Positions 1 to 64,000 of a DNA stretch of 64,000 nt are shown piece after piece; the stretch's first letter is position 1; each line of letters begins with the position of its first letter. A model generated the notes under the pieces. The model searched no databases. It was not told the origin of the DNA and saw nothing but the letters and a program-made list of their open reading frames with translations. This DNA is from Cruorifilaria tuberocauda (taxonomy: Eukaryota > Nematoda > Chromadorea > Rhabditida > Onchocercidae), in contig JABVXU010000269.1 in assembly GCA_013365365.1 (NCBI GenBank), positions 1-64,000 of the forward strand. The letters are read 5' to 3'. Position numbers and translations under genes: made by a program.

Positions 1-404
1 TGAAAATTTCTAATATAACGATAAAAATACTAAAGTAATGTTTTTATGAAATATGATAGAAACAATTTCTTTTCTTAAATTAGATCTAATCATGATAATA
101 AATAATTATTCAACTTAATTCTTAATTATTCTTCTAACTGTTTGCATAATTTAATGTCCAAATTAAATTATTAAAATTTGAAAATTTCTAATATAACGAT
201 AAAAATACTAAAGTAATGTTTTTATGAAATATGATAGAAACAATTTATTTCTTTTTTTTAAATTAGATCTAATCATGATAATAAATAATTATTCAACTTA
301 ATTCTTAATTGTTCTTCTAACCGTTTGCATAATTTAATGCTCAAATTAACTTAGTAAAATTTGAAAATTTCTAATATAATGATAAAAATACTTAAAGTAA
401 TGTT
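1..404. repeat. Tandem repeat, ~178-183 bp unit, two full copies plus a partial third
   Basis: The unit begins with TGAAAATTTCTAATATAACG at position 1 and again at 179 and 362 (the last with one change). The first two copies are nearly identical apart from a few substitutions and a short T/A insertion. The third keeps only about 43 bp and then diverges. Since position 1 is already inside a unit, the array may continue to the left of the window. I see no coding content. Confidence 0.85.
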
Positions 405-981
405 GAAAATAATGAAATGATAAAATTGTTAAGTATAAAATTATTGCCAAAATTTCTTAGATCAATAAAATGTTTTCATACTATGTAATTAGCTTTAATT
501 TTAATATTTGATATTGCTAATACTGATTATAATTATTATTATTCAGCAATAAATCTTTTTTAAATAACTTTATTAAGTCTATTAAATATGTAATTATATT
601 GAAATGAAAATGATAGCTAAAAAATATGTACGATTGAAAATGTTTATAATTTCAAAAAAATCAATAATTCAAATTTAGTTTATATAGTACAATTTAAAAT
701 ATATAATATAATCTTTAAAAAAAAATTACCTTACATTATAATTATTTTAAAAAATTTCATCACTATCGATTATTCCTATAACTTCTATTTTTTATTTATC
801 ATTACAATGATTGATTTTAAATATTTATTTAAAATATTTACTTTACGGTTATTCCTATCATGCAATATGATAATTGAGCATTCTTCCTGAATGAACTTCC
901 TCACCTTGGAGTTGATCTGATTTCGACACGCTCATATCATCAACTTATCAAGTTTCCTCAATCGATTATCACTGAATCAGG
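405..981. other. AT-rich sequence without recognised gene
   Basis: Very AT-rich sequence with poly-A and poly-T runs and stops in all frames. No coding exon, RNA gene or mobile element could be supported here. Confidence 0.6.
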
Positions 982-1405
982 AACTAACCAATGGATTGTC
1001 AACGGATTGATTCTGATCAAAAGTAATACTTTTCTATTTTCCCTCTATTAAAGTATATTCATTCATATTTTAAATATTATAACTTTCGATCGTTATGTTT
1101 ATTTATTTTTATATATCTCAAATTTAAATTTCACTTTTTCGCTTTTTGCTTACCATCACTTACTTATGTTATTCATCAATCTAGCATGAATCTGTCATGG
1201 AAAAAAAACTAATCAATGGATCATCAACGGATTGATTCTGATCAAAAGTAATACTTTTCTATTTTCTCTTTATTAAATATTATAACTTTCGATCGTTATG
1301 TTTATTTATTTTTATATATCTCAAATTGAAATTTCACTTTTTCGCTTTTTGCTTACCATCACTTACTTATGTTATTCATCAATCTAGCATGAATCTGTCA
1401 TGGAA
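982..1405. repeat. Direct duplication, ~225 bp copy followed by a ~199 bp copy
   Basis: A segment starting AACTAACCAATGGATTGTCA at 982 is repeated head to tail from 1207. Both copies contain the same stretches around GGATTGATTCTGATCAAAAG and ATAACTTTCGATCGTTATG and end in CTAGCATGAATCTGTCATGG. The second copy lacks about 25 bp (AGTATATTCATTCAT and flanks) present in the first. It lies about 0.5 kb upstream of the PAN-domain gene start. Confidence 0.85.
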
Positions 1406-1919
1406 GAAAATATCATCTAATCATACTTGCTGTATATCCCATTTTTGATATCAGAGAGTATAACGATGTCTTTTTCAGGTATCACCACCATAATAACAGT
1501 GGAGCAACTATTAATTAAGAAAACAGGAAATTTCTCTAAAACATATTCCTCCTCTTCCTTTCAAATTTTAATCGTATTGATGAAGATGAAAAGTGCCATC
1601 CACTCTTTCTTACTTACCCTTCGGCTATTTTATGATTATTCCATCTTTTCCTCGTCTTCTTTTTCTCCTCTTTCCAAACTAATAGTTCCTTCCGTATTTT
1701 ATCCTCAATTATATTTTATTACGAAAATTCTATAATATGAATATGGGATAATCGAAAAGATACAACAACTATCAACAGACACTTTACAAGTTTTATTTAT
1801 TTCAAGCAATTATCGTAATCAATAATTCATTCGTTCTAAGCTGATTATCAATCATTATTATTTGAAAGAATGAAGCTTCCTTACAATTCCTCAGTTAATT
1901 ATTAAATTATTGAATCATC

Positions 1920-4434
1920 ATGATTCTAATTAGCCTATTATTGCCTGTCAAAGTATTCTTTTTTACGTAAGTTCATTTTATTTTAATTTAATTTAAATAA
2001 ATATGAATGGTAAAAAGGTTTTTTTTTTTTCCAATATTATGATAAAATTTAACACCTATAAATATTTTATAATTTTTGATTCAAAGGATTAAATATGATT
2101 TAAAAATTAATTAAAATTAAAATGATTCGATCTACTCGATATCTACTGATAAATTTCAAGAGTACATAACTATATATAAATCATCAATGATTTTATTTTC
2201 ATTATTCAATTGCTAAATATATTTTAATATAACTGAATTTTTTCTCCAACTGATATCTGTTGACTTACTATTAATTATAAAACTGAAAACTTGTAATTAA
2301 AATTACAGTAATTTTACAGTAATAAAACAGTAATTTTTGACTAATAATTCAATCGATCAGGAATTAAAATTTTTCAAACATTTCTTTTAGCATTTTATTT
2401 CGAATAACGCCAGCTACTGTAATGAAATGCTTCAAACACTATCCAAATTATTATCTTGGTAGGAATGGAAATTTGGTTGTTATAAATATTTCCAGTATCA
2501 ACTCCTGTCTGGATCATTGTTTGAAGGTTATCTTGAAGCAAACTTTTGAAATTAATTCTTATTAAAATAACTAATCATCAAACACATCTATCTCATGTGA
2601 ACTACCAAAATTACTTACTTTATTAAATTGATAATTACAAAATATTATTTTAATTTTACATTTAATGATATTTTTGAAAAATTTTATTCGTTTAGTTCAT
2701 TTTGATAGATGACAATGTAATTATATCATATCACTTTACTTTTTAAATAAAAATCATTTTTTATTTAGTCACAGTTGCTTTATGAATTCATTTGTCGATC
2801 AGCAATGGTAAATAAAGTTCAGAGAGAATGTGTACTAAGTAAATGGAGTCCAGATTTGGTTATATCAAGCAGATATTATCCAAAAATTATATATACGGAT
2901 TTCTATTACAATATCTGTTTACCTCCTCGAAATCAGGTCACTAAAAAATCATAAAATAAACCGTTTCAAGTTTCGAAATAATTAAATTATAAATTTAATT
3001 TTAAAATTTCTGATTTTTTCAATAAGCTATAAATTATACTTTTAGATTCGACATTTTACAATTGCTCCACCTCGAACAACATTCTCAGTACCGCTTTTAA
3101 ATAGAAGATTATTCCTACAAAATTCTTCTACTAGTCCTGTCGTCAAAAATTACACATTAATCGCTAATATATCCGATAGTACTTCGAATGATGAAAGTAA
3201 GAAAAAACCATCGCTTGAAATGGCACAAAGTGCTCCATCATCAAGTACAGTCAGCCAAATCAGGTTTGATTTCAGGTTATAAAAGTATTTCAGATTTTTA
3301 CATCAATTAAGACTAATGTATTGCTATTTTTATCTAACAAACTAATCATCCCTCTTACAAAAAATCAATTAAAACTTTAGTATCCTAAAATACTTTTCGA
3401 CAAATTGCAATATTGCATTATTATTTATATAAAATTATAACTTTAATAATATTATTAGAGAAAAGAAATTAAATAAATTATTTTCAAAGTATGATTATAT
3501 ATAAATAGAATCCAATGTATTGTAGAAATGGTAGAATTTAATGAACAATATTTAAAATCAAATGATCTATGTAATAATTAATTTTCGCTTAAAATAAATT
3601 GCACTTGATGCTCTGTATAATTTAAATTAATTCTTAGGTTTGTGATGCTAAATCGAACTACTTTATCACCAAATCAATCAACCTTATATTATACTGATTA
3701 TGTTGAAAATCAACACAATAATAATAATGGCAGTAATAAAGACTGTAATAACGATAATAATAATAATAATAATAATAATAACAGTGATACCAACCATAAC
3801 GATGATAGTAGAAATGATGATGATGATTATGATGATAATGCTGATAATAATGGTGATGATGATAACGACGATAATGATGATAGTGGTGACATTTATAATG
3901 ATAATATTTACAAGGATAGTGATAGAAGTTTAATGTTATCAAGTGATGAACAGCCTATTTCCATTAGCAAAAATATTGCTCCCCATATTGCTGGCAGTTT
4001 ATTAGCACCGGTAAGGACGGCGAAAAGTGCCGCTATTAGACCGGATCCGGTAACCGAACATCGTAGTTTTCAATATACAGAAGCATCGAATCCTAAAATT
4101 ACTTCTATCATTTCATCTTCCTCAGAAATTGCTACTACTCCTTCTATAAGTGATAATAACACTACTGCTACTGCTAGTGATATTACTATGAAAACTGCCA
4201 ATACAATAACTGATATTATTACCACTATAAAAAATGCCAATACAATAACTGATATTATTACCACTATAAAAAATGCCAATACAATAACTGATATTATTAC
4301 CACTATGAAAACTACTACTACAACAATTGCAGCTATCACCGCTACTGTTATCACCAATTTTCCTGCTACTATTACCACCGCTACTACTACTACTGCTACT
4401 ACTACTACTACTACTACTACTGCTACTACTACTG

Positions 4435-4516
<82 letters not shown>

Positions 4517-4685
4517 ATTTACTACTACTACTGCTCTTACTGCTCTGTTAATTGTTAGTATTGGTTTGTTATGTAGCGCTTTCATTAAGTGCCTTAACAT
4601 TATTATTTTTGTCAGCATAATTTCTATTTTTCGTTTTTTTTCTTTCTTCATCTTTTTATCAGCTGGGTTTTCTCCAATTGTTTAG
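1920..4685 (+). CDS. Secreted/surface PAN-domain protein with Asn/Asp/Thr-rich tail, five exons
   Basis: Exons 1920-1966, 2391-2526, 2775-2936, 3046-3263 and 3638-4685 join in frame to 536 residues. The ATG was chosen because it opens a hydrophobic signal peptide (MILISLLLPV...) that ends at a perfect GTAAGT donor of the right phase. Residues ~25-115 form a PAN/apple-like domain with six cysteines in the family pattern (KCFKHYP, CLDHCL, FICRSA, ECVLS, NICLPP). PAN domains bind protein or carbohydrate and occur in nematode extracellular-matrix and cuticle proteins. After a Ser/Pro linker come poly-Asn, Asp-rich and poly-Thr stretches, three copies of a 13-residue unit, and a hydrophobic C-terminus that could anchor the protein in a membrane. 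The Thr run suggests a mucin-like O-glycosylated stalk. I recognise no specific orthologue. The far C-terminus is less sure, because splicing within the last exon (for example at the GTAAGG near 4011) would change it. Confidence 0.7.
4197..4313 (+). repeat. Three tandem 39 bp units coding a 13-residue repeat
   Basis: Units at 4197-4235, 4236-4274 and 4275-4313 each encode A-N-T-I-T-D-I-I-T-T-(I/M)-K-(N/T). The first two are nearly identical; the third differs at its 3' end. A partial copy precedes them. Because the period is a multiple of three, copy-number changes keep the reading frame of the PAN-domain gene. Confidence 0.9.
4379..4541 (+). repeat. (ACT)n microsatellite encoding poly-Thr
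   Basis: ACT repeats with occasional GCT, including an almost unbroken run of about 28 units (about 4430-4515). In frame it codes for poly-threonine with scattered alanines. On the complementary strand it reads as poly-valine, which is an artefact of the repeat. Its length is likely to vary between individuals. Confidence 0.9.
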
Positions 4686-4725
4686 TTCTTTTGTTTTTAA
4701 ATTTCTGCTACAAATTTTAACTTTT

Positions 4726-4731
4726 AATAAA
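4726..4731 (+). terminator. Polyadenylation signal AATAAA of the PAN-domain gene
   Basis: AATAAA lies about 40 bp after the TAG stop at 4683-4685, inside an AT-rich 3' flank and at the usual spacing for a nematode 3' end. No other candidate lies closer. The cleavage site itself cannot be read from sequence. Confidence 0.5.
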
Positions 4732-7700
4732 ATTTAATTCTTTGCTACAATTAGCTCATACTTCTCCACTTTGTTAAGTTTTTATCAATATAGTTTGATT
4801 ACAGTTTGTATATTTTCCATTAATCTGATTCGTCATCCAAAAAATTGCTTTTTTCATATGGAAAATCATGACATTATGAAAGAACGAATTTCCGGATTTG
4901 CTTTGAATTTAATCAAAAACTTTATAATCAATTTGTATAAGTATCTCCATCGAAATCCTTTATCAGATTTTCATATTTCCTTTTTCTCTGGAAAACTGAT
5001 TTTTTCGTAACTAAGAGAGAAGATTCGGGAATCCGTAATTCTATTTCGTGTTCTTCATGATGCATTATTATTATTATTATTGGAAAAGTCGTAAATTCAA
5101 ATTCATCGTTAAACTCTCAACTCCAAATCCATGTCCTTTTCTAAGATCTGTGGTGTCATTCGTTTGTTTATTTGTCATTTCTGCCCAATTGCTTTTATCA
5201 GGCTTCATCGCTGACAAAATGCACTTCAAATCCAATTGTTTTCGTAATTATCAATGTAAAAAACGAGTAAGATTGCCAGAAAATAAATAACCATATTTTC
5301 TAGCAGCCCTTTCTTATTATGTTCCTGTATCTTCTTTATATAAGTTTTAGAAGCTTGAAAAAGTTTGGAATTATTCATTTGCTCAATGTTCCACATTACT
5401 TTGAATAATCATGGTTATATCAGGCTAAACAAGTCAGCTATGTATAATTTACTCAAATTTCTTCATTTCTTTGCTTTGCTTCAACTATTCCTCAGACTAT
5501 AAATTCTGCAATATAATCTTCACAAGTTCTTCTAGAATAGCCTACTTCTTGTTTCTTCATCCGCCTCTCTGCTAGCATCTCCACTATGATATTAATTTAT
5601 GTTAACAATGAAAAGCATGGAATTCTAGGATCATTCACATCATGTGACATTAAAAAATTGTTTTCATATACAAAAATTTCAGTCCAAACAGAATCAACTT
5701 TTTCATACTTTTTTTTAATTTGGCATAATGAATATCATATTTTATTAATTTGTAGCACATTGTTTTCTTTGCCAAATTTGTATGTACTGAGGAATCTAAA
5801 TTTTTTGTTCTTTATTACTTTTTCGCTTTTACCCACATTGTTCTTTTGTTTTTTCTAATCTTTATTCAAAAATGCCTTGAAGCTTAGTGCCGAAATATCT
5901 GCGATCTGATAATTTTATTTCTTGCAAGTAAGAATTTATGCTTTTTCCTTTATAATCTAATCTTTTAATAATACTTGTACGTATGGATCATTCTTCAAAA
6001 AAACTTATCGCGATGTAATTCTTCTCAATAAATGAATGAATATTTCAAATTTCTAATATAATAATAATAGGAATAGTACTTTGAAGAAATTCTTATGGTA
6101 TAATAAGATTTGTTGGAGTTTTTTTCCCCCGCCTCCCTTTCTTGAATTATTGAAAAAGTGCCAATTTTTATTAATATATGATTATTTTAATGTTTTTATT
6201 TATCATATTTACCTGTGTAATTTCTATGCTTACGCTTTGATTGCTTATTAAATGGTACTGTCATAATTTAATCGTTATTGCCATGATTGCACACACGTTG
6301 ATTACAATGTGCGAGGAACCTCTATGATGTTTTTCTACTTTTTTTTACTTATATATACATGTGTTTTCTCTTCTTCGCTGTGCCTTTTAAATGATGCACA
6401 CTTCATATTTTGAAAAATTTTCCATTGTTCAATTGTTTGATATATTGCAAATTTGCCTTGATTAATGGATTTTACTTAATTTTAACTAAATTTATTCTTT
6501 AACGAAAATAATAAAAATTGTCACAGAAAAATTTTCTTGCAACATTATTTAAATTTCTCCAAGAAAAATACTAAGTTTAAAACACATGAAGTTAGCTATT
6601 TCAACTTTTTCTATTTACCGGATCTTAATTTCGCCTGTAATTTTTTTAATTTAGAAGCTTTCCATAATAGTGATAGAGAAATTAGAAAAGAAAAATAAAG
6701 TTTTAGAAGAACGTAAAGTTGTGTATAAATTTAATTCATCATCCAAATTTATTTACAAAGTTATACACCTATCTGAATAGTTTATCGGGTAAGCTTTGTA
6801 TTGCTAATAGAATAAGCAGCCAGCTATTGTGGATGATCTACATGAATACAGTGAGATGGAATGAACGTGAGTATCATCAGATACTGAATGATTTCCAGCA
6901 AACAGGAAGAATTTAATGGAAAATAATAGAAACAGCTCAAGTAGAAATGTTTGCTATAGCTAAAGAATTCTCTTCCAATCAATTTCGCAATTAATTAATG
7001 AATAAGCAAAAATTTTCATAATTCAAATTTAACTGATTGTGATAAACCTGAACTGGAAACTTATCCATAAGCCAAACTCGAGAAGCAAAAACTGCAAATC
7101 ACTACAGCTTGGTCCTAATGATTTCTAGCAATACGATTGGTGAGGAAAATTCACGACTGGACAAATTATTTCATTAGCTTTAGAGGTCTTTGCCAGTGAT
7201 ATTGCATTGACAAGTCATTATCAATATGTAAGGTAGGTATCATCGGTAAGTGATAATAGAAATCTATCAAATATAAGTTAAAAAAGCGAGGGCGGAAGAA
7301 GTTGCTATCAGAAATAATATTAGAATTAAAGTTGTAGCAGAAATCTTTTGATGCTGCAAAATCTTCCAGATTAAGAATCTTATTAATTTCATGGAAATTT
7401 AAAATTCTCAAAACTGACACTTTCAGTAACTGCAAATGCAAGTAATTACTTCACAACGATACTTTCAAATGTTCCAATTGTACAGTTTTTATCGAGTCAG
7501 ATTTATCATGATCAATGACAGTTTTAACCTTTTAAAAGGCATAAGCTTTATTAGGCGTTAAATCAATATTCGATAGGAATTGCATATCATTAATCAATAA
7601 TTTATTTAAAGAAAAAATAACTTTACAAATACTCCATTTATTCATTTATTTACAAATGATAAAAGGAGCAATAGAATTTTATCGTCTGCATTAACTTATT

Positions 7701-10382
7701 AATTTTAAGTAACGGATGAGTAAAATATTTGAAAGATAAGTTCGTAAAATGTAACATAGATAAATTATATACTTATGTCTGTTCAGTTTTCAATTATAAA
7801 TGTTAACGAATATTAATTAGATTTAAGTAATGAATTTAAATGGAAATGAATATTAAGTACTGGAAAAAGTAGCATTTTATAAAAGCATAAAATTATGAAA
7901 AATATCATACTGAATGTTTGGCAACAAAAGAATGAGTAAGTTATTTTCAATGGATTAAGTAAGTATTCTAGGAATTAAAATTTTAAATTAAAAGATATCA
8001 ATCAAAGAGATTTATTTGATTAAACAAGAATAAATTAATTAACATGAAATTTGATAACCTGAAACTGATAACTGAAATGCAGTAATAATCATTTACGATA
8101 ATATGATAGAACTTATTTAAATCATTTAAGATTTCTTGAAGTGAAATTAATTGCTAAAAAGTTATGTGATACTTGATCGATTGATATTTTCTCATGATTA
8201 ATAAAATGTATGTACAGAAATTTATATTTTTCAAATCTCAAATCTTATTTTCCTTAATCATTTTTATCATTTTCAATTGATCGTTACCAAAATTGAATTT
8301 ATTTTCTCAATTTAATCCTTGTCATCCTATCCCAAATTATTTCTATTAAATTTTATTGTCACAAAATTTTTTCTTTTTTCGGAATTGAAAATACTCTAAC
8401 TTTTCAATAATTAATATTGAGTAATATAATAATATTTGAAAACAGATAACTTCCATCATACATTTTAATTAATTCTTGAAAAAATAATTATCAAATATTT
8501 TGTACCAATCAATATTCCTAATGTTTTCTCTAAACGATACAGGAAAGTAACTTATACTTTTTTATTCTTTAATCAAAATATTAATTAAGTATTTAATTAT
8601 TCATTAATTAATTAGTTTACTCGTAACACTTTTTTTGAATTATAAACTAAGTAAACTTTTTTTGCGTTGTATATTCTAACCTAAAATTAGAGGAGAATAT
8701 TTCAAGGTGGAATATGAGATAATGATGTATTTTTCCGGCAAAAAGTCAATCCGGTATTTTTTCCCACTCCTTTTCAATTCCATCCTGCGAATAGTTTTCT
8801 TATGTTGAAGTGAAATTATAAATTTTATTTTTCATTGAATTTTGAATTTGTGAATTAATTTTCATCAAATATTCAAAAAAAATAATAATTTATTTTATTT
8901 AAATAGTCTAATTCACCCCGATGAATTTTTCGGGATTTAAGAAAGCTTTTAAGAAAATTAATTATGTCTGGAAAGTAATTGAAGTTATTCAATGTATTCA
9001 AAATCTTTTAAAAAATTTTTCAAATATTAAAAAAAAAAGCATTTCATCGATATCCGTTACTTATCTTTTTTATCAATATAGAATGGATATCAGTTTTGAT
9101 GAGAGAACAAACAGAGTAATTTCAATGATAAATTTCAAGTTGTTGCTCTTCATGTTTATCAGTTTATCAGTATTCCATTAATTGGCAATGGAACAGTTTT
9201 TTATTCTTGTTTTTTTCTTTTTGCAATTATCATCGTTGATTTAGTATTTGAACTCGAAAATATATTTATTACGGGATGAAGTGAATTTCATTGTAAGTTA
9301 ACTGTCACGCAAATCTCGTCTTACAAGTCAAGGTTACGAGTAACTTTTAGCAAAACCTTAAATATAACAGCTTTATCCAATAAATATTCTGAATGATAAT
9401 ACTTCTTCATCTGCAAATCTGAGATAAGTTTCATGATTTTGCAATTTTGAAGAAGCAATCCAAAGATTGGTAAATGCTTCTGGACGAATTATCTGCATGA
9501 ACAGTTGCAAAGGGTAAAATTGGTACAGTAGAAAAAGTTTTACGAGAAAATTTAATTTGAAAATTGCTAAAGCAATTAGGAGAGGTAAAAGCATTTGAAA
9601 ATAAAAATAATCCATTTGAAAAGAAATTTTATTTCTAATGCCTTTGATAAAATTTATCAAAAATAAATCAGTCAAAGGTCAAATAAATAAATTATTGAAT
9701 TCTTCTTTGATCAATTTTTTTCAAAATACAATTCCAAATTTTTGACAATGAATATGAATGAATGAATGAAATTTTCTTCATTAAGAATTTAAATTTAATT
9801 ATAAATGTTTTCACAGTTGTAAATTTTGAAATTTGAAATTTGAGTTGGATGAAATTTATTGTGAATAATTTTTAGAACTTTTTATGTAAAGTGAAATATA
9901 AGCTTGAACACTTTTGAAAATGTTTTGAAATTGGGAATTATGTGGAATGAAGATAAGAATGAGAAATTATCACTGATATATGATAAGAGAAGATAGCTGA
10001 GGAACAGAAAGATCTATTATTTCAATTTCTGAACTTAATGAATAATTGTATACATATGTGTGTGTGTCTGTCTGTCTGTGTCGGTGGGCGAGAAAATGGA
10101 TGAAAATAGCAAAAATTGATGAAAGTTGAAATAAACTTTTACAACAAATAAATCAACTTTAATCACTGATTATAAGCGGAAGATTTCATTTTTCAAATAT
10201 TCGCCGCATTAGAATTCATATTAATCAACTGATCAATCAATTTGATCGAAGTATAAAAATATACGATTGATGGAGAAATCCCGGGGAATCATATGAAATC
10301 TTATCTGACTTCAACTTAAAGAAAGATTTAGTAGAGTTGAGGATTGAAAAGAATTGTAATGAAATCAACTCTTTTTATTCTT

Positions 10383-10413
<31 letters not shown>

Positions 10414-11440
10414 CCAAGCTCAACAGAAGCATTGTTTCTGTTCCATTCATATGTTTTGGTCGATTTGAGGTTTGAAAAAGAAAAAGAGAGAGAGAGAAAT
10501 TGAAAGAGAAAAATAAAAGGAAAAAAATTTCCAAAAAAAAAATGACATTTGGGAATAGTACAAAAACTTTCCTATCATATCTTATCATTTTATCAACAAA
10601 AGCTGATAATAAGTAAATAACATAAACAATCACTGATAATAATATTATCATTATAATCATTATTCTTTTCTGAAAATAACAATAACCAAAGTTCTTTTTC
10701 TTTTTTCTTCTTCCTCTTCCTCCCATTCCTTTCATCTTGCTTACAAGTATGAAACCACAGCAAAAATTTTAAAATGTTTAAGCAGCTTTTTCACCACCAC
10801 CACCACCACCATCCACTATCATCATCCTCTTCTCCTCCTTGTCCTCTTTCTACTCTCCATTACCTCCTCAAGCTTCTCCTCATCTCTCATTCTCATCCAC
10901 CCGACATTCGAGAATCTCCACATTCAATTACAACCTGACTTCAGGCGCATTCGGTTCGCTTCCATCAAGACCATTTCCCCCCCTCTTATAACCTACCCTT
11001 TTTGTTTTTGAAAGCAATAACTGAACGAAATCACCGATTGAACTTTGTATGATTTGGAACTTCTTTTTTGAAGAAGAGAGAGAGAGAGAGAGAAAGAGAA
11101 GGAAGCCACGGGAATTTTAGCATATTCTAGAGTACCATTCCAGTACCATAGACTGGTTGGTATCACAGGCTTTCTCAAATTAGCAACAAATTCAACGATT
11201 TTGATCAATATAGTGACTTCTATTCTATTTTACTTTATTTCTCTTCTGAAAATTTTGGAAAAATAAATTCTATAAAAAATCAATAAACGGTCGACAAACA
11301 GTAAATTATTTATTTATTGTACTTTTACAAAAAAAAAAAAAACAATCTACGGTAATAGCAACAATAGCCAAACTATTGGATCTTTCGATAATATTTATTG
11401 AAACCTTTTTTGAATTTCCATTAATTATTCACTTGCAAAA
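4732..11440. other. Intergenic region between the PAN-domain gene and unc-89
   Basis: 6.7 kb without a gene I can support. Short open stretches exist (such as 4771-5010, 5048-5290 and 8921-9181), but none has convincing splice sites or a recognisable product. Around 6780-7440 there are interrupted coding-like fragments. Positions 10058-10082 are (TG)n/(CTGT)n, and 10385-11100 alternates CT, GA and CAC tracts. The last ~400 bp should hold the 5' UTR and proximal promoter of unc-89. I saw no tRNA and no spliced-leader RNA. Confidence 0.55.
10387..11100. repeat. Cluster of pyrimidine/purine simple repeats upstream of unc-89
   Basis: A (CT)n run lies at 10388-10414, GA-rich sequence at 10478-10530, TTCTTCC-type pyrimidine tracts at 10694-10735, (CAC)n and TCCTC at 10793-10870, and a (GA)n run at about 11074-11100. 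The cluster ends about 340 bp before the unc-89 ATG. GA/CT tracts are common in metazoan promoters, but I have no direct evidence of function here. Confidence 0.7.
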
Positions 11441-12659
11441 ATGAATCTAGCAAGCCTACGTCAACGTCAATATCAACGCAAATACAATTCGTACAGGTAA
11501 TTTAGCAATGAAATTCCAATTAAACTTTTATTACTAACATTATTTTATTCAAACTAGAAGCTAGAATCATTAATTTATCCTCAAAATCATTTATTCTATA
11601 ATTTGATTGTTAAAAAATTAACTTAAACCTGAATAATATTATCGTTATTTGAAATAAAAATGGAATTAGATTTAAATTTTGATTTCAATTAATTCATTAC
11701 TAAATTTCGAACTTAAATAAAAAATTTTTTACATTTAGAATTTTACAAGATAGCATGAAAAGTGAAATATGTGTCAGATTAACTTTTCCAACCTATCGCT
11801 GATTCTGCTAAACCCTTCTTTCTTCGAGAAATATTCATAATAGACAGCCATTTGTTTCAAGTTTTTTCTAGGAGAAATTATGAAAGGTTGCGAAAAAAAC
11901 TTGAAGAACTAAATGCAGGAAATTCAATACCAAATTTATTTTATGAAGAAAATTTTACTTTAAGAAAAAGTTTATCACAATAAAATTTGCATAGCGAGCT
12001 AACTAAAGTTTTTTCTTTTGTAATTATTAACTGGACTGTAATTAATTAATTAATTAACCTATAGAAATCCAATTTCGTTAATTTTATAGAAAATACACAG
12101 CTACGGAAGATGTAAATTATGCAGCGCATACATCTCGATCAGCTTATCGTTCCGAATCGGTTACTTCAAGAAGCAACGATCGCGGTCGAAGTTCATCATC
12201 CGAAATTATTGCTGTTAGCATAATCATTTAAAATTATGATTAAAATTTAATGCTTCAAATATATCTGTTGAAGGTTTCGGAGACCCGATCGTTACCAGTA
12301 TACATAGCAACTCAGGATTATATTCCTGAACCGGATGATATTGAGTCAATATCGTTGGAACAAGGACAAATTGTTGAGGTGTTAGACAAAAAGAATGCTG
12401 CTTCGTGGCTTATCAGAACAAAGGTTGATAATTTGATAATTTAAAAAAAAACGATAGAAAAATTTCTTGATTTTCTTTAGCAAAGATTTTGCATCTCTAT
12501 CAAATTCCATTTATAGGCACGTCCACCAAAATCAGGTTGGGTGCCAGGATCATATTTCGAATCACCAACAGAATATTATAAGCAACGAAAACGAACACGA
12601 GAATTGCTTAACAGAGATTTAAATTTAACAGATGAACAGGAAGCAATGATGAAAAGAGA
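11441..12659 (+). other. unc-89: unc-89 exons 1-4: basic N-terminus and SH3 domain
   Basis: Exons 11441-11496, 12090-12213, 12274-12423 and 12517-12659. Residues 1-65 are basic and rich in Ser, Thr and Arg. Residues ~66-126 form an SH3 domain: the ALYDY position reads YIATQDY, followed by [13 protein letters not shown], the conserved [10 protein letters not shown] strand, and S-P-T-E-Y-Y. SH3 domains bind proline-rich ligands; in C. elegans this one is reported to bind paramyosin (recalled, not checked). Exon 3 uses an unusual acceptor ending TTGAAG. An intron of 593 bp (11497-12089) separates exons 1 and 2 and holds nothing else that I can see. Confidence 0.9.
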
Positions 12660-15600
12660 GTAAGTTTTCGAAGATCGAATTTATTAATTAACATAACTTT
12701 AAATCTATTTACATCGAACTAGGATTGTAAAACTTTTCGATATTATCAAATTTCAGTTTGCATAAAATTTCCAGTGCTTATTGAAGCTTAAATTTCGATA
12801 ATTCAGATAAAAGATTTTTTTTTGCAGTCAAGTTTATCATGATTTGCTACGTTCTGAGGAAGAATTTGTTAATGAGTTACGAACAGTTATTGATACATAC
12901 GTAAAAGTATTGGATGATCCGGATATTCCGGATGAGGTGAAAGCGAAAAAAGATGAACTGATAATGAATCTCAAGCAACTTCATAATTTCCATGCAAAGT
13001 ATGTTATGCATTACTAAATATTATTAAAAATGATTAAATATTTTTCGAAAATTTTCAATTTACAAAATTCTTTAAAAACTCTTGAATTCACGAAATTAAA
13101 AAATTTATAAAGTGGATTATATGGGCGAAAAAGTGCACAAATAGCGCAAATATCCCAATTTTATTCTCACTTTTTAATTTCCATCAGATCTCAATTTAAA
13201 ATTTCAGCATTATGCTGAAAGGTTTACAGTACTATTCGGATGATCCGAATAAGGTAGGTCAAACGTTTACGCGACTATCACGGGATTTCGATTTACACAT
13301 TCAATTTCATCATAATTTACCGCACGTAAAGGAATTGCTAAAGGAAAAAGCAATCACCGATTTTCTTCAGGTATGTAACCAATAACAGGTGTGATATTTA
13401 AAGTATTTCGTTAGCGAATATGCCCATTCCTTATTGTGCTTGCAAAATTTCTTTATATCAAAAAATGCCAAAAGAAATGTGTTCAAAGTTTAGTAATGAA
13501 TTTCCTGATTCCTATCACCTGTTCAGAAATTATGATCACTAATTTGCATGAATTTATTTTTATTATCATTTATCATTTTTTAATCATCTCCTTAATTCCT
13601 TATCACTCTCTCATATCTTCCATTACTTTAATCAGAATTTAATCAACTCTTTGCATCAATTCATTCAGCAAATTTAGCATTTAAAATTGGAAATGGAAAA
13701 GAAAAATATAAATTTCACATAATCGTAATTAATTTCCTCAGAGATAAACTATTCCCACTTTGATAATCTTGCAAAATCAGTGCTTATCATCTTTTGATAA
13801 TATTCATGCGAAGGATTTAATCAGCTAATTACTGTCTTCATCCTATTCGACCATATTTAACAAATTTTTTCACAATTTAATTATTGTTTACTTTAAATCT
13901 TTCTGCCTCTAATTTTTCCTTAATTAAATGGCTAATATAGAATGTTAAAAACTACACATAGTGAAAACATTTCAATTTTAAGCTTTTGAATGAAGGAAAT
14001 ATTTGAAGTGAATTTGAAAACTTTTTATTAATTTCTTTTTTTCATTTAAATCTAAACTTTCAGCTTTAATTAAATATACGAGTGATATTATAAATATTTC
14101 AAAAAAATGCTTTCAAAATCTTAGGCTAAAGCTTAATGCTTATTTCATTTAAGAATTAATTCGTTAAATTTATAATAAACTGCAATTTTAAAAGTAAGAA
14201 ATTTAGTATATTGTTTCGTTTACTTTAATTTACTTTTTTCACTACAATTACTTCAGTCTTTTTACTTTAATTTTTAATTCAACTTACTTCAAGACTTCAA
14301 TTATCTGAAATTAAATATTTAATATATTATATTATTTTACTTCAATTTTCTAATCATTTCTTTGATAATATCCTGAAATTAAATATAACCAAACGAACAA
14401 AAATGAAAGCAATAAACGAATTTTTTCATTCATTCTTTTTTCTCTTTGAAATTAAAAAAAAACTTTTCCTTCTTCTTTTTCCTTCGCCTTTTTTCTCTTC
14501 TTTCTCTTCAATTTTTTTTAAAATTAAATTTAATTAAATTCAAATTCTTCGACAAAAAACTTTTATAGTAATAGAAAAGCTCGTTGAATATTAAAATTAA
14601 TTTTTACACTTTTTCAAATTTCTCATTCATCTTATTTATTGCTATTAGTTGCTGTCTAAAATTTCAATAAATTTGAAGTTTGATCTCATCATTTGAAAAT
14701 TCTGTAATATGAGAAAATCAATGAGTGAGAATGCTGTAAACATGTTGAAATTGTGAAAATTTTGTTAAACTTTCGATTAGACAATAATATTAAGCTACTT
14801 GTATATTACAAAGAGAATTTAAGAATTATCACATTTCCATTGATTAAATTTGAATTTAAAAAATTTTTTAATATTTAATTTTTATATATTTAATAAAATA
14901 AAATATTAATAAAATAAACTGATAAAAATTGAATTAATAAATTAATAAAAATCAAATAAAAAAAATTAAATTAATAAAATATTTCATTTTGATTATAAAT
15001 CAATTACTTCTATTGAGTTTATATTATATTTGAGTACTATCTTCTTAAAATACTTATTAAAATATTTTAATAAATATTTCATCTTAATTACTAATCAATT
15101 ACTTATATTAAATAAGTTTATATTATACTAAAGTATTTTCTTGTTAAATATCAAATTTCTGAACTTGTTAAAATATTTAATAAATTAAATATTTAATTAT
15201 AATTACGACTAATGAATTACTTGTATTAAGTAAGTTTATATTGTATTAAAGTATTTTCCTAGTGAATATCAAACTTCTGAATAATTTTAATCACTTTATC
15301 TTGAATTTAAATTAAAAAAATTCTTCTGCAGTGCATTTTATGAATACTGCAATATTTCTTCAATTTTATCATTCATATCAAAATTTTGAAACTGTTCTTA
15401 CAAAATTCTTAGATCCGGAAAATTGAGAAAGCAAAATAAGTTAAGTTTTTCACAAATGACATAATCTAGAATTTTTTGTCAAAAAATTGGGAAACAAAAT
15501 TTCATTTTTTCAAAGAAATTTTAATTGAACTTTATCTTTTCTATAAAATTCCCGAGATTTCTTTTAAAAAAACTTAAAAGGAGAATAATAATATTAGAGA

Positions 15601-18600
15601 ATAATAATATTTCCCTTGTCTAAAACGAATTTCTTGCTCTGTTTTTAACAATTTTATTTATTTGCAAATACTACCATTCTTTCCATTTCTATTTCATAAA
15701 TTTAAAAAGTTTACAAAATTTGTTCAATCAATATTTCAATAATATTATTAAAATTTATATTCGAACGCACTGTGTCTCTTACATTTGAATTTGAATTCAG
15801 GATCTCTAATTGTAAATTTTCATAGTTTTAATTTGATCGCAGAATTTTAACTTTTAATTTATAATTTTTATTCCAAATAAATAAAATTCATTTCTTTTCA
15901 AATATTCATTTGAAAGTTTGAATTGGAAATAAGTTATTTAACTTTAATTTTTACTTACATTACTTAAAGTTTCATATGATTGCTATAACAGTTTGAGGAT
16001 TTTCTTTGCTTATTTCAATCAAAATCATAACTTTGAATATTTCGGAAAATTAAATATTAATTTTCTATGATAAAATTTTATCAATTCAGTTCAACTCTTC
16101 CTCTTCCATTTATTTCTTATCAATACTATTTCATTCCTTTAAAAAATTTTCAAGAAACATTTCTGTATGTAAGTAATAATTTCATAATATAATTAATTTT
16201 AAAATTAAAAAAATTTTTTTTAAACTTTTCAAGTCTTAACATACAACGATATACTTTTTTGTATACTGATATTATTGGTATGATATAATATGATAAGATA
16301 TCCTGATATACTATTAATATACTAATATACTTTTTCGTAACTCACGAAGAGATCAGAGTTTTTTTATTGAAAAATTCAAGGGAGTAGTAATAGTAACATA
16401 AGTAAGTAGTGGATGTAAGTTAGGAAATCATTCAATGTCCTTAAAAAAGTATTATTGATCGGTCAGTCTGGAACGTTTGCTTGATAAGTTCATTCAAGTG
16501 ACCTTTTAAACATACAGTTTACTAATTTTTATAATAACTACTAATTACTATTGTTACTTAATACTACCATCTCCATCCCGGGTAACAGCAATGTGAGAGA
16601 AAAGCGATCATCTGAAATAAGCCTAATGAAAAGTAACCAGTGGTCGGTCATTCGAAGCAGCCTCGACAGGAAAGTATAATTTTTTGATAAAGTCAAAGTA
16701 CTTTATTTTAATCAATAAATATCCTAATTACTCTATCTTTATTACATCTTTAAAAAGTGTGGAAAACAATTCACGAGCTAATTTAAAATTACTTAATTAA
16801 CCTCATTTTGCACTTTCCGCCATGAATTCATAAAAATAGAAAAAATTAGTCAAGAATTTTATTTTCACTTATTAAAATAGTTTTCACTGTAAATTTCGGT
16901 TTTTAAAAATTCTTTACAATTTCTTTTCCGGAAGTTTGATAAGGATAATTAGGGTAACTGGAAGCGATTTACTCCAGTAGTATTAAAAATTAAAATTTAA
17001 TTTGATTAAATACTGATCATCGCGTGAAATATTCATACTTTCATTTTTTTAATTCAATTAACGATCGGAAAGTTTTATTTCCTTTATTTCCAACTTTTCA
17101 TTTTTGTTTTTAACGAAATTAATTTCAAGAATCGTTTCCTTAATTCAATCATTGCTAAATTTTAAAAATCGTTCATTTTGCTCCATAATTTCATGATTCT
17201 AATTTCTTCATAATAATAAACTTTACAGTTTTATGAATAGTAAACTTTACCGTTCTATTGAAAATACTATTACTCACAATTAGTTTGTGATTTTTATTTT
17301 GAATTTCTCAAAAAAATCGTTTAAATTTGTATTTCCTCTAAAATTATTTCATAAATTTAACAGAATTGGTAAATAAAAAAATTATTGAACATTAAAATAT
17401 TCTATCATTTAATTATTATTATTTCAATTTTCATAATTTCAATAAAATAAATGTTAAATAAAATTTAACAGTGCAAAAATTGCAAATACTTTTAGCTTTT
17501 CAGTTAAATTTCGATAAAAATTTGTACTTTGAGAAGCCTTAGGAAAGCGAAGAGAAAAGTTAGAAATGAATCAATGAAATTTTCGAAAAGATTTTAAGTA
17601 AAAAAATTGCCAAAGTAATAAATTAGAATAAAAAACAAACCCATTTGAAATGAGTGTAAAGTTAAAAATTTTTTTTTTATAGCTAATATCTTTTCCTTGA
17701 TTTTTTTAATTTTAGGAAAAATTGTAATGCTGAAATTTTACTTAAATCTTTTCTATTTAGCTTATCAACGACACAAATATCTTCGTGAAATTGATAATTA
17801 TCATAAATTTGACAATTTGGTTATACAAATACTTTTTTAAATTTGATAATTTGATAATATTATCTTTATAAAACATCTTGTCCATTGAAAATTAAAAATA
17901 TTCCATTGATTACTTGTCTTTTGTTTTGTTTTTTTCTTTGAAATTATTTCTTCAAAATTCAATAGCCTTAGGCGCAAATATCACAGTGAGTCATTCATTG
18001 CCAAATGAACTTTCTTATTCGATGAATCATTTAAGATTTTAAACTTTATTATTTTTCAAACGAAGCAATTTTGCTTGCAATAAATTACAAATGATTAATT
18101 AATTATAAGATATGATAAAAGAGTGTTAATTTATCTTCAAGTTTCGTTTCCATGACTCATCTCATCTTCCAATTTATTTTTATTTAAATTTTTTAAATGA
18201 TTTTTAGGAATATACTTAAAAGTACTTAAAATCATATAAACACATTTAGGATTTGAGTAATAAAGTAGAAGCTGGGGCAAAAACATTCGAAGAACACCTG
18301 CAAAATGTTGCTGATCGTATCGTTCAGTATCAGAATTACTTTAAGGTATTCAAACATTCAACTTGATAAACTAAAAACAAATTTTAACGAACGATTAAAA
18401 TCATTTTAATTTATCTTTTTTTTTTAATTCTTATATTTTGATTATACAAAATGCTAAATGCTTTTGCATTAATTTGTAATTAATCGAAGTTTACCTGAAA
18501 AAGTTTTTTTTTTATTAATTTTATTTCATTTCAAAAATTTCAATTTGACAATTAATTATCATTTTTTTATCAAAATACACTTCAATTCAATCTCACTTCG

Positions 18601-21600
18601 TTTAAAATTATCATATCACTAATCGAATTTTACTTATAATTTACATTAAGTAAGTACTTGAGGAATTCGTCAAATATGCTTCACGTGCTAAACTTAATAC
18701 AAAGACAATGCAAAAAGCACTTGAATTGATGATGTCAGTAACGCAACGTGCAACTGATATGGTACATATCAGAAGTATTGAACAGTATCCAGGTGATCTG
18801 AGTAAACTTGGACAACTTTACCGACATGTTAGTTAATTGTTTATAAAGTGTGACAAAAGTACGAGTAGTTAATTAAAGTATTTTAATGAAATTACGGAAA
18901 TCTACGTAAGTAACATTTCATGTAATTTCATGTGAAATCGAAATTCATTTTTAATTTCTTCCATATTAAAACTGAAATTTTAAAATTATTGCAAAATCTG
19001 ATGTTTCCTATATTTCGAAATTTAAATTTAATTTAATTAATTTAGATAAATTTTAATGATCAATTTTCAAGAAAATTCTTTTAATAACACAAATTAATTA
19101 AAACATAATTTTTTTGTTTTAATTATTACGAAACAAAAGTTACAAACTTTTCATAATATTGACAGAAATACTTTACTTGTGTTGGAAATGATTTAGGTAA
19201 TTTATGCTAAATTTTAAACTTTCAAAATTTCAAATGAGCATTTCCTCTAATATATACGCATATCATTCTTGCTTGATAAATCTACTCCAAAACGAAATTT
19301 AACGTTGAAATTTAAATTCCTTTATTAAGGATTAAATTTTAGGATTTATTTTTGGTTTGGGAAGGTGAGGAAGAACCAATTGAACGTTACGTGTTTCTCT
19401 TCAAAAACAAATTAATGTTTACGGATAAAGATAACAGGAACGACGTGCCAACGTACAAGCATTACGCTACGATACGTGTAAAAACTTTATGCTATAATAC
19501 ATTTCTGATATATTTGAGAATTAAATACTGAAAAACTTCATTACAGTTTAAAATTTAAAATTACAGTATTATTCACAAACGAATCGATTAATTCAATTGA
19601 TTGTTAAATTGAATTAATAATTAAATTATTAATAATTAAATTAATTAATTAACATATATAATTGTGCTATATTAATACAGCTTGACAAATATACAATACG
19701 AATTTCGGAAACAGAACCGAACATTTTCGAGCTTAAACCTAAAGAATCAGGACTTCCGGAATTTCGAATTCGTGCAAAAGATATTCAATCGATGGAATTT
19801 ATTCAACAAGCCTGGTTAAAAGATATCAATGAAATGAAAGAAAATAATGGTATGTTCCTTTTTTTTTTTATAATAATTTTTTTTTAATTTTATTTCATTT
19901 TGAAAAATTACAAAAAACAATTTAACAATTAATTATCATTTTCATCAAAATACACTTAGCAAAATCATCTTCACACAGTGAAAAAATCATGATCAATAAC
20001 AAAAGATAATGATCAATCAATATAAATTGATCAGTAGCAAAGAAATCAATATATTAAATACCTCTTTAAATACCTTATCCTTTTTCCTTTACTTTAAATA
20101 CCTTTAATTACCTTAGTTAAATACCTTATTGAAGCAGGAAAAAGAAGATTTAAAATTTAAATTAATATCAAATTTCAACAAATCATGCTTTCAAATCTGA
20201 ATACTTGTTCTTCGAACTGTAATAAACTTTGGGCAAAAAAAGAAATTTCAATTTTTTAAGAAAAATAAACAAAAAATTGTTATGTAAAAAAAAATAGCAA
20301 ATCGAAAAGCAAATCGTTTTTACAGTCTGTTAGCTTTTTTTTCCGCCTTTAAACAAGAAAAATGAACTTATTTCAAATTTGAGATTTGATAACTTTCGAG
20401 AATTCCCCTTTCACCCCAAGTAATTTCTGAAGTTGCAGCTGTTCCTTCCTAGCTTAAGCTAAATCTCTCGTCTCTTCCTCCTCTCCTTACACAATTAATT
20501 CCACAATTTGCTGTTAAACTGATCTGATCAACTGATCCAACATTCTCTCTTCAAATCACTCTTCTCAAATACTCTTGCGTGGGTTGTAAAATGTTTCCAC
20601 CTCTTACTTTCATTTCTATTTCTCTTTCTCTTTCTATAAAAGAGAAAAAAAGCGAGAAAAAAAACAAAAAAAGAAAGAAAGAAGGAAAAAGATGAATGAT
20701 GATATCGAATAACTTGATAATATTGATAAGAGTTAGAGAAGAAATATTTTTGAACTTTGTTATTTATAACAAACAAAAAATTCTCTTCATTCTCTTCCAA
20801 CAGGAAAGTAATTCAACGTTAGAAATTCATTCTCTTCAAAACTCTCTTTCTCCAAACTTCTCGTGCTATTTCATTAAGTCTATTTAGCTATTTGATAAGT
20901 AAGCTAACAGGTACTTGAAATGAACGAACTTTAAGCTATCTCTATTTCTTCAAATTCTATCCATCCATCCATTCATCCATCTATTTCTTCTGTCTATCTT
21001 ATCTTACAGAACTATCGATAATCATCGTCATCAATAAATAACAATTTATCGTTTAGCATGTTAGCTAAAGTTTAAGCAATCCTTTCCTTCAATCTTTCAG
21101 TTTCACATTCAGAGGATATTATTCGCTCTCGACCATCGACCCGACCCTATTGTACCCATCCTTTTTATGTCCCATCTTGGAATTACTTTGCAATTCATAC
21201 GTTAATAAGAGAAAAAAGAGAGGAAAAAAAAGAAAGACGTGAATTTGATCTTGGCTTATTTTGTAATCATGCAAATTTCCTCTTTCATAGCATACAAATA
21301 TGAAATATAGAGGAATTTCAAATTGAAGCTTTTAAAATTGCTTCTTTTACTTCCTCAATATTCAATCTGATAAATTATTTGAATGCTATTATTAAAGTCA
21401 TTTTTTGACTTTATCAGTATTACTTCTTATTGCGGGTATTGAAGAATTATAAGCTTCATATAAGCTGCTAACATTTGAAGCTTATCGTATTTGAGATTTA
21501 AATTCAATAGCACTTGAAATAACTTAAATATGGTAATTCGCTGTTTGTATATAATTGAATTAACTGATGCCGATGATGGTGGTTTGGAATTGGTGGATCC

Positions 21601-24600
21601 ATCATGGTGTAAGTATCTTTTTTTTTTTTTTTTAAATTTCTTTTTATAAAAAAATTAAAAAAATAACAGAGCAAGATATTATGGACGTGGAAACAATCAG
21701 TGAATTAGATGTAACGATGAGTGATGCTCGATCGGAATTCAGCGAATATTCTACAATTTCCAGAAGCTTGTTTGGTATGATTGATGGCAAAATAACAATT
21801 TCGATTTCAACAAATGAAGAAATTGAAATTGAATTTTAAATTTCATATAAATTTAATAACTTATTCATTGAATTTTATTTGTATATCTTCCGATATCTTC
21901 AACCTGTAATTTTTACTTATTTTTAAAATTTTCTAAAATATTTGCTTTTAGGTCCCGAAGAAGGACCACCACGAAAGAAAATTAAATCACCACCAATTAT
22001 ATCACCAACTGCTTCAACAACCAGTTTATATAGTGGTGGTAGCAGCTCAATCGATTGGAGTTAGCATTTTTTTCCTTTTTGACTTTAGATTTTTTTAAGA
22101 TAGTTAAATTTAGAATTTAAATTTGGAATATTTTAATTAAAAATGTGTATTACATTAGCATTTAGCATTTCTTAAGGATTAAAATGTATTTTCTGCAAAA
22201 AGATAATTTAGTAATTTTTTTTCTGATAAATTCCATAATTTAAAATTTAAATTTATCTTTATCAAAGAAAATTACCTTATTTTTATCAGAAAAAATTTAT
22301 ACAGATTTAAAATTTGATCTAATAAAAATTAATTTTTTGTCAATTTTCAGCAACAACGGGTACCACTCTTGATATGCAAGGTACACGTGTTACCAGGACA
22401 CAATATGGCTTTAGGACACTGCAAGAATCATCAGCAAAAATGTGCCTTAAAGTCACTGGCTATCCATTACCTGAAATTTCTTGGTATTTACTTTTTTCTC
22501 TTAATGTAATAAAATCATTTCAATCTTTACTGATCTGTTTTATTTATTATTTATTTTAACAAAGAATTCTGAATCCCGATTGAATCCCTGATTGCCAGAA
22601 AGCAATTTCTAATCTAAGCGTACAACGTATCATTGATCGATTTTTAGTTGGAAGTCTAAAAATCGATCGGTATTTCAGGTATAAAGATGATCAAATGTTG
22701 CGTGAAGATGAAAGGCATACATTTTATTCGGATGAAGATGGCTTTTTTGCTTTAACCATAGATCCGGTACAGGTTGAAGATACCGGACGGTATACATGTA
22801 TGGCAACTAATGAATACGGACAAGCATCAACATCAGCATTCTTCAAGGTGCTCAAAGGTAATTACTTTTTCTCAATCTTTTTTTTGACTATTAACAATTT
22901 AACTTTTCTAAAAGTATTGTTAAAAATCATTTGATGTATTTACAAAAATAACTGTAAAACAACGCAATATTGATTTTTTGTATAATCATCGAAATTACGC
23001 TTATTACTTCAAACAACGATTCATTAGTCAAATATTGAAGTGATGAATTCGTCTTGTGATGAGTAATAGAATTCCAAATTGAATATCAAATTGCGAATTG
23101 TATTTCTAACTTTATATATTTGTTTTACTCTCATAGATAAGTATGTTTTCCGAAGGATATGCTGAAGTATGCAATGATTTTCAAACTTTTTTTTTTAAAT
23201 TTTTGCAAATCTACGATGAGATGAAATGAGAAAAAACATAAGAAATATTCCATTAAATTTTTCATTAATTTTAAATTTGAATTAAAGAATGAGAAGTAAA
23301 TATAGAATTTATACAATGTTTGTTTTGAAAAAACAATAAAATGAAAATTGAAAAATTACTCGATACTTCGAAAAATTGAAAAGTCACTATATAATTCATT
23401 TTTAATTGTAATTTTTGTTTAATTTTAGAACGCGGAAAGGTATCTCTTTACGTTAAAGTGTTTGTTTACATAAAGGTTAAAAGAATGTTAAATTGAAAAA
23501 TGGAATAATTAAGTAATTTGATAAATTAAAAAGTATTCCAAGGAGGAAGCTAGAGTAATTTTAATGGAATAATTTTTCAGTTGAAAAAGAGGCAGCACCA
23601 CCAGCATTTACAACAATGCTGCAAGATCAAGAAGTGAAAGAGGGTGAAATGGTATCCTTTGAATGTGAGGTAAACAATTAGCTTAAATTTTAATAATACT
23701 ATCCTGTTACTATTACGATATTCAAAGTCTTAATTTCATCTTAATTTCAAAAATTTTTAAACAAAAGTTTCCTTCACTTCAAGTAAATAAATCCTTCCGT
23801 TTAGCTAAGACGTAAATAAATTAATAATTTCAAATATGTTTACTGAATAAAAGTAAATCATAATAATCAAGGTGGAGGGATGGCCTGAACCAGAATTGGT
23901 TTGGCTGGTCGATGATCAACCACTACGACCGTCGCACGATTTCAAATTAGAATACGATGGACAGAATGCTAAATTAGAGATTCGTGATGCTCAACCGGAA
24001 GATACCGGGATTTATTCAGTACGAATCAAGAATGAATATGGTACAGCTGAATCAAAAGCAAGATTAACGGTGGAACCGGATCCGGACAAGAATTATATTG
24101 CGCCAGAATTTCAGGTTCTTTTCCGATTGCAATAATTTTTCGAGCTAAGAGCTAAACAATCATTGTTGTTATGATATATAGGCGCATAATAGATAATACT
24201 TGAAAATTTTATAATTAATCATTTTTCTGTTTTATTTTGACTGATAGCATTTTACGAATTTTTTTTCTCAAATTTCAAATGGTTACGTAATCTTTTCATG
24301 TAAGGTAAAAAATGAAAAAAGAATAGTTTCGGATTTTACAGTAATTATTATGAAATTTTTACAGGCAGTAATTGAAGATACGGAATGTAATGAAGGTGAT
24401 ACGGTTAAATTTAAAGCAGTTCTTACCGGTGACCCTACTCCAGACGTACGTCTTACCGTTTTGTTTTCTATTAGTTCATGAAGACAATATATTTGTTGAA
24501 TTTGTATACTTTCCCATGATTCACTAAATATAAATATGAAAATTTAATCATAAAGCTTTCAAAGTAAAATATATATAAAATCAATCTGAGGAATTTTTAT

Positions 24601-27600
24601 AGTTATTTAAAATTTTGAAACTTTTTCAAATCATAGTTTTAAGTTTTTGTAGAACACAATTTCATTTCCTATTATTTGTCATATTCTAAAATAACTATGA
24701 AATTATATTAGGTAATTTGGATGATCAACGGTGTACCATTATCCGAATCGGATAAGATCAAATTTATCAGTGAAGATGGAATTTGTATCCTAACAATTAC
24801 CGATGTTTCTAGACATTTTGATGGCACTGTCACGTGTCAAGTAAGCTATCACTGATAAAAATTTTCCGTGTTTAAGTAAAAGTGACGTCGTGAACTTTTT
24901 TGAATTCGGGATTGATTCACTGACAAAGAATTTGTTTGAGTTAAGTGAATACAGTCAGTTGTGTGAGAATTGAACTCTCTGCTGATCGTAGAGGTCAACG
25001 TCAATGATAGTAAAAGCAATTAGCTAAGAAAGGTTATCTTGTCTCAGAACTTACCTAACTTAAGAAGGGTAATCTTATCGTTTCTGAGAGGATACCACTC
25101 TTCTCCAATCATAAAAAGATGGAGTAGAAAGAAAGTTTTAGAAACGGTAAACCGATATAGCATAAAGATTAAAGGTCACTGGATATATGAATTGATTGAA
25201 GAATTGAAATGAGAATTGTGTAAATAGTAAATCCCGTTAAATCCGTTAAAGATGATGATAATGAAATTAAGCTTCAGTCATCCCTTGAAGATGATAATGA
25301 GATAAACAGGTGAAGTGAGGATGAACTGAAATAGAACAAAGCGTAGGATATGCTTCATACATCTGCACGGATTTAACATTTCCTTCTATGTGATTTCAGT
25401 TTTTCCTGACAAATGATACTAAATTACAAGAAATTGAAAAATACGTAGAAGTGAAAAATGAAAGATTGGGGAAAATTTTTGAATTTTGATAAATATTACG
25501 TAATTACGTAAGTAAGAATACGTATGAATTACGTAAGAATTGCAAGTTAGAATCTCACAAAAATTTGTTCAGGGAATTAATCGACTTGGCGTACAAAATT
25601 GTGATGCGCAATTGAAAGTGCGAGTACCGCCAGCTGCGCCACATTTTGAACGTCCGCTTGAGGATAAAATCACGAAGGAGGGTCAAAAAATTATCCTAGA
25701 AACGGAAATTAGCGGTTTTCCGGATCCAAATGTATCATTTATGATTAAAGGAAAACCGGTTAGTTATTTTCTTTTCATACAATTTCCTATCAGATCGGTT
25801 AGGAATGGAATTTGCTATCAGTTTAGATAGTATAAATATGTTTTTATTTTAAATTTTTGCAAGATTCTGATTATTGATTAGAATGATCAAGTCATACTGA
25901 AAATATTGATTTTTCTACAGATTGTATCCGGTGAAAATGGTATTGAAATAATTGATAGAGGCAATGGATGCTATCGAATTGAAATTTCAAAAGCTGATAT
26001 TGAATTGCATGATGGTGAAATTGTTTGTACTGCAATCAATGATCATGGACAAGCGGAAAGTAGAGGACATATTATTGTGGAATCTGCTGATAAAGATTCA
26101 CTCTCTGCTCCTGCTTTTATCAAGGATATTGAAGATCAGGTGATACAATTAGTTCTAATTTAATATATAAATTATTTTTTTGGGTAAATTAAAAACAGCA
26201 AAAGTTAAAAAATTTGGTTGTGAGGTTTTTTTTTAATTTAAAAATATTTTCAAAATGTTTATTTACAGACAGTTAAACAAGGCGAAATGGCCGTTTTCGA
26301 AACATCCGTTCGTGGAAGTCCAAATCCAGAAGTTTCATGGTTTATCAATGGTCAAAAGATTGATAAGACAACACCTGGAATACAGATTGAAACACTCTCA
26401 GTTACTGATCACAAGCTTATCGTTGATTCAGCACAGCATGCTGGAACTATTTTATGCAGGTTATTTTCATCTTTTTTAAATTTAAACTATAAATATCATT
26501 TAATTAACTAATTAATTAATTAATTACAGAATGCAGTAAATGATATTTGAAGTTTTCCAATTAAACAAAGAGTATTAGGCAATGTGATAAGTCAAATTGA
26601 AAAAGCTTTCGATAAGGATGCAGTAATGAAATTAAAGCAAAACTCTATAGAGAGGATAGATCCGGTATCTAAAGTATTAATTGGACTCTTAGTATTGGCG
26701 GATTACCAAAAGAACGTAGAATTGAGATATTCGGTCCCGCGAGTTCCAGTAAAACAACTCTTACTTTCTATTTATAATTACAGAAAAGTTAAATTTCAGA
26801 GCAGAAAATTCCATTGGTCGTTATGAAACAAAAGCAAAACTGACTGTAATTTCTGGTGAAAAGAAAAAACGTCCGCCGGAATTTATTGAAAAATTATCGG
26901 ATATAAATACTATTGAGGGATCGAATGTGGTTTTTGAGGTTCAGATTGAAGCTGAACCGATGGCTTCTTTGAAATGGTTCCTGAATGGAAAAGAGTTAAC
27001 CGAATCAGATGTATGGTTTTTTTTATTAATTAGCTTATCATTTTTATTTTTACAAAATAAATAGGTTAACAAATTTGATAAATAATATTTACGGTTATTT
27101 TCAAAGTAAAACCATAATTTTTTAGCATATCAAAATTCGTGAATTTGACGGTAGCTGGAAAATGGAAATCAATAAAGTAGCAATTGAAGAAAGTGGTACC
27201 ATTCGTTGTGTAGCACAGAATTCCGAAGGTAGCGCGGAATCATCGGCATATTTGACGGTTAACAAGAAACCGTTTGCACCACAATTCGAAGAACGTCCAA
27301 AAAATGTTACCGTTGAACAGGGACAAGATGCTCAATTCCAAGCTCATGCAATTGCAATACCTGAACCTAGCTATCAATGGTTTATTGGTGGTCGAAAAAT
27401 TACAGAAAATACGGCTGGTACCAAAGTTGAAACTATTAATGGTGTTTCAACACTTACACTTGATACTAAAATTTTCGATTCTTCTACCGTTTCTGTGACA
27501 GCTACAAATTCCATAGGTATTTTATTTTTCTTACAAAAACAAATTTCTTTCCTTACACTTTAAATTTTCCGAAGAATTTAATTATTTCATAATCATTATA

Positions 27601-30600
27601 ATATTCATAATCATAATCATAATGATAAGTAGAAATAAAATAATCACTGGATCATATTTTAGGTGTTGATGAAACGGGCGCTTTGCTGACAGTAGAGGTA
27701 AGGAAAAACGAAGAGAAGAATTGAAATTAGTAGATTAATTAAAATTTGGAATTTTATTTCGAGTTTAACTTTTCGATTTATAGATTTAAGTTTTAGGATG
27801 AAATTTTTACCAGATTTTCTCTTAGGTGAATTAATTATTTTAATTAGTTTAATGAAATATTTTTAGTTATAAAATGGTGAAGTTTTTTTGCCTAATAAGT
27901 CTAAAACTTTTCATATGCTTTCGGGTGTGACATTTGCGCAAAATTAATGAGACGTTTATTGCTCACTTTGATCTTTAGATTCATGCTTGATCTTACAGTA
28001 TCTTTGCTATTCAATGTTTTTATGCAATTAATTTTTTTATTTTTAAACAAACAAAGATTGAATATTTTCAGCAACCTAAAATACCAATAATCAAAAAGAC
28101 ACTTCATGATCAGAATGTTAAACTTGGTGAAACCGCAAATTTCGAGGTTTCCATTGAACCAAATGAAGTTGTTACAGAATGGTACTGTAATGGGAAGCAA
28201 CTGATCGATGGGATGCCAGGTTGTTTTTTTGAGCATTTCTTTAAAAGAGGAGAAAAATCCTGACTTTTAGAAACCTTCTCGAATCTTTCGATTTACTTTT
28301 GATTGTTGAAGAAAATTCTTATAAAATATGTAAATATGTGTAAAATAAAAATATTAAAAAATAAAATTATTTTGCAGGAGTAAAAATTTCCCAACAGGAT
28401 TCCGATTTTAAGTTAACAGTTGATTCGGCTCTATATTCTGGTGTCATTTCTTTCAAGGCTTTAAATAAAGCCGGCAAAGCGGAAAGTAGTGCAAATCTAG
28501 TTACTATCCAGGAAAAGAAAGCACCGGAATTCCCGAGTGCACTTAATGATATTTCGGCAAAAGAAGGTGATAAAGTGGAAGCTATTATTGAAACCAGTGA
28601 TAAAGCTATTTTCGAATGGACATTAAATGGGAAAACTTTACAGGTAAAAGAAAGGAATACTGAGATTTGATCTTCCAAATTGAATTTACAATTAAGTTTA
28701 ACTTCTTTAATGGAATTTCAGTCTTAAATTTACAATGTTTAATCTAAGAATTGAAAAGTAAGTTTTTTAAAGATTCTTGTTTTTGAATATCCCTGTACAA
28801 TAATGGTATTGTAGAGTGGTGCAGAAGGTGTCACAATTAGGAATGAGGAAAATAAGAGTATTCTGACAATCGATAAAGTTTCACTGCAACAAGCTGGTAC
28901 TATCAAGGTGACAGCAACAAATGAAGGTGGACAATCGGTTTCTTCTTCCAATATCACCATTACTGAAAAGGATATAGCACCTGAAATAATTTCAGGTAAA
29001 TTTATTGTAATATTTCATCCTGGATAATAAATAGTTTGTCGTTAGCATATTGGTAATGATAAGTAAAAAAAGCAAAAGATTTGAGTTTTAGAAAAGAAAA
29101 GAAAGTTTTAAATACTTGTAAATCATATCATTACCAAGTACCATATCTGTTCTGCTCCAATCATTCATCAAATCACATTTTGTTTTAAATTTTGTTTATT
29201 TTCTTTTGATTCAAGTGATTTTTTATAAAGTCTGATTATATCATTAATCATGTTTATGTTATTCCTGAATGGTACTTTCGTTTTACTTTTAGTATTTTAC
29301 GTTCTGTACCTAATACATAATAAGTTAATAAGTGTTAATAAAGTGGTAAGTATTTTGTTTCTTCTTTCTTTTTCTATTGATCATTGTTCTATTTTAGGTA
29401 ATGCTTTATCTCTTACTTCATTATATCTTTTATTTGAGTTTTTTTGATTAGCTTGACTTATTATTCTATTAATTATCGATTTAATTATTTTAGTTTTATA
29501 ATTTTGCATTACAGTTTGGAATTGTTCTGTTACAGGACCAAATTCATTGTCGATCAAAGAGAATGATACAGCTGAATTTCGAGTTGAAATAAGTGGAAAG
29601 CCGACACCGACAGTGAAATGGGAATTGAACGGACGTGAATTATCATCATCTGATGCAAATATTATCATTAAATCATTCGAGGATGTTCACATTTTGAAAA
29701 TAGAAAAAGCAAACGTGAAACACGCTGGAGAAATAGTCTTTAGCGCAGAAAATAGAGCTGGTAAAGTAGCTAAGGAAGTTGTCTTGAAGGTTCGTTTCTT
29801 TCAAATTAATTTAAATTAAATAAATTTAATAATATTTTTGTATTGTAAGGTTTATATTTAAATCTTTTGCGCTTTAGAAAAAAAGTTTTAGCATTTAATT
29901 TTCCTTTTTTCTTTTAGGTTGAACCAGATCTGATGAAGCCAGTATTCAAGACACATTTGATTGATCGTAACGTGAACGAAGGTGAACCATTACGGTGGGA
30001 TATTCAAATCGAACGTCCGTATCAAGGAGTAACCGTTAAATGGTTTTTGAACGGTAAAGAATTAACAAGCAATGAAAATGTACAAATTATTGATCATGGT
30101 ATGTTTCACCTTATCATAAATTTCACCTTTGGCTAATTAATCAAATATTACTTAAATTTTAAATTAAAACTTGTATAATTTAATAACTTCAATTATAATT
30201 TAAAAATTGTGTAATTTAATTACTTTAGGTGTAAATTGAAAATTGAAACTTAAGTAATCATTTAATATTTTCAGGTGAAGGAAAATATCATATGACGATA
30301 AATGAGGCTAAATTAGATATGTCCGGAACGTTAATTGCTAAAGCGTCAAATTCTTGTGGAACCAGTGAATCACACGCAACCGTTCAAATTAACGAAATAG
30401 CTCGTAAACCGGAAATTCTAAGAGAGCCACAGGATCATGAAGTTGAGGAAAATGAAAGTGTAAAATTCAGTGCTATTATTTCCGGAAAACCTAAACCGGT
30501 GGTAAGCTGGTATATGGATGGAATGAAATTGGAGAATAGCAGTGATATTGGAGTGAAATTTGATGAAACTACGGGAAAAACATCGATTAGAATTTTCAAA

Positions 30601-33600
30601 GCAAATTTATCGGACAGCGGAAAGAAGGTATTTGCTTGAAAAATACTTTTCCGGAAGATATCAGGAAATGTTATGCATTTCAATATCAATCAGATTATTG
30701 ATTTGTTCTCCTACTGGTAGAAATTAATATACTAATTCAGATTACAATGAAAGCAGAAAATGCAGAAGGGAAGGTAGAAGCGAGTGCAATGCTAACTGTC
30801 AATAAAAAACCAGAACCACCAAATATTGTAGCTGAAATGAAAAGTCGACAGGTAAACGAAGGTGAAACAGTGAATTTCTCGATCAAAGTAACCGGTTTTC
30901 CAATTCCAGAAGTAGCATGGTTTCATAATGGAGTACCAATTACACCTGGCGGGTATGTTGCAATCTAACTTCTATGAATACTAAAAATCATAATTTATTA
31001 TCTTTTCTTTTCTCATTTCACTGAAAAATGAAAGTGAGTAATAATTAAATTTTACCTTTTCTAATTGCAATTTTACAGCAATTCAATTATAGTTAAAAGT
31101 AAAACTAAAATGAAGAATAAGCAAATAGTGTAATCAATTTAATTTCATAGAGGTATGAAATGAATTAAAAGAATTCCCGTATATTAGTTAAAACTAAAGT
31201 TTCAGTAATATCAAGATTACTGAAGAGGATGGTATGCATACGCTAACGTTAATTGATGTTCTACCTGAACAAAGTGGTGAAATTTCATGTGAAGCAAAGA
31301 ATAGTGTTGGATCGAAAAAGCAATTAGCAACGTTAGCAGTTAAGCCAACCGGAAAAGCACCATTCTTTGTGAAAAATATCGAAGATAAATTGGTGGTGGA
31401 AGGTGAAGAGTTAATTATGGATGCTAAACTTGCTGAGGTTATTAATTTTATTTTAATCAAATTTAATTTTAATCAAAATTATCAATATTTCATATCATTT
31501 CAATTTTTTGTAGTAATATAAATGAGAAATTCTCTAAATGAATTACTACAAATCAGTGGAAAAGAACGAATTTACTTTTTAAATTTCTGATTTCTAAATT
31601 TTAGGTCAAACCTATTCCTACAGTATCATGGTTAAAAGATGGTAAACCATTGCAAGATGTTCGTTTTAAATTGAGTCAAGAAGCAGATGGAACGTTGAAA
31701 TTGAAAATTGACTCCGTTGAATTAAATGATAAATCAAGGATTACAATACGAGCTGAAAATCAATTCGGATCAGCTGGTATGTAAATTGGTTAAGACAAAA
31801 TTTAATTTGTTTAAAAAAAATTTCTTGTAAAAATGCAATTTACTGTGTTCTGTTCATTTAACCCTTGACATTTCATTGTTCGAAAAGCTTCACAGGTATT
31901 GAAATTAGCTTAAAAGCTATTTGGCTACGGAAAAGGTTACAGTATGTTGCAAACTTCCTAAGCTTTCACTCTAGTTAAAAGTATAAAGTAAAAAAATTAC
32001 GAAGTAATAGATTTTGAGACCGATCATAACTAATTTAAATTTTCGAATTATCAGCATCACTTTTTCTATTGTTAGAAATAATAGTTTAAATGTTCAGATT
32101 GTTCGGCTTCAATTGGAGTAACGAAAAAACGGCCAATGGCAAAACCGGCTTTCTTATCCGATATACCGACAACTACAGTTACCGAGGGAGAATCTCTTAA
32201 TGTTAAATTAATTATCACCGGTGATCCTGTACCATTCACAAAATGGTATATCAATGATCAGGTTGGCATCTTTTTCCTCATAAGAGCTTGATTTCTTTTT
32301 TTTCATTTTACTTAAGTATTAATTTAATTTAAACTAATTATTACAAATGCATAATATCATGATTAATGATTGATTAATTTATCATAATAATATACCTGAT
32401 ACTTAATTTTCCTCTTTGTTATTATTTCGTTTTCAATTTAATTAAATTATTAAATAAAGTTGTGGAGATCTCTTATTCAACTTTGTTAAACGATCACAAA
32501 GAATTTAAAATTAATTACAACTTTAATAAATCAATATTGCTATAAAAATACAAAATAATTCACCTGTGTTTTCTTGTTTACAGCTTGTGATAGCAACTGA
32601 AGATACGGAAATGAAGGAAGAGAATGGTGTGCATTCGTTGACAATCCATGGTTGTACCAAAGATATGACTGGTACCATTAAATGTGTTGCATACAATAAA
32701 GCTGGTGAAGTAACCACTCAAGGAAAGCTTACTGTTTTAACACCAATACCGGTGGAATTTGAAACCTCACTTTGTGATGCCATATGTCGGGAAGGTGATA
32801 CATTGAAACTGAAAGCTGTTTTACTGGGTGAACCAACTCCAGAAGTTTCATGGTTAGAATAATTTATCATTCATCACTTAAAAAATCTAATCATTTCATT
32901 TAATGATTTAATTAAAATCATTTTAATAATTTATAGTTTGAAATAGAAATGAAATTCAAAAATGAATTTTTGTAATTGAAATGAAAATTTAGGTATGTGA
33001 ATGGTAAGAAATTAAGAGAATCACAAAATATTAAAATACATGCAGAAAAAGGAACTTATACAGTTACGATCAAAGATATCACATGCGATTATTCTGGAAA
33101 AGTAAATTGTTTAAATTAAATTTTTCTTTATTATTTAATTTAACAAAACTAATTTTAAAAGTTCTTCTTGCTAAAAATAATTTAAATAATGTTTTTTTTT
33201 CTTTTTTGTAAAATTAGGTCTTATGCGAGGCGGTTAATGAATATGGTAAAGCGGTTTCTGAAGCATCACTTTTGGTACTACCACGAGGTGAGCCACCAGA
33301 TTTCATCGAATGGCTTAGCAATGTGAAAGCACGACAAGGGTCACAGGTCACTCATAAGGTAAACATATGAATGAAATGTATTATAATAATATCAAAATTA
33401 GAAAATTTTTAATAATTTGAATGAATTATGGTCTATAGTTGCCATAATATTTACAGAAAAAAATTCAGATCAGTTTTTTATAGAAATTAATAAAGTTTTA
33501 ATTTTAATATTCGAGCATTTGCTCAACCTAATTTAACAATTTCTTGAAAATTATATTTTCCAAAACTTTTCAAAATTAAAATTCAGGTGGTTTTCACTGG

Positions 33601-36600
33601 TGATCCGAAACCAAATCTCACATGGTATATTAACAATGAAGTGATGAAAAGTAACGATGAAATTACGATTATTACGGATGATAATACATCAACGCTAGTG
33701 ATCAAGAATTTCAATCCGGATAAGCATACCGGTGAAATCATTTGTAAAGCTGAAAATGATGCTGGTGAAGTATCCTGTACAGCTAGCATGGGAGTGAGTG
33801 ATTCTGAAATTTTCAATTAGTAAAATTTCAATTTGAATAATTTTTATAAATCCAATGTATTCAGTAACTTGATTTTTTTGAATTTTAATATCTAGAAAAT
33901 ATCGAAAAATGATATTTACTTTGCTGAACGCTCTAATGAAGCATACATATTTCAGCCTTACACCTCAGATATGTTCTCGGAATCACAAACGGAATCTGAA
34001 GCACTGGCTGAAGAGGCGATTAACATTGAAGAAGGTACAGAACTTGGTAAGTCAACTCAAATTTCCATAGTTTTTAATATTATTAAAAATTTCTGGTAAA
34101 CTTGAATTTTTGTATCATTTTTTACTTATTTCATTCAAGAAGCATTTTGATTCAGGTACGGAAGTAGATTCCATCGAAGAATTCCAACGTACGCCAACAC
34201 CAATTATGGCACCGAAATTTATTACTAAACTTAAAGATACTCGAGCAGCACGTGGACATCGAGCGATCTTCGAATGCGTCGTTCCGGATAGCAAAGGCGT
34301 TTGTTGCAAATGGTAAGCGATCAAGTTAATCTTAACCTGAAATGTATTCCGATCTTTGAATTAAATTTACGTCAAAGATTTGTATGAAATGAAGTTTTGC
34401 AGTATATTCAGCTTTTTCTTTTTAAAATTTTTCAATCAATTTATTATTTTTAAGGTTAAAAGATGGACGCGAGATAGAATTAATTGCAAGAATTCGCGTG
34501 CAAACTCGAACCATAGAAGGTCACGTAACCAGTGAACTAATCATTGATGATGTTTTACCGGAAGATGCCGGAAAATATACCGTTGTGGTGGAAAATATTG
34601 CTGGCAAGGATTCTTGCGAAGCAACTTTAAATGTAATCGGTAAGCAATTTTTGAAGTAATATAAACTATGCGCTTACAGCATTTTTAAATTCATGATTTA
34701 AATTTTGAAAATTTAAGCGATTTCTTTTTTTTTAGGGATTGGTTTATAACTTTTGTTTTATTGAAAGTAATGGAAAAATTAATTGAAAATTTCATGAGGA
34801 ATAGTTTCTCTTCTTTTCCAGAAGCGCTAATGAAACCGGAAACATATGCACCGGAATTTGTTGTTGCTCTACAAGATAAAACATGCAATGAAGCAGAAAA
34901 AGTTGTCTTCGAATGTAAAGTAACCGGTGAACCGCAACCAACGGTTGCTTGGTTCCATGAAAAGGTTCTTTTTTTTAAAAAAATGATTGATTTATTTAGT
35001 GATGAGCAGAATCAGCATGAAATGATGATCAAAATTGAAATAAGAATTTTCCAGACTGCGATAGCTGAAGAAGCAAGTAAAACGATCATTGAATCAGAAG
35101 GTGCCATTCAACGATTGGTTATCGTTTCTACCGATGTTACCAGTCGTGGACAGTACATATGCTTAGCTGAAAATGCTGAAGGCAAAGCAGAATCCAAGGC
35201 AACTCTTACTGTACTGGGTAAGTTCATGAAATTTGAATAGTGATAATGGCAGTGATAAAGGTTGCACACCTATGACCTTTTTGCCTCTTTATCAAATCAA
35301 ATACTATCCCTCTGCATTACTTTCTTATTCTCTCAATTTCTTTCATAGAGATTGCCTTATTAGTAATATAATATAGCATAGAATCATTGAAATTGAATCT
35401 AGAAATGATAATATAATTTAGGTAGTATAAATTAAGGTTTCTTGCAGGATTATTTCACAATTCACTTTCATTTCCCTTCGCTTATCATTAGCAATTACTA
35501 CCTGTCCACCTGTTTCTTAATTTGTTTTCAGCTGAAGCGCCACAATTTATTCGTCAAATCACTTCTAAAGAAGTAAGCATAGGTGAGAAAGTAATTTTGG
35601 ATTGTTCTGTTAAAGGTTCACCACATCCAACGGTACAATTCTTTCGGGAATCCACCCGAATTACTTCAGATTCTCATCATTCTATTGAGCATGATATTTC
35701 TAATGTACATTGGCAATTAGTAATTGATAAAACGGAAGAAGCTGATTTTCGGAAGTATCGCGCTGTTGCTATGAATTCTGTAGGGATGATAGAATCGGAG
35801 GCAGAAATTAAACGGAAGGAAATGAATCGAAAACCGGAATTCATTGAAGTGTTGAAGAATCGAAAGGTTACTGAGGGTGATGAAATCGTCATGGAGGTGA
35901 AATTTTCCGGTATTCCACCACCAGATGTTAAATGGTTCAGAGATAATAAGGAAACAGTGGAAGAGGAAGAAAGAATTACAATAAAAACCGAAGAAGGACA
36001 TTCTACCTTAATTATTAAAAATGCGAAACTGGAAGAAGCCGGAAGCTATCGAGTTGAAGTGACTAATTCGGAGGGTGAAGAAACGTCAAGTGCCAACGTT
36101 ACCGTGGAATCAGGTGCTATACCACCGAAATTTACAGAAATGTTAACCGATTTAGAAGTTCATGAAGAAGAAAGTACCGAAATGAAAGTAACTGTAACTG
36201 GAGTTCCTACACCCGAGATACAATGGTTCAAAGACGGCGAACCGGTACAAATCAACACCGAACGAATATTTGTCAAAGAAACTGAAAACAGTCAACATAT
36301 TTTAACTATAAATCAAGTCCAATTGGAAGATGCTGGTTTCTATTCATGTAAGGCATCGAATAAGGCAGGTACTGAAGAATGTAAAGCAAAATTTGTGGTA
36401 CTTGAACTTCTACGGGCACCGAAGTTTACCCAAGAATTATCCGAAATTAAGATAAAAGAAATGGAAACTGCTGAGATTGCAGTAACAGTAACTGGGAAGC
36501 CGACACCAGAAGTTTGCTGGACCAAAGATGGTGCACCTATAAATATCGATAATGTCCATTTTGCAACCAGACAAGATGAAAGTGACCACTACACCTTAGT

Positions 36601-39600
36601 TATCAAACAAGCTAAATTAGAAGATGGTGGTGTTTACTCTTGTAAAGCATACAACAAAATTGGTGAAGCAGAAACCAAAACTTTATTTGCAGTGGAACAA
36701 GAAAATGAATTGCCACAGTTCTCAGAAGGCTTGAAGGAATTTTCGGTTCAGGAAGGTGAAACTGCAGAAATGTCAGTAACAGCAATTGGTAAACCAACAC
36801 CTGAAATAACATGGTATAGAGATGGTATTCCGATAAATATTGATCAGAAGCAGATTCTGGTAAAGTTAGATGATGCTGGACATTCTACACTGATTATCAA
36901 GGAAGCTCGTTTAAATGATACCGGTATTTATTCATGTAAAGCTGCCAATATAGCTGGAAGTGCTCAAACTGAAGCTAAATTTGCAGTTGAAGAAACAATT
37001 GAACTACCAGAATTCATTAATGGTCTACAAGAGATTTCGGTACAGGAGAATGAAACAGCGCAACTTTCAGTTACAGTAGTTGGAAAACCGAGACCTGAAG
37101 TAGTATGGTTGAAAGATGGTGTACCAGTCAACATTGATAATGAGCATATTTTATCAAAGAAAGATGAACAAGGTCATCATACACTGATAGTTAAAGAAGC
37201 TCGATTAAAAGATACGGGTAATTACTCTTGTAAAGCGGTGAATTTAGCTGGTACCACGGAAACGGAAGCAAAATTAGCTGTTATTTCGGAATTGATGCCA
37301 CCATTATTTATCGATGAAATTGGTGAATTCGAAATAGAAGAAGGTGAAAAAGCAGAACTTCAATGCACCGTTATTGGTAATCCGAAACCTGAGGTAACAT
37401 GGATGAGGAATGGTGTTGTGATAAACATCGATAATACTAATTTCTTCAAAAAAGATGATGAAAATGGAAAGCAAACATTAGTAATCGCTAATGTAAATAA
37501 GGAAGATTGTGGTATTTATACATGTATTGCTACCAATTCAATTGGTACCGCTGAAATTGCTGGAAGAATTAAATTTCCCAAATATAGTTGTGAGAAGATG
37601 CTAACGGAAGAAGTTAAACCAATATTTATTGAACCGCTGGAAACACATACCGTTAAAGAAGGTGAAACAGTCAGTATTAAATGTCGAGTAAATGAAAATG
37701 CAAAAGCTGATATTCATTGGTATTTAGGTGATAAGCTAATTGAACCAAATGAACATTTGATCGTGGAAAAACTTGATAATGGTATCATGAGGCTAACAAT
37801 TGAAAATGCTACCAAAGAAGATATTGGTATGTATCGATGTGAAGCAATCAATAAATCCGGAAAAGCAACAACTGCAGCAAAACTGAATTTTGCAACGGAA
37901 GAAACGGAAGAAGTGATCGATGAATCAGCGGCTTTAATCGGATTTATTCAACCATTAAATGATGTTATCGCATTTAATAATTCAGAAACCGAATTGCTCT
38001 GTGCATTGAATGCTACCACTGATGTGCAGATAAAATGGTTTAAGGATGGTTTAGAATTGATAAGTCCGGAAGAACATATCACGATTGAGCAAGCTATTGA
38101 TGGTACTCAGAAACTGAAAATTGCTAAAGTAACCGTAGAAGATGCTGGAACTTATCGTTGTACCGCATCCATTTCCGATTCATCTGTGTGGACCGAAGGA
38201 AAACTGACTGTTTTAGGTTATCACGAAAAATCATCTATCATGAAATCTTTTATGTACTGTTTTCATGGCTAATTGATAATTAAAAAAGGTTTTTTAGTTT
38301 AAAATATATCTAGTATTTCATTTTCGATTTGAAAAATTTATGGAAAAAATAAATTGAAACAGTACTTTGAAGATTTCCTGTAGCAATGAGATTCAAGCAT
38401 GATTCTTTTCTTATTCTAAAAACTTAATAATAATTAAATGCTACGCCTAATAATAATTAGAAGCTTAATAATGATTAAATATTGCATGCGCCTATCGATT
38501 TCCCTGTACATTTAAGATTTCAAACTTCAAAAATTTATTATATCAATTAAATTTTAAGATGATAAATTAAGTTAGAATTCTTTCTTTTTGTTTTAAGATA
38601 CATTACTCGCATTTCATTTCATTTCATGAATTTTGCTTTCGCGCTAACTTTGAACTGTTTGCTTTCTGAAGTTTTGCTTTATTCTGTTTTAAAAACGCAA
38701 TATACTTTATTAATTTGCTTCATTTTCAGTTACAATTCAATTTCTATCTAAAATTTAATTTTAGAAAAACCGAAAGAAATAAAAGAAGATGAAGGACCAC
38801 CAAAGTTCACGGAACTTTTGAAATCTTGTACGGTATTTGAAAATGGTGAAATTATCCTTCAATGCAAGCTGAAAGGCCTACCAAGACCGGCGATATCTTG
38901 GATGAAAGATGGCGTTAAGGTACTTTTTTTCTGTTAATTACTCTAAAATAAATATAAAGTAAGTTAGGTTTGTTTTTATGCCTTAAAATACATTGAAAAT
39001 GTCATATGATTACATGGTATGAACTTAATTTAATTTAAGGTTAATGTTTTAGAGATATCAGAAATGAAATTGTTTGTTGAAAAATCGAATCGAAATAAAT
39101 AATTTTCGAATTATCGGCTATGCGAAATTATATCCTTAAATTTCAAACCATTTTTTTTCAGCTTGATCAAAATGATCGCGTAGTCACCGAGTATCATGAC
39201 GATGGTACCATTCTGTTGAAAATTAAAAGTGCTAGAAAAGAAGATATCGGTGAATATCGATGTAATGCGATTAATAAATATGGTGCTGCTTGGACTGCTG
39301 GACCCGTTCAGGTTGCAACCGAATCGGAAATGCGGAAGGAAGGCGAAGCGCCTGATTTTATCGAACCGGTCAAACCTGTTACTGTAAGCATAATATTTTT
39401 AAATGAATGAATGTATTAGTAAGGATGAAGAGTAAAATTTTGGCAAAATAAAAACGAAAAAGTAAAACTAAAAATTTTCAATCAAAAGGTTAAATTGAAA
39501 TAAAGTTTCCTTTTGTCGTATCAAAAGGACAGTTGAAAGATATTTATTAAATGTAAAATCTAAAATTATCTGATAGTTATTTGTTTATTCAGGTTTATGT

Positions 39601-42600
39601 TGGTGAAGTAGCAGTATTAGAGGGTAAGGTCAAAGGACAGCCAAAACCAGAAGTCAAATGGTTCAATGGTGAAAATATGGTGAAGGAAAATGCAAACATT
39701 CATCTCGAAAATCTTCCCGATGGTACTCAAAGACTTACTGTAAAAAAGGCAACTCTCGAAGATGCCGGAGAATATCGTTGTTTTGCAACCAATCAATACG
39801 GTGATGTATGGAGTGATGTTACATTAAACGTTCAAGGTTTCCCATTACTCTCATATCTCGCGGGATTGCAGGAAATCTATTGAAATTTGAATTTTCAAGT
39901 CTTTTATTTTAAAAGTGCTATTTAGTTATAAGTAATGGTATTTTTAAAGTTATTACTAAAATTAATTTTAGTTCCCGTATCTGAAGAAGAAGGCGCAATT
40001 GAACACGCAGCGCCAACATTCTTGAAAACTCTGGAAAGAATCCGCGCTAAAGAATCAGAACACGTTGTATTTGAATGCAAAATTGTTGGTGAACCAATGC
40101 CTGAAATTAAATGGTTCAAGGTAGGAATTAATTAATTTAGCAAGTTTCCTGATAATTAAATAAACTTTAACCTTAGCTCTGTTAATTCTTTACTTTGAAT
40201 TATGTCTTTAACTTTTCAAGAATACTTTAATGTACCATTTGCGTTTGATATCAATATTATTGTCACATTTTTAGGATAAAGAAGAAATCAACGCAAATGA
40301 TGTCCATTTCAAAAAAGAAACACTTCCAGATGGTACCACTCGGTTGATTATTGATTCAGTTAAGAAGGTACCACATATTATTGTGTAATTTAGATAAAAT
40401 TGATTAATTTTTTGTTAATTTTAATCTTTCAATCATGAATTTTCTTACAGGCTGATGCTGGTGAATTCAGATGTGAAGCACGGAATGCCTTCGGTACAGC
40501 ACGTACCGATGCAGCGTTGAATGTGCTTTATGATTTTGAAGTACCGGTAGAAAGTGAAATTTCACCAGAATTTGCACAAGAATTAAAAGCAGTGCAGGCT
40601 ACCGAAGGGGAAAAAATTTCTTTCGAATGCCGGTAAGTGACGTGAAATTTGCACTTGTGGAATTTTAGCAAGAAAATTAGAAATTTAGAAAAAAATTAAA
40701 TTGAAGAGTAATAAATGATTGACTGGATTGATTTATAAGTACTATTGATTCATTAACCTTATAGAATATTGTTTTTAGGGTAGTTGGTGTTCCTGTACCA
40801 CAGGTAAAATGGTTCAAAGATGGTAATGAAATAAAACCTGATGAAAATGTTCGTATAGAAAGTTTACCAGATGGTACGAATCGTTTAGTAATTGATTCAG
40901 TTACTGTTGAAGATCAAGGTAATTATCGATGTGAAGCAACGAACAATGCTGGATCGATTAGTTCAAAAGCTCCTTTAACTGTAAATGGTAAAAGCATTTT
41001 CAGTAAATTCTAATTAAAAAATTTTTTTGTTTCAATTTTTGAAATCTTTGTATGGAGATAGCCTTATAATTTAGAATCGAGATATTTTTATATTTATTAT
41101 CAGGATTAAAATCAAAATTTCATTGTGCAAATAATCTTACAAAGCAGTGAAATGTGCAAAAAAAAATGATTGAAATTATTTTTTTTAATTGAAATATTAT
41201 AGAACTGGAAACTCTAAAGCTGAAGAAAGAATTGAAAGATACGCAAGTGAAAAGTGGAGCTAAAATTCGATTGTTTGTTGAAGTTTTAGGAAAACCAAAA
41301 ATAGTAAAATGGTATCATGGAAAGGATGAAGTGAAAGCGAGCAAGTATGGATGAATTTTTGATATAAATTGAGAATCTCTTAATAAAATTAAAAGGATTT
41401 AAAGAATTGAAACATTTTGAAATCGAATTGGGTTGATATTATATTGAAATTTTGATGGGAATAAACTATTGAATGAAATGATCAAATTGATTTCAGCCGG
41501 ATTAAATTGGAAAAAATTACGGAACATGAATACAGCTTAGAAATTGATGAGGCAGAAGGTTCAGATGAAGGAACCTATTGTGTAGTCTTATCAACTGGTA
41601 CCGCGGCTGTTCAATCATCTTGTTCAGTAACTGTATTGAAAAGTGAAGTAGCACCAACTTTCCTGAAAGGTCTTCAAGATCAGAGCGTACGAAAAGGATC
41701 CAAACTTATTCTTGATGTAAGCAATTTCCTTCTTTTTTTTAAAATATCGCATGAAATACAAAAATAAGATATTTTGAGATAAATAAACTTTCATTACTGT
41801 GATAATAATAATTTAAATTAAATTTAATTCTAAGCGATATTAGATTAAAACGTTCTTTATATTTTTAGATTGAACTGGACGGTACACCAAAAGAAATCAA
41901 ATGGTTTAAAGACGGTGTACCAATTGATGATAAACTGGTGAAAGAACTTGGAAATGGAAAATATCAATTAGCGATCGATGAAATCAAGGAAAATGATACG
42001 GGTGAATATATGGTGCAAATATCTAGCAATATTGGAACAATGCAATCCAAAGCAAATATTTCACTTAAAGCAGGTACCGTAATTATATCTCGATATAGAA
42101 TTGTAATCTTACTGTATGCAATATACAATACTGTATGTATAAAAGTAAAATTTTAGATAAGCCAGAAATTCTCACTGGCTTAAAGCCAACAACAGTTGAA
42201 ATTGGCGAAAAAGTAACATTTGAAGTGGAAACTAAAGGACCGATCAAAGAGGTTAAATGGTTAGTAATTGGGAATGAATTTGAAAATACCTTTTAAAAAT
42301 CCCAAATGAAATAGAAGACAGAATTCTTTTTTTTAATTAAAAACAGAATTTAGAAGAATTATAAATTTGTGAATTAAATTTTATTAAATTGAATTGGATT
42401 AAATTGAAAGTGAATTAAATTAAACTTTATCTTTCTGAGTGTTAGGTACAAGAATGGTGTGGAAGCTAAAAATTTTGAGACGAAGCAAATTGGAAATAAT
42501 AAGTATCAGTTAATTATCGATAAAGCAACCAAAGATGACGCAGCTGATTATAAGGTTAAAACTTTAAATTAAGCAATCGATTTTTCTTATTTTGGAAGTA

Positions 42601-45600
42601 ATCGCAGAGAAAGTAAATACCGTAAATATCAGGGGAACTTTTAATACATTTTCCTAATTCAAACTTTCTAGAAAATAACAGTTTTGATTAATTTCATGAC
42701 AAAATGAAGATAATTTCCCTTCTCTAATTTAACTTTAATTTTTTAATTATTTAAAATAACTCTTGATTTATTCAGGTTTCAATAATAATATAATAAAATT
42801 TGCTATGGAAAATGATCATTGATATATTGATCAAATTGGTCAATAAATCAATTAATTTTAATTTCAGGTTGTCTTATCAAATGATGACGGTGATGCAGAG
42901 TCATCGGCTAAACTAACCGTGAAACTACCAAAAATTAAATTTACCAAGAGTTTGGAGGATCAAACGCTTGATGCTGGTAGCAAAGCTGTTCTAACTGTTG
43001 AAGTTAATTTGCCTCTCAAACAAGTTAAATGGTAAATAATGACCTTTCGATATAAATTAACGGTAATTGCTGAGTAAAGCAAAATTGAAACATGATTCAT
43101 AGGAAATGTTTTAAGGTATAAATTTCGAGTTTTCAGGTATAAGAATGGCAAAGAGATCATAGCAAGTGATAAAGTTAAGCCAAATAAACTCAATGATAAC
43201 ACATATCAGTTGATAATACCGGATGCAGAGGAAGATGATACTGCTGAATATAAGGTACGCATACATATAAGTTCTTCATTTTAATTTTTAAATTAGTGGA
43301 AATATTTGTTTCGGTCACTATTTTAATGAAATTTAGCACTTTTTTTATTGATTAGGATAAAGTAACATATCAAATGCAACCCTTTGTTTATCATTTTTAT
43401 CATATCAGTTTGTTAATTTCAGGTTGTTGTTACCACGGATGATGATGATACGGCTGATTCTTCATGTGCATTAACTGTAAAATTGCCAGCAGAGAAGCCT
43501 ACAATAAAGAAAGGAATTGAGGATCAGTTTATTGCAGTTGAAGAACCTTTAGAAATTGCAATTGAGGTGATTTTGGATTTTGAAAACTTTCAAATTAAAA
43601 CTTGAGAAAGCTTTTCTGGTGAAGTTTTCTTTTTTGATTTAATGGTTTAGAAGTAAATTAACTTTCTTGAAATTAACTAATTTTATAGACAACTGGTAAG
43701 CCAAAGGTCGTAAGATGGTACAAAAATGGGCAGTTATTATCGGCCGAAACAAACAAAATGATTAAGCAAGAAAAGATTGATGAGAACAATTATATTTTAA
43801 AAATTGATAAATGTTCCTTAAATGACAGTGGTACTTATTCGGTTGAGGTACAAAATGAAGCAGGTGAAGCTAAGAGCTCAGGAGAGGTAATATTATACTT
43901 TATCATTGTCTATTTTAATATTATCATTTAAATTATCAGCTCTTAACAGCTTCATAATTAGTATTATCACTTTATAACATTTACGTCATTTGTAAATGCA
44001 TGATGTTTGATATTATCTGTATTGTTCCAGACTTATTACTATGAAAATTTAATTGATTACTTTAATTTCAAATGTTAATTAAGAGCTTTTCAGATAACTG
44101 TTGAAGATAAGATAAGCTTCTTGGTACCATTAAAAGATATTGAAGTGGTAGAAGCTGAACAAGCAGTATTTATGGTTGAAACAAATATTCATCCACGAAT
44201 TATCAAATGGTATAAAAATGGGCAAGAAATTAAACCAATAAGTGGTCGAATTGAGATGAAAGATAATACGACAAGATTTCAATTGGTCATTAAGAAAGCT
44301 GAAATTGATGATGCAGCTGATTATAAGGTATCATTTTATCAGCATCCTAAGGTGTAAGGTATCATTTTTCATTTATCATTCATTCGAATAATAATTTACC
44401 TTAGCAATACGTATTTGTATATTCTCTTTTATTATTAATCAATCACTTTTAATACTTTTTTGTCACGTAAAAACTGACGTAAAATTTTACTTATCATTCG
44501 TAAAAACTTTTCTGAGAAAAAATCATTTCCAACTGAAATAATATAATTAAAAGTAGCAGATTTTATTGATAGCATTTTGCAATCTTTATTCATTTAATAA
44601 GAATCTTAATTTTAGGTTGTCTTATCAAATAGTGCCGGTGATGTCAATTCATTTGCGAAATTGACAGTTAAAAAATCAAAGGGTGAACCGAAAATTGTGA
44701 AAGGTTTAGAGGATCAGGTAAACTTTTATTTCTCTTTTTCTAAATTCCATACTAAAGTTTATCATACTGAGTTAAACCTGATTCGATGAAAATCAGGAAA
44801 GATCAAATAAGCAAGAAAGATCAAATAAGTAATAATTATGGTAAAATTAGAAAAGAAAGACTTAATGAAATTTTTAAAGCATAAACTGAAACAATGGAAA
44901 AATGTATGAGAACTAATCATTTAGACAAACTATCCAACGTTATCACTGATTTATTTCATGAAGATAATTCGAATTTTCAATATTTCAGTATTCAATTATC
45001 GAATTTAAATAGTGAGTTATACGTCTTTTATTAGGTTGTTGCGAAAGGTGATGAATTAATGTTGGAAATCAAGGTGGACGAGGAACCAATCGAAGTTCGA
45101 TGGCTTAAAAATGACGTTGCATTACCAAAAGATGCTGAAGCTAAAATTGAAAAAATTGATGAAAAAACGTGAGCAATTTCGTTTAAAGTTCACTGATTCA
45201 ACAGGATTTATTCTATTTTTTTATTTTGATATTATCTCAATTTCAACTATTTTCAATTAAAACTTTCTAATTTCCTTCTTTGCCTTATCTATTAAGGACT
45301 GCTAAATTCTAACTAATTTTAATAAATTTGAAATTGCCATCTGTTCGTCTGATTGTTATTTCTTTGCTTTCAAAAACATTGGGTCAATAGGAGCGAAATT
45401 AAAAGATCTGGCTTTTTAGGTATCGTCTAACAATTCCAAAAATTGATACTACGGATGCCGGCGTATACAGTGTTGAAGTAATTAACGAAGTTGGCAAAGT
45501 ACACAGTACTGGTAACGTAGAGGTTGACGTAAAACCTGAAATCACTAAAGGCCTAGAGGATTGTAAAATCAATGAAGGCGATGAGCAGCTATTTAAGGTT

Positions 45601-48600
45601 GAAACAAATGCGCCCATTCGAGAAGTTAAATGGTAAAATTTCAATTGCGTTATAGCAATTATTAATCGGGACATAATTACAGTTTAAATTTTCATTAAAT
45701 TGAATTTCTCATGTTTTTTTCAGAGTTTTTACGTCCTATGAAAATTTTCAGTCCACTTAACTTTCATATGTAACTTTTTCGCTAATTTTAGGTATAAGAA
45801 TGGCCAGGAAATAAAGCCTTCAGCAAAGATGATAACGAAGCAAATTACTTCAAAGATATTTGAGCTTATAATTCCCGAAGCATCGCTGGACGATACTGCC
45901 ACCTATAAGGTATATTTCATTGAAATTTTGAAATGCATGTTGAATTACTAGCAGAATATCAATTTGTTATATTTGAAATATATAGATTTCGATTAATTAT
46001 TATCGATTGATAGTAATCAACTAGACATAATTACTGACATTTGATTGTCTAACATGGAAAAAATTTCAAAAAGTTTATTTCAGGTCACCTTGGGCAACAA
46101 AGCTGGCACTTGTGATTCATCAGCTAGTTTGACTGTTTTAAAGCCTGACGTATTGAAAGTTCTTGACAATCTAAAGAATGTTGAAGTAAATGAAGGTGAA
46201 CCGATCCAACTTTCTGTCAAAGTTGAAGGAAAACCTAAAATTATCAAATGGTTCAAAAATGGTGAGGAAATCAAACCGGATGATCGAATACAAATTGTAA
46301 GTATCTATAAATGGAAACATTTAGTTTTGGTATCTTAGACTTTTCAATTTTTAATACTTTAATTTTCCCTAAACTTTTCAACAGGAGAGAAAAAACTTAC
46401 AATAAGTTACTTTTTATGCAGTTAATTGTTTCACTACTTTATTCATTCTCCTTCCCATCTGCTCTACACTTAATTTCGAAAAATTAATTTTACAGAGAGA
46501 AAATCCTGAAAATGGTGAATATGCTTTGCTAATACCGGAAAGTTTGGCATCAGATGATGCGGTGTATCGTGTTGTGCTTTCGAATGATCAGGGCGAAGTG
46601 CAGAGCGATTCATTTATTCGTGTCAAACGTAAAATTTCATTTATAAACTTTTAAGAAACTGCTAAACTTGGAATCTGAAAATTTTTTATTTAACTATCGG
46701 ATTGAATTTACCTTCCGTATACCTTTTGAAAGTTATAGAATTAAATTTCAGCAAAGAAAACAAAACCAATTGCAAGTGTAGCAACTTTCGTTACACCACT
46801 ACAAGATGTTGATGTGTCCGAAGGTGACAATTTAACTTTACAGTGCAAAGTTTCCGGTGAACCAATGCCGACACTCAAATGGTTGGTACTTTTTAATCTT
46901 ATTAGATTTAATTAATGGTAAGACTTGATTATTTTCAGGTGCCGTTTTGTAAACTTTCGAAAAACAGAAATGTATATCAGAATCTAAAGTTAATGTGCTG
47001 AAATGATATTTTAACGGAAATAAAATTAAAGAAAACTGTATTTTAGGTATAAAGATGGTATGGAAATTGCTAAAGATGATCGAGTGGTAATGCGAGTGGG
47101 CCTTGATGGTACCGCAATCTTACGTATCCTGAATAGCAAGAAGGAAGATGCAGGTCGATACAGCGTTTCAGCAATCAATCCCGCTGGTGAATCAAAATCG
47201 GAGTGTAATGTTCGAGTATCAGAAGCCGAAGAATTACCATTTGAACCGAAATTTGTTATTCCACTCAAGGATGTCACGGCGGAAATTGGAACCAAAGCGG
47301 AATTTAATATTAAAGTTCGCGGTGTACCAGTTCCCACACTTAGTTGGTACGTATTTCAGCTGAATAAAATTTAAGCATTAGCTCATTGGTTTAGCTAATC
47401 AGATTCTGGCTAGGTTTTCTAATATTTCTTAGTGTATAAGAAGGAATTTAAGAAATGAGAAAGCGGAAAAAATCCGATAATGTTATAATTTCAGGTCGAT
47501 TGCTAATCGAGATGTAACAGAATTGGATGGTATTAAAATTGAAGATATGGGTGACGGTAATTGGACAATGACAATCGAAAATGTTACCGAGGAATTTATT
47601 GGTCGTATTAAATGCGTTGCTGCTAATGAACATGGAAAAGCGGAATGTGAATCGCAACTAATTCAGGCTGAATTGAAACCTGGAAAGGCGAAAACGGAAG
47701 AAGGTTATCCACCGAAATTCAATGTACCATTGTGGGATCGACGAATATCGGAAGGACAAGTTACGACAATTGAATGTCACGTGGATGCGAAACCAACTGC
47801 TGATATCGTTTGGACCAAGGTTTAACTATGTTTCGTTTTCAGTTTTCAACTTCCAACTTTTTAAATAACTTAACTATTTAAAGTTAGTTTGTTGAAAATT
47901 TTAGGATGGTGTAACTTTGGTGGAATCGGATCATATCGAAATTCGCAATACACCAGATGGAGCATGCCGAGTGCGCATTAATAATTTTGGTAAAGATGAT
48001 GCTGGTAGCTACAAATGTACAGCTTCAAATACACTTGGAGCTGCTGATACCAAATCAAACCTTAGCATTCAAAGTTAGCAAAATCTTCACTCTTATTAGA
48101 ATATTTTAATTTAATTATTTATACTTTCAATTCAAATTCTTTTTTCATGTTCAACTGAAATTAATTTTTGGTGAAAGAACGATTAATTAACTAATATTTA
48201 TTATTTTAATTAATTAATTTGATTACTTAATTATCAATTTGCTTTGTCTCAACATTTCTAAGTTTAATTTTTAGTAAAAGAGCGTGAAGAAGTGATAGCG
48301 AAAAAACAATTTCCACCACGCTTTAATCCACCACTTGTGGATAAATATGCAGATATTGATGAAACGGTACGTTTAGTCTGTAAAGTAGATGCATCACCAA
48401 AAGCAGCCATAACCTGGTACAAGGATGGAGTACCATTAAGAAGTAATGGTCGCATTGTTATCGAAAATGATGATGATGGTAATTGTTTGCTAACGATCAA
48501 TCATAGCATGGAATTTGATGATGGAGCTTATCGTTGTGTTGCTACCAATGATCTTGGTTTGCTTTTTTTCTAATATTTATTATAAAATTTACTTTTACAT

Positions 48601-51600
48601 ATATAAAAGTTAAAGTTAAATGCTTCCATATGAAAAAGAAACGAATTTGAAATTTAAATTTAGGATATTTTTTTGAAAATTCCAAATTATAAATTTTGGT
48701 AGAAATTTCAGGTAGCTCTAATTCAGCTTGTATGGTATCCATTCGTAAAATAAAAGAAGAAATTAAAAAAGAAGGTGAAGAACCATTTTTCACCAAAGGT
48801 TTAGTGGATAAATGGTTGGAACGTGGTCAAAAGCTAACTTTACAGTGTACTGTAATTGGTGATCCAAAACCAGAAATTCGATGGTATAATTCTTAAATTT
48901 TTAATTTTGATAATTGATCCAAGGATTAGATAAATAGGTAATATCTAAAATTTTTAATAAATGAGCTTTTTAAATTTATAGAAATATAATTTTATAATAT
49001 AATATAATCAAATCACAAATCATAATCATAAATCAATAATCGCAATCATAAAGACATAATGATTATATCTGAAATTTTAAATTCTAAGGTACCGTAATGG
49101 AATTTTGCTACGACCAAATAATAAAATTAATATTGAAAATACACCGGATGGTTTATGCACATTAACGATCGATGATTGCACAATGAATGATGAAGGAATT
49201 TATCGTTGTGATGCTGAAAACTCTAATGGAAAAGCACGAACACAATCAACCGTTCATATTGAAAGTTAGTTTGTATTTCAAATTTCAAAAATTTTCTTTT
49301 ATTCATTTCCTATCGGTTAGATTGGAGCAAATTTCGAAATAATCAAATTTTACAGAAAAACGGTTTGAATTTTTTTTTCACAGGACCGGTTGAGAAATTG
49401 GAAAAGAAGATTGTTGAAGGTGAAGCACCACGATTTATCATTCCTCTTCAAGATATAACTGTTTATCTTGGTTCAACGGTTGATTTAGAATGTAAAGTAG
49501 CTGGTGATCCGGTAATAACAGTTAAATGGTAAATTTATTTGCAATTTTTACATAAGCATTATTCATTTACCTGTAATGTTACTTTTTACCGTTGCTAGTA
49601 GACATTGGTAATATCAACCATTCATTATAAAATAAATGAATTAAAACAGTATGGTTTACTCAGCAATTTTTTAATACTTTGATTTAGGTCCAAAGATGGT
49701 ATGGTACTTCGTGATGATCCACGTTATCAATTGGAATCAGATGCTGCAACTGGTACCCATCGATTAAAGGTTTGAACTGTCATAACTTTTCATTTAAATT
49801 GTACCTAATGTTTAATATAAGTTAAAATATTATAATTTAAGTAGCTGATATATATTATTGCTTCAATTGATTTTTTTAATTGATGGGCATTTTTGAATTA
49901 TAATAATCGATAAACAATTTTATCGTAAAAGTGATGTGATTACTTCTGATGAACCCAAAAAAATTTTCTATCTTATGAAAAGCGCTAAGCTAAAACATTT
50001 CTAGGTTATTCAGGTAGGAATTGTAAATTTTCCGAATTTTGACCTGAAGAATTTATTGTACTTTAGTTTTATAGCATAATTTTTCAAGAAAAAAAAAATC
50101 AGATCAAATCAAAATATTCAGATCAACGATGCAAATGTGAACGACGAAGGAGCTTATCGATGTGTTGCAACGAATGCCGCTGGTTCAGCTACCACGAAAT
50201 CATTCGTTAGAATAGATGGTACCATATCTCTTCAAATATTTTCACTTTATGTTCTTAAACCAAACTACCCTTTCATACTAAATCAATCTTTCCACTTACT
50301 TTAAAGTACTTGGATTTTTCAGATGGAAGTTTCACCCAGAGACCGTCTTCCAATGAACCACCACGTTTCACCATTGCTTTGGGTGATGCACGTGCTGTTG
50401 AAGGTATGTCTTCTTATTTTAATTTAACTCTTTAACTGATAATGAATTCAAAGTTTCATTCCATGATAAAGTATTATACTTAATCATCTTCATGATCTTA
50501 TTTCCAGGTCAACCATTGAAATTAGAATGCAAGATAGATGGAGCTCCTTTAACTGATCTTGTTTGGTATAAAGATGGCGAACGAGTGATTCCTGATGATA
50601 GAATAAAGATTGAGTGTGATCCAGACGGACGAGCACGTCTCATTATCAATTCATGTAACTCAAACGATGAAGGCATGAATTAATATTTTAGCATAATTTG
50701 GAAATAAGTGTTAAGTTGAGTTACATCACAATATACTTTAAATTAAATTGCCTTAATTTCAGGTTTATATCGAGTAATTGCAACTAATCCATTTGGTTCA
50801 GTACATAGTAAAGCTACTGCAACAGTAAAGAAAATACTGGAAGATGTAACCAATGGTTTCATGGATGGGTGAAAAATTTTTTCGAATATTTGAGGAATAT
50901 AAAAAAGAAAAGAGATGTTTGATAAATTATGGATAGTTTAGAATTTCAGTGCTAAATTCAGTAATGCAACTTTTCTTGAGACTTTCAGTAATTTAAGATT
51001 TAGAGCAAGAGCATGTTTTTACTAATTTACTATCTTAAAGTATGACAAAAGATATTGGAATTGGATTAAATAACATTTAAATAATTTTTCAATTTTCAGC
51101 GAGCAATTTAATGCGTATCGTGCTCCACGTGTTATCACACCACTTGAGAGTATCAAAGTTATGGAAGATGATAGTTTTACGTTACGATGTAAATTTAGCG
51201 GTGATCCACGTCCAAAAATTAAATGGTTCAGGAACGGTGAACGTATCTACTCCTACGGTCATTGTACTTTGGTAAATTTCAATTCAAAAAAAGTTTTTAA
51301 ACTGATCATTAAACTGTTACTAATTTTCTTGATTTGATTTCAATAAAAATTTATTGAAACTAATTAATTGAATAATTACTTCATAGACTGAAAGTGAAGA
51401 TGGTAATTGTGAATTAACCATCAAGAATACTAACCGATTTGATGGTGGTTGCTATCGATGTGTTGCCGAGAATATCTATGGATCCGATAGAACCACATGT
51501 GAAGTCGTTGTACAATGTTTGTCATTAATTAATTATTATTATCTAATATTCAGAAACCTGGAAAGATTGAATGAATTACTACTTAGCGTTGAAACATTTG

Positions 51601-54600
51601 CGTGAAAAGGTTGCAAATTTTGATAATTAAAAAGTAATAATCATCCCATCGTTATTCCATTTATTCATTTACATAATGAAATTTACAGTAAAAGAAAGAA
51701 AATCAACGCGTAATTTCGAGGATGAAATTCGCAAAAGTAATGCTCCAGGTTTCTCCGTACCACTTACTATGAAACGTGCTAAAGCAGGTGATACTGTTAT
51801 CCTGGAATGTGTTCCATACGGGAAACCTTTCCCAGAAATTAAATGGCTCAAAGATGGTATTCAAATTGAAGTTAATGATAAGATTAAGGTAAAATTATTT
51901 TCTTCTACTTGCTTATTTGAAATTAGTTTACTTTCAGAGATGAGAAATTTTGATAAAATTATTTGAATTTTTCATAGAAGTGCAGAAATTTTTCAGATCG
52001 AAAGCTTGGATGATCAAACACAACGTTTAACTTTGAAAGATGTTGATTTCTTTGCGGAAGGTTTCTATCGGTGCGTCGCAACAAATGAATACGGTACGGC
52101 TTCTACCAAAGCAGAAGTTAGGCTTGAAGGTAATACTTTATTCTGGAACGATCATTTTACAGGAAGTATAATCTATCATTAAAATACTGTTAAAATTTAC
52201 AAAGTAGTTTGTAAATCTGATCTCTGATATATTGATCAATTAAGATGATTAAATATATTAAAACCAGAAAGCCTTATAATAACCTTATGATTTTTAAAGA
52301 TTTTAAAAATTTCCCTAAATTTTTTAAGCTTTAATCATTTTAAATACTATTAATTTAGGTGACCGAACACCAAAGAAAGTGGAAACACCTACTGTTGAGG
52401 AACCGGTAGAAGGTAAACCACGTATTCGTCGTGGTTTATACAATATGAGTGTACATCAGGTATACTTAGTTCAATTTTCTCACGTTCTTTTCACGTTTTA
52501 ATTTTTTGGAGGTTTCTTATTTTGTTATTTCTAGCAAATTAGATGACAAGTTTATTTGCAGGGTAGTACTGTTGAAATGCAAGTATGCACATCAGGTTGG
52601 CCAACTCCAACTGTTAAATGGTTTAAAAATGGTCAGGAATTGAAATCCAGTGGACCAGATGGTCCAGTAGTAATATGGACTGATGATCGTGGCTTACACC
52701 ATTGTGTTATCCTTAATGCGTTACCGGAAGATGAAGCGGAATATGCTTTAGAAGCTACCAATAAGCTTGGCGTAGCACGAACCGAAGGTGCTATTACAAT
52801 CATTAGGCCAAAAGAAGTACCAGGCTACGAAGATGATCGGGATCGGTGAGTAATAGTATTCCTCATAATATTAGTTATAATTTAAGCTAAAGACAGCTAA
52901 CTATTATGATGATTCATTAATTAGTTTCATGAATTCTAAGTAATTAGTAATCAATGAGTAATGGAATTTGCAGAGGTGGTATACCATATCCTCCGGGATT
53001 TATTCGTCAGCTCAAAAATAAGCATGTGTTCTCACATATGCCAACAATATTTGATTGTCTTGTGATCGGTTATCCACCACCTGAGGTATGCTATTTTTAA
53101 TTTAGAATTGATTAGATTTAATAATTAGCTTATTTTAGCAATCATTGTTTAAGATGCGAATTAAAGCGTTTTTTTTTACTTTTATTAACTTTAACTTTAA
53201 TTTACCTGAAACTGAAATTTGGTAGTGAAAATCAAACTTAGTGATTTTTCTTGTAGCAATTTATGATTTACTATTGGTCAGGTTGAATGGTTCCATAACG
53301 GAAAAAGGATAATACCTGATGGTCGGATACGTATTCAGTCGTGTCGTGGCGGATCACATGCTCTCATTATTATGGATACATTTCCCGAAGATGCAGGAGA
53401 ATATGTGGCAATTGCTAGAAACTCTAAAGGACAAGCTTCAAGTAGTGCAGTACTGGATGTAACTGGTAAGTTAGTATTCGAGTGAATTATAATAAATTTA
53501 GATTTAAATTTCCAGGAAATCTTATTTTTTAGTTTCCTGAATTTATTATTTTGATACAAGAAAAATTTTTTTTTGGTTTTTTAAATAACATTTTTCTGTT
53601 TTTTTTTTCAAAAATTTTGTTGGTTTTTTTCTGGGAGATTTTATTTTTACTGTTTTTCTGCAGTACCACTCCTGGATTCTATTAAATTTGATGGTTCAGT
53701 GGATGTTACACCTTATCTAACCGAAGAATATGGTTTTAAGAAAGTACCACATCACAGTAAGTTATTAAATCCTTTTTCTTTAAAACTCAGTTGTCCATAC
53801 AGTTAGTCAAAAAAATTGTATTTTTAATTAATTGCGCATTATGACAAAACTTTAGATATCCCAACGCCACCGGATCGTGGTCCATTTATTAAAGAAGTTA
53901 CTGGACATTATCTAACACTTTCATGGATTCCAACCAAAAGAGCACCACCACGGTATCCTCAAGTAACATACGTTATTGAAATACGTGAATTACCTGAAAA
54001 AGACTGGACACTGGTAAGTAATTTTCAACTTTCAAAAGCGCAATGTTCAGATCTGAGAATTTTGAATGATTGAAATTCGTAAAATGATAGAGATAACAAA
54101 TGATCAAATAAATTTCTAATTGAGATCAATTTCAGCTTGATTATAACATTCCTGAGCCTGTGTGCAAAGTTAGAAATTTGCAACTTGGTAAAAGTTATCA
54201 ATTTCGAGTACGTGCGGAGAATATTTACGGAATCAGTGATCCATCACCCGCTTCACCACCATCTCGACTGATGGCACCGCCACAACCAGTACTTGATAAG
54301 AACAAACGAGTTATTCCGTTGCTTGATCCGTATGCTGAACGAGCACTTTATCAGGCTCATTCTGAGCAATATGGTAATACTGCTTACTTCTCAGTATTAC
54401 TTTACTTTCATTAAATTTATTACAAAGTTGAGGTAATCAAATATTGAGCGAAATCAAGATCGAATAGTATTTTAGTATATCTAAATTTTTAGCATGCGCA
54501 CCATGGTTTGCTCCTGGTGTTGAAGAAAAACGATTTTGCGCAGAAAATGATATGATATCAATAACGCTTTGTGTATCCGGTTGCCCTGATCCGAAAATTA

Positions 54601-57600
54601 TTTGGAAATTCCGTAACATGGAAGTTGATACGGGACCTACATCTAAGTGAAATATTGTCTTACTCATTTAAATTCATTTAATTAAACAATTCATTTTAGT
54701 TAGCATTTTTTGCTTGATGATTTGTTTATTTCCCTTCCGCTTTGTTTACTTGTTTATCTATTACAGCATTCGTGTACTGGTGCATACTGGTATGGAAACA
54801 ACACTTACAATAAGTAGATTTAGTAAGGAAAATGTTGGACAGTATCAGTGTATTGCGATAAATCAGTATGGTGAAGCTCAGCAAAATATCTCAGTTGATC
54901 TTGGCGGTATGCTTTCGAGATTTTTTTTAATTTTCAGGAACCTTTTTGGTTATACATGTTTCAAAAACTAGAAGGGCTTTGATTTAGTATATGATATTTA
55001 CAAGGCGATAGAAACGTTACTTCAATATTTTGAGTTGAAATAAGTTAAGAAATAAAATGGTAACTCAAGTTCAAAGAATTTTTGTCTTTGGAAGAGATAA
55101 AACTTCATTTACTTTATCACTGATGGTTTTTCGAAAGTATGGGAAGGTCGAGGCAAAGATACTGTCCATTCTAAAGTATCATATCAACAAAGATTATCAC
55201 TTTTATCACTTATAAAGTGATAAATGATCACACTTGAATTTGTTAAAAGTATTGCTTCTGATAATAATCTTTCTGAGAATTTAGATGGTTTAAGATTTTT
55301 TTTTTAATTTCTTATTTTTATATAGAAAATTTTAAATTATCAATCTATTGATAACATTTACGATTTTGCAGCTCGACCGAGGTTTACTCAACCTTTGATT
55401 AATAAAGTAGTACCAAGTGGTAAACCACTTAGGTTAGATGTACGTGTTGAAGGAAGTCCATCTCCAGAGCTCAAATGGATGAAGGTAAGATTAATGCTTA
55501 CTCCTAATTAAAGTTGAAATTTCTTTAAATATCCACACCCTTGCTTTATCCCTAGCATTTAGGATTTTATCACTCTTTCTTTCATAAACATTGTTAAAAT
55601 GCTTGTCTTTCTTTTTATCACTGATGATATTAGCATGTTTTCATTTATTTGATGCATGATTTTGAAATTACTTAAATTATTTACTTTTCAGGATTGGAGA
55701 CCAATTGTGGAATCATCCCATGTAAGTATTGTACGTGAAGGTACTTTATGTTCGTTGATTATCAATGATCCGTTTTGGTGCGACTGTGGAATTTATTCCG
55801 TCGCAGCTATAAACGACGCTGGTACGACAACAACGTCATGCTCAGTAACCATTGAAGGTTCAATTATTATTATCATTGTAATATTGCTAATAATCAACTT
55901 ATATAGACAATTTCATACTGCTGTTAATGTATGAATTAAAGTAAATGTAAGTATTCACTTCTAAATGATCATTTGAAGATGATCGGAAAAGTAAGGTTGT
56001 TGCAGAATTGCTAAATTATATATAAGAATAGAGAGTAAGGCTGATAATCTGAAAATTATGTTGATAGAATAATGAAAAATGCATGGCAAATTAAATTTAC
56101 TTTATTGAAATTTAAAACCTTGTGGATAGATTTAAAACAATGTAAGACTAGTTAAACTAATAATAAGTAAAAATGTATAAGTAATTGCTTTCATAATTAC
56201 CATACTGTTTTTTATATTAAAGTAATAAGCAATAGAATTTTCTATTGATTCCAAAAGATTACTAATTGTGTTAACTTTTTATTGAAATGATATTACTAGA
56301 ATGAAATCAAAATTTCTGTTTGGTTTTTAATTACTCATTTCTTAGTGTATCACATGGATTTACGGTATTATTGCGTCATAGTTTCTAATGATTTTAAAAT
56401 CTTGCAACAGCCTTGCTAAACTTTCTCATTGATAATTTACTAATCGTGATTCTTACTTATTAACTGTTGATTATTTCATTAAATTAATCATCATCTTATT
56501 TGTTAATTTTAGAAAAGGTAGGATAGTATAATTAATAAAATGAATATCATATCATACCATTTCAATTCTTTAAAATTTTTGCTGAAATTTAACTCCCAAT
56601 ATATTTTTTAAAATTTTAGATGATGAAGATTTTGGTATGATGCATGGTATTCGAATGAAAAAATCACGTACAGCGTTAGAAGCTCGAAAAGTTCGAGAAA
56701 TTTATGAAATCGATGAAAACGACGAAAAGTACGAATACTCCGTTTCAAATTGAAGCACACACACACACACACTCTCTCTCTCTCTTTTCAGAATCTTCTA
56801 AAAAATGAATGGATACATCCATTTTCACGTCAAACGAAGTAATGATTGACGTGAGGTCAATCTTAGCGTTTCCTTCTGATAATGCAAGGAATAATTTTTT
56901 GTTTTATAATATCAATTTCGAATCGTTTCAAATTGTTAACTTATCATACAGATATTCTGGCTAGCTGCACTAGTCCATATGATTAATGTAATTTTTTTTT
57001 TCATTCTGTGATAACGAATTTATTGAATTAATTAATTAATTGACCGATTTTCAATCGATATGCACTATTGCATGTGTGGCTTTGTTTCAGCAAAGAAGAT
57101 GGAAATTTCACTTTCACTTTGTTTTGCTAATTTTATAAATTTTAAAATTGAAAATTTACGAATCATTAAAATTCTCAAGCCTTTTTCTTTAATTGAAATT
57201 ACGTCACAATTCTTCCTTCATATTCCGTTGCAATGTATTTCGAAAGAAGGCTGGAAGTAAATTTGAAAAAATAAAAAGTAATTTTCATTTCCTGCAATAT
57301 TTTATTTTCATTGACAAAATGAAAGAGTGTTGAGTGTTATAAATAGCCATAGCAAAAATGGATGTTGTTATAGCTTTCTGATTCCTTTAATTCCGTTTTT
57401 TCTTTTCCGTCCTGTTTTTCCGGTTGCCGAGTTTCAGCCAATCAAGAATTTTTAGCTTTTTAGCTAGAATTTGGCTCTTTCGCTCTTTGAAGCCTTGGAT
57501 CGGTGACATACTTCAGCGATGCTCCATGCCTTTTTCACATATTGGAATTTGGATTTTCTCGTATTTTTCATTTTGATAACACAAATTTTGTGCACTGATT

Positions 57601-60600
57601 GTCTAACTTTAAGGCTGGAAAAGCACAAGAAACTTTCAAAATTCAATAAAACTGAAATAATTGAAATGATACAATCTTATCAATTTTTTCTTGGCTTTAA
57701 AAAGATGAATTCATGAATTCAAAGTTTCTTGTGCTTGCAACAAATACAGAAAGCTAAACAAGGCCTCAACACATCAAAACACTTTCATTTGTCAGTAAAG
57801 TAGAATGATGCAGGGAAATGGAAATTTTTGATAATGAAAATTACATCAAATAGTGAGCCAAATTTGGATTTAAATTGTTAGTTTTTAAAAAATTGAAAAT
57901 TTCAAAATTACTTTTGAAATTTCAAAGTTTAAATTGCATACAGTTTACTGGCTTTATTTCTATAATTTCACAAAAGAAAAAAGATAAGCAATATATAGGA
58001 AATTTCTCGGCAACAAAAGAGAGAGAAAGAGAGTTGCAGCAATTTTTACGTGAAAATTTACACGTAACGAGATTTAGTTTGGTCATGTCACGTTATCTTG
58101 TAACTTACATTGACCTAAATTAAGACATTACTCAAGTTAGAGTTAAAATTAGAGGTCTTGTTTATTGTTTTCTGTATTTGCAGAGCTGCAGCCGCCGGAG
58201 CACCATTCCATGTTACCGAAATTGCTACCCAAAAACGTTTCCTAGCCCAATTACGTGCATTGGATGAAAGTTTAGCTCGTAATATTGAAATGCAAAATAA
58301 TTTGGATCATCCGGGTATCATACAACTTCACCAAGCTATCATGGATCAGGGAATTGCCGTTCTTATCTACGAAAAGTATGATTTTAAATGGCACAATGAA
58401 ATTAACAATGGAAAAATTCCGATACAATTATAAATTTAAAATTTCACGTGAAAAAAAAATCGAATGACAAAATGATACCAGCAATTAATTAATTAGTTAG
58501 CTTGACTTTATTTCAATCATTTATTTAATTTTAAAAAAAAAATTTATTTTCAAAAAAAAGGTTTTTACATTTTAGATGAATTTTTTTTTTGTAAACTTTA
58601 AAATGCTTGAAACTATATCGTGATAATTAAATAATGATAATTAAATCTACCATGATTTTTTTCTTGAAAATTAACAAAATCTTAAAATTCGAATTTTCTT
58701 GTTCAAGGTATTTCATCTCATAGTTCCTTATTCCTTTTAATTAAACAAAATTTCAAATATGGCTTCTGAAAATTTGAAAAACAAATTTCTATTAAATTAA
58801 AAAATTTTGAAAGCTTTTAATTTGAAAGTTTTTGAAGTTTCAATTTCGTAAATTCATATTCGAATTATCTTAATATAATACTTAACATAATACTTAATAT
58901 AATATAATAGAAAATTGATAGTGATTAGAAGTATGGGATAAAAATGATGGAAATCAATTTCAAAATGATAAGAGGAAGGCTGTGAAAAAAAAGTTAAGTA
59001 AAGTAAAAGAAAACAATTTAATTTTATTTTAATTTATCGAAGTAAATTGAAGCATTTCAAGCAGATCTCACCAAATACTTTATAATTTACTTACTCTCAT
59101 AGCCTTACTTGAGAGGTAAGCAAAATCAAAACATTAATTAATCTTCAGTACAGTTTATTTCAAAAAAAATTCTCTTGTTGGAGAAGATTTCATGACGTGA
59201 TTATCAACGTGATTACCATTACGTAGTTATCATCCGTTACGTGATTATGATTATTTGATTATCATTATACGCCAAGTACGTCCGTTACGTCAATAATATC
59301 CTTCATCGATCTTTACGATATATGAACAATAGCTTTACATAATTCTATACGCGAAGACAGAGAGAAAGAGAGAGAGCGGAGGAGAGAGAGAGAGAAAGAG
59401 AAGGAAAGGAAATGTATGCTACAGTGATTAAATGGTCTGAAAGAATTTGTTGTATGTATTCTCACCCTGACATGTCTACGACCATACCACGTTGAAAGCA
59501 CGACATCTCGTCCGATCTGTCAAGTTAAGCAACGTTGGGCCTGGTTAGTACTTGGATCGGAGACGGCCTGGGAATCCCAGGTGTTGTAGACATCGCTTTT
59601 CGTTTTCTACCACTACTTGTAACAAAAATCGATTAATCGTTCGATTTTGAACACAGTCTAATCATATCAGTACGAATGAGTGGAAAAGTCGATTTTAATT
59701 AATCAGACAGAAAACAGTTTTACGTATTAAAAAATAATCGATTAATTAATTCCAGCAAACTGATTGGCAGTGAAAAAAGATTTATTCATAAATAGTACAA
59801 CAAAAAACAAATTGAGTTGTCAAAAGCACTTGAAGAAGAAGAAAGTATGCAACAGCACCTCGAGGGGTTTTTTAGCAAAGTCAAAAACTTATTGGATGAT
59901 GCTAAAAATAATCTTAGGCCTCTTTAATTACTAAAATACTTGGCACGTTACTGTACAAATATTTCCGCGTGAGATTAACTCTATCTGATTTTAGGTTCTT
60001 TTGCAGAAGGACTACGTGATAAGACTAGTCAATAATAGTTTGCTACTTAGATAATATGCAGGTATGTAAAATGATATCTATATTGATTTTTAAATTGAGC
60101 AATGAAATAGGTGATGGAAGAGGAAAGAGAACTGATAATGGATTGATACATTAATATACCTGAACAAGCTTCATCATCCATTATTCATAAAAAATAATTT
60201 ATACAATTGTTGAGGATTTAAATAATTAGAGGTTAGTGAAAATTACTGATACATTTATAGCTGTAAGTAATAAATTAAAAAATAAAAAAGGAAGAAGTTT
60301 AATCAAGAATTTGAATTTACAGTTTTAATCAGATTCATTCAATCGAGAAGAATAAGATTTAGGATGCTATGTAAATAAGTAAGCAATAAATTTAAGTATT
60401 CATTTATTTTACAGAAGTTAGTAATAATTAACTGGATGGTAGAGTATGTGAATATTTCAAAAAGTTATTTGAAATAAAATAATAGCAACGAAGTTTATGG
60501 ATATTTTATATTAAAGTAAAAAGATAGTGTTTAAGTATTCGATGTTTGTAAAATTTGATATAATATAAAAACACGAAAGAACAGGTGGTTATTTGTACCA

Positions 60601-61232
60601 TTTAAAATGATGCATAGTTTAATGATTGTGATCTGATATCTTATCTTTTTGATAATTTATCTTCTGCATCAACCATGGAAATAGAATTTGTTGCAAGTTT
60701 AATTTTTGTTTTTTAAATTCAAAAAGTGTTTTAAATGATGCAAACGAGCAATTAATTTGCTTCTATCGATGAAATTTTGAAATTTTTAAACAATTTATTC
60801 TAAACGCTTCAAACGCTGTAAATAAAGGAAGAATTTAAAAATAACCTGAAGGTTTGAGAAAAATAGTTTACAAATATATGAAAAATTTTTGAGAAAAAAA
60901 AAGATAGAGGAAGTTGGAAAAAAAATATATCGAGCTTTTTAGACACTAATTAATTACAGCATTGTTTTTAAAATAAAACTTTGTCCGTTCCGAAATCAAA
61001 ATTTGTTGACCAATATTATTACTACAATGCCTCATTTCTTTTTTCCTAGCTTAAATTCTTTTCCATTAATTAAATTGAATATATTCATTTCATATTTTAT
61101 TTAATATAGAAAAGTGAAAACTTTTAAAATGCATCACTGATTCATCTCCGAAAACGACAACTATAAAAAATCTTTTTAGGTTCCTTTATTTCTTGCATTT
61201 TTTATAAAAAAGAAATATAAATTAAAAATTGA

Positions 61233-61269
<37 letters not shown>

Positions 61270-63907
61270 TTCATAATTCTTCATTTAATTTTCTTTTGCT
61301 GTTTGCTCTGTGAAAAATTAAGTGCAAAAAGTATGACAAGTGCTTTTTCCATCACTCATTCAAAACTTTCAAGAAGTTGGAGAAGATCGGATGATAGATA
61401 AAAGTGAAGAAATGCTATAGTAGCTCGATCAGATTGAATGAACGGATAGTGCGATAAATGTTCATTCCGGAATTTTCAATCCACCTGCTAACAATAACGA
61501 TCCGGAATTCCTTCAGTCTCTTCGTTCTTCTCCTCCCTGTTATTTAATAATAATTGTTAATTCTTCGACAACCATTTATCACTGTATTCTATTATCATAA
61601 TGGTTCACGAATCGATCTGGTAAACTTTTTTTGATAAAAATTAAATTTACAATCTATATTATTTAATAATTTAATAAACCTGAGAAAATAAAAGTGAAAG
61701 TTTTAGAGAGATAAAATGGATTAGTGATAAAACAGTCTATCATTTGCAATTAAATCATTGATATCTTTGAATCCTGGAAAAGAGAGGAACATTCCAGAAG
61801 TTTGCACAAATATCAAATCCATCAATTCAATATTATATTCATTTTTCAAGCATCACAAAATGAATACACCTGGAATAGCATTTTTTGCCTTCCAAATTTA
61901 TTTCAGTTTTTATCACTGCAATATTGGATTTAAGGTTAATATGAAATTTATTCCACTAAAATCACTTATCATATCAAATCATCCTTATCAAATCTTTTTT
62001 CTTCTTTCGTTTCTTTTAACTTGCAAATCAGTTTCTCTTCTTCCATTCGGAACTATGAGAAATACCTGCTTTGTGATAAAATTGATTAAGTAATGATAAC
62101 ATTCTTGTTTATTTATTTGCAAAAAAAGAAAATTCTAATAAAGTACAATTTCTCAGATTTTCATCTTACATATTTTAGATGAGAAATACATGCTTTGTGA
62201 TTTATTCAAGAATTTATTCTTGAATCGATAATTCTTTAAAAAAATTCTTGAATCGATAATTCTTTAAAAAAATTCTTCAATCGATAATTCTTTAAAAAAT
62301 TCCTGAATCGATAATTCTTTAAAAAATTCTTCAATCGATAATTCTTAAAAAAATTCTTGAATCGATAATTGCTGGAAAAATTCTTGAAGATAATTTTACA
62401 GTGTAATCTTTTATATCTTAATATCTTACTAATTTATTTATTTCTATAAAAAGAATGAATGTTTAACAATTACTTATCATTACTATTACAATCATATTCG
62501 CTATCGCTATCATTATCACCACATTGATTCAGCTTCTATCATTATTATTATTACAATTCTTACTATATTTCTATTGTTCGACAACAGATTGATATTTTAC
62601 ATTATTGTTGGATTATTGTTTTTTTCAAGCTTTTAATCATTTTGTTAAATATTACTAGTCGCCCAATCATTTTAATTTTTATAAAACCGTTTTAAATTAA
62701 ATTATTAGCTCTATTAAAATTAGCTAGTAAAATTATTACTCTAACTTAGAGAATTCAAACAACAATTTGCATATGCTATTTATTAATTTAATTCTATAAA
62801 CTTAAATTCATCACTTATACCCTATTAATATTGTTATCAGTAGCTAGTAGTTATATGGAAATGATTTCATTATTACTAAAGTTTAATTTAAGTGCAAATC
62901 GCTCATTGTTTGATTCGTTAATTTCGAGTCCAGTGAAAAATACCGAACATGTCGTTGGCGAACGGCAAGTGCAAATATTTGTGAAGCAACTTTTATGCGC
63001 ATTGAAATGCATGCATGATAGGAAGATTGCACATTTAGATATCAGACCGGAAGTGATTCTTTTACAAGATGATCATCTTCGATTGGCTGATTTTGGTCAG
63101 AGCAGGTATAATTTTGGAAATAAAGTTTATTTTTGCTATATATGATATTTGAGAGTTAATTTAAAATTAAATATATTTCATTGCTAAATTAGTGAAATAC
63201 TTCAATATAATCAGATGTTGCTTATTTAATATTGAAATTCCATTTTAAAAATTAAGGATACTTTTAAAAGATCACATCTTCTAAAGAGTAAGATTTTTTT
63301 TTTAAACCGGTTTCTCATCATGTATTATTTTTGTTTTAAGCATAAAATAATCTTAATTAATTATCGAGTAACGCTATAGTAGTAGTAAAGTTCTGTAGTA
63401 GTAGTAGTGATAATAGTAGTAATGAATGTAGCAAATTTATACTTTAGAAAACAAGTGATAATCAGAAGTTTCGATTGTTATCATCTTATCAAGTTTCCAT
63501 TTAGAAAAGTGACAGTTTCAAATTTCACTTGAAAGATTGAAAGATGTTATAGGATACTATAGCCACCTGAAATATTAATTATTTCAAGACAATTGGAAAT
63601 ATTTAAAATATAAATTATAACTTAGTCAAATATCGTATAAACTGAAATTATCAAACGTTTGAATAAATAATCGATTGCTTCTTTTTAAAGAAAATATTCG
63701 GTATTTTGAAACAAAATTAAAATTGAAGAAATCATTTATTTTAGTATTTGATCAAACAAATATTATAAATTTCAGGCGATTAACGCGAGGCAAAGTAATA
63801 GCTAATATAATGGGTAGTCCAGAATTTGTCTCACCGGAAATTGCAGCCGGTATTCCGGTTACACTTGCTTCTGATTTGTGGAGCGTTGGTACTCTCACTT
63901 ATGTTTT
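11441..63907 (+). CDS. unc-89: UNC-89 / obscurin-like giant muscle M-line protein, 99 exons, 3' end outside the window
   Basis: UNC-89 organises the M-line of nematode striated muscle and links myosin filaments to Rho signalling and kinase scaffolding. I rebuilt 99 exons (listed block by block below) whose phases all match, summing to 19,043 nt or about 6,347 codons. The ATG at 11441 opens a basic N-terminus matching the start of C. elegans UNC-89 as I remember it ([17 protein letters not shown]). Domain order is SH3, DH, PH, 52 Ig, Fn3, 2 Ig, then kinase 1, which is cut by the window edge. In C. elegans a further Ig, Fn3 and second kinase follow; they should lie to the right. The KSP-repeat region seen in the worm protein is missing. 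Introns are mostly 60-750 bp; the largest are 4.9 and 4.5 kb. Exon ends are read by eye and were not checked against transcripts. Confidence 0.95.
13371..18249 (+). other. unc-89 intron 6 (4.9 kb) inside the DH domain
   Basis: Bounded by the GTATGT donor after TTTTCTTCAG and an acceptor ending TTTAG. The content is AT-rich with stops in all frames. The only structure I could find is a possible inverted-repeat element at 16381-16573. It is the largest intron of the gene in this window. Large early introns often carry enhancers, but no specific site can be named from sequence alone. Confidence 0.75.
16381..16573. mobile_element. Possible short inverted-repeat element (MITE-like), ~193 bp
   Basis: The left end GGAGTAGTAATAGTAACATA and the reverse complement of the right end (GGAGATGGTAGTATTAAGTA) align over about 30 bp with a few mismatches and small gaps. 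The interior is non-coding. No clear target-site duplication was found, so a fold-back non-transposon origin remains possible. Confidence 0.35.
19343..19849 (+). other. unc-89: unc-89 exons 9-10: PH domain
   Basis: Exons 19343-19477 and 19681-19849, residues ~357-457. The domain opens with [20 protein letters not shown] and [10 protein letters not shown], the first PH strands. It closes with the C-terminal helix around [11 protein letters not shown], which carries the invariant PH tryptophan. In Dbl-type exchange factors the PH domain adjoins the DH domain and helps membrane or partner binding. The neighbouring DH domain confirms the assignment. Confidence 0.9.
19850..21669 (+). other. unc-89 intron 10 (1.8 kb)
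   Basis: Non-coding and AT-rich. It includes a purine-rich stretch at about 20640-20690 and CT-rich sequence near 20470 and 20610-20635. A short open segment at 21543-21612 ends at a perfect GTAAGT but does not join the gene in frame. I found no RNA gene or mobile element. Confidence 0.6.
21670..22368 (+). other. unc-89: unc-89 exons 11-13 (start): acidic then Pro/Ser/Lys linker between PH and Ig1
   Basis: Exons 21670-21774 and 21952-22059 and the first bases of exon 13 (from 22351). The first part is acidic and Ser/Thr-rich ([10 protein letters not shown]). It leads into the conserved stretch [18 protein letters not shown], which matches the equivalent C. elegans linker as I remember it, and then [16 protein letters not shown] residues (here S-L-Y-S-G-G). 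Basic PPRKK plus SP motifs suggest a phosphorylatable, flexible linker; this is inference. Confidence 0.85.
22351..27697 (+). other. unc-89: unc-89 exons 13-24: Ig domains 1-7
   Basis: Exons 22351-22483, 22679-22857, 23581-23669, 23872-24114, 24365-24445, 24712-24840, 25573-25758, 25921-26139, 26269-26459, 26800-27010, 27126-27516 and 27663-27697. Seven I-set Ig domains follow each other, each with the core Cys or hydrophobic residue in strand B, a Trp in strand C and the D-x-G-x-Y-x-C or similar motif in strand F. Starts: [60 protein letters not shown] and [10 protein letters not shown]. Ig1 contains [20 protein letters not shown] and is nearly invariant against the C. elegans protein as I recall it. 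The intron at 26460-26799 carries a recA fragment. Intron 22858-23580 (723 bp) and intron 24841-25572 (732 bp) hold nothing recognisable. Confidence 0.9.
26563..26765 (+). pseudogene. recA: Nuclear fragment of bacterial recA, probably from Wolbachia
   Basis: This lies in unc-89 intron 21 and is not part of the gene. Frame 1 from 26563 reads [20 protein letters not shown] and then [16 protein letters not shown], the start of the RecA core. After a small deletion of about 8 bp the match resumes in another frame with IGGLPKERR, then [14 protein letters not shown], which is the RecA Walker A loop (normally GPESSGKTT) with Glu to Ala and Gly to Ser changes. Nematodes have no RecA gene, so a bacterial source is required. 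Wolbachia is inferred from the filarial host. The fragment is about 68 codons, lacks the rest of the gene and cannot make a working protein. Confidence 0.85.
28072..33793 (+). other. unc-89: unc-89 exons 25-38: Ig domains 8-17
   Basis: Exons 28072-28219, 28378-28643, 28815-28995, 29536-29789, 29918-30098, 30275-30627, 30741-30952, 31206-31437, 31605-31776, 32098-32261, 32584-32852, 32993-33101, 33218-33358 and 33587-33793. Ten Ig domains start at [90 protein letters not shown] and [10 protein letters not shown]. Ig16 and Ig17 ([35 protein letters not shown]) are very close to the C. elegans protein as I recall it. Ig8 to Ig10 are divergent and lack the usual F-strand cysteine. Intron 28996-29535 (540 bp) is empty as far as I can see. 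Confidence 0.88.
33896..35217 (+). other. unc-89: unc-89 exons 39-43: acidic linker and Ig domains 18-19
   Basis: Exons 33956-34046, 34156-34312, 34455-34639, 34822-34964 and 35055-35217. Exon 39 encodes an acidic Ser/Glu-rich linker ([20 protein letters not shown]), followed by RTPTP and then Ig18 ([39 protein letters not shown]). Ig19 begins [14 protein letters not shown] second acceptor at 33896 would lengthen exon 39 by 60 nt in frame, adding 20 residues. The linker and RTPTP motif are likely flexible and phosphorylatable (inference). Confidence 0.87.
35532..38216 (+). other. unc-89: unc-89 exon 44: 2,685 bp exon with nine Ig domains (Ig20-28)
   Basis: One uninterrupted exon codes for nine consecutive Ig domains, starting at [80 protein letters not shown] and [10 protein letters not shown]. 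Domains 22 to 25 are alike in the core strands: each has (V/A)xGxPxPEx.W..DG.P(I/V)NID followed by SCKA.N.AG. Every other Ig in the gene is split by at least one intron, so this block stands out. The acceptor is TTGTTTTCAG and the donor is a weak GTTATC. The ninth domain appears to replace a non-Ig linker present at this place in C. elegans; that comparison is from memory. Confidence 0.93.
38765..42073 (+). other. unc-89: unc-89 exons 45-54: Ig domains 29-34
   Basis: Exons 38765-38919, 39162-39383, 39593-39836, 39972-40120, 40275-40367, 40451-40632, 40779-40987, 41203-41344, 41497-41716 and 41869-42073. Domains start at [50 protein letters not shown] and [10 protein letters not shown]. Several share the signature ..LPDGTxRLxI in strands D-E and DAGEYRC or DQGNYRC in strand F. 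From Ig33 on the F-strand cysteine is lost ([16 protein letters not shown]), which marks the change to the Cys-poor group that follows. Intron 38217-38764 (548 bp) holds nothing I recognise. Confidence 0.88.
42157..46628 (+). other. unc-89: unc-89 exons 55-67: Cys-poor Ig domains 35-41 with repeated WYKNG motif
   Basis: Exons 42157-42259, 42446-42554, 42868-43031, 43137-43254, 43423-43566, 43689-43886, 44094-44327, 44616-44717, 45035-45168, 45420-45632, 45792-45909, 46084-46296 and 46496-46628. Seven Ig domains start at [60 protein letters not shown] and [10 protein letters not shown]. They share VK(K/W)WYKNG(K/Q/V)E(I/V), a strand F of the form DDxAxYKVVLSN, and no disulphide cysteines. This subfamily matches the homologous stretch of C. 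elegans UNC-89 as I recall it. Loss of the disulphide is normal for intracellular muscle Ig domains. Confidence 0.88.
46752..53465 (+). other. unc-89: unc-89 exons 68-88: Ig domains 42-52
   Basis: Exons 46752-46881, 47047-47346, 47495-47819, 47905-48073, 48275-48556, 48712-48883, 49089-49264, 49384-49528, 49688-49769, 50122-50218, 50323-50403, 50508-50672, 50763-50868, 51100-51271, 51387-51516, 51689-51888, 51997-52129, 52359-52459, 52562-52845, 52974-53085 and 53282-53465. Eleven Ig domains carry the disulphide Cys pair, WYKDG or WFKNG, and ..EDGxYRCVATN. Starts: [100 protein letters not shown] and [10 protein letters not shown]. The exon 79-80 junction appears to use a GC donor. Ig52 onwards is almost identical to the C. 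elegans protein as I recall it. Confidence 0.9.
53664..54373 (+). other. unc-89: unc-89 exons 89-91: fibronectin type III domain
   Basis: Exons 53664-53756, 53856-54013 and 54136-54373. After a linker with [15 protein letters not shown] comes an Fn3 domain: [15 protein letters not shown], then LTLSWIP with the B-strand Trp. The C-strand has [13 protein letters not shown], and the conserved [20 protein letters not shown] forms strands F-G with the Fn3 Tyr and Asn-x-x-Gly. A tail LMAPPQPV and [16 protein letters not shown] links it to the next Ig. Fn3 next to Ig and kinase is the standard order in titin-like kinases. This is the first of two Fn3 domains expected in the protein. Confidence 0.93.
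54493..55857 (+). other. unc-89: unc-89 exons 92-95: Ig domains 53-54
   Basis: Exons 54493-54646, 54767-54906, 55372-55484 and 55692-55857. Ig53 starts [20 protein letters not shown] and has strand [12 protein letters not shown] and strand [14 protein letters not shown]. Ig54 starts [20 protein letters not shown], with [15 protein letters not shown] and [13 protein letters not shown]. The two sit directly before kinase 1. The intron at 54907-55371 contains an imperfect hairpin-forming TTATCACTT/AAGTGATAA palindrome near 55204-55224. The intron at 55858-56619 (762 bp) has no recognisable content. Confidence 0.92.
56729..58183 (+). other. unc-89 intron 96 (1.5 kb)
   Basis: Begins with a GTACGA donor and carries a (CA)n(TC)n microsatellite at 56757-56785. 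The remainder is AT-rich. A minus-strand open stretch near 57464-57646 is rich in Lys and Ser but has no recognisable relative. In C. elegans, short kinase-containing isoforms start from an internal promoter near this part of the gene, so an internal start could lie here. No promoter element can be pointed out. Confidence 0.6.
59357..59412. repeat. GA-rich simple repeat upstream of the 5S gene
   Basis: An almost pure purine tract of GAGA and GAAAGA units, ending about 60 bp before the 5S rRNA gene. It may have come with the gene or be independent. Similar GA/CT tracts occur elsewhere in this window. Confidence 0.85.
59474..59591 (+). rRNA. 5S ribosomal RNA gene, complete, nested in an unc-89 intron
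   Basis: 118 bp that match metazoan 5S rRNA from end to end. The first and last six bases, GTCTAC and GTAGAC, pair as the terminal helix. The internal promoter parts are present: box A AAGTTAAGCAACGT and box C TTGGATCGGAGACGGCCTGG, with the conserved GTTAGTACTTGGATC stretch between them. Compared with the C. elegans 5S as I remember it, the differences fall in the helices and include compensating changes in the terminal stem. A TTTT terminator follows at once. 5S is transcribed by RNA polymerase III and enters the large ribosomal subunit. Nematode 5S genes usually sit in clusters; this one is alone in the window. I see no disabling change. Confidence 0.95.
59597..59600 (+). terminator. Pol III T-run terminator of the 5S gene
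   Basis: TTTT five bases after the end of the 5S sequence, the usual termination signal for RNA polymerase III. It suggests that the gene is intact as a transcription unit. Confidence 0.7.
61234..61268. repeat. (TC)n microsatellite
   Basis: A run of TC dinucleotides with one TTTC interruption within unc-89 intron 97. No gene is associated. Confidence 0.9.
62217..62392. repeat. Minisatellite, ~27-29 bp unit, about six copies
   Basis: Tandem copies of TTCTTGAATCGATAATTCTT followed by AAAAAAA, with variants TTCTTCAATCGAT and TTCCTGAATCGAT and small length changes in the A-run. Each unit contains the palindrome ATCGAT. The array ends in a degenerate copy at about 62380-62392. It lies about 500 bp before kinase exon 98. 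Confidence 0.9.
63106..63775 (+). other. unc-89 intron 98 (670 bp)
   Basis: AT-rich intron between kinase exons, with a short (GTA)n-like tract at about 63378-63425. No other feature was recognised. Confidence 0.6.
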
Positions 63908-64000
63908 GTAAGTTTTCATTTTTCAATTTATTTATTTCTTTTTTTTTTGGCGACGATTAAATAGAGAATAGATTAACTTTATTAACTTTTTTTTTCCGCT

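What the first reader, a model, noticed from the sequence alone, without database searches (positions are those of the whole stretch)
26563..26765. Bacterial recA fragment lodged in an intron of a muscle gene
About 68 codons of the RecA N-terminal core, including the Walker A region, lie in unc-89 intron 21, with a frameshift and altered Walker A residues. Nematodes lack RecA, so the DNA came from bacteria; Wolbachia is the obvious donor for a filarial host. The fragment records an endosymbiont-to-nucleus transfer and, by its decay, a rough age. It sits next to TAAT repeats, which may mark the insertion point.
Basis: partly seen in the sequence, partly recalled or inferred. Interest (0 to 1): 0.75.

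Follow-up and report, generated by a model that had tools for sequence, protein, structure and literature searches.

The report
Wolbachia recA relic in worm intron
A roughly 206-base broken piece of the recA gene of a Wolbachia symbiont lies inside an intron of a muscle gene of its filarial worm host, where it has decayed, apparently without function; such relics are common in filarial genomes, so this is a sound but ordinary example.

Summary
Window 26562-26767 is a decayed copy of the start of recA (172 of 206 aligned bases match the resident symbiont's recA, plus a 10-base deletion) inside intron 26460-26799 of an unc-89-like gene. The same assembly holds a Wolbachia contig with intact recA whose protein is 100% identical to that of the Wolbachia endosymbiont of Cruorifilaria tuberocauda, so the host is most likely that filaria. 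Trees make the fragment sister to the resident recA (UFBoot 97-100), with nearly all change on the nuclear branch and spread over all codon positions. It is a nuclear Wolbachia transfer (NUWT); a chimera is very unlikely. Three more probable NUWT pieces lie in the window. A 2025 survey (PMC12693587) already screened this species for NUWTs; whether it lists this copy is unknown. The local oddity is a junction with an 11-bp direct repeat and an inverted copy of host intron DNA, suggestive of break repair. A supergroup C donor is not formally excluded (AU p 0.185). Ordinary; low interest.

The parts
26562..26767 (+). recA-derived relic, 206 nt, matching positions 33-248 of the resident recA coding sequence, with a 10-nt deletion and altered Walker A residues
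26460..26799 (+). intron of the unc-89-like host gene that holds the relic
   Evidence: exon joining restores the I-set domain
26521..26531 (+). left copy of an 11-bp perfect direct repeat, possible target-site duplication
   Evidence: simulated chance 0.012-0.021 and 17 of 3000 same-spaced AT-rich pairs of the window
26775..26785 (+). right copy of the 11-bp direct repeat
26484..26502 (+). left arm of an imperfect hairpin in host intron DNA
26537..26555 (+). right arm (17 of 19 complementary), between the left direct repeat and the recA homology; possible snap-back filler from repair, or part of an older hairpin
26500..26526 (+). TAAT repeat tract, mostly in the loop of the hairpin

Best explanation
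A nuclear Wolbachia transfer (NUWT). A short piece of recA from the Wolbachia lineage now resident in this filaria (wCtub, supergroup J) was captured in the worm germ line, most likely while a double-strand break in an AT-rich intron of the unc-89-like gene was repaired by end joining. It was tolerated because it is spliced out, and it has since decayed without selection. Shown: Wolbachia recA origin, position in an intron, pseudogene decay, resident recA as closest relative among the sequences compared. Inferred: germ-line break repair, harmlessness through splicing, a single event, the name of the host.
For: Resident recA is the best match and sister in the trees: bipartition UFBoot 100 (full recA, 40 rows), 99 (206-nt region, 40 rows), 97 (three recA pseudogenes added). 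The nuclear branch is 0.27-0.37 against 0.000-0.008 for the resident. The 34 mismatches fall 8/12/14 on codon positions 1/2/3, while L096 against the resident shows 4/2/22; in 25 of 34 the majority of 33 other sequences agrees with the resident. A 10-kb resident stretch also matches five other places of the assembly, and the window has three more probable pieces.
Against: Only 206 nt are informative, and a place with the wOo and wDimm pseudogenes is not rejected (AU p 0.185; 0.156 in a wider grouping). In 6 of 34 differences the majority of other sequences agrees with the relic, so part of the change may lie on the resident branch. No reads across the junctions and no orthologous introns were available. 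The homology does not extend detectably to the direct repeats, so the insert's exact ends are unknown. The break-repair step rests on junction features of modest significance that other NUWT flanks do not share.
Confidence: 0.86

Rival explanations
1. The transfer came from a different, earlier Wolbachia (supergroup C or C-like) that once infected this lineage, not from the ancestor of the resident strain.
For: The tree grouping the relic with wOo and wDimm recA pseudogenes is not rejected (AU p 0.185). PMC12693587 reports supergroup C NUWTs in all filariae studied except the Brugia and Wuchereria clade (Results section).
Against: Best trees and UFBoot 97-100 favour the resident. Identity is 172/206 with the resident against 150/203 (wDimm) and 147/205 (wOo), and one site is shared by relic and resident alone.
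Confidence: 0.1
2. Assembly chimera: a piece of symbiont recA wrongly joined into a nematode contig.
For: The assembly does include a large Wolbachia contig (C355, 308,861 bp).
Against: The piece differs from the resident recA at 34 of 206 sites plus a 10-nt deletion, in a pseudogene pattern, and the host exons on both sides join in frame.
Confidence: 0.02
3. The fragment has been put to use, for example as part of the intron's splicing or regulatory signals.
For: The acceptor lies 32 nt downstream of the relic, and the right copy of the direct repeat contains an acceptor-like TTACAG.
Against: Substitutions are spread over all codon positions; the acceptor at 26798-26799 lies outside the detectable recA homology. 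No conservation or expression data were available either way.
Confidence: 0.02

Closest known systems
NUWTs (nuclear Wolbachia transfers) of filarial nematodes, surveyed in 22 species in PMC12693587
   Same: Short, decayed Wolbachia gene piece in a filarial nuclear genome, assigned by phylogeny; the survey's table includes Cruorifilaria tuberocauda, GCA_013365365.1
   Different: Nothing in kind. This copy lies in an unc-89-like intron with a hairpin and a direct repeat at its edge. Whether the survey lists this copy is unknown, since its supplements could not be read here
Wolbachia-like fragments of Acanthocheilonema viteae and Onchocerca flexuosa, PMC2882956 (passages seen)
   Same: Truncated, frameshifted Wolbachia homologues in filarial DNA; the paper also mentions sequence duplication and inverted repeats in its fragments
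   Different: Those hosts are Wolbachia-free; here a symbiont contig is present. That paper reads the repeats as consistent with transposon insertion sites, not break repair

Membership tests
NUWT | Homologous to a Wolbachia gene and nested in or sister to Wolbachia sequences in a tree | tested here: met
NUWT | Lies in the nematode nuclear genome, flanked by host sequence | tested here: met
   Ig-domain exons on both sides join in frame; contig C298 of 74,189 bp; unc-89 match for another exon
NUWT | Not an assembly artefact: reads span both junctions | not testable with these tools
   no reads available; 34 differences in 206 sites argue against a chimera
NUWT | Disabled and without coding constraint (usual, not required) | tested here: met
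   10-nt deletion and frameshift, Walker A changes, codon positions 8/12/14
NUWT of supergroup J origin | Closest to supergroup J recA, alternatives rejected | tested here: inconclusive
   sister to the resident at UFBoot 97-100, but grouping with supergroup C pseudogenes has AU p 0.185; the wDcau-sized genome G041 gave no recA match to compare with
Functional bacterial gene acquired by a nematode | Intact reading frame under constraint | tested here: not met
   frameshift and even codon-position spread

The most novel reading that the evidence does not exclude
The relic was seeded by a vanished Wolbachia infection that preceded the present one, and its junction records capture of symbiont DNA at an AT-rich hairpin, with snap-back synthesis and an 11-bp staggered-end duplication: a readable repair scar for how symbiont DNA enters a nematode genome.
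Probability: 0.06. Interest if true: 0.4.

Novelty: new member of a known kind. Interest (0 to 1): 0.17.

Why it matters
It adds one clean, positionally anchored NUWT to a known class. Because it lies in an intron of a conserved gene, its presence or absence can be checked in sister filariae and so bracket one transfer in time. It also preserves a piece of recA from a group in which relatives lack or have broken the gene: no recA match in G041 (wDcau by size) and only stop-ridden matches in G032 (wOo by size) and G040 (wDimm by size).

Tried and rejected
Idea that the relic keeps ancestral residues lost in the resident (Val15, Val19, Val32, Ser39): rejected, because 33, 33, 33 and 32 of 33 other sequences carry the resident base at the four changed sites, so these changes are nuclear.

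Extension of recA homology beyond 26562-26767: not supported (left P 0.886, right P 0.45).

A genome-wide hairpin element at the left junction: not found; apart from the window itself only one TAAT-rich place on C631 matched. That tool skips simple repeats and common words, so this does not show that the hairpin is unique. Hairpins as a general feature of NUWT edges: not supported; of 18 flanks of nine NUWT candidates only the recA left flank is extreme (P 0.0005), two others are at 0.0335.

tRNA or structured RNA as the cause of the other window matches to Wolbachia: no tRNA found; the only Rfam hit at gathering scores is a 5S rRNA at 59474-59592.

A literature search on integration mechanisms listed nothing that I followed up.

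A run with standard bootstraps timed out without output; its constraint tests were rerun in reduced number and the standard bootstrap was not repeated. The fragment was not scanned against PHROGs, NCBIfam or PADLOC, and no structure was predicted.

Full report
What is there. Window 26562-26767 (+) is homologous to the start of bacterial recA. The frame 26673-26777 hits Pfam RecA at 6.1e-8, while the frame 26551-26775 hits no Pfam family at 0.001. Solved RecA chains match both frames, but for the first frame only three sequences, all concatenated RecA repeats; for the second the best single RecA is 3.3e-6. The piece aligns to positions 33-248 of a 1,068-nt intact recA. In the MAFFT alignment 172 of 206 aligned bases are identical, with one 10-nt deletion that shifts the frame; BLAST, which places the gap a little differently, counts 32 mismatches instead of 34. 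Where the intact gene reads GPESSGKT the relic reads GPASSSKT. Homology beyond these coordinates is not supported statistically.

Where it lies. Joining the exon ends at 26459 and 26800 gives an uninterrupted frame whose I-set domain matches profile positions 11-90 of 90 at 2e-20, so the relic lies wholly inside intron 26460-26799. A 911-aa exon piece at 35537-38269 is 76% identical over 60% of its length to 'Muscle M-line assembly protein unc-89' of Onchocerca flexuosa and 74% to a Wuchereria bancrofti protein. That both exons belong to one gene is an assumption; I did not model the gene or count its introns.

Source. The same assembly (71.7 Mb, 1,108 contigs) has a second recA match on contig C355, 308,861 bp. 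Each of six stretches that I looked at along C355 carries long open frames; recognising them as rpsA, truA, dnaN, ftsK, ruvB, recF and the like is my own reading, only recA was tested (Pfam 1.8e-135). I take C355 as a symbiont contig; a very large intact nuclear insert is not formally excluded. Its RecA is 100% identical to nr 'recombinase RecA [Wolbachia endosymbiont of Cruorifilaria tuberocauda]'; the next of the 58 listed proteins is at 86%. The host is therefore most likely Cruorifilaria tuberocauda. This rests on RecA alone, and the published draft is larger (75.5 Mb in 1,888 contigs). PMC8116671 (abstract, passages and sections 8 and 18 seen) describes that draft and wCtub (863,988 bp, supergroup J).

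Phylogeny. In the family search 62 of 67 genomes had a match. Loci of 40 of these 62 were fetched. The trees use 36 of them plus two Ehrlichia loci, the resident and the relic: 40 rows. Left out of the first trees: L010 (same as L090), L127 (split recA) and L120-L122 (pseudogenes, added). The relic is sister to the resident with UFBoot 100 (full recA), 99 (206-nt region) and 97 (pseudogenes added). AU tests reject a place with L096 (p 0.031, though SH gives 0.20), a clade of the relic with the other Wolbachia-family rows that excludes the resident and the pseudogenes (p 0.0008), and a place with the G042 pseudogene (p 0.012). They do not reject a place with the wOo and wDimm pseudogenes (p 0.185; 0.156 with G042 also in the group). 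The names wOo, wDimm and wDcau for G032, G040 and G041 rest on contig lengths of 957,990, 920,122 and 863,427 bp equal to the genome sizes printed in PMC8116671.

Decay. The relic's branch is 0.27-0.37 substitutions per site against 0.000-0.008 for the resident. Differences fall 8/12/14 on codon positions 1/2/3, against 4/2/22 for L096 versus the resident, and 27 of 34 are transitions. In 25 of 34 the majority of 33 other sequences has the resident base, in 6 the relic's, in 3 neither; L011, L012, L090, L125 and L128 were left out of that count. The K2P distance to the resident is 0.19. This is what an unselected nuclear copy should look like. No calibrated rate for this worm is at hand, so I give no date.

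Junctions. An 11-bp perfect direct repeat (26521-26531, 26775-26785) brackets the relic. Simulation puts such a match at 0.012-0.021, and 17 of 3000 same-spaced AT-rich pairs of the window reach it. Thirty bases without detectable recA homology lie between the left copy and the relic, seven between the relic and the right copy. The thirty bases contain an inverted copy (17 of 19) of intron DNA at 26484-26502: P 0.002 by simulation, and 15 of 7,996 window 30-mers do as well. The strand folds as DNA with z -3.4. This may be repair filler, or an older hairpin at which the DNA broke; the data do not separate the two. No other copy of the hairpin was found in the genome beyond one TAAT-rich place on C631 (the search skips simple repeats), and other NUWT flanks do not share the feature.

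Context. A 10-kb resident stretch matches five other places in the assembly besides this one, with 40-232 aligned bases at 76-93%. I did not annotate their surroundings, and that answer did not list the query's own place on C355, so it is not a complete count. In the window, three 20-kb pieces were searched against five Wolbachia genomes (40001-44000 not searched). Besides recA the strongest matches are dnaJ-like (59802-59887, 86%), coxA-like (55106-55198, 79%) and, weaker, argB-like (44833-44970, 69%) DNA of G041, each found in four or five of the five genomes. Pfam gives DnaJ_C, COX1 and AA_kinase for the source frames; the name argB is mine. A host or mitochondrial origin of these three was not tested. 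Further matches at E 6e-8 to 8e-4 in these searches were not followed and may be chance in AT-rich DNA.

Literature. PMC12693587 (abstract, passages, Results whole, Methods section 11, first of two parts of the Discussion; [quoted passage not shown] Its main text has no word beginning with 'unc-89' or 'intron'; 'reca' occurs three times at word starts, and the passages that I saw show 'recapitulate', not the gene. Search listings with unc-89, Wolbachia, nuwt and Cruorifilaria (27 papers, 15 listed) and with intron, recA and related terms (14 papers, all listed) showed no title about this locus. Two listed papers hold both 'unc-89' and 'Wolbachia' (PMC6555960, PMC4642636) and were not opened. 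Supplements were not readable, so this copy may already be in print.

Verdict. A real, well-supported NUWT: a new example of a known kind with a mildly interesting junction. Interest is low.

Noticed in passing
window 59802-59887: Piece matching dnaJ C-terminal DNA of G041 (wDcau by size) at 86%; probable further NUWT, about 210 bp after a 5S rRNA gene.
   Followed up: partly
window 55106-55198: Piece matching the 3' end of a cytochrome oxidase subunit I gene of G041 at 79%, followed by the palindrome TTTATCACTT/AAGTGATAAA; probable NUWT, mitochondrial origin not tested.
   Followed up: partly
window 44833-44970: Weak, old-looking match (69%) to an amino acid kinase gene, argB-like, of G041; preceded by a short duplicated stretch.
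   Followed up: partly
window 59474-59592: 5S rRNA gene, + strand.
   Followed up: no
window 3621-4685: Long open frame of low-complexity Asn/Asp and Thr runs.
   Followed up: no
G000 contig C355 (L006-L008, L129-L133): A 308,861-bp contig that reads as Wolbachia sits in the nematode assembly, so symbiont contigs were apparently not all removed.
   Followed up: partly
G041, G032, G040 (L120, L121): recA is intact in the resident strain but gave no match in the wDcau-sized genome and only stop-ridden matches in the wOo- and wDimm-sized genomes; PMC8116671 also reports no rec genes in wDcau and wOo.
   Followed up: partly
G042 (L122): Another Wolbachia-family genome of about 1.0 Mb with a recA pseudogene that groups apart from those of wOo and wDimm.
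   Followed up: no
G000 C665, C776, C241, C113, C145 (L134-L138): Five further places matching a 10-kb resident Wolbachia stretch, 40-232 aligned bases at 76-93%; surroundings not annotated.
   Followed up: partly
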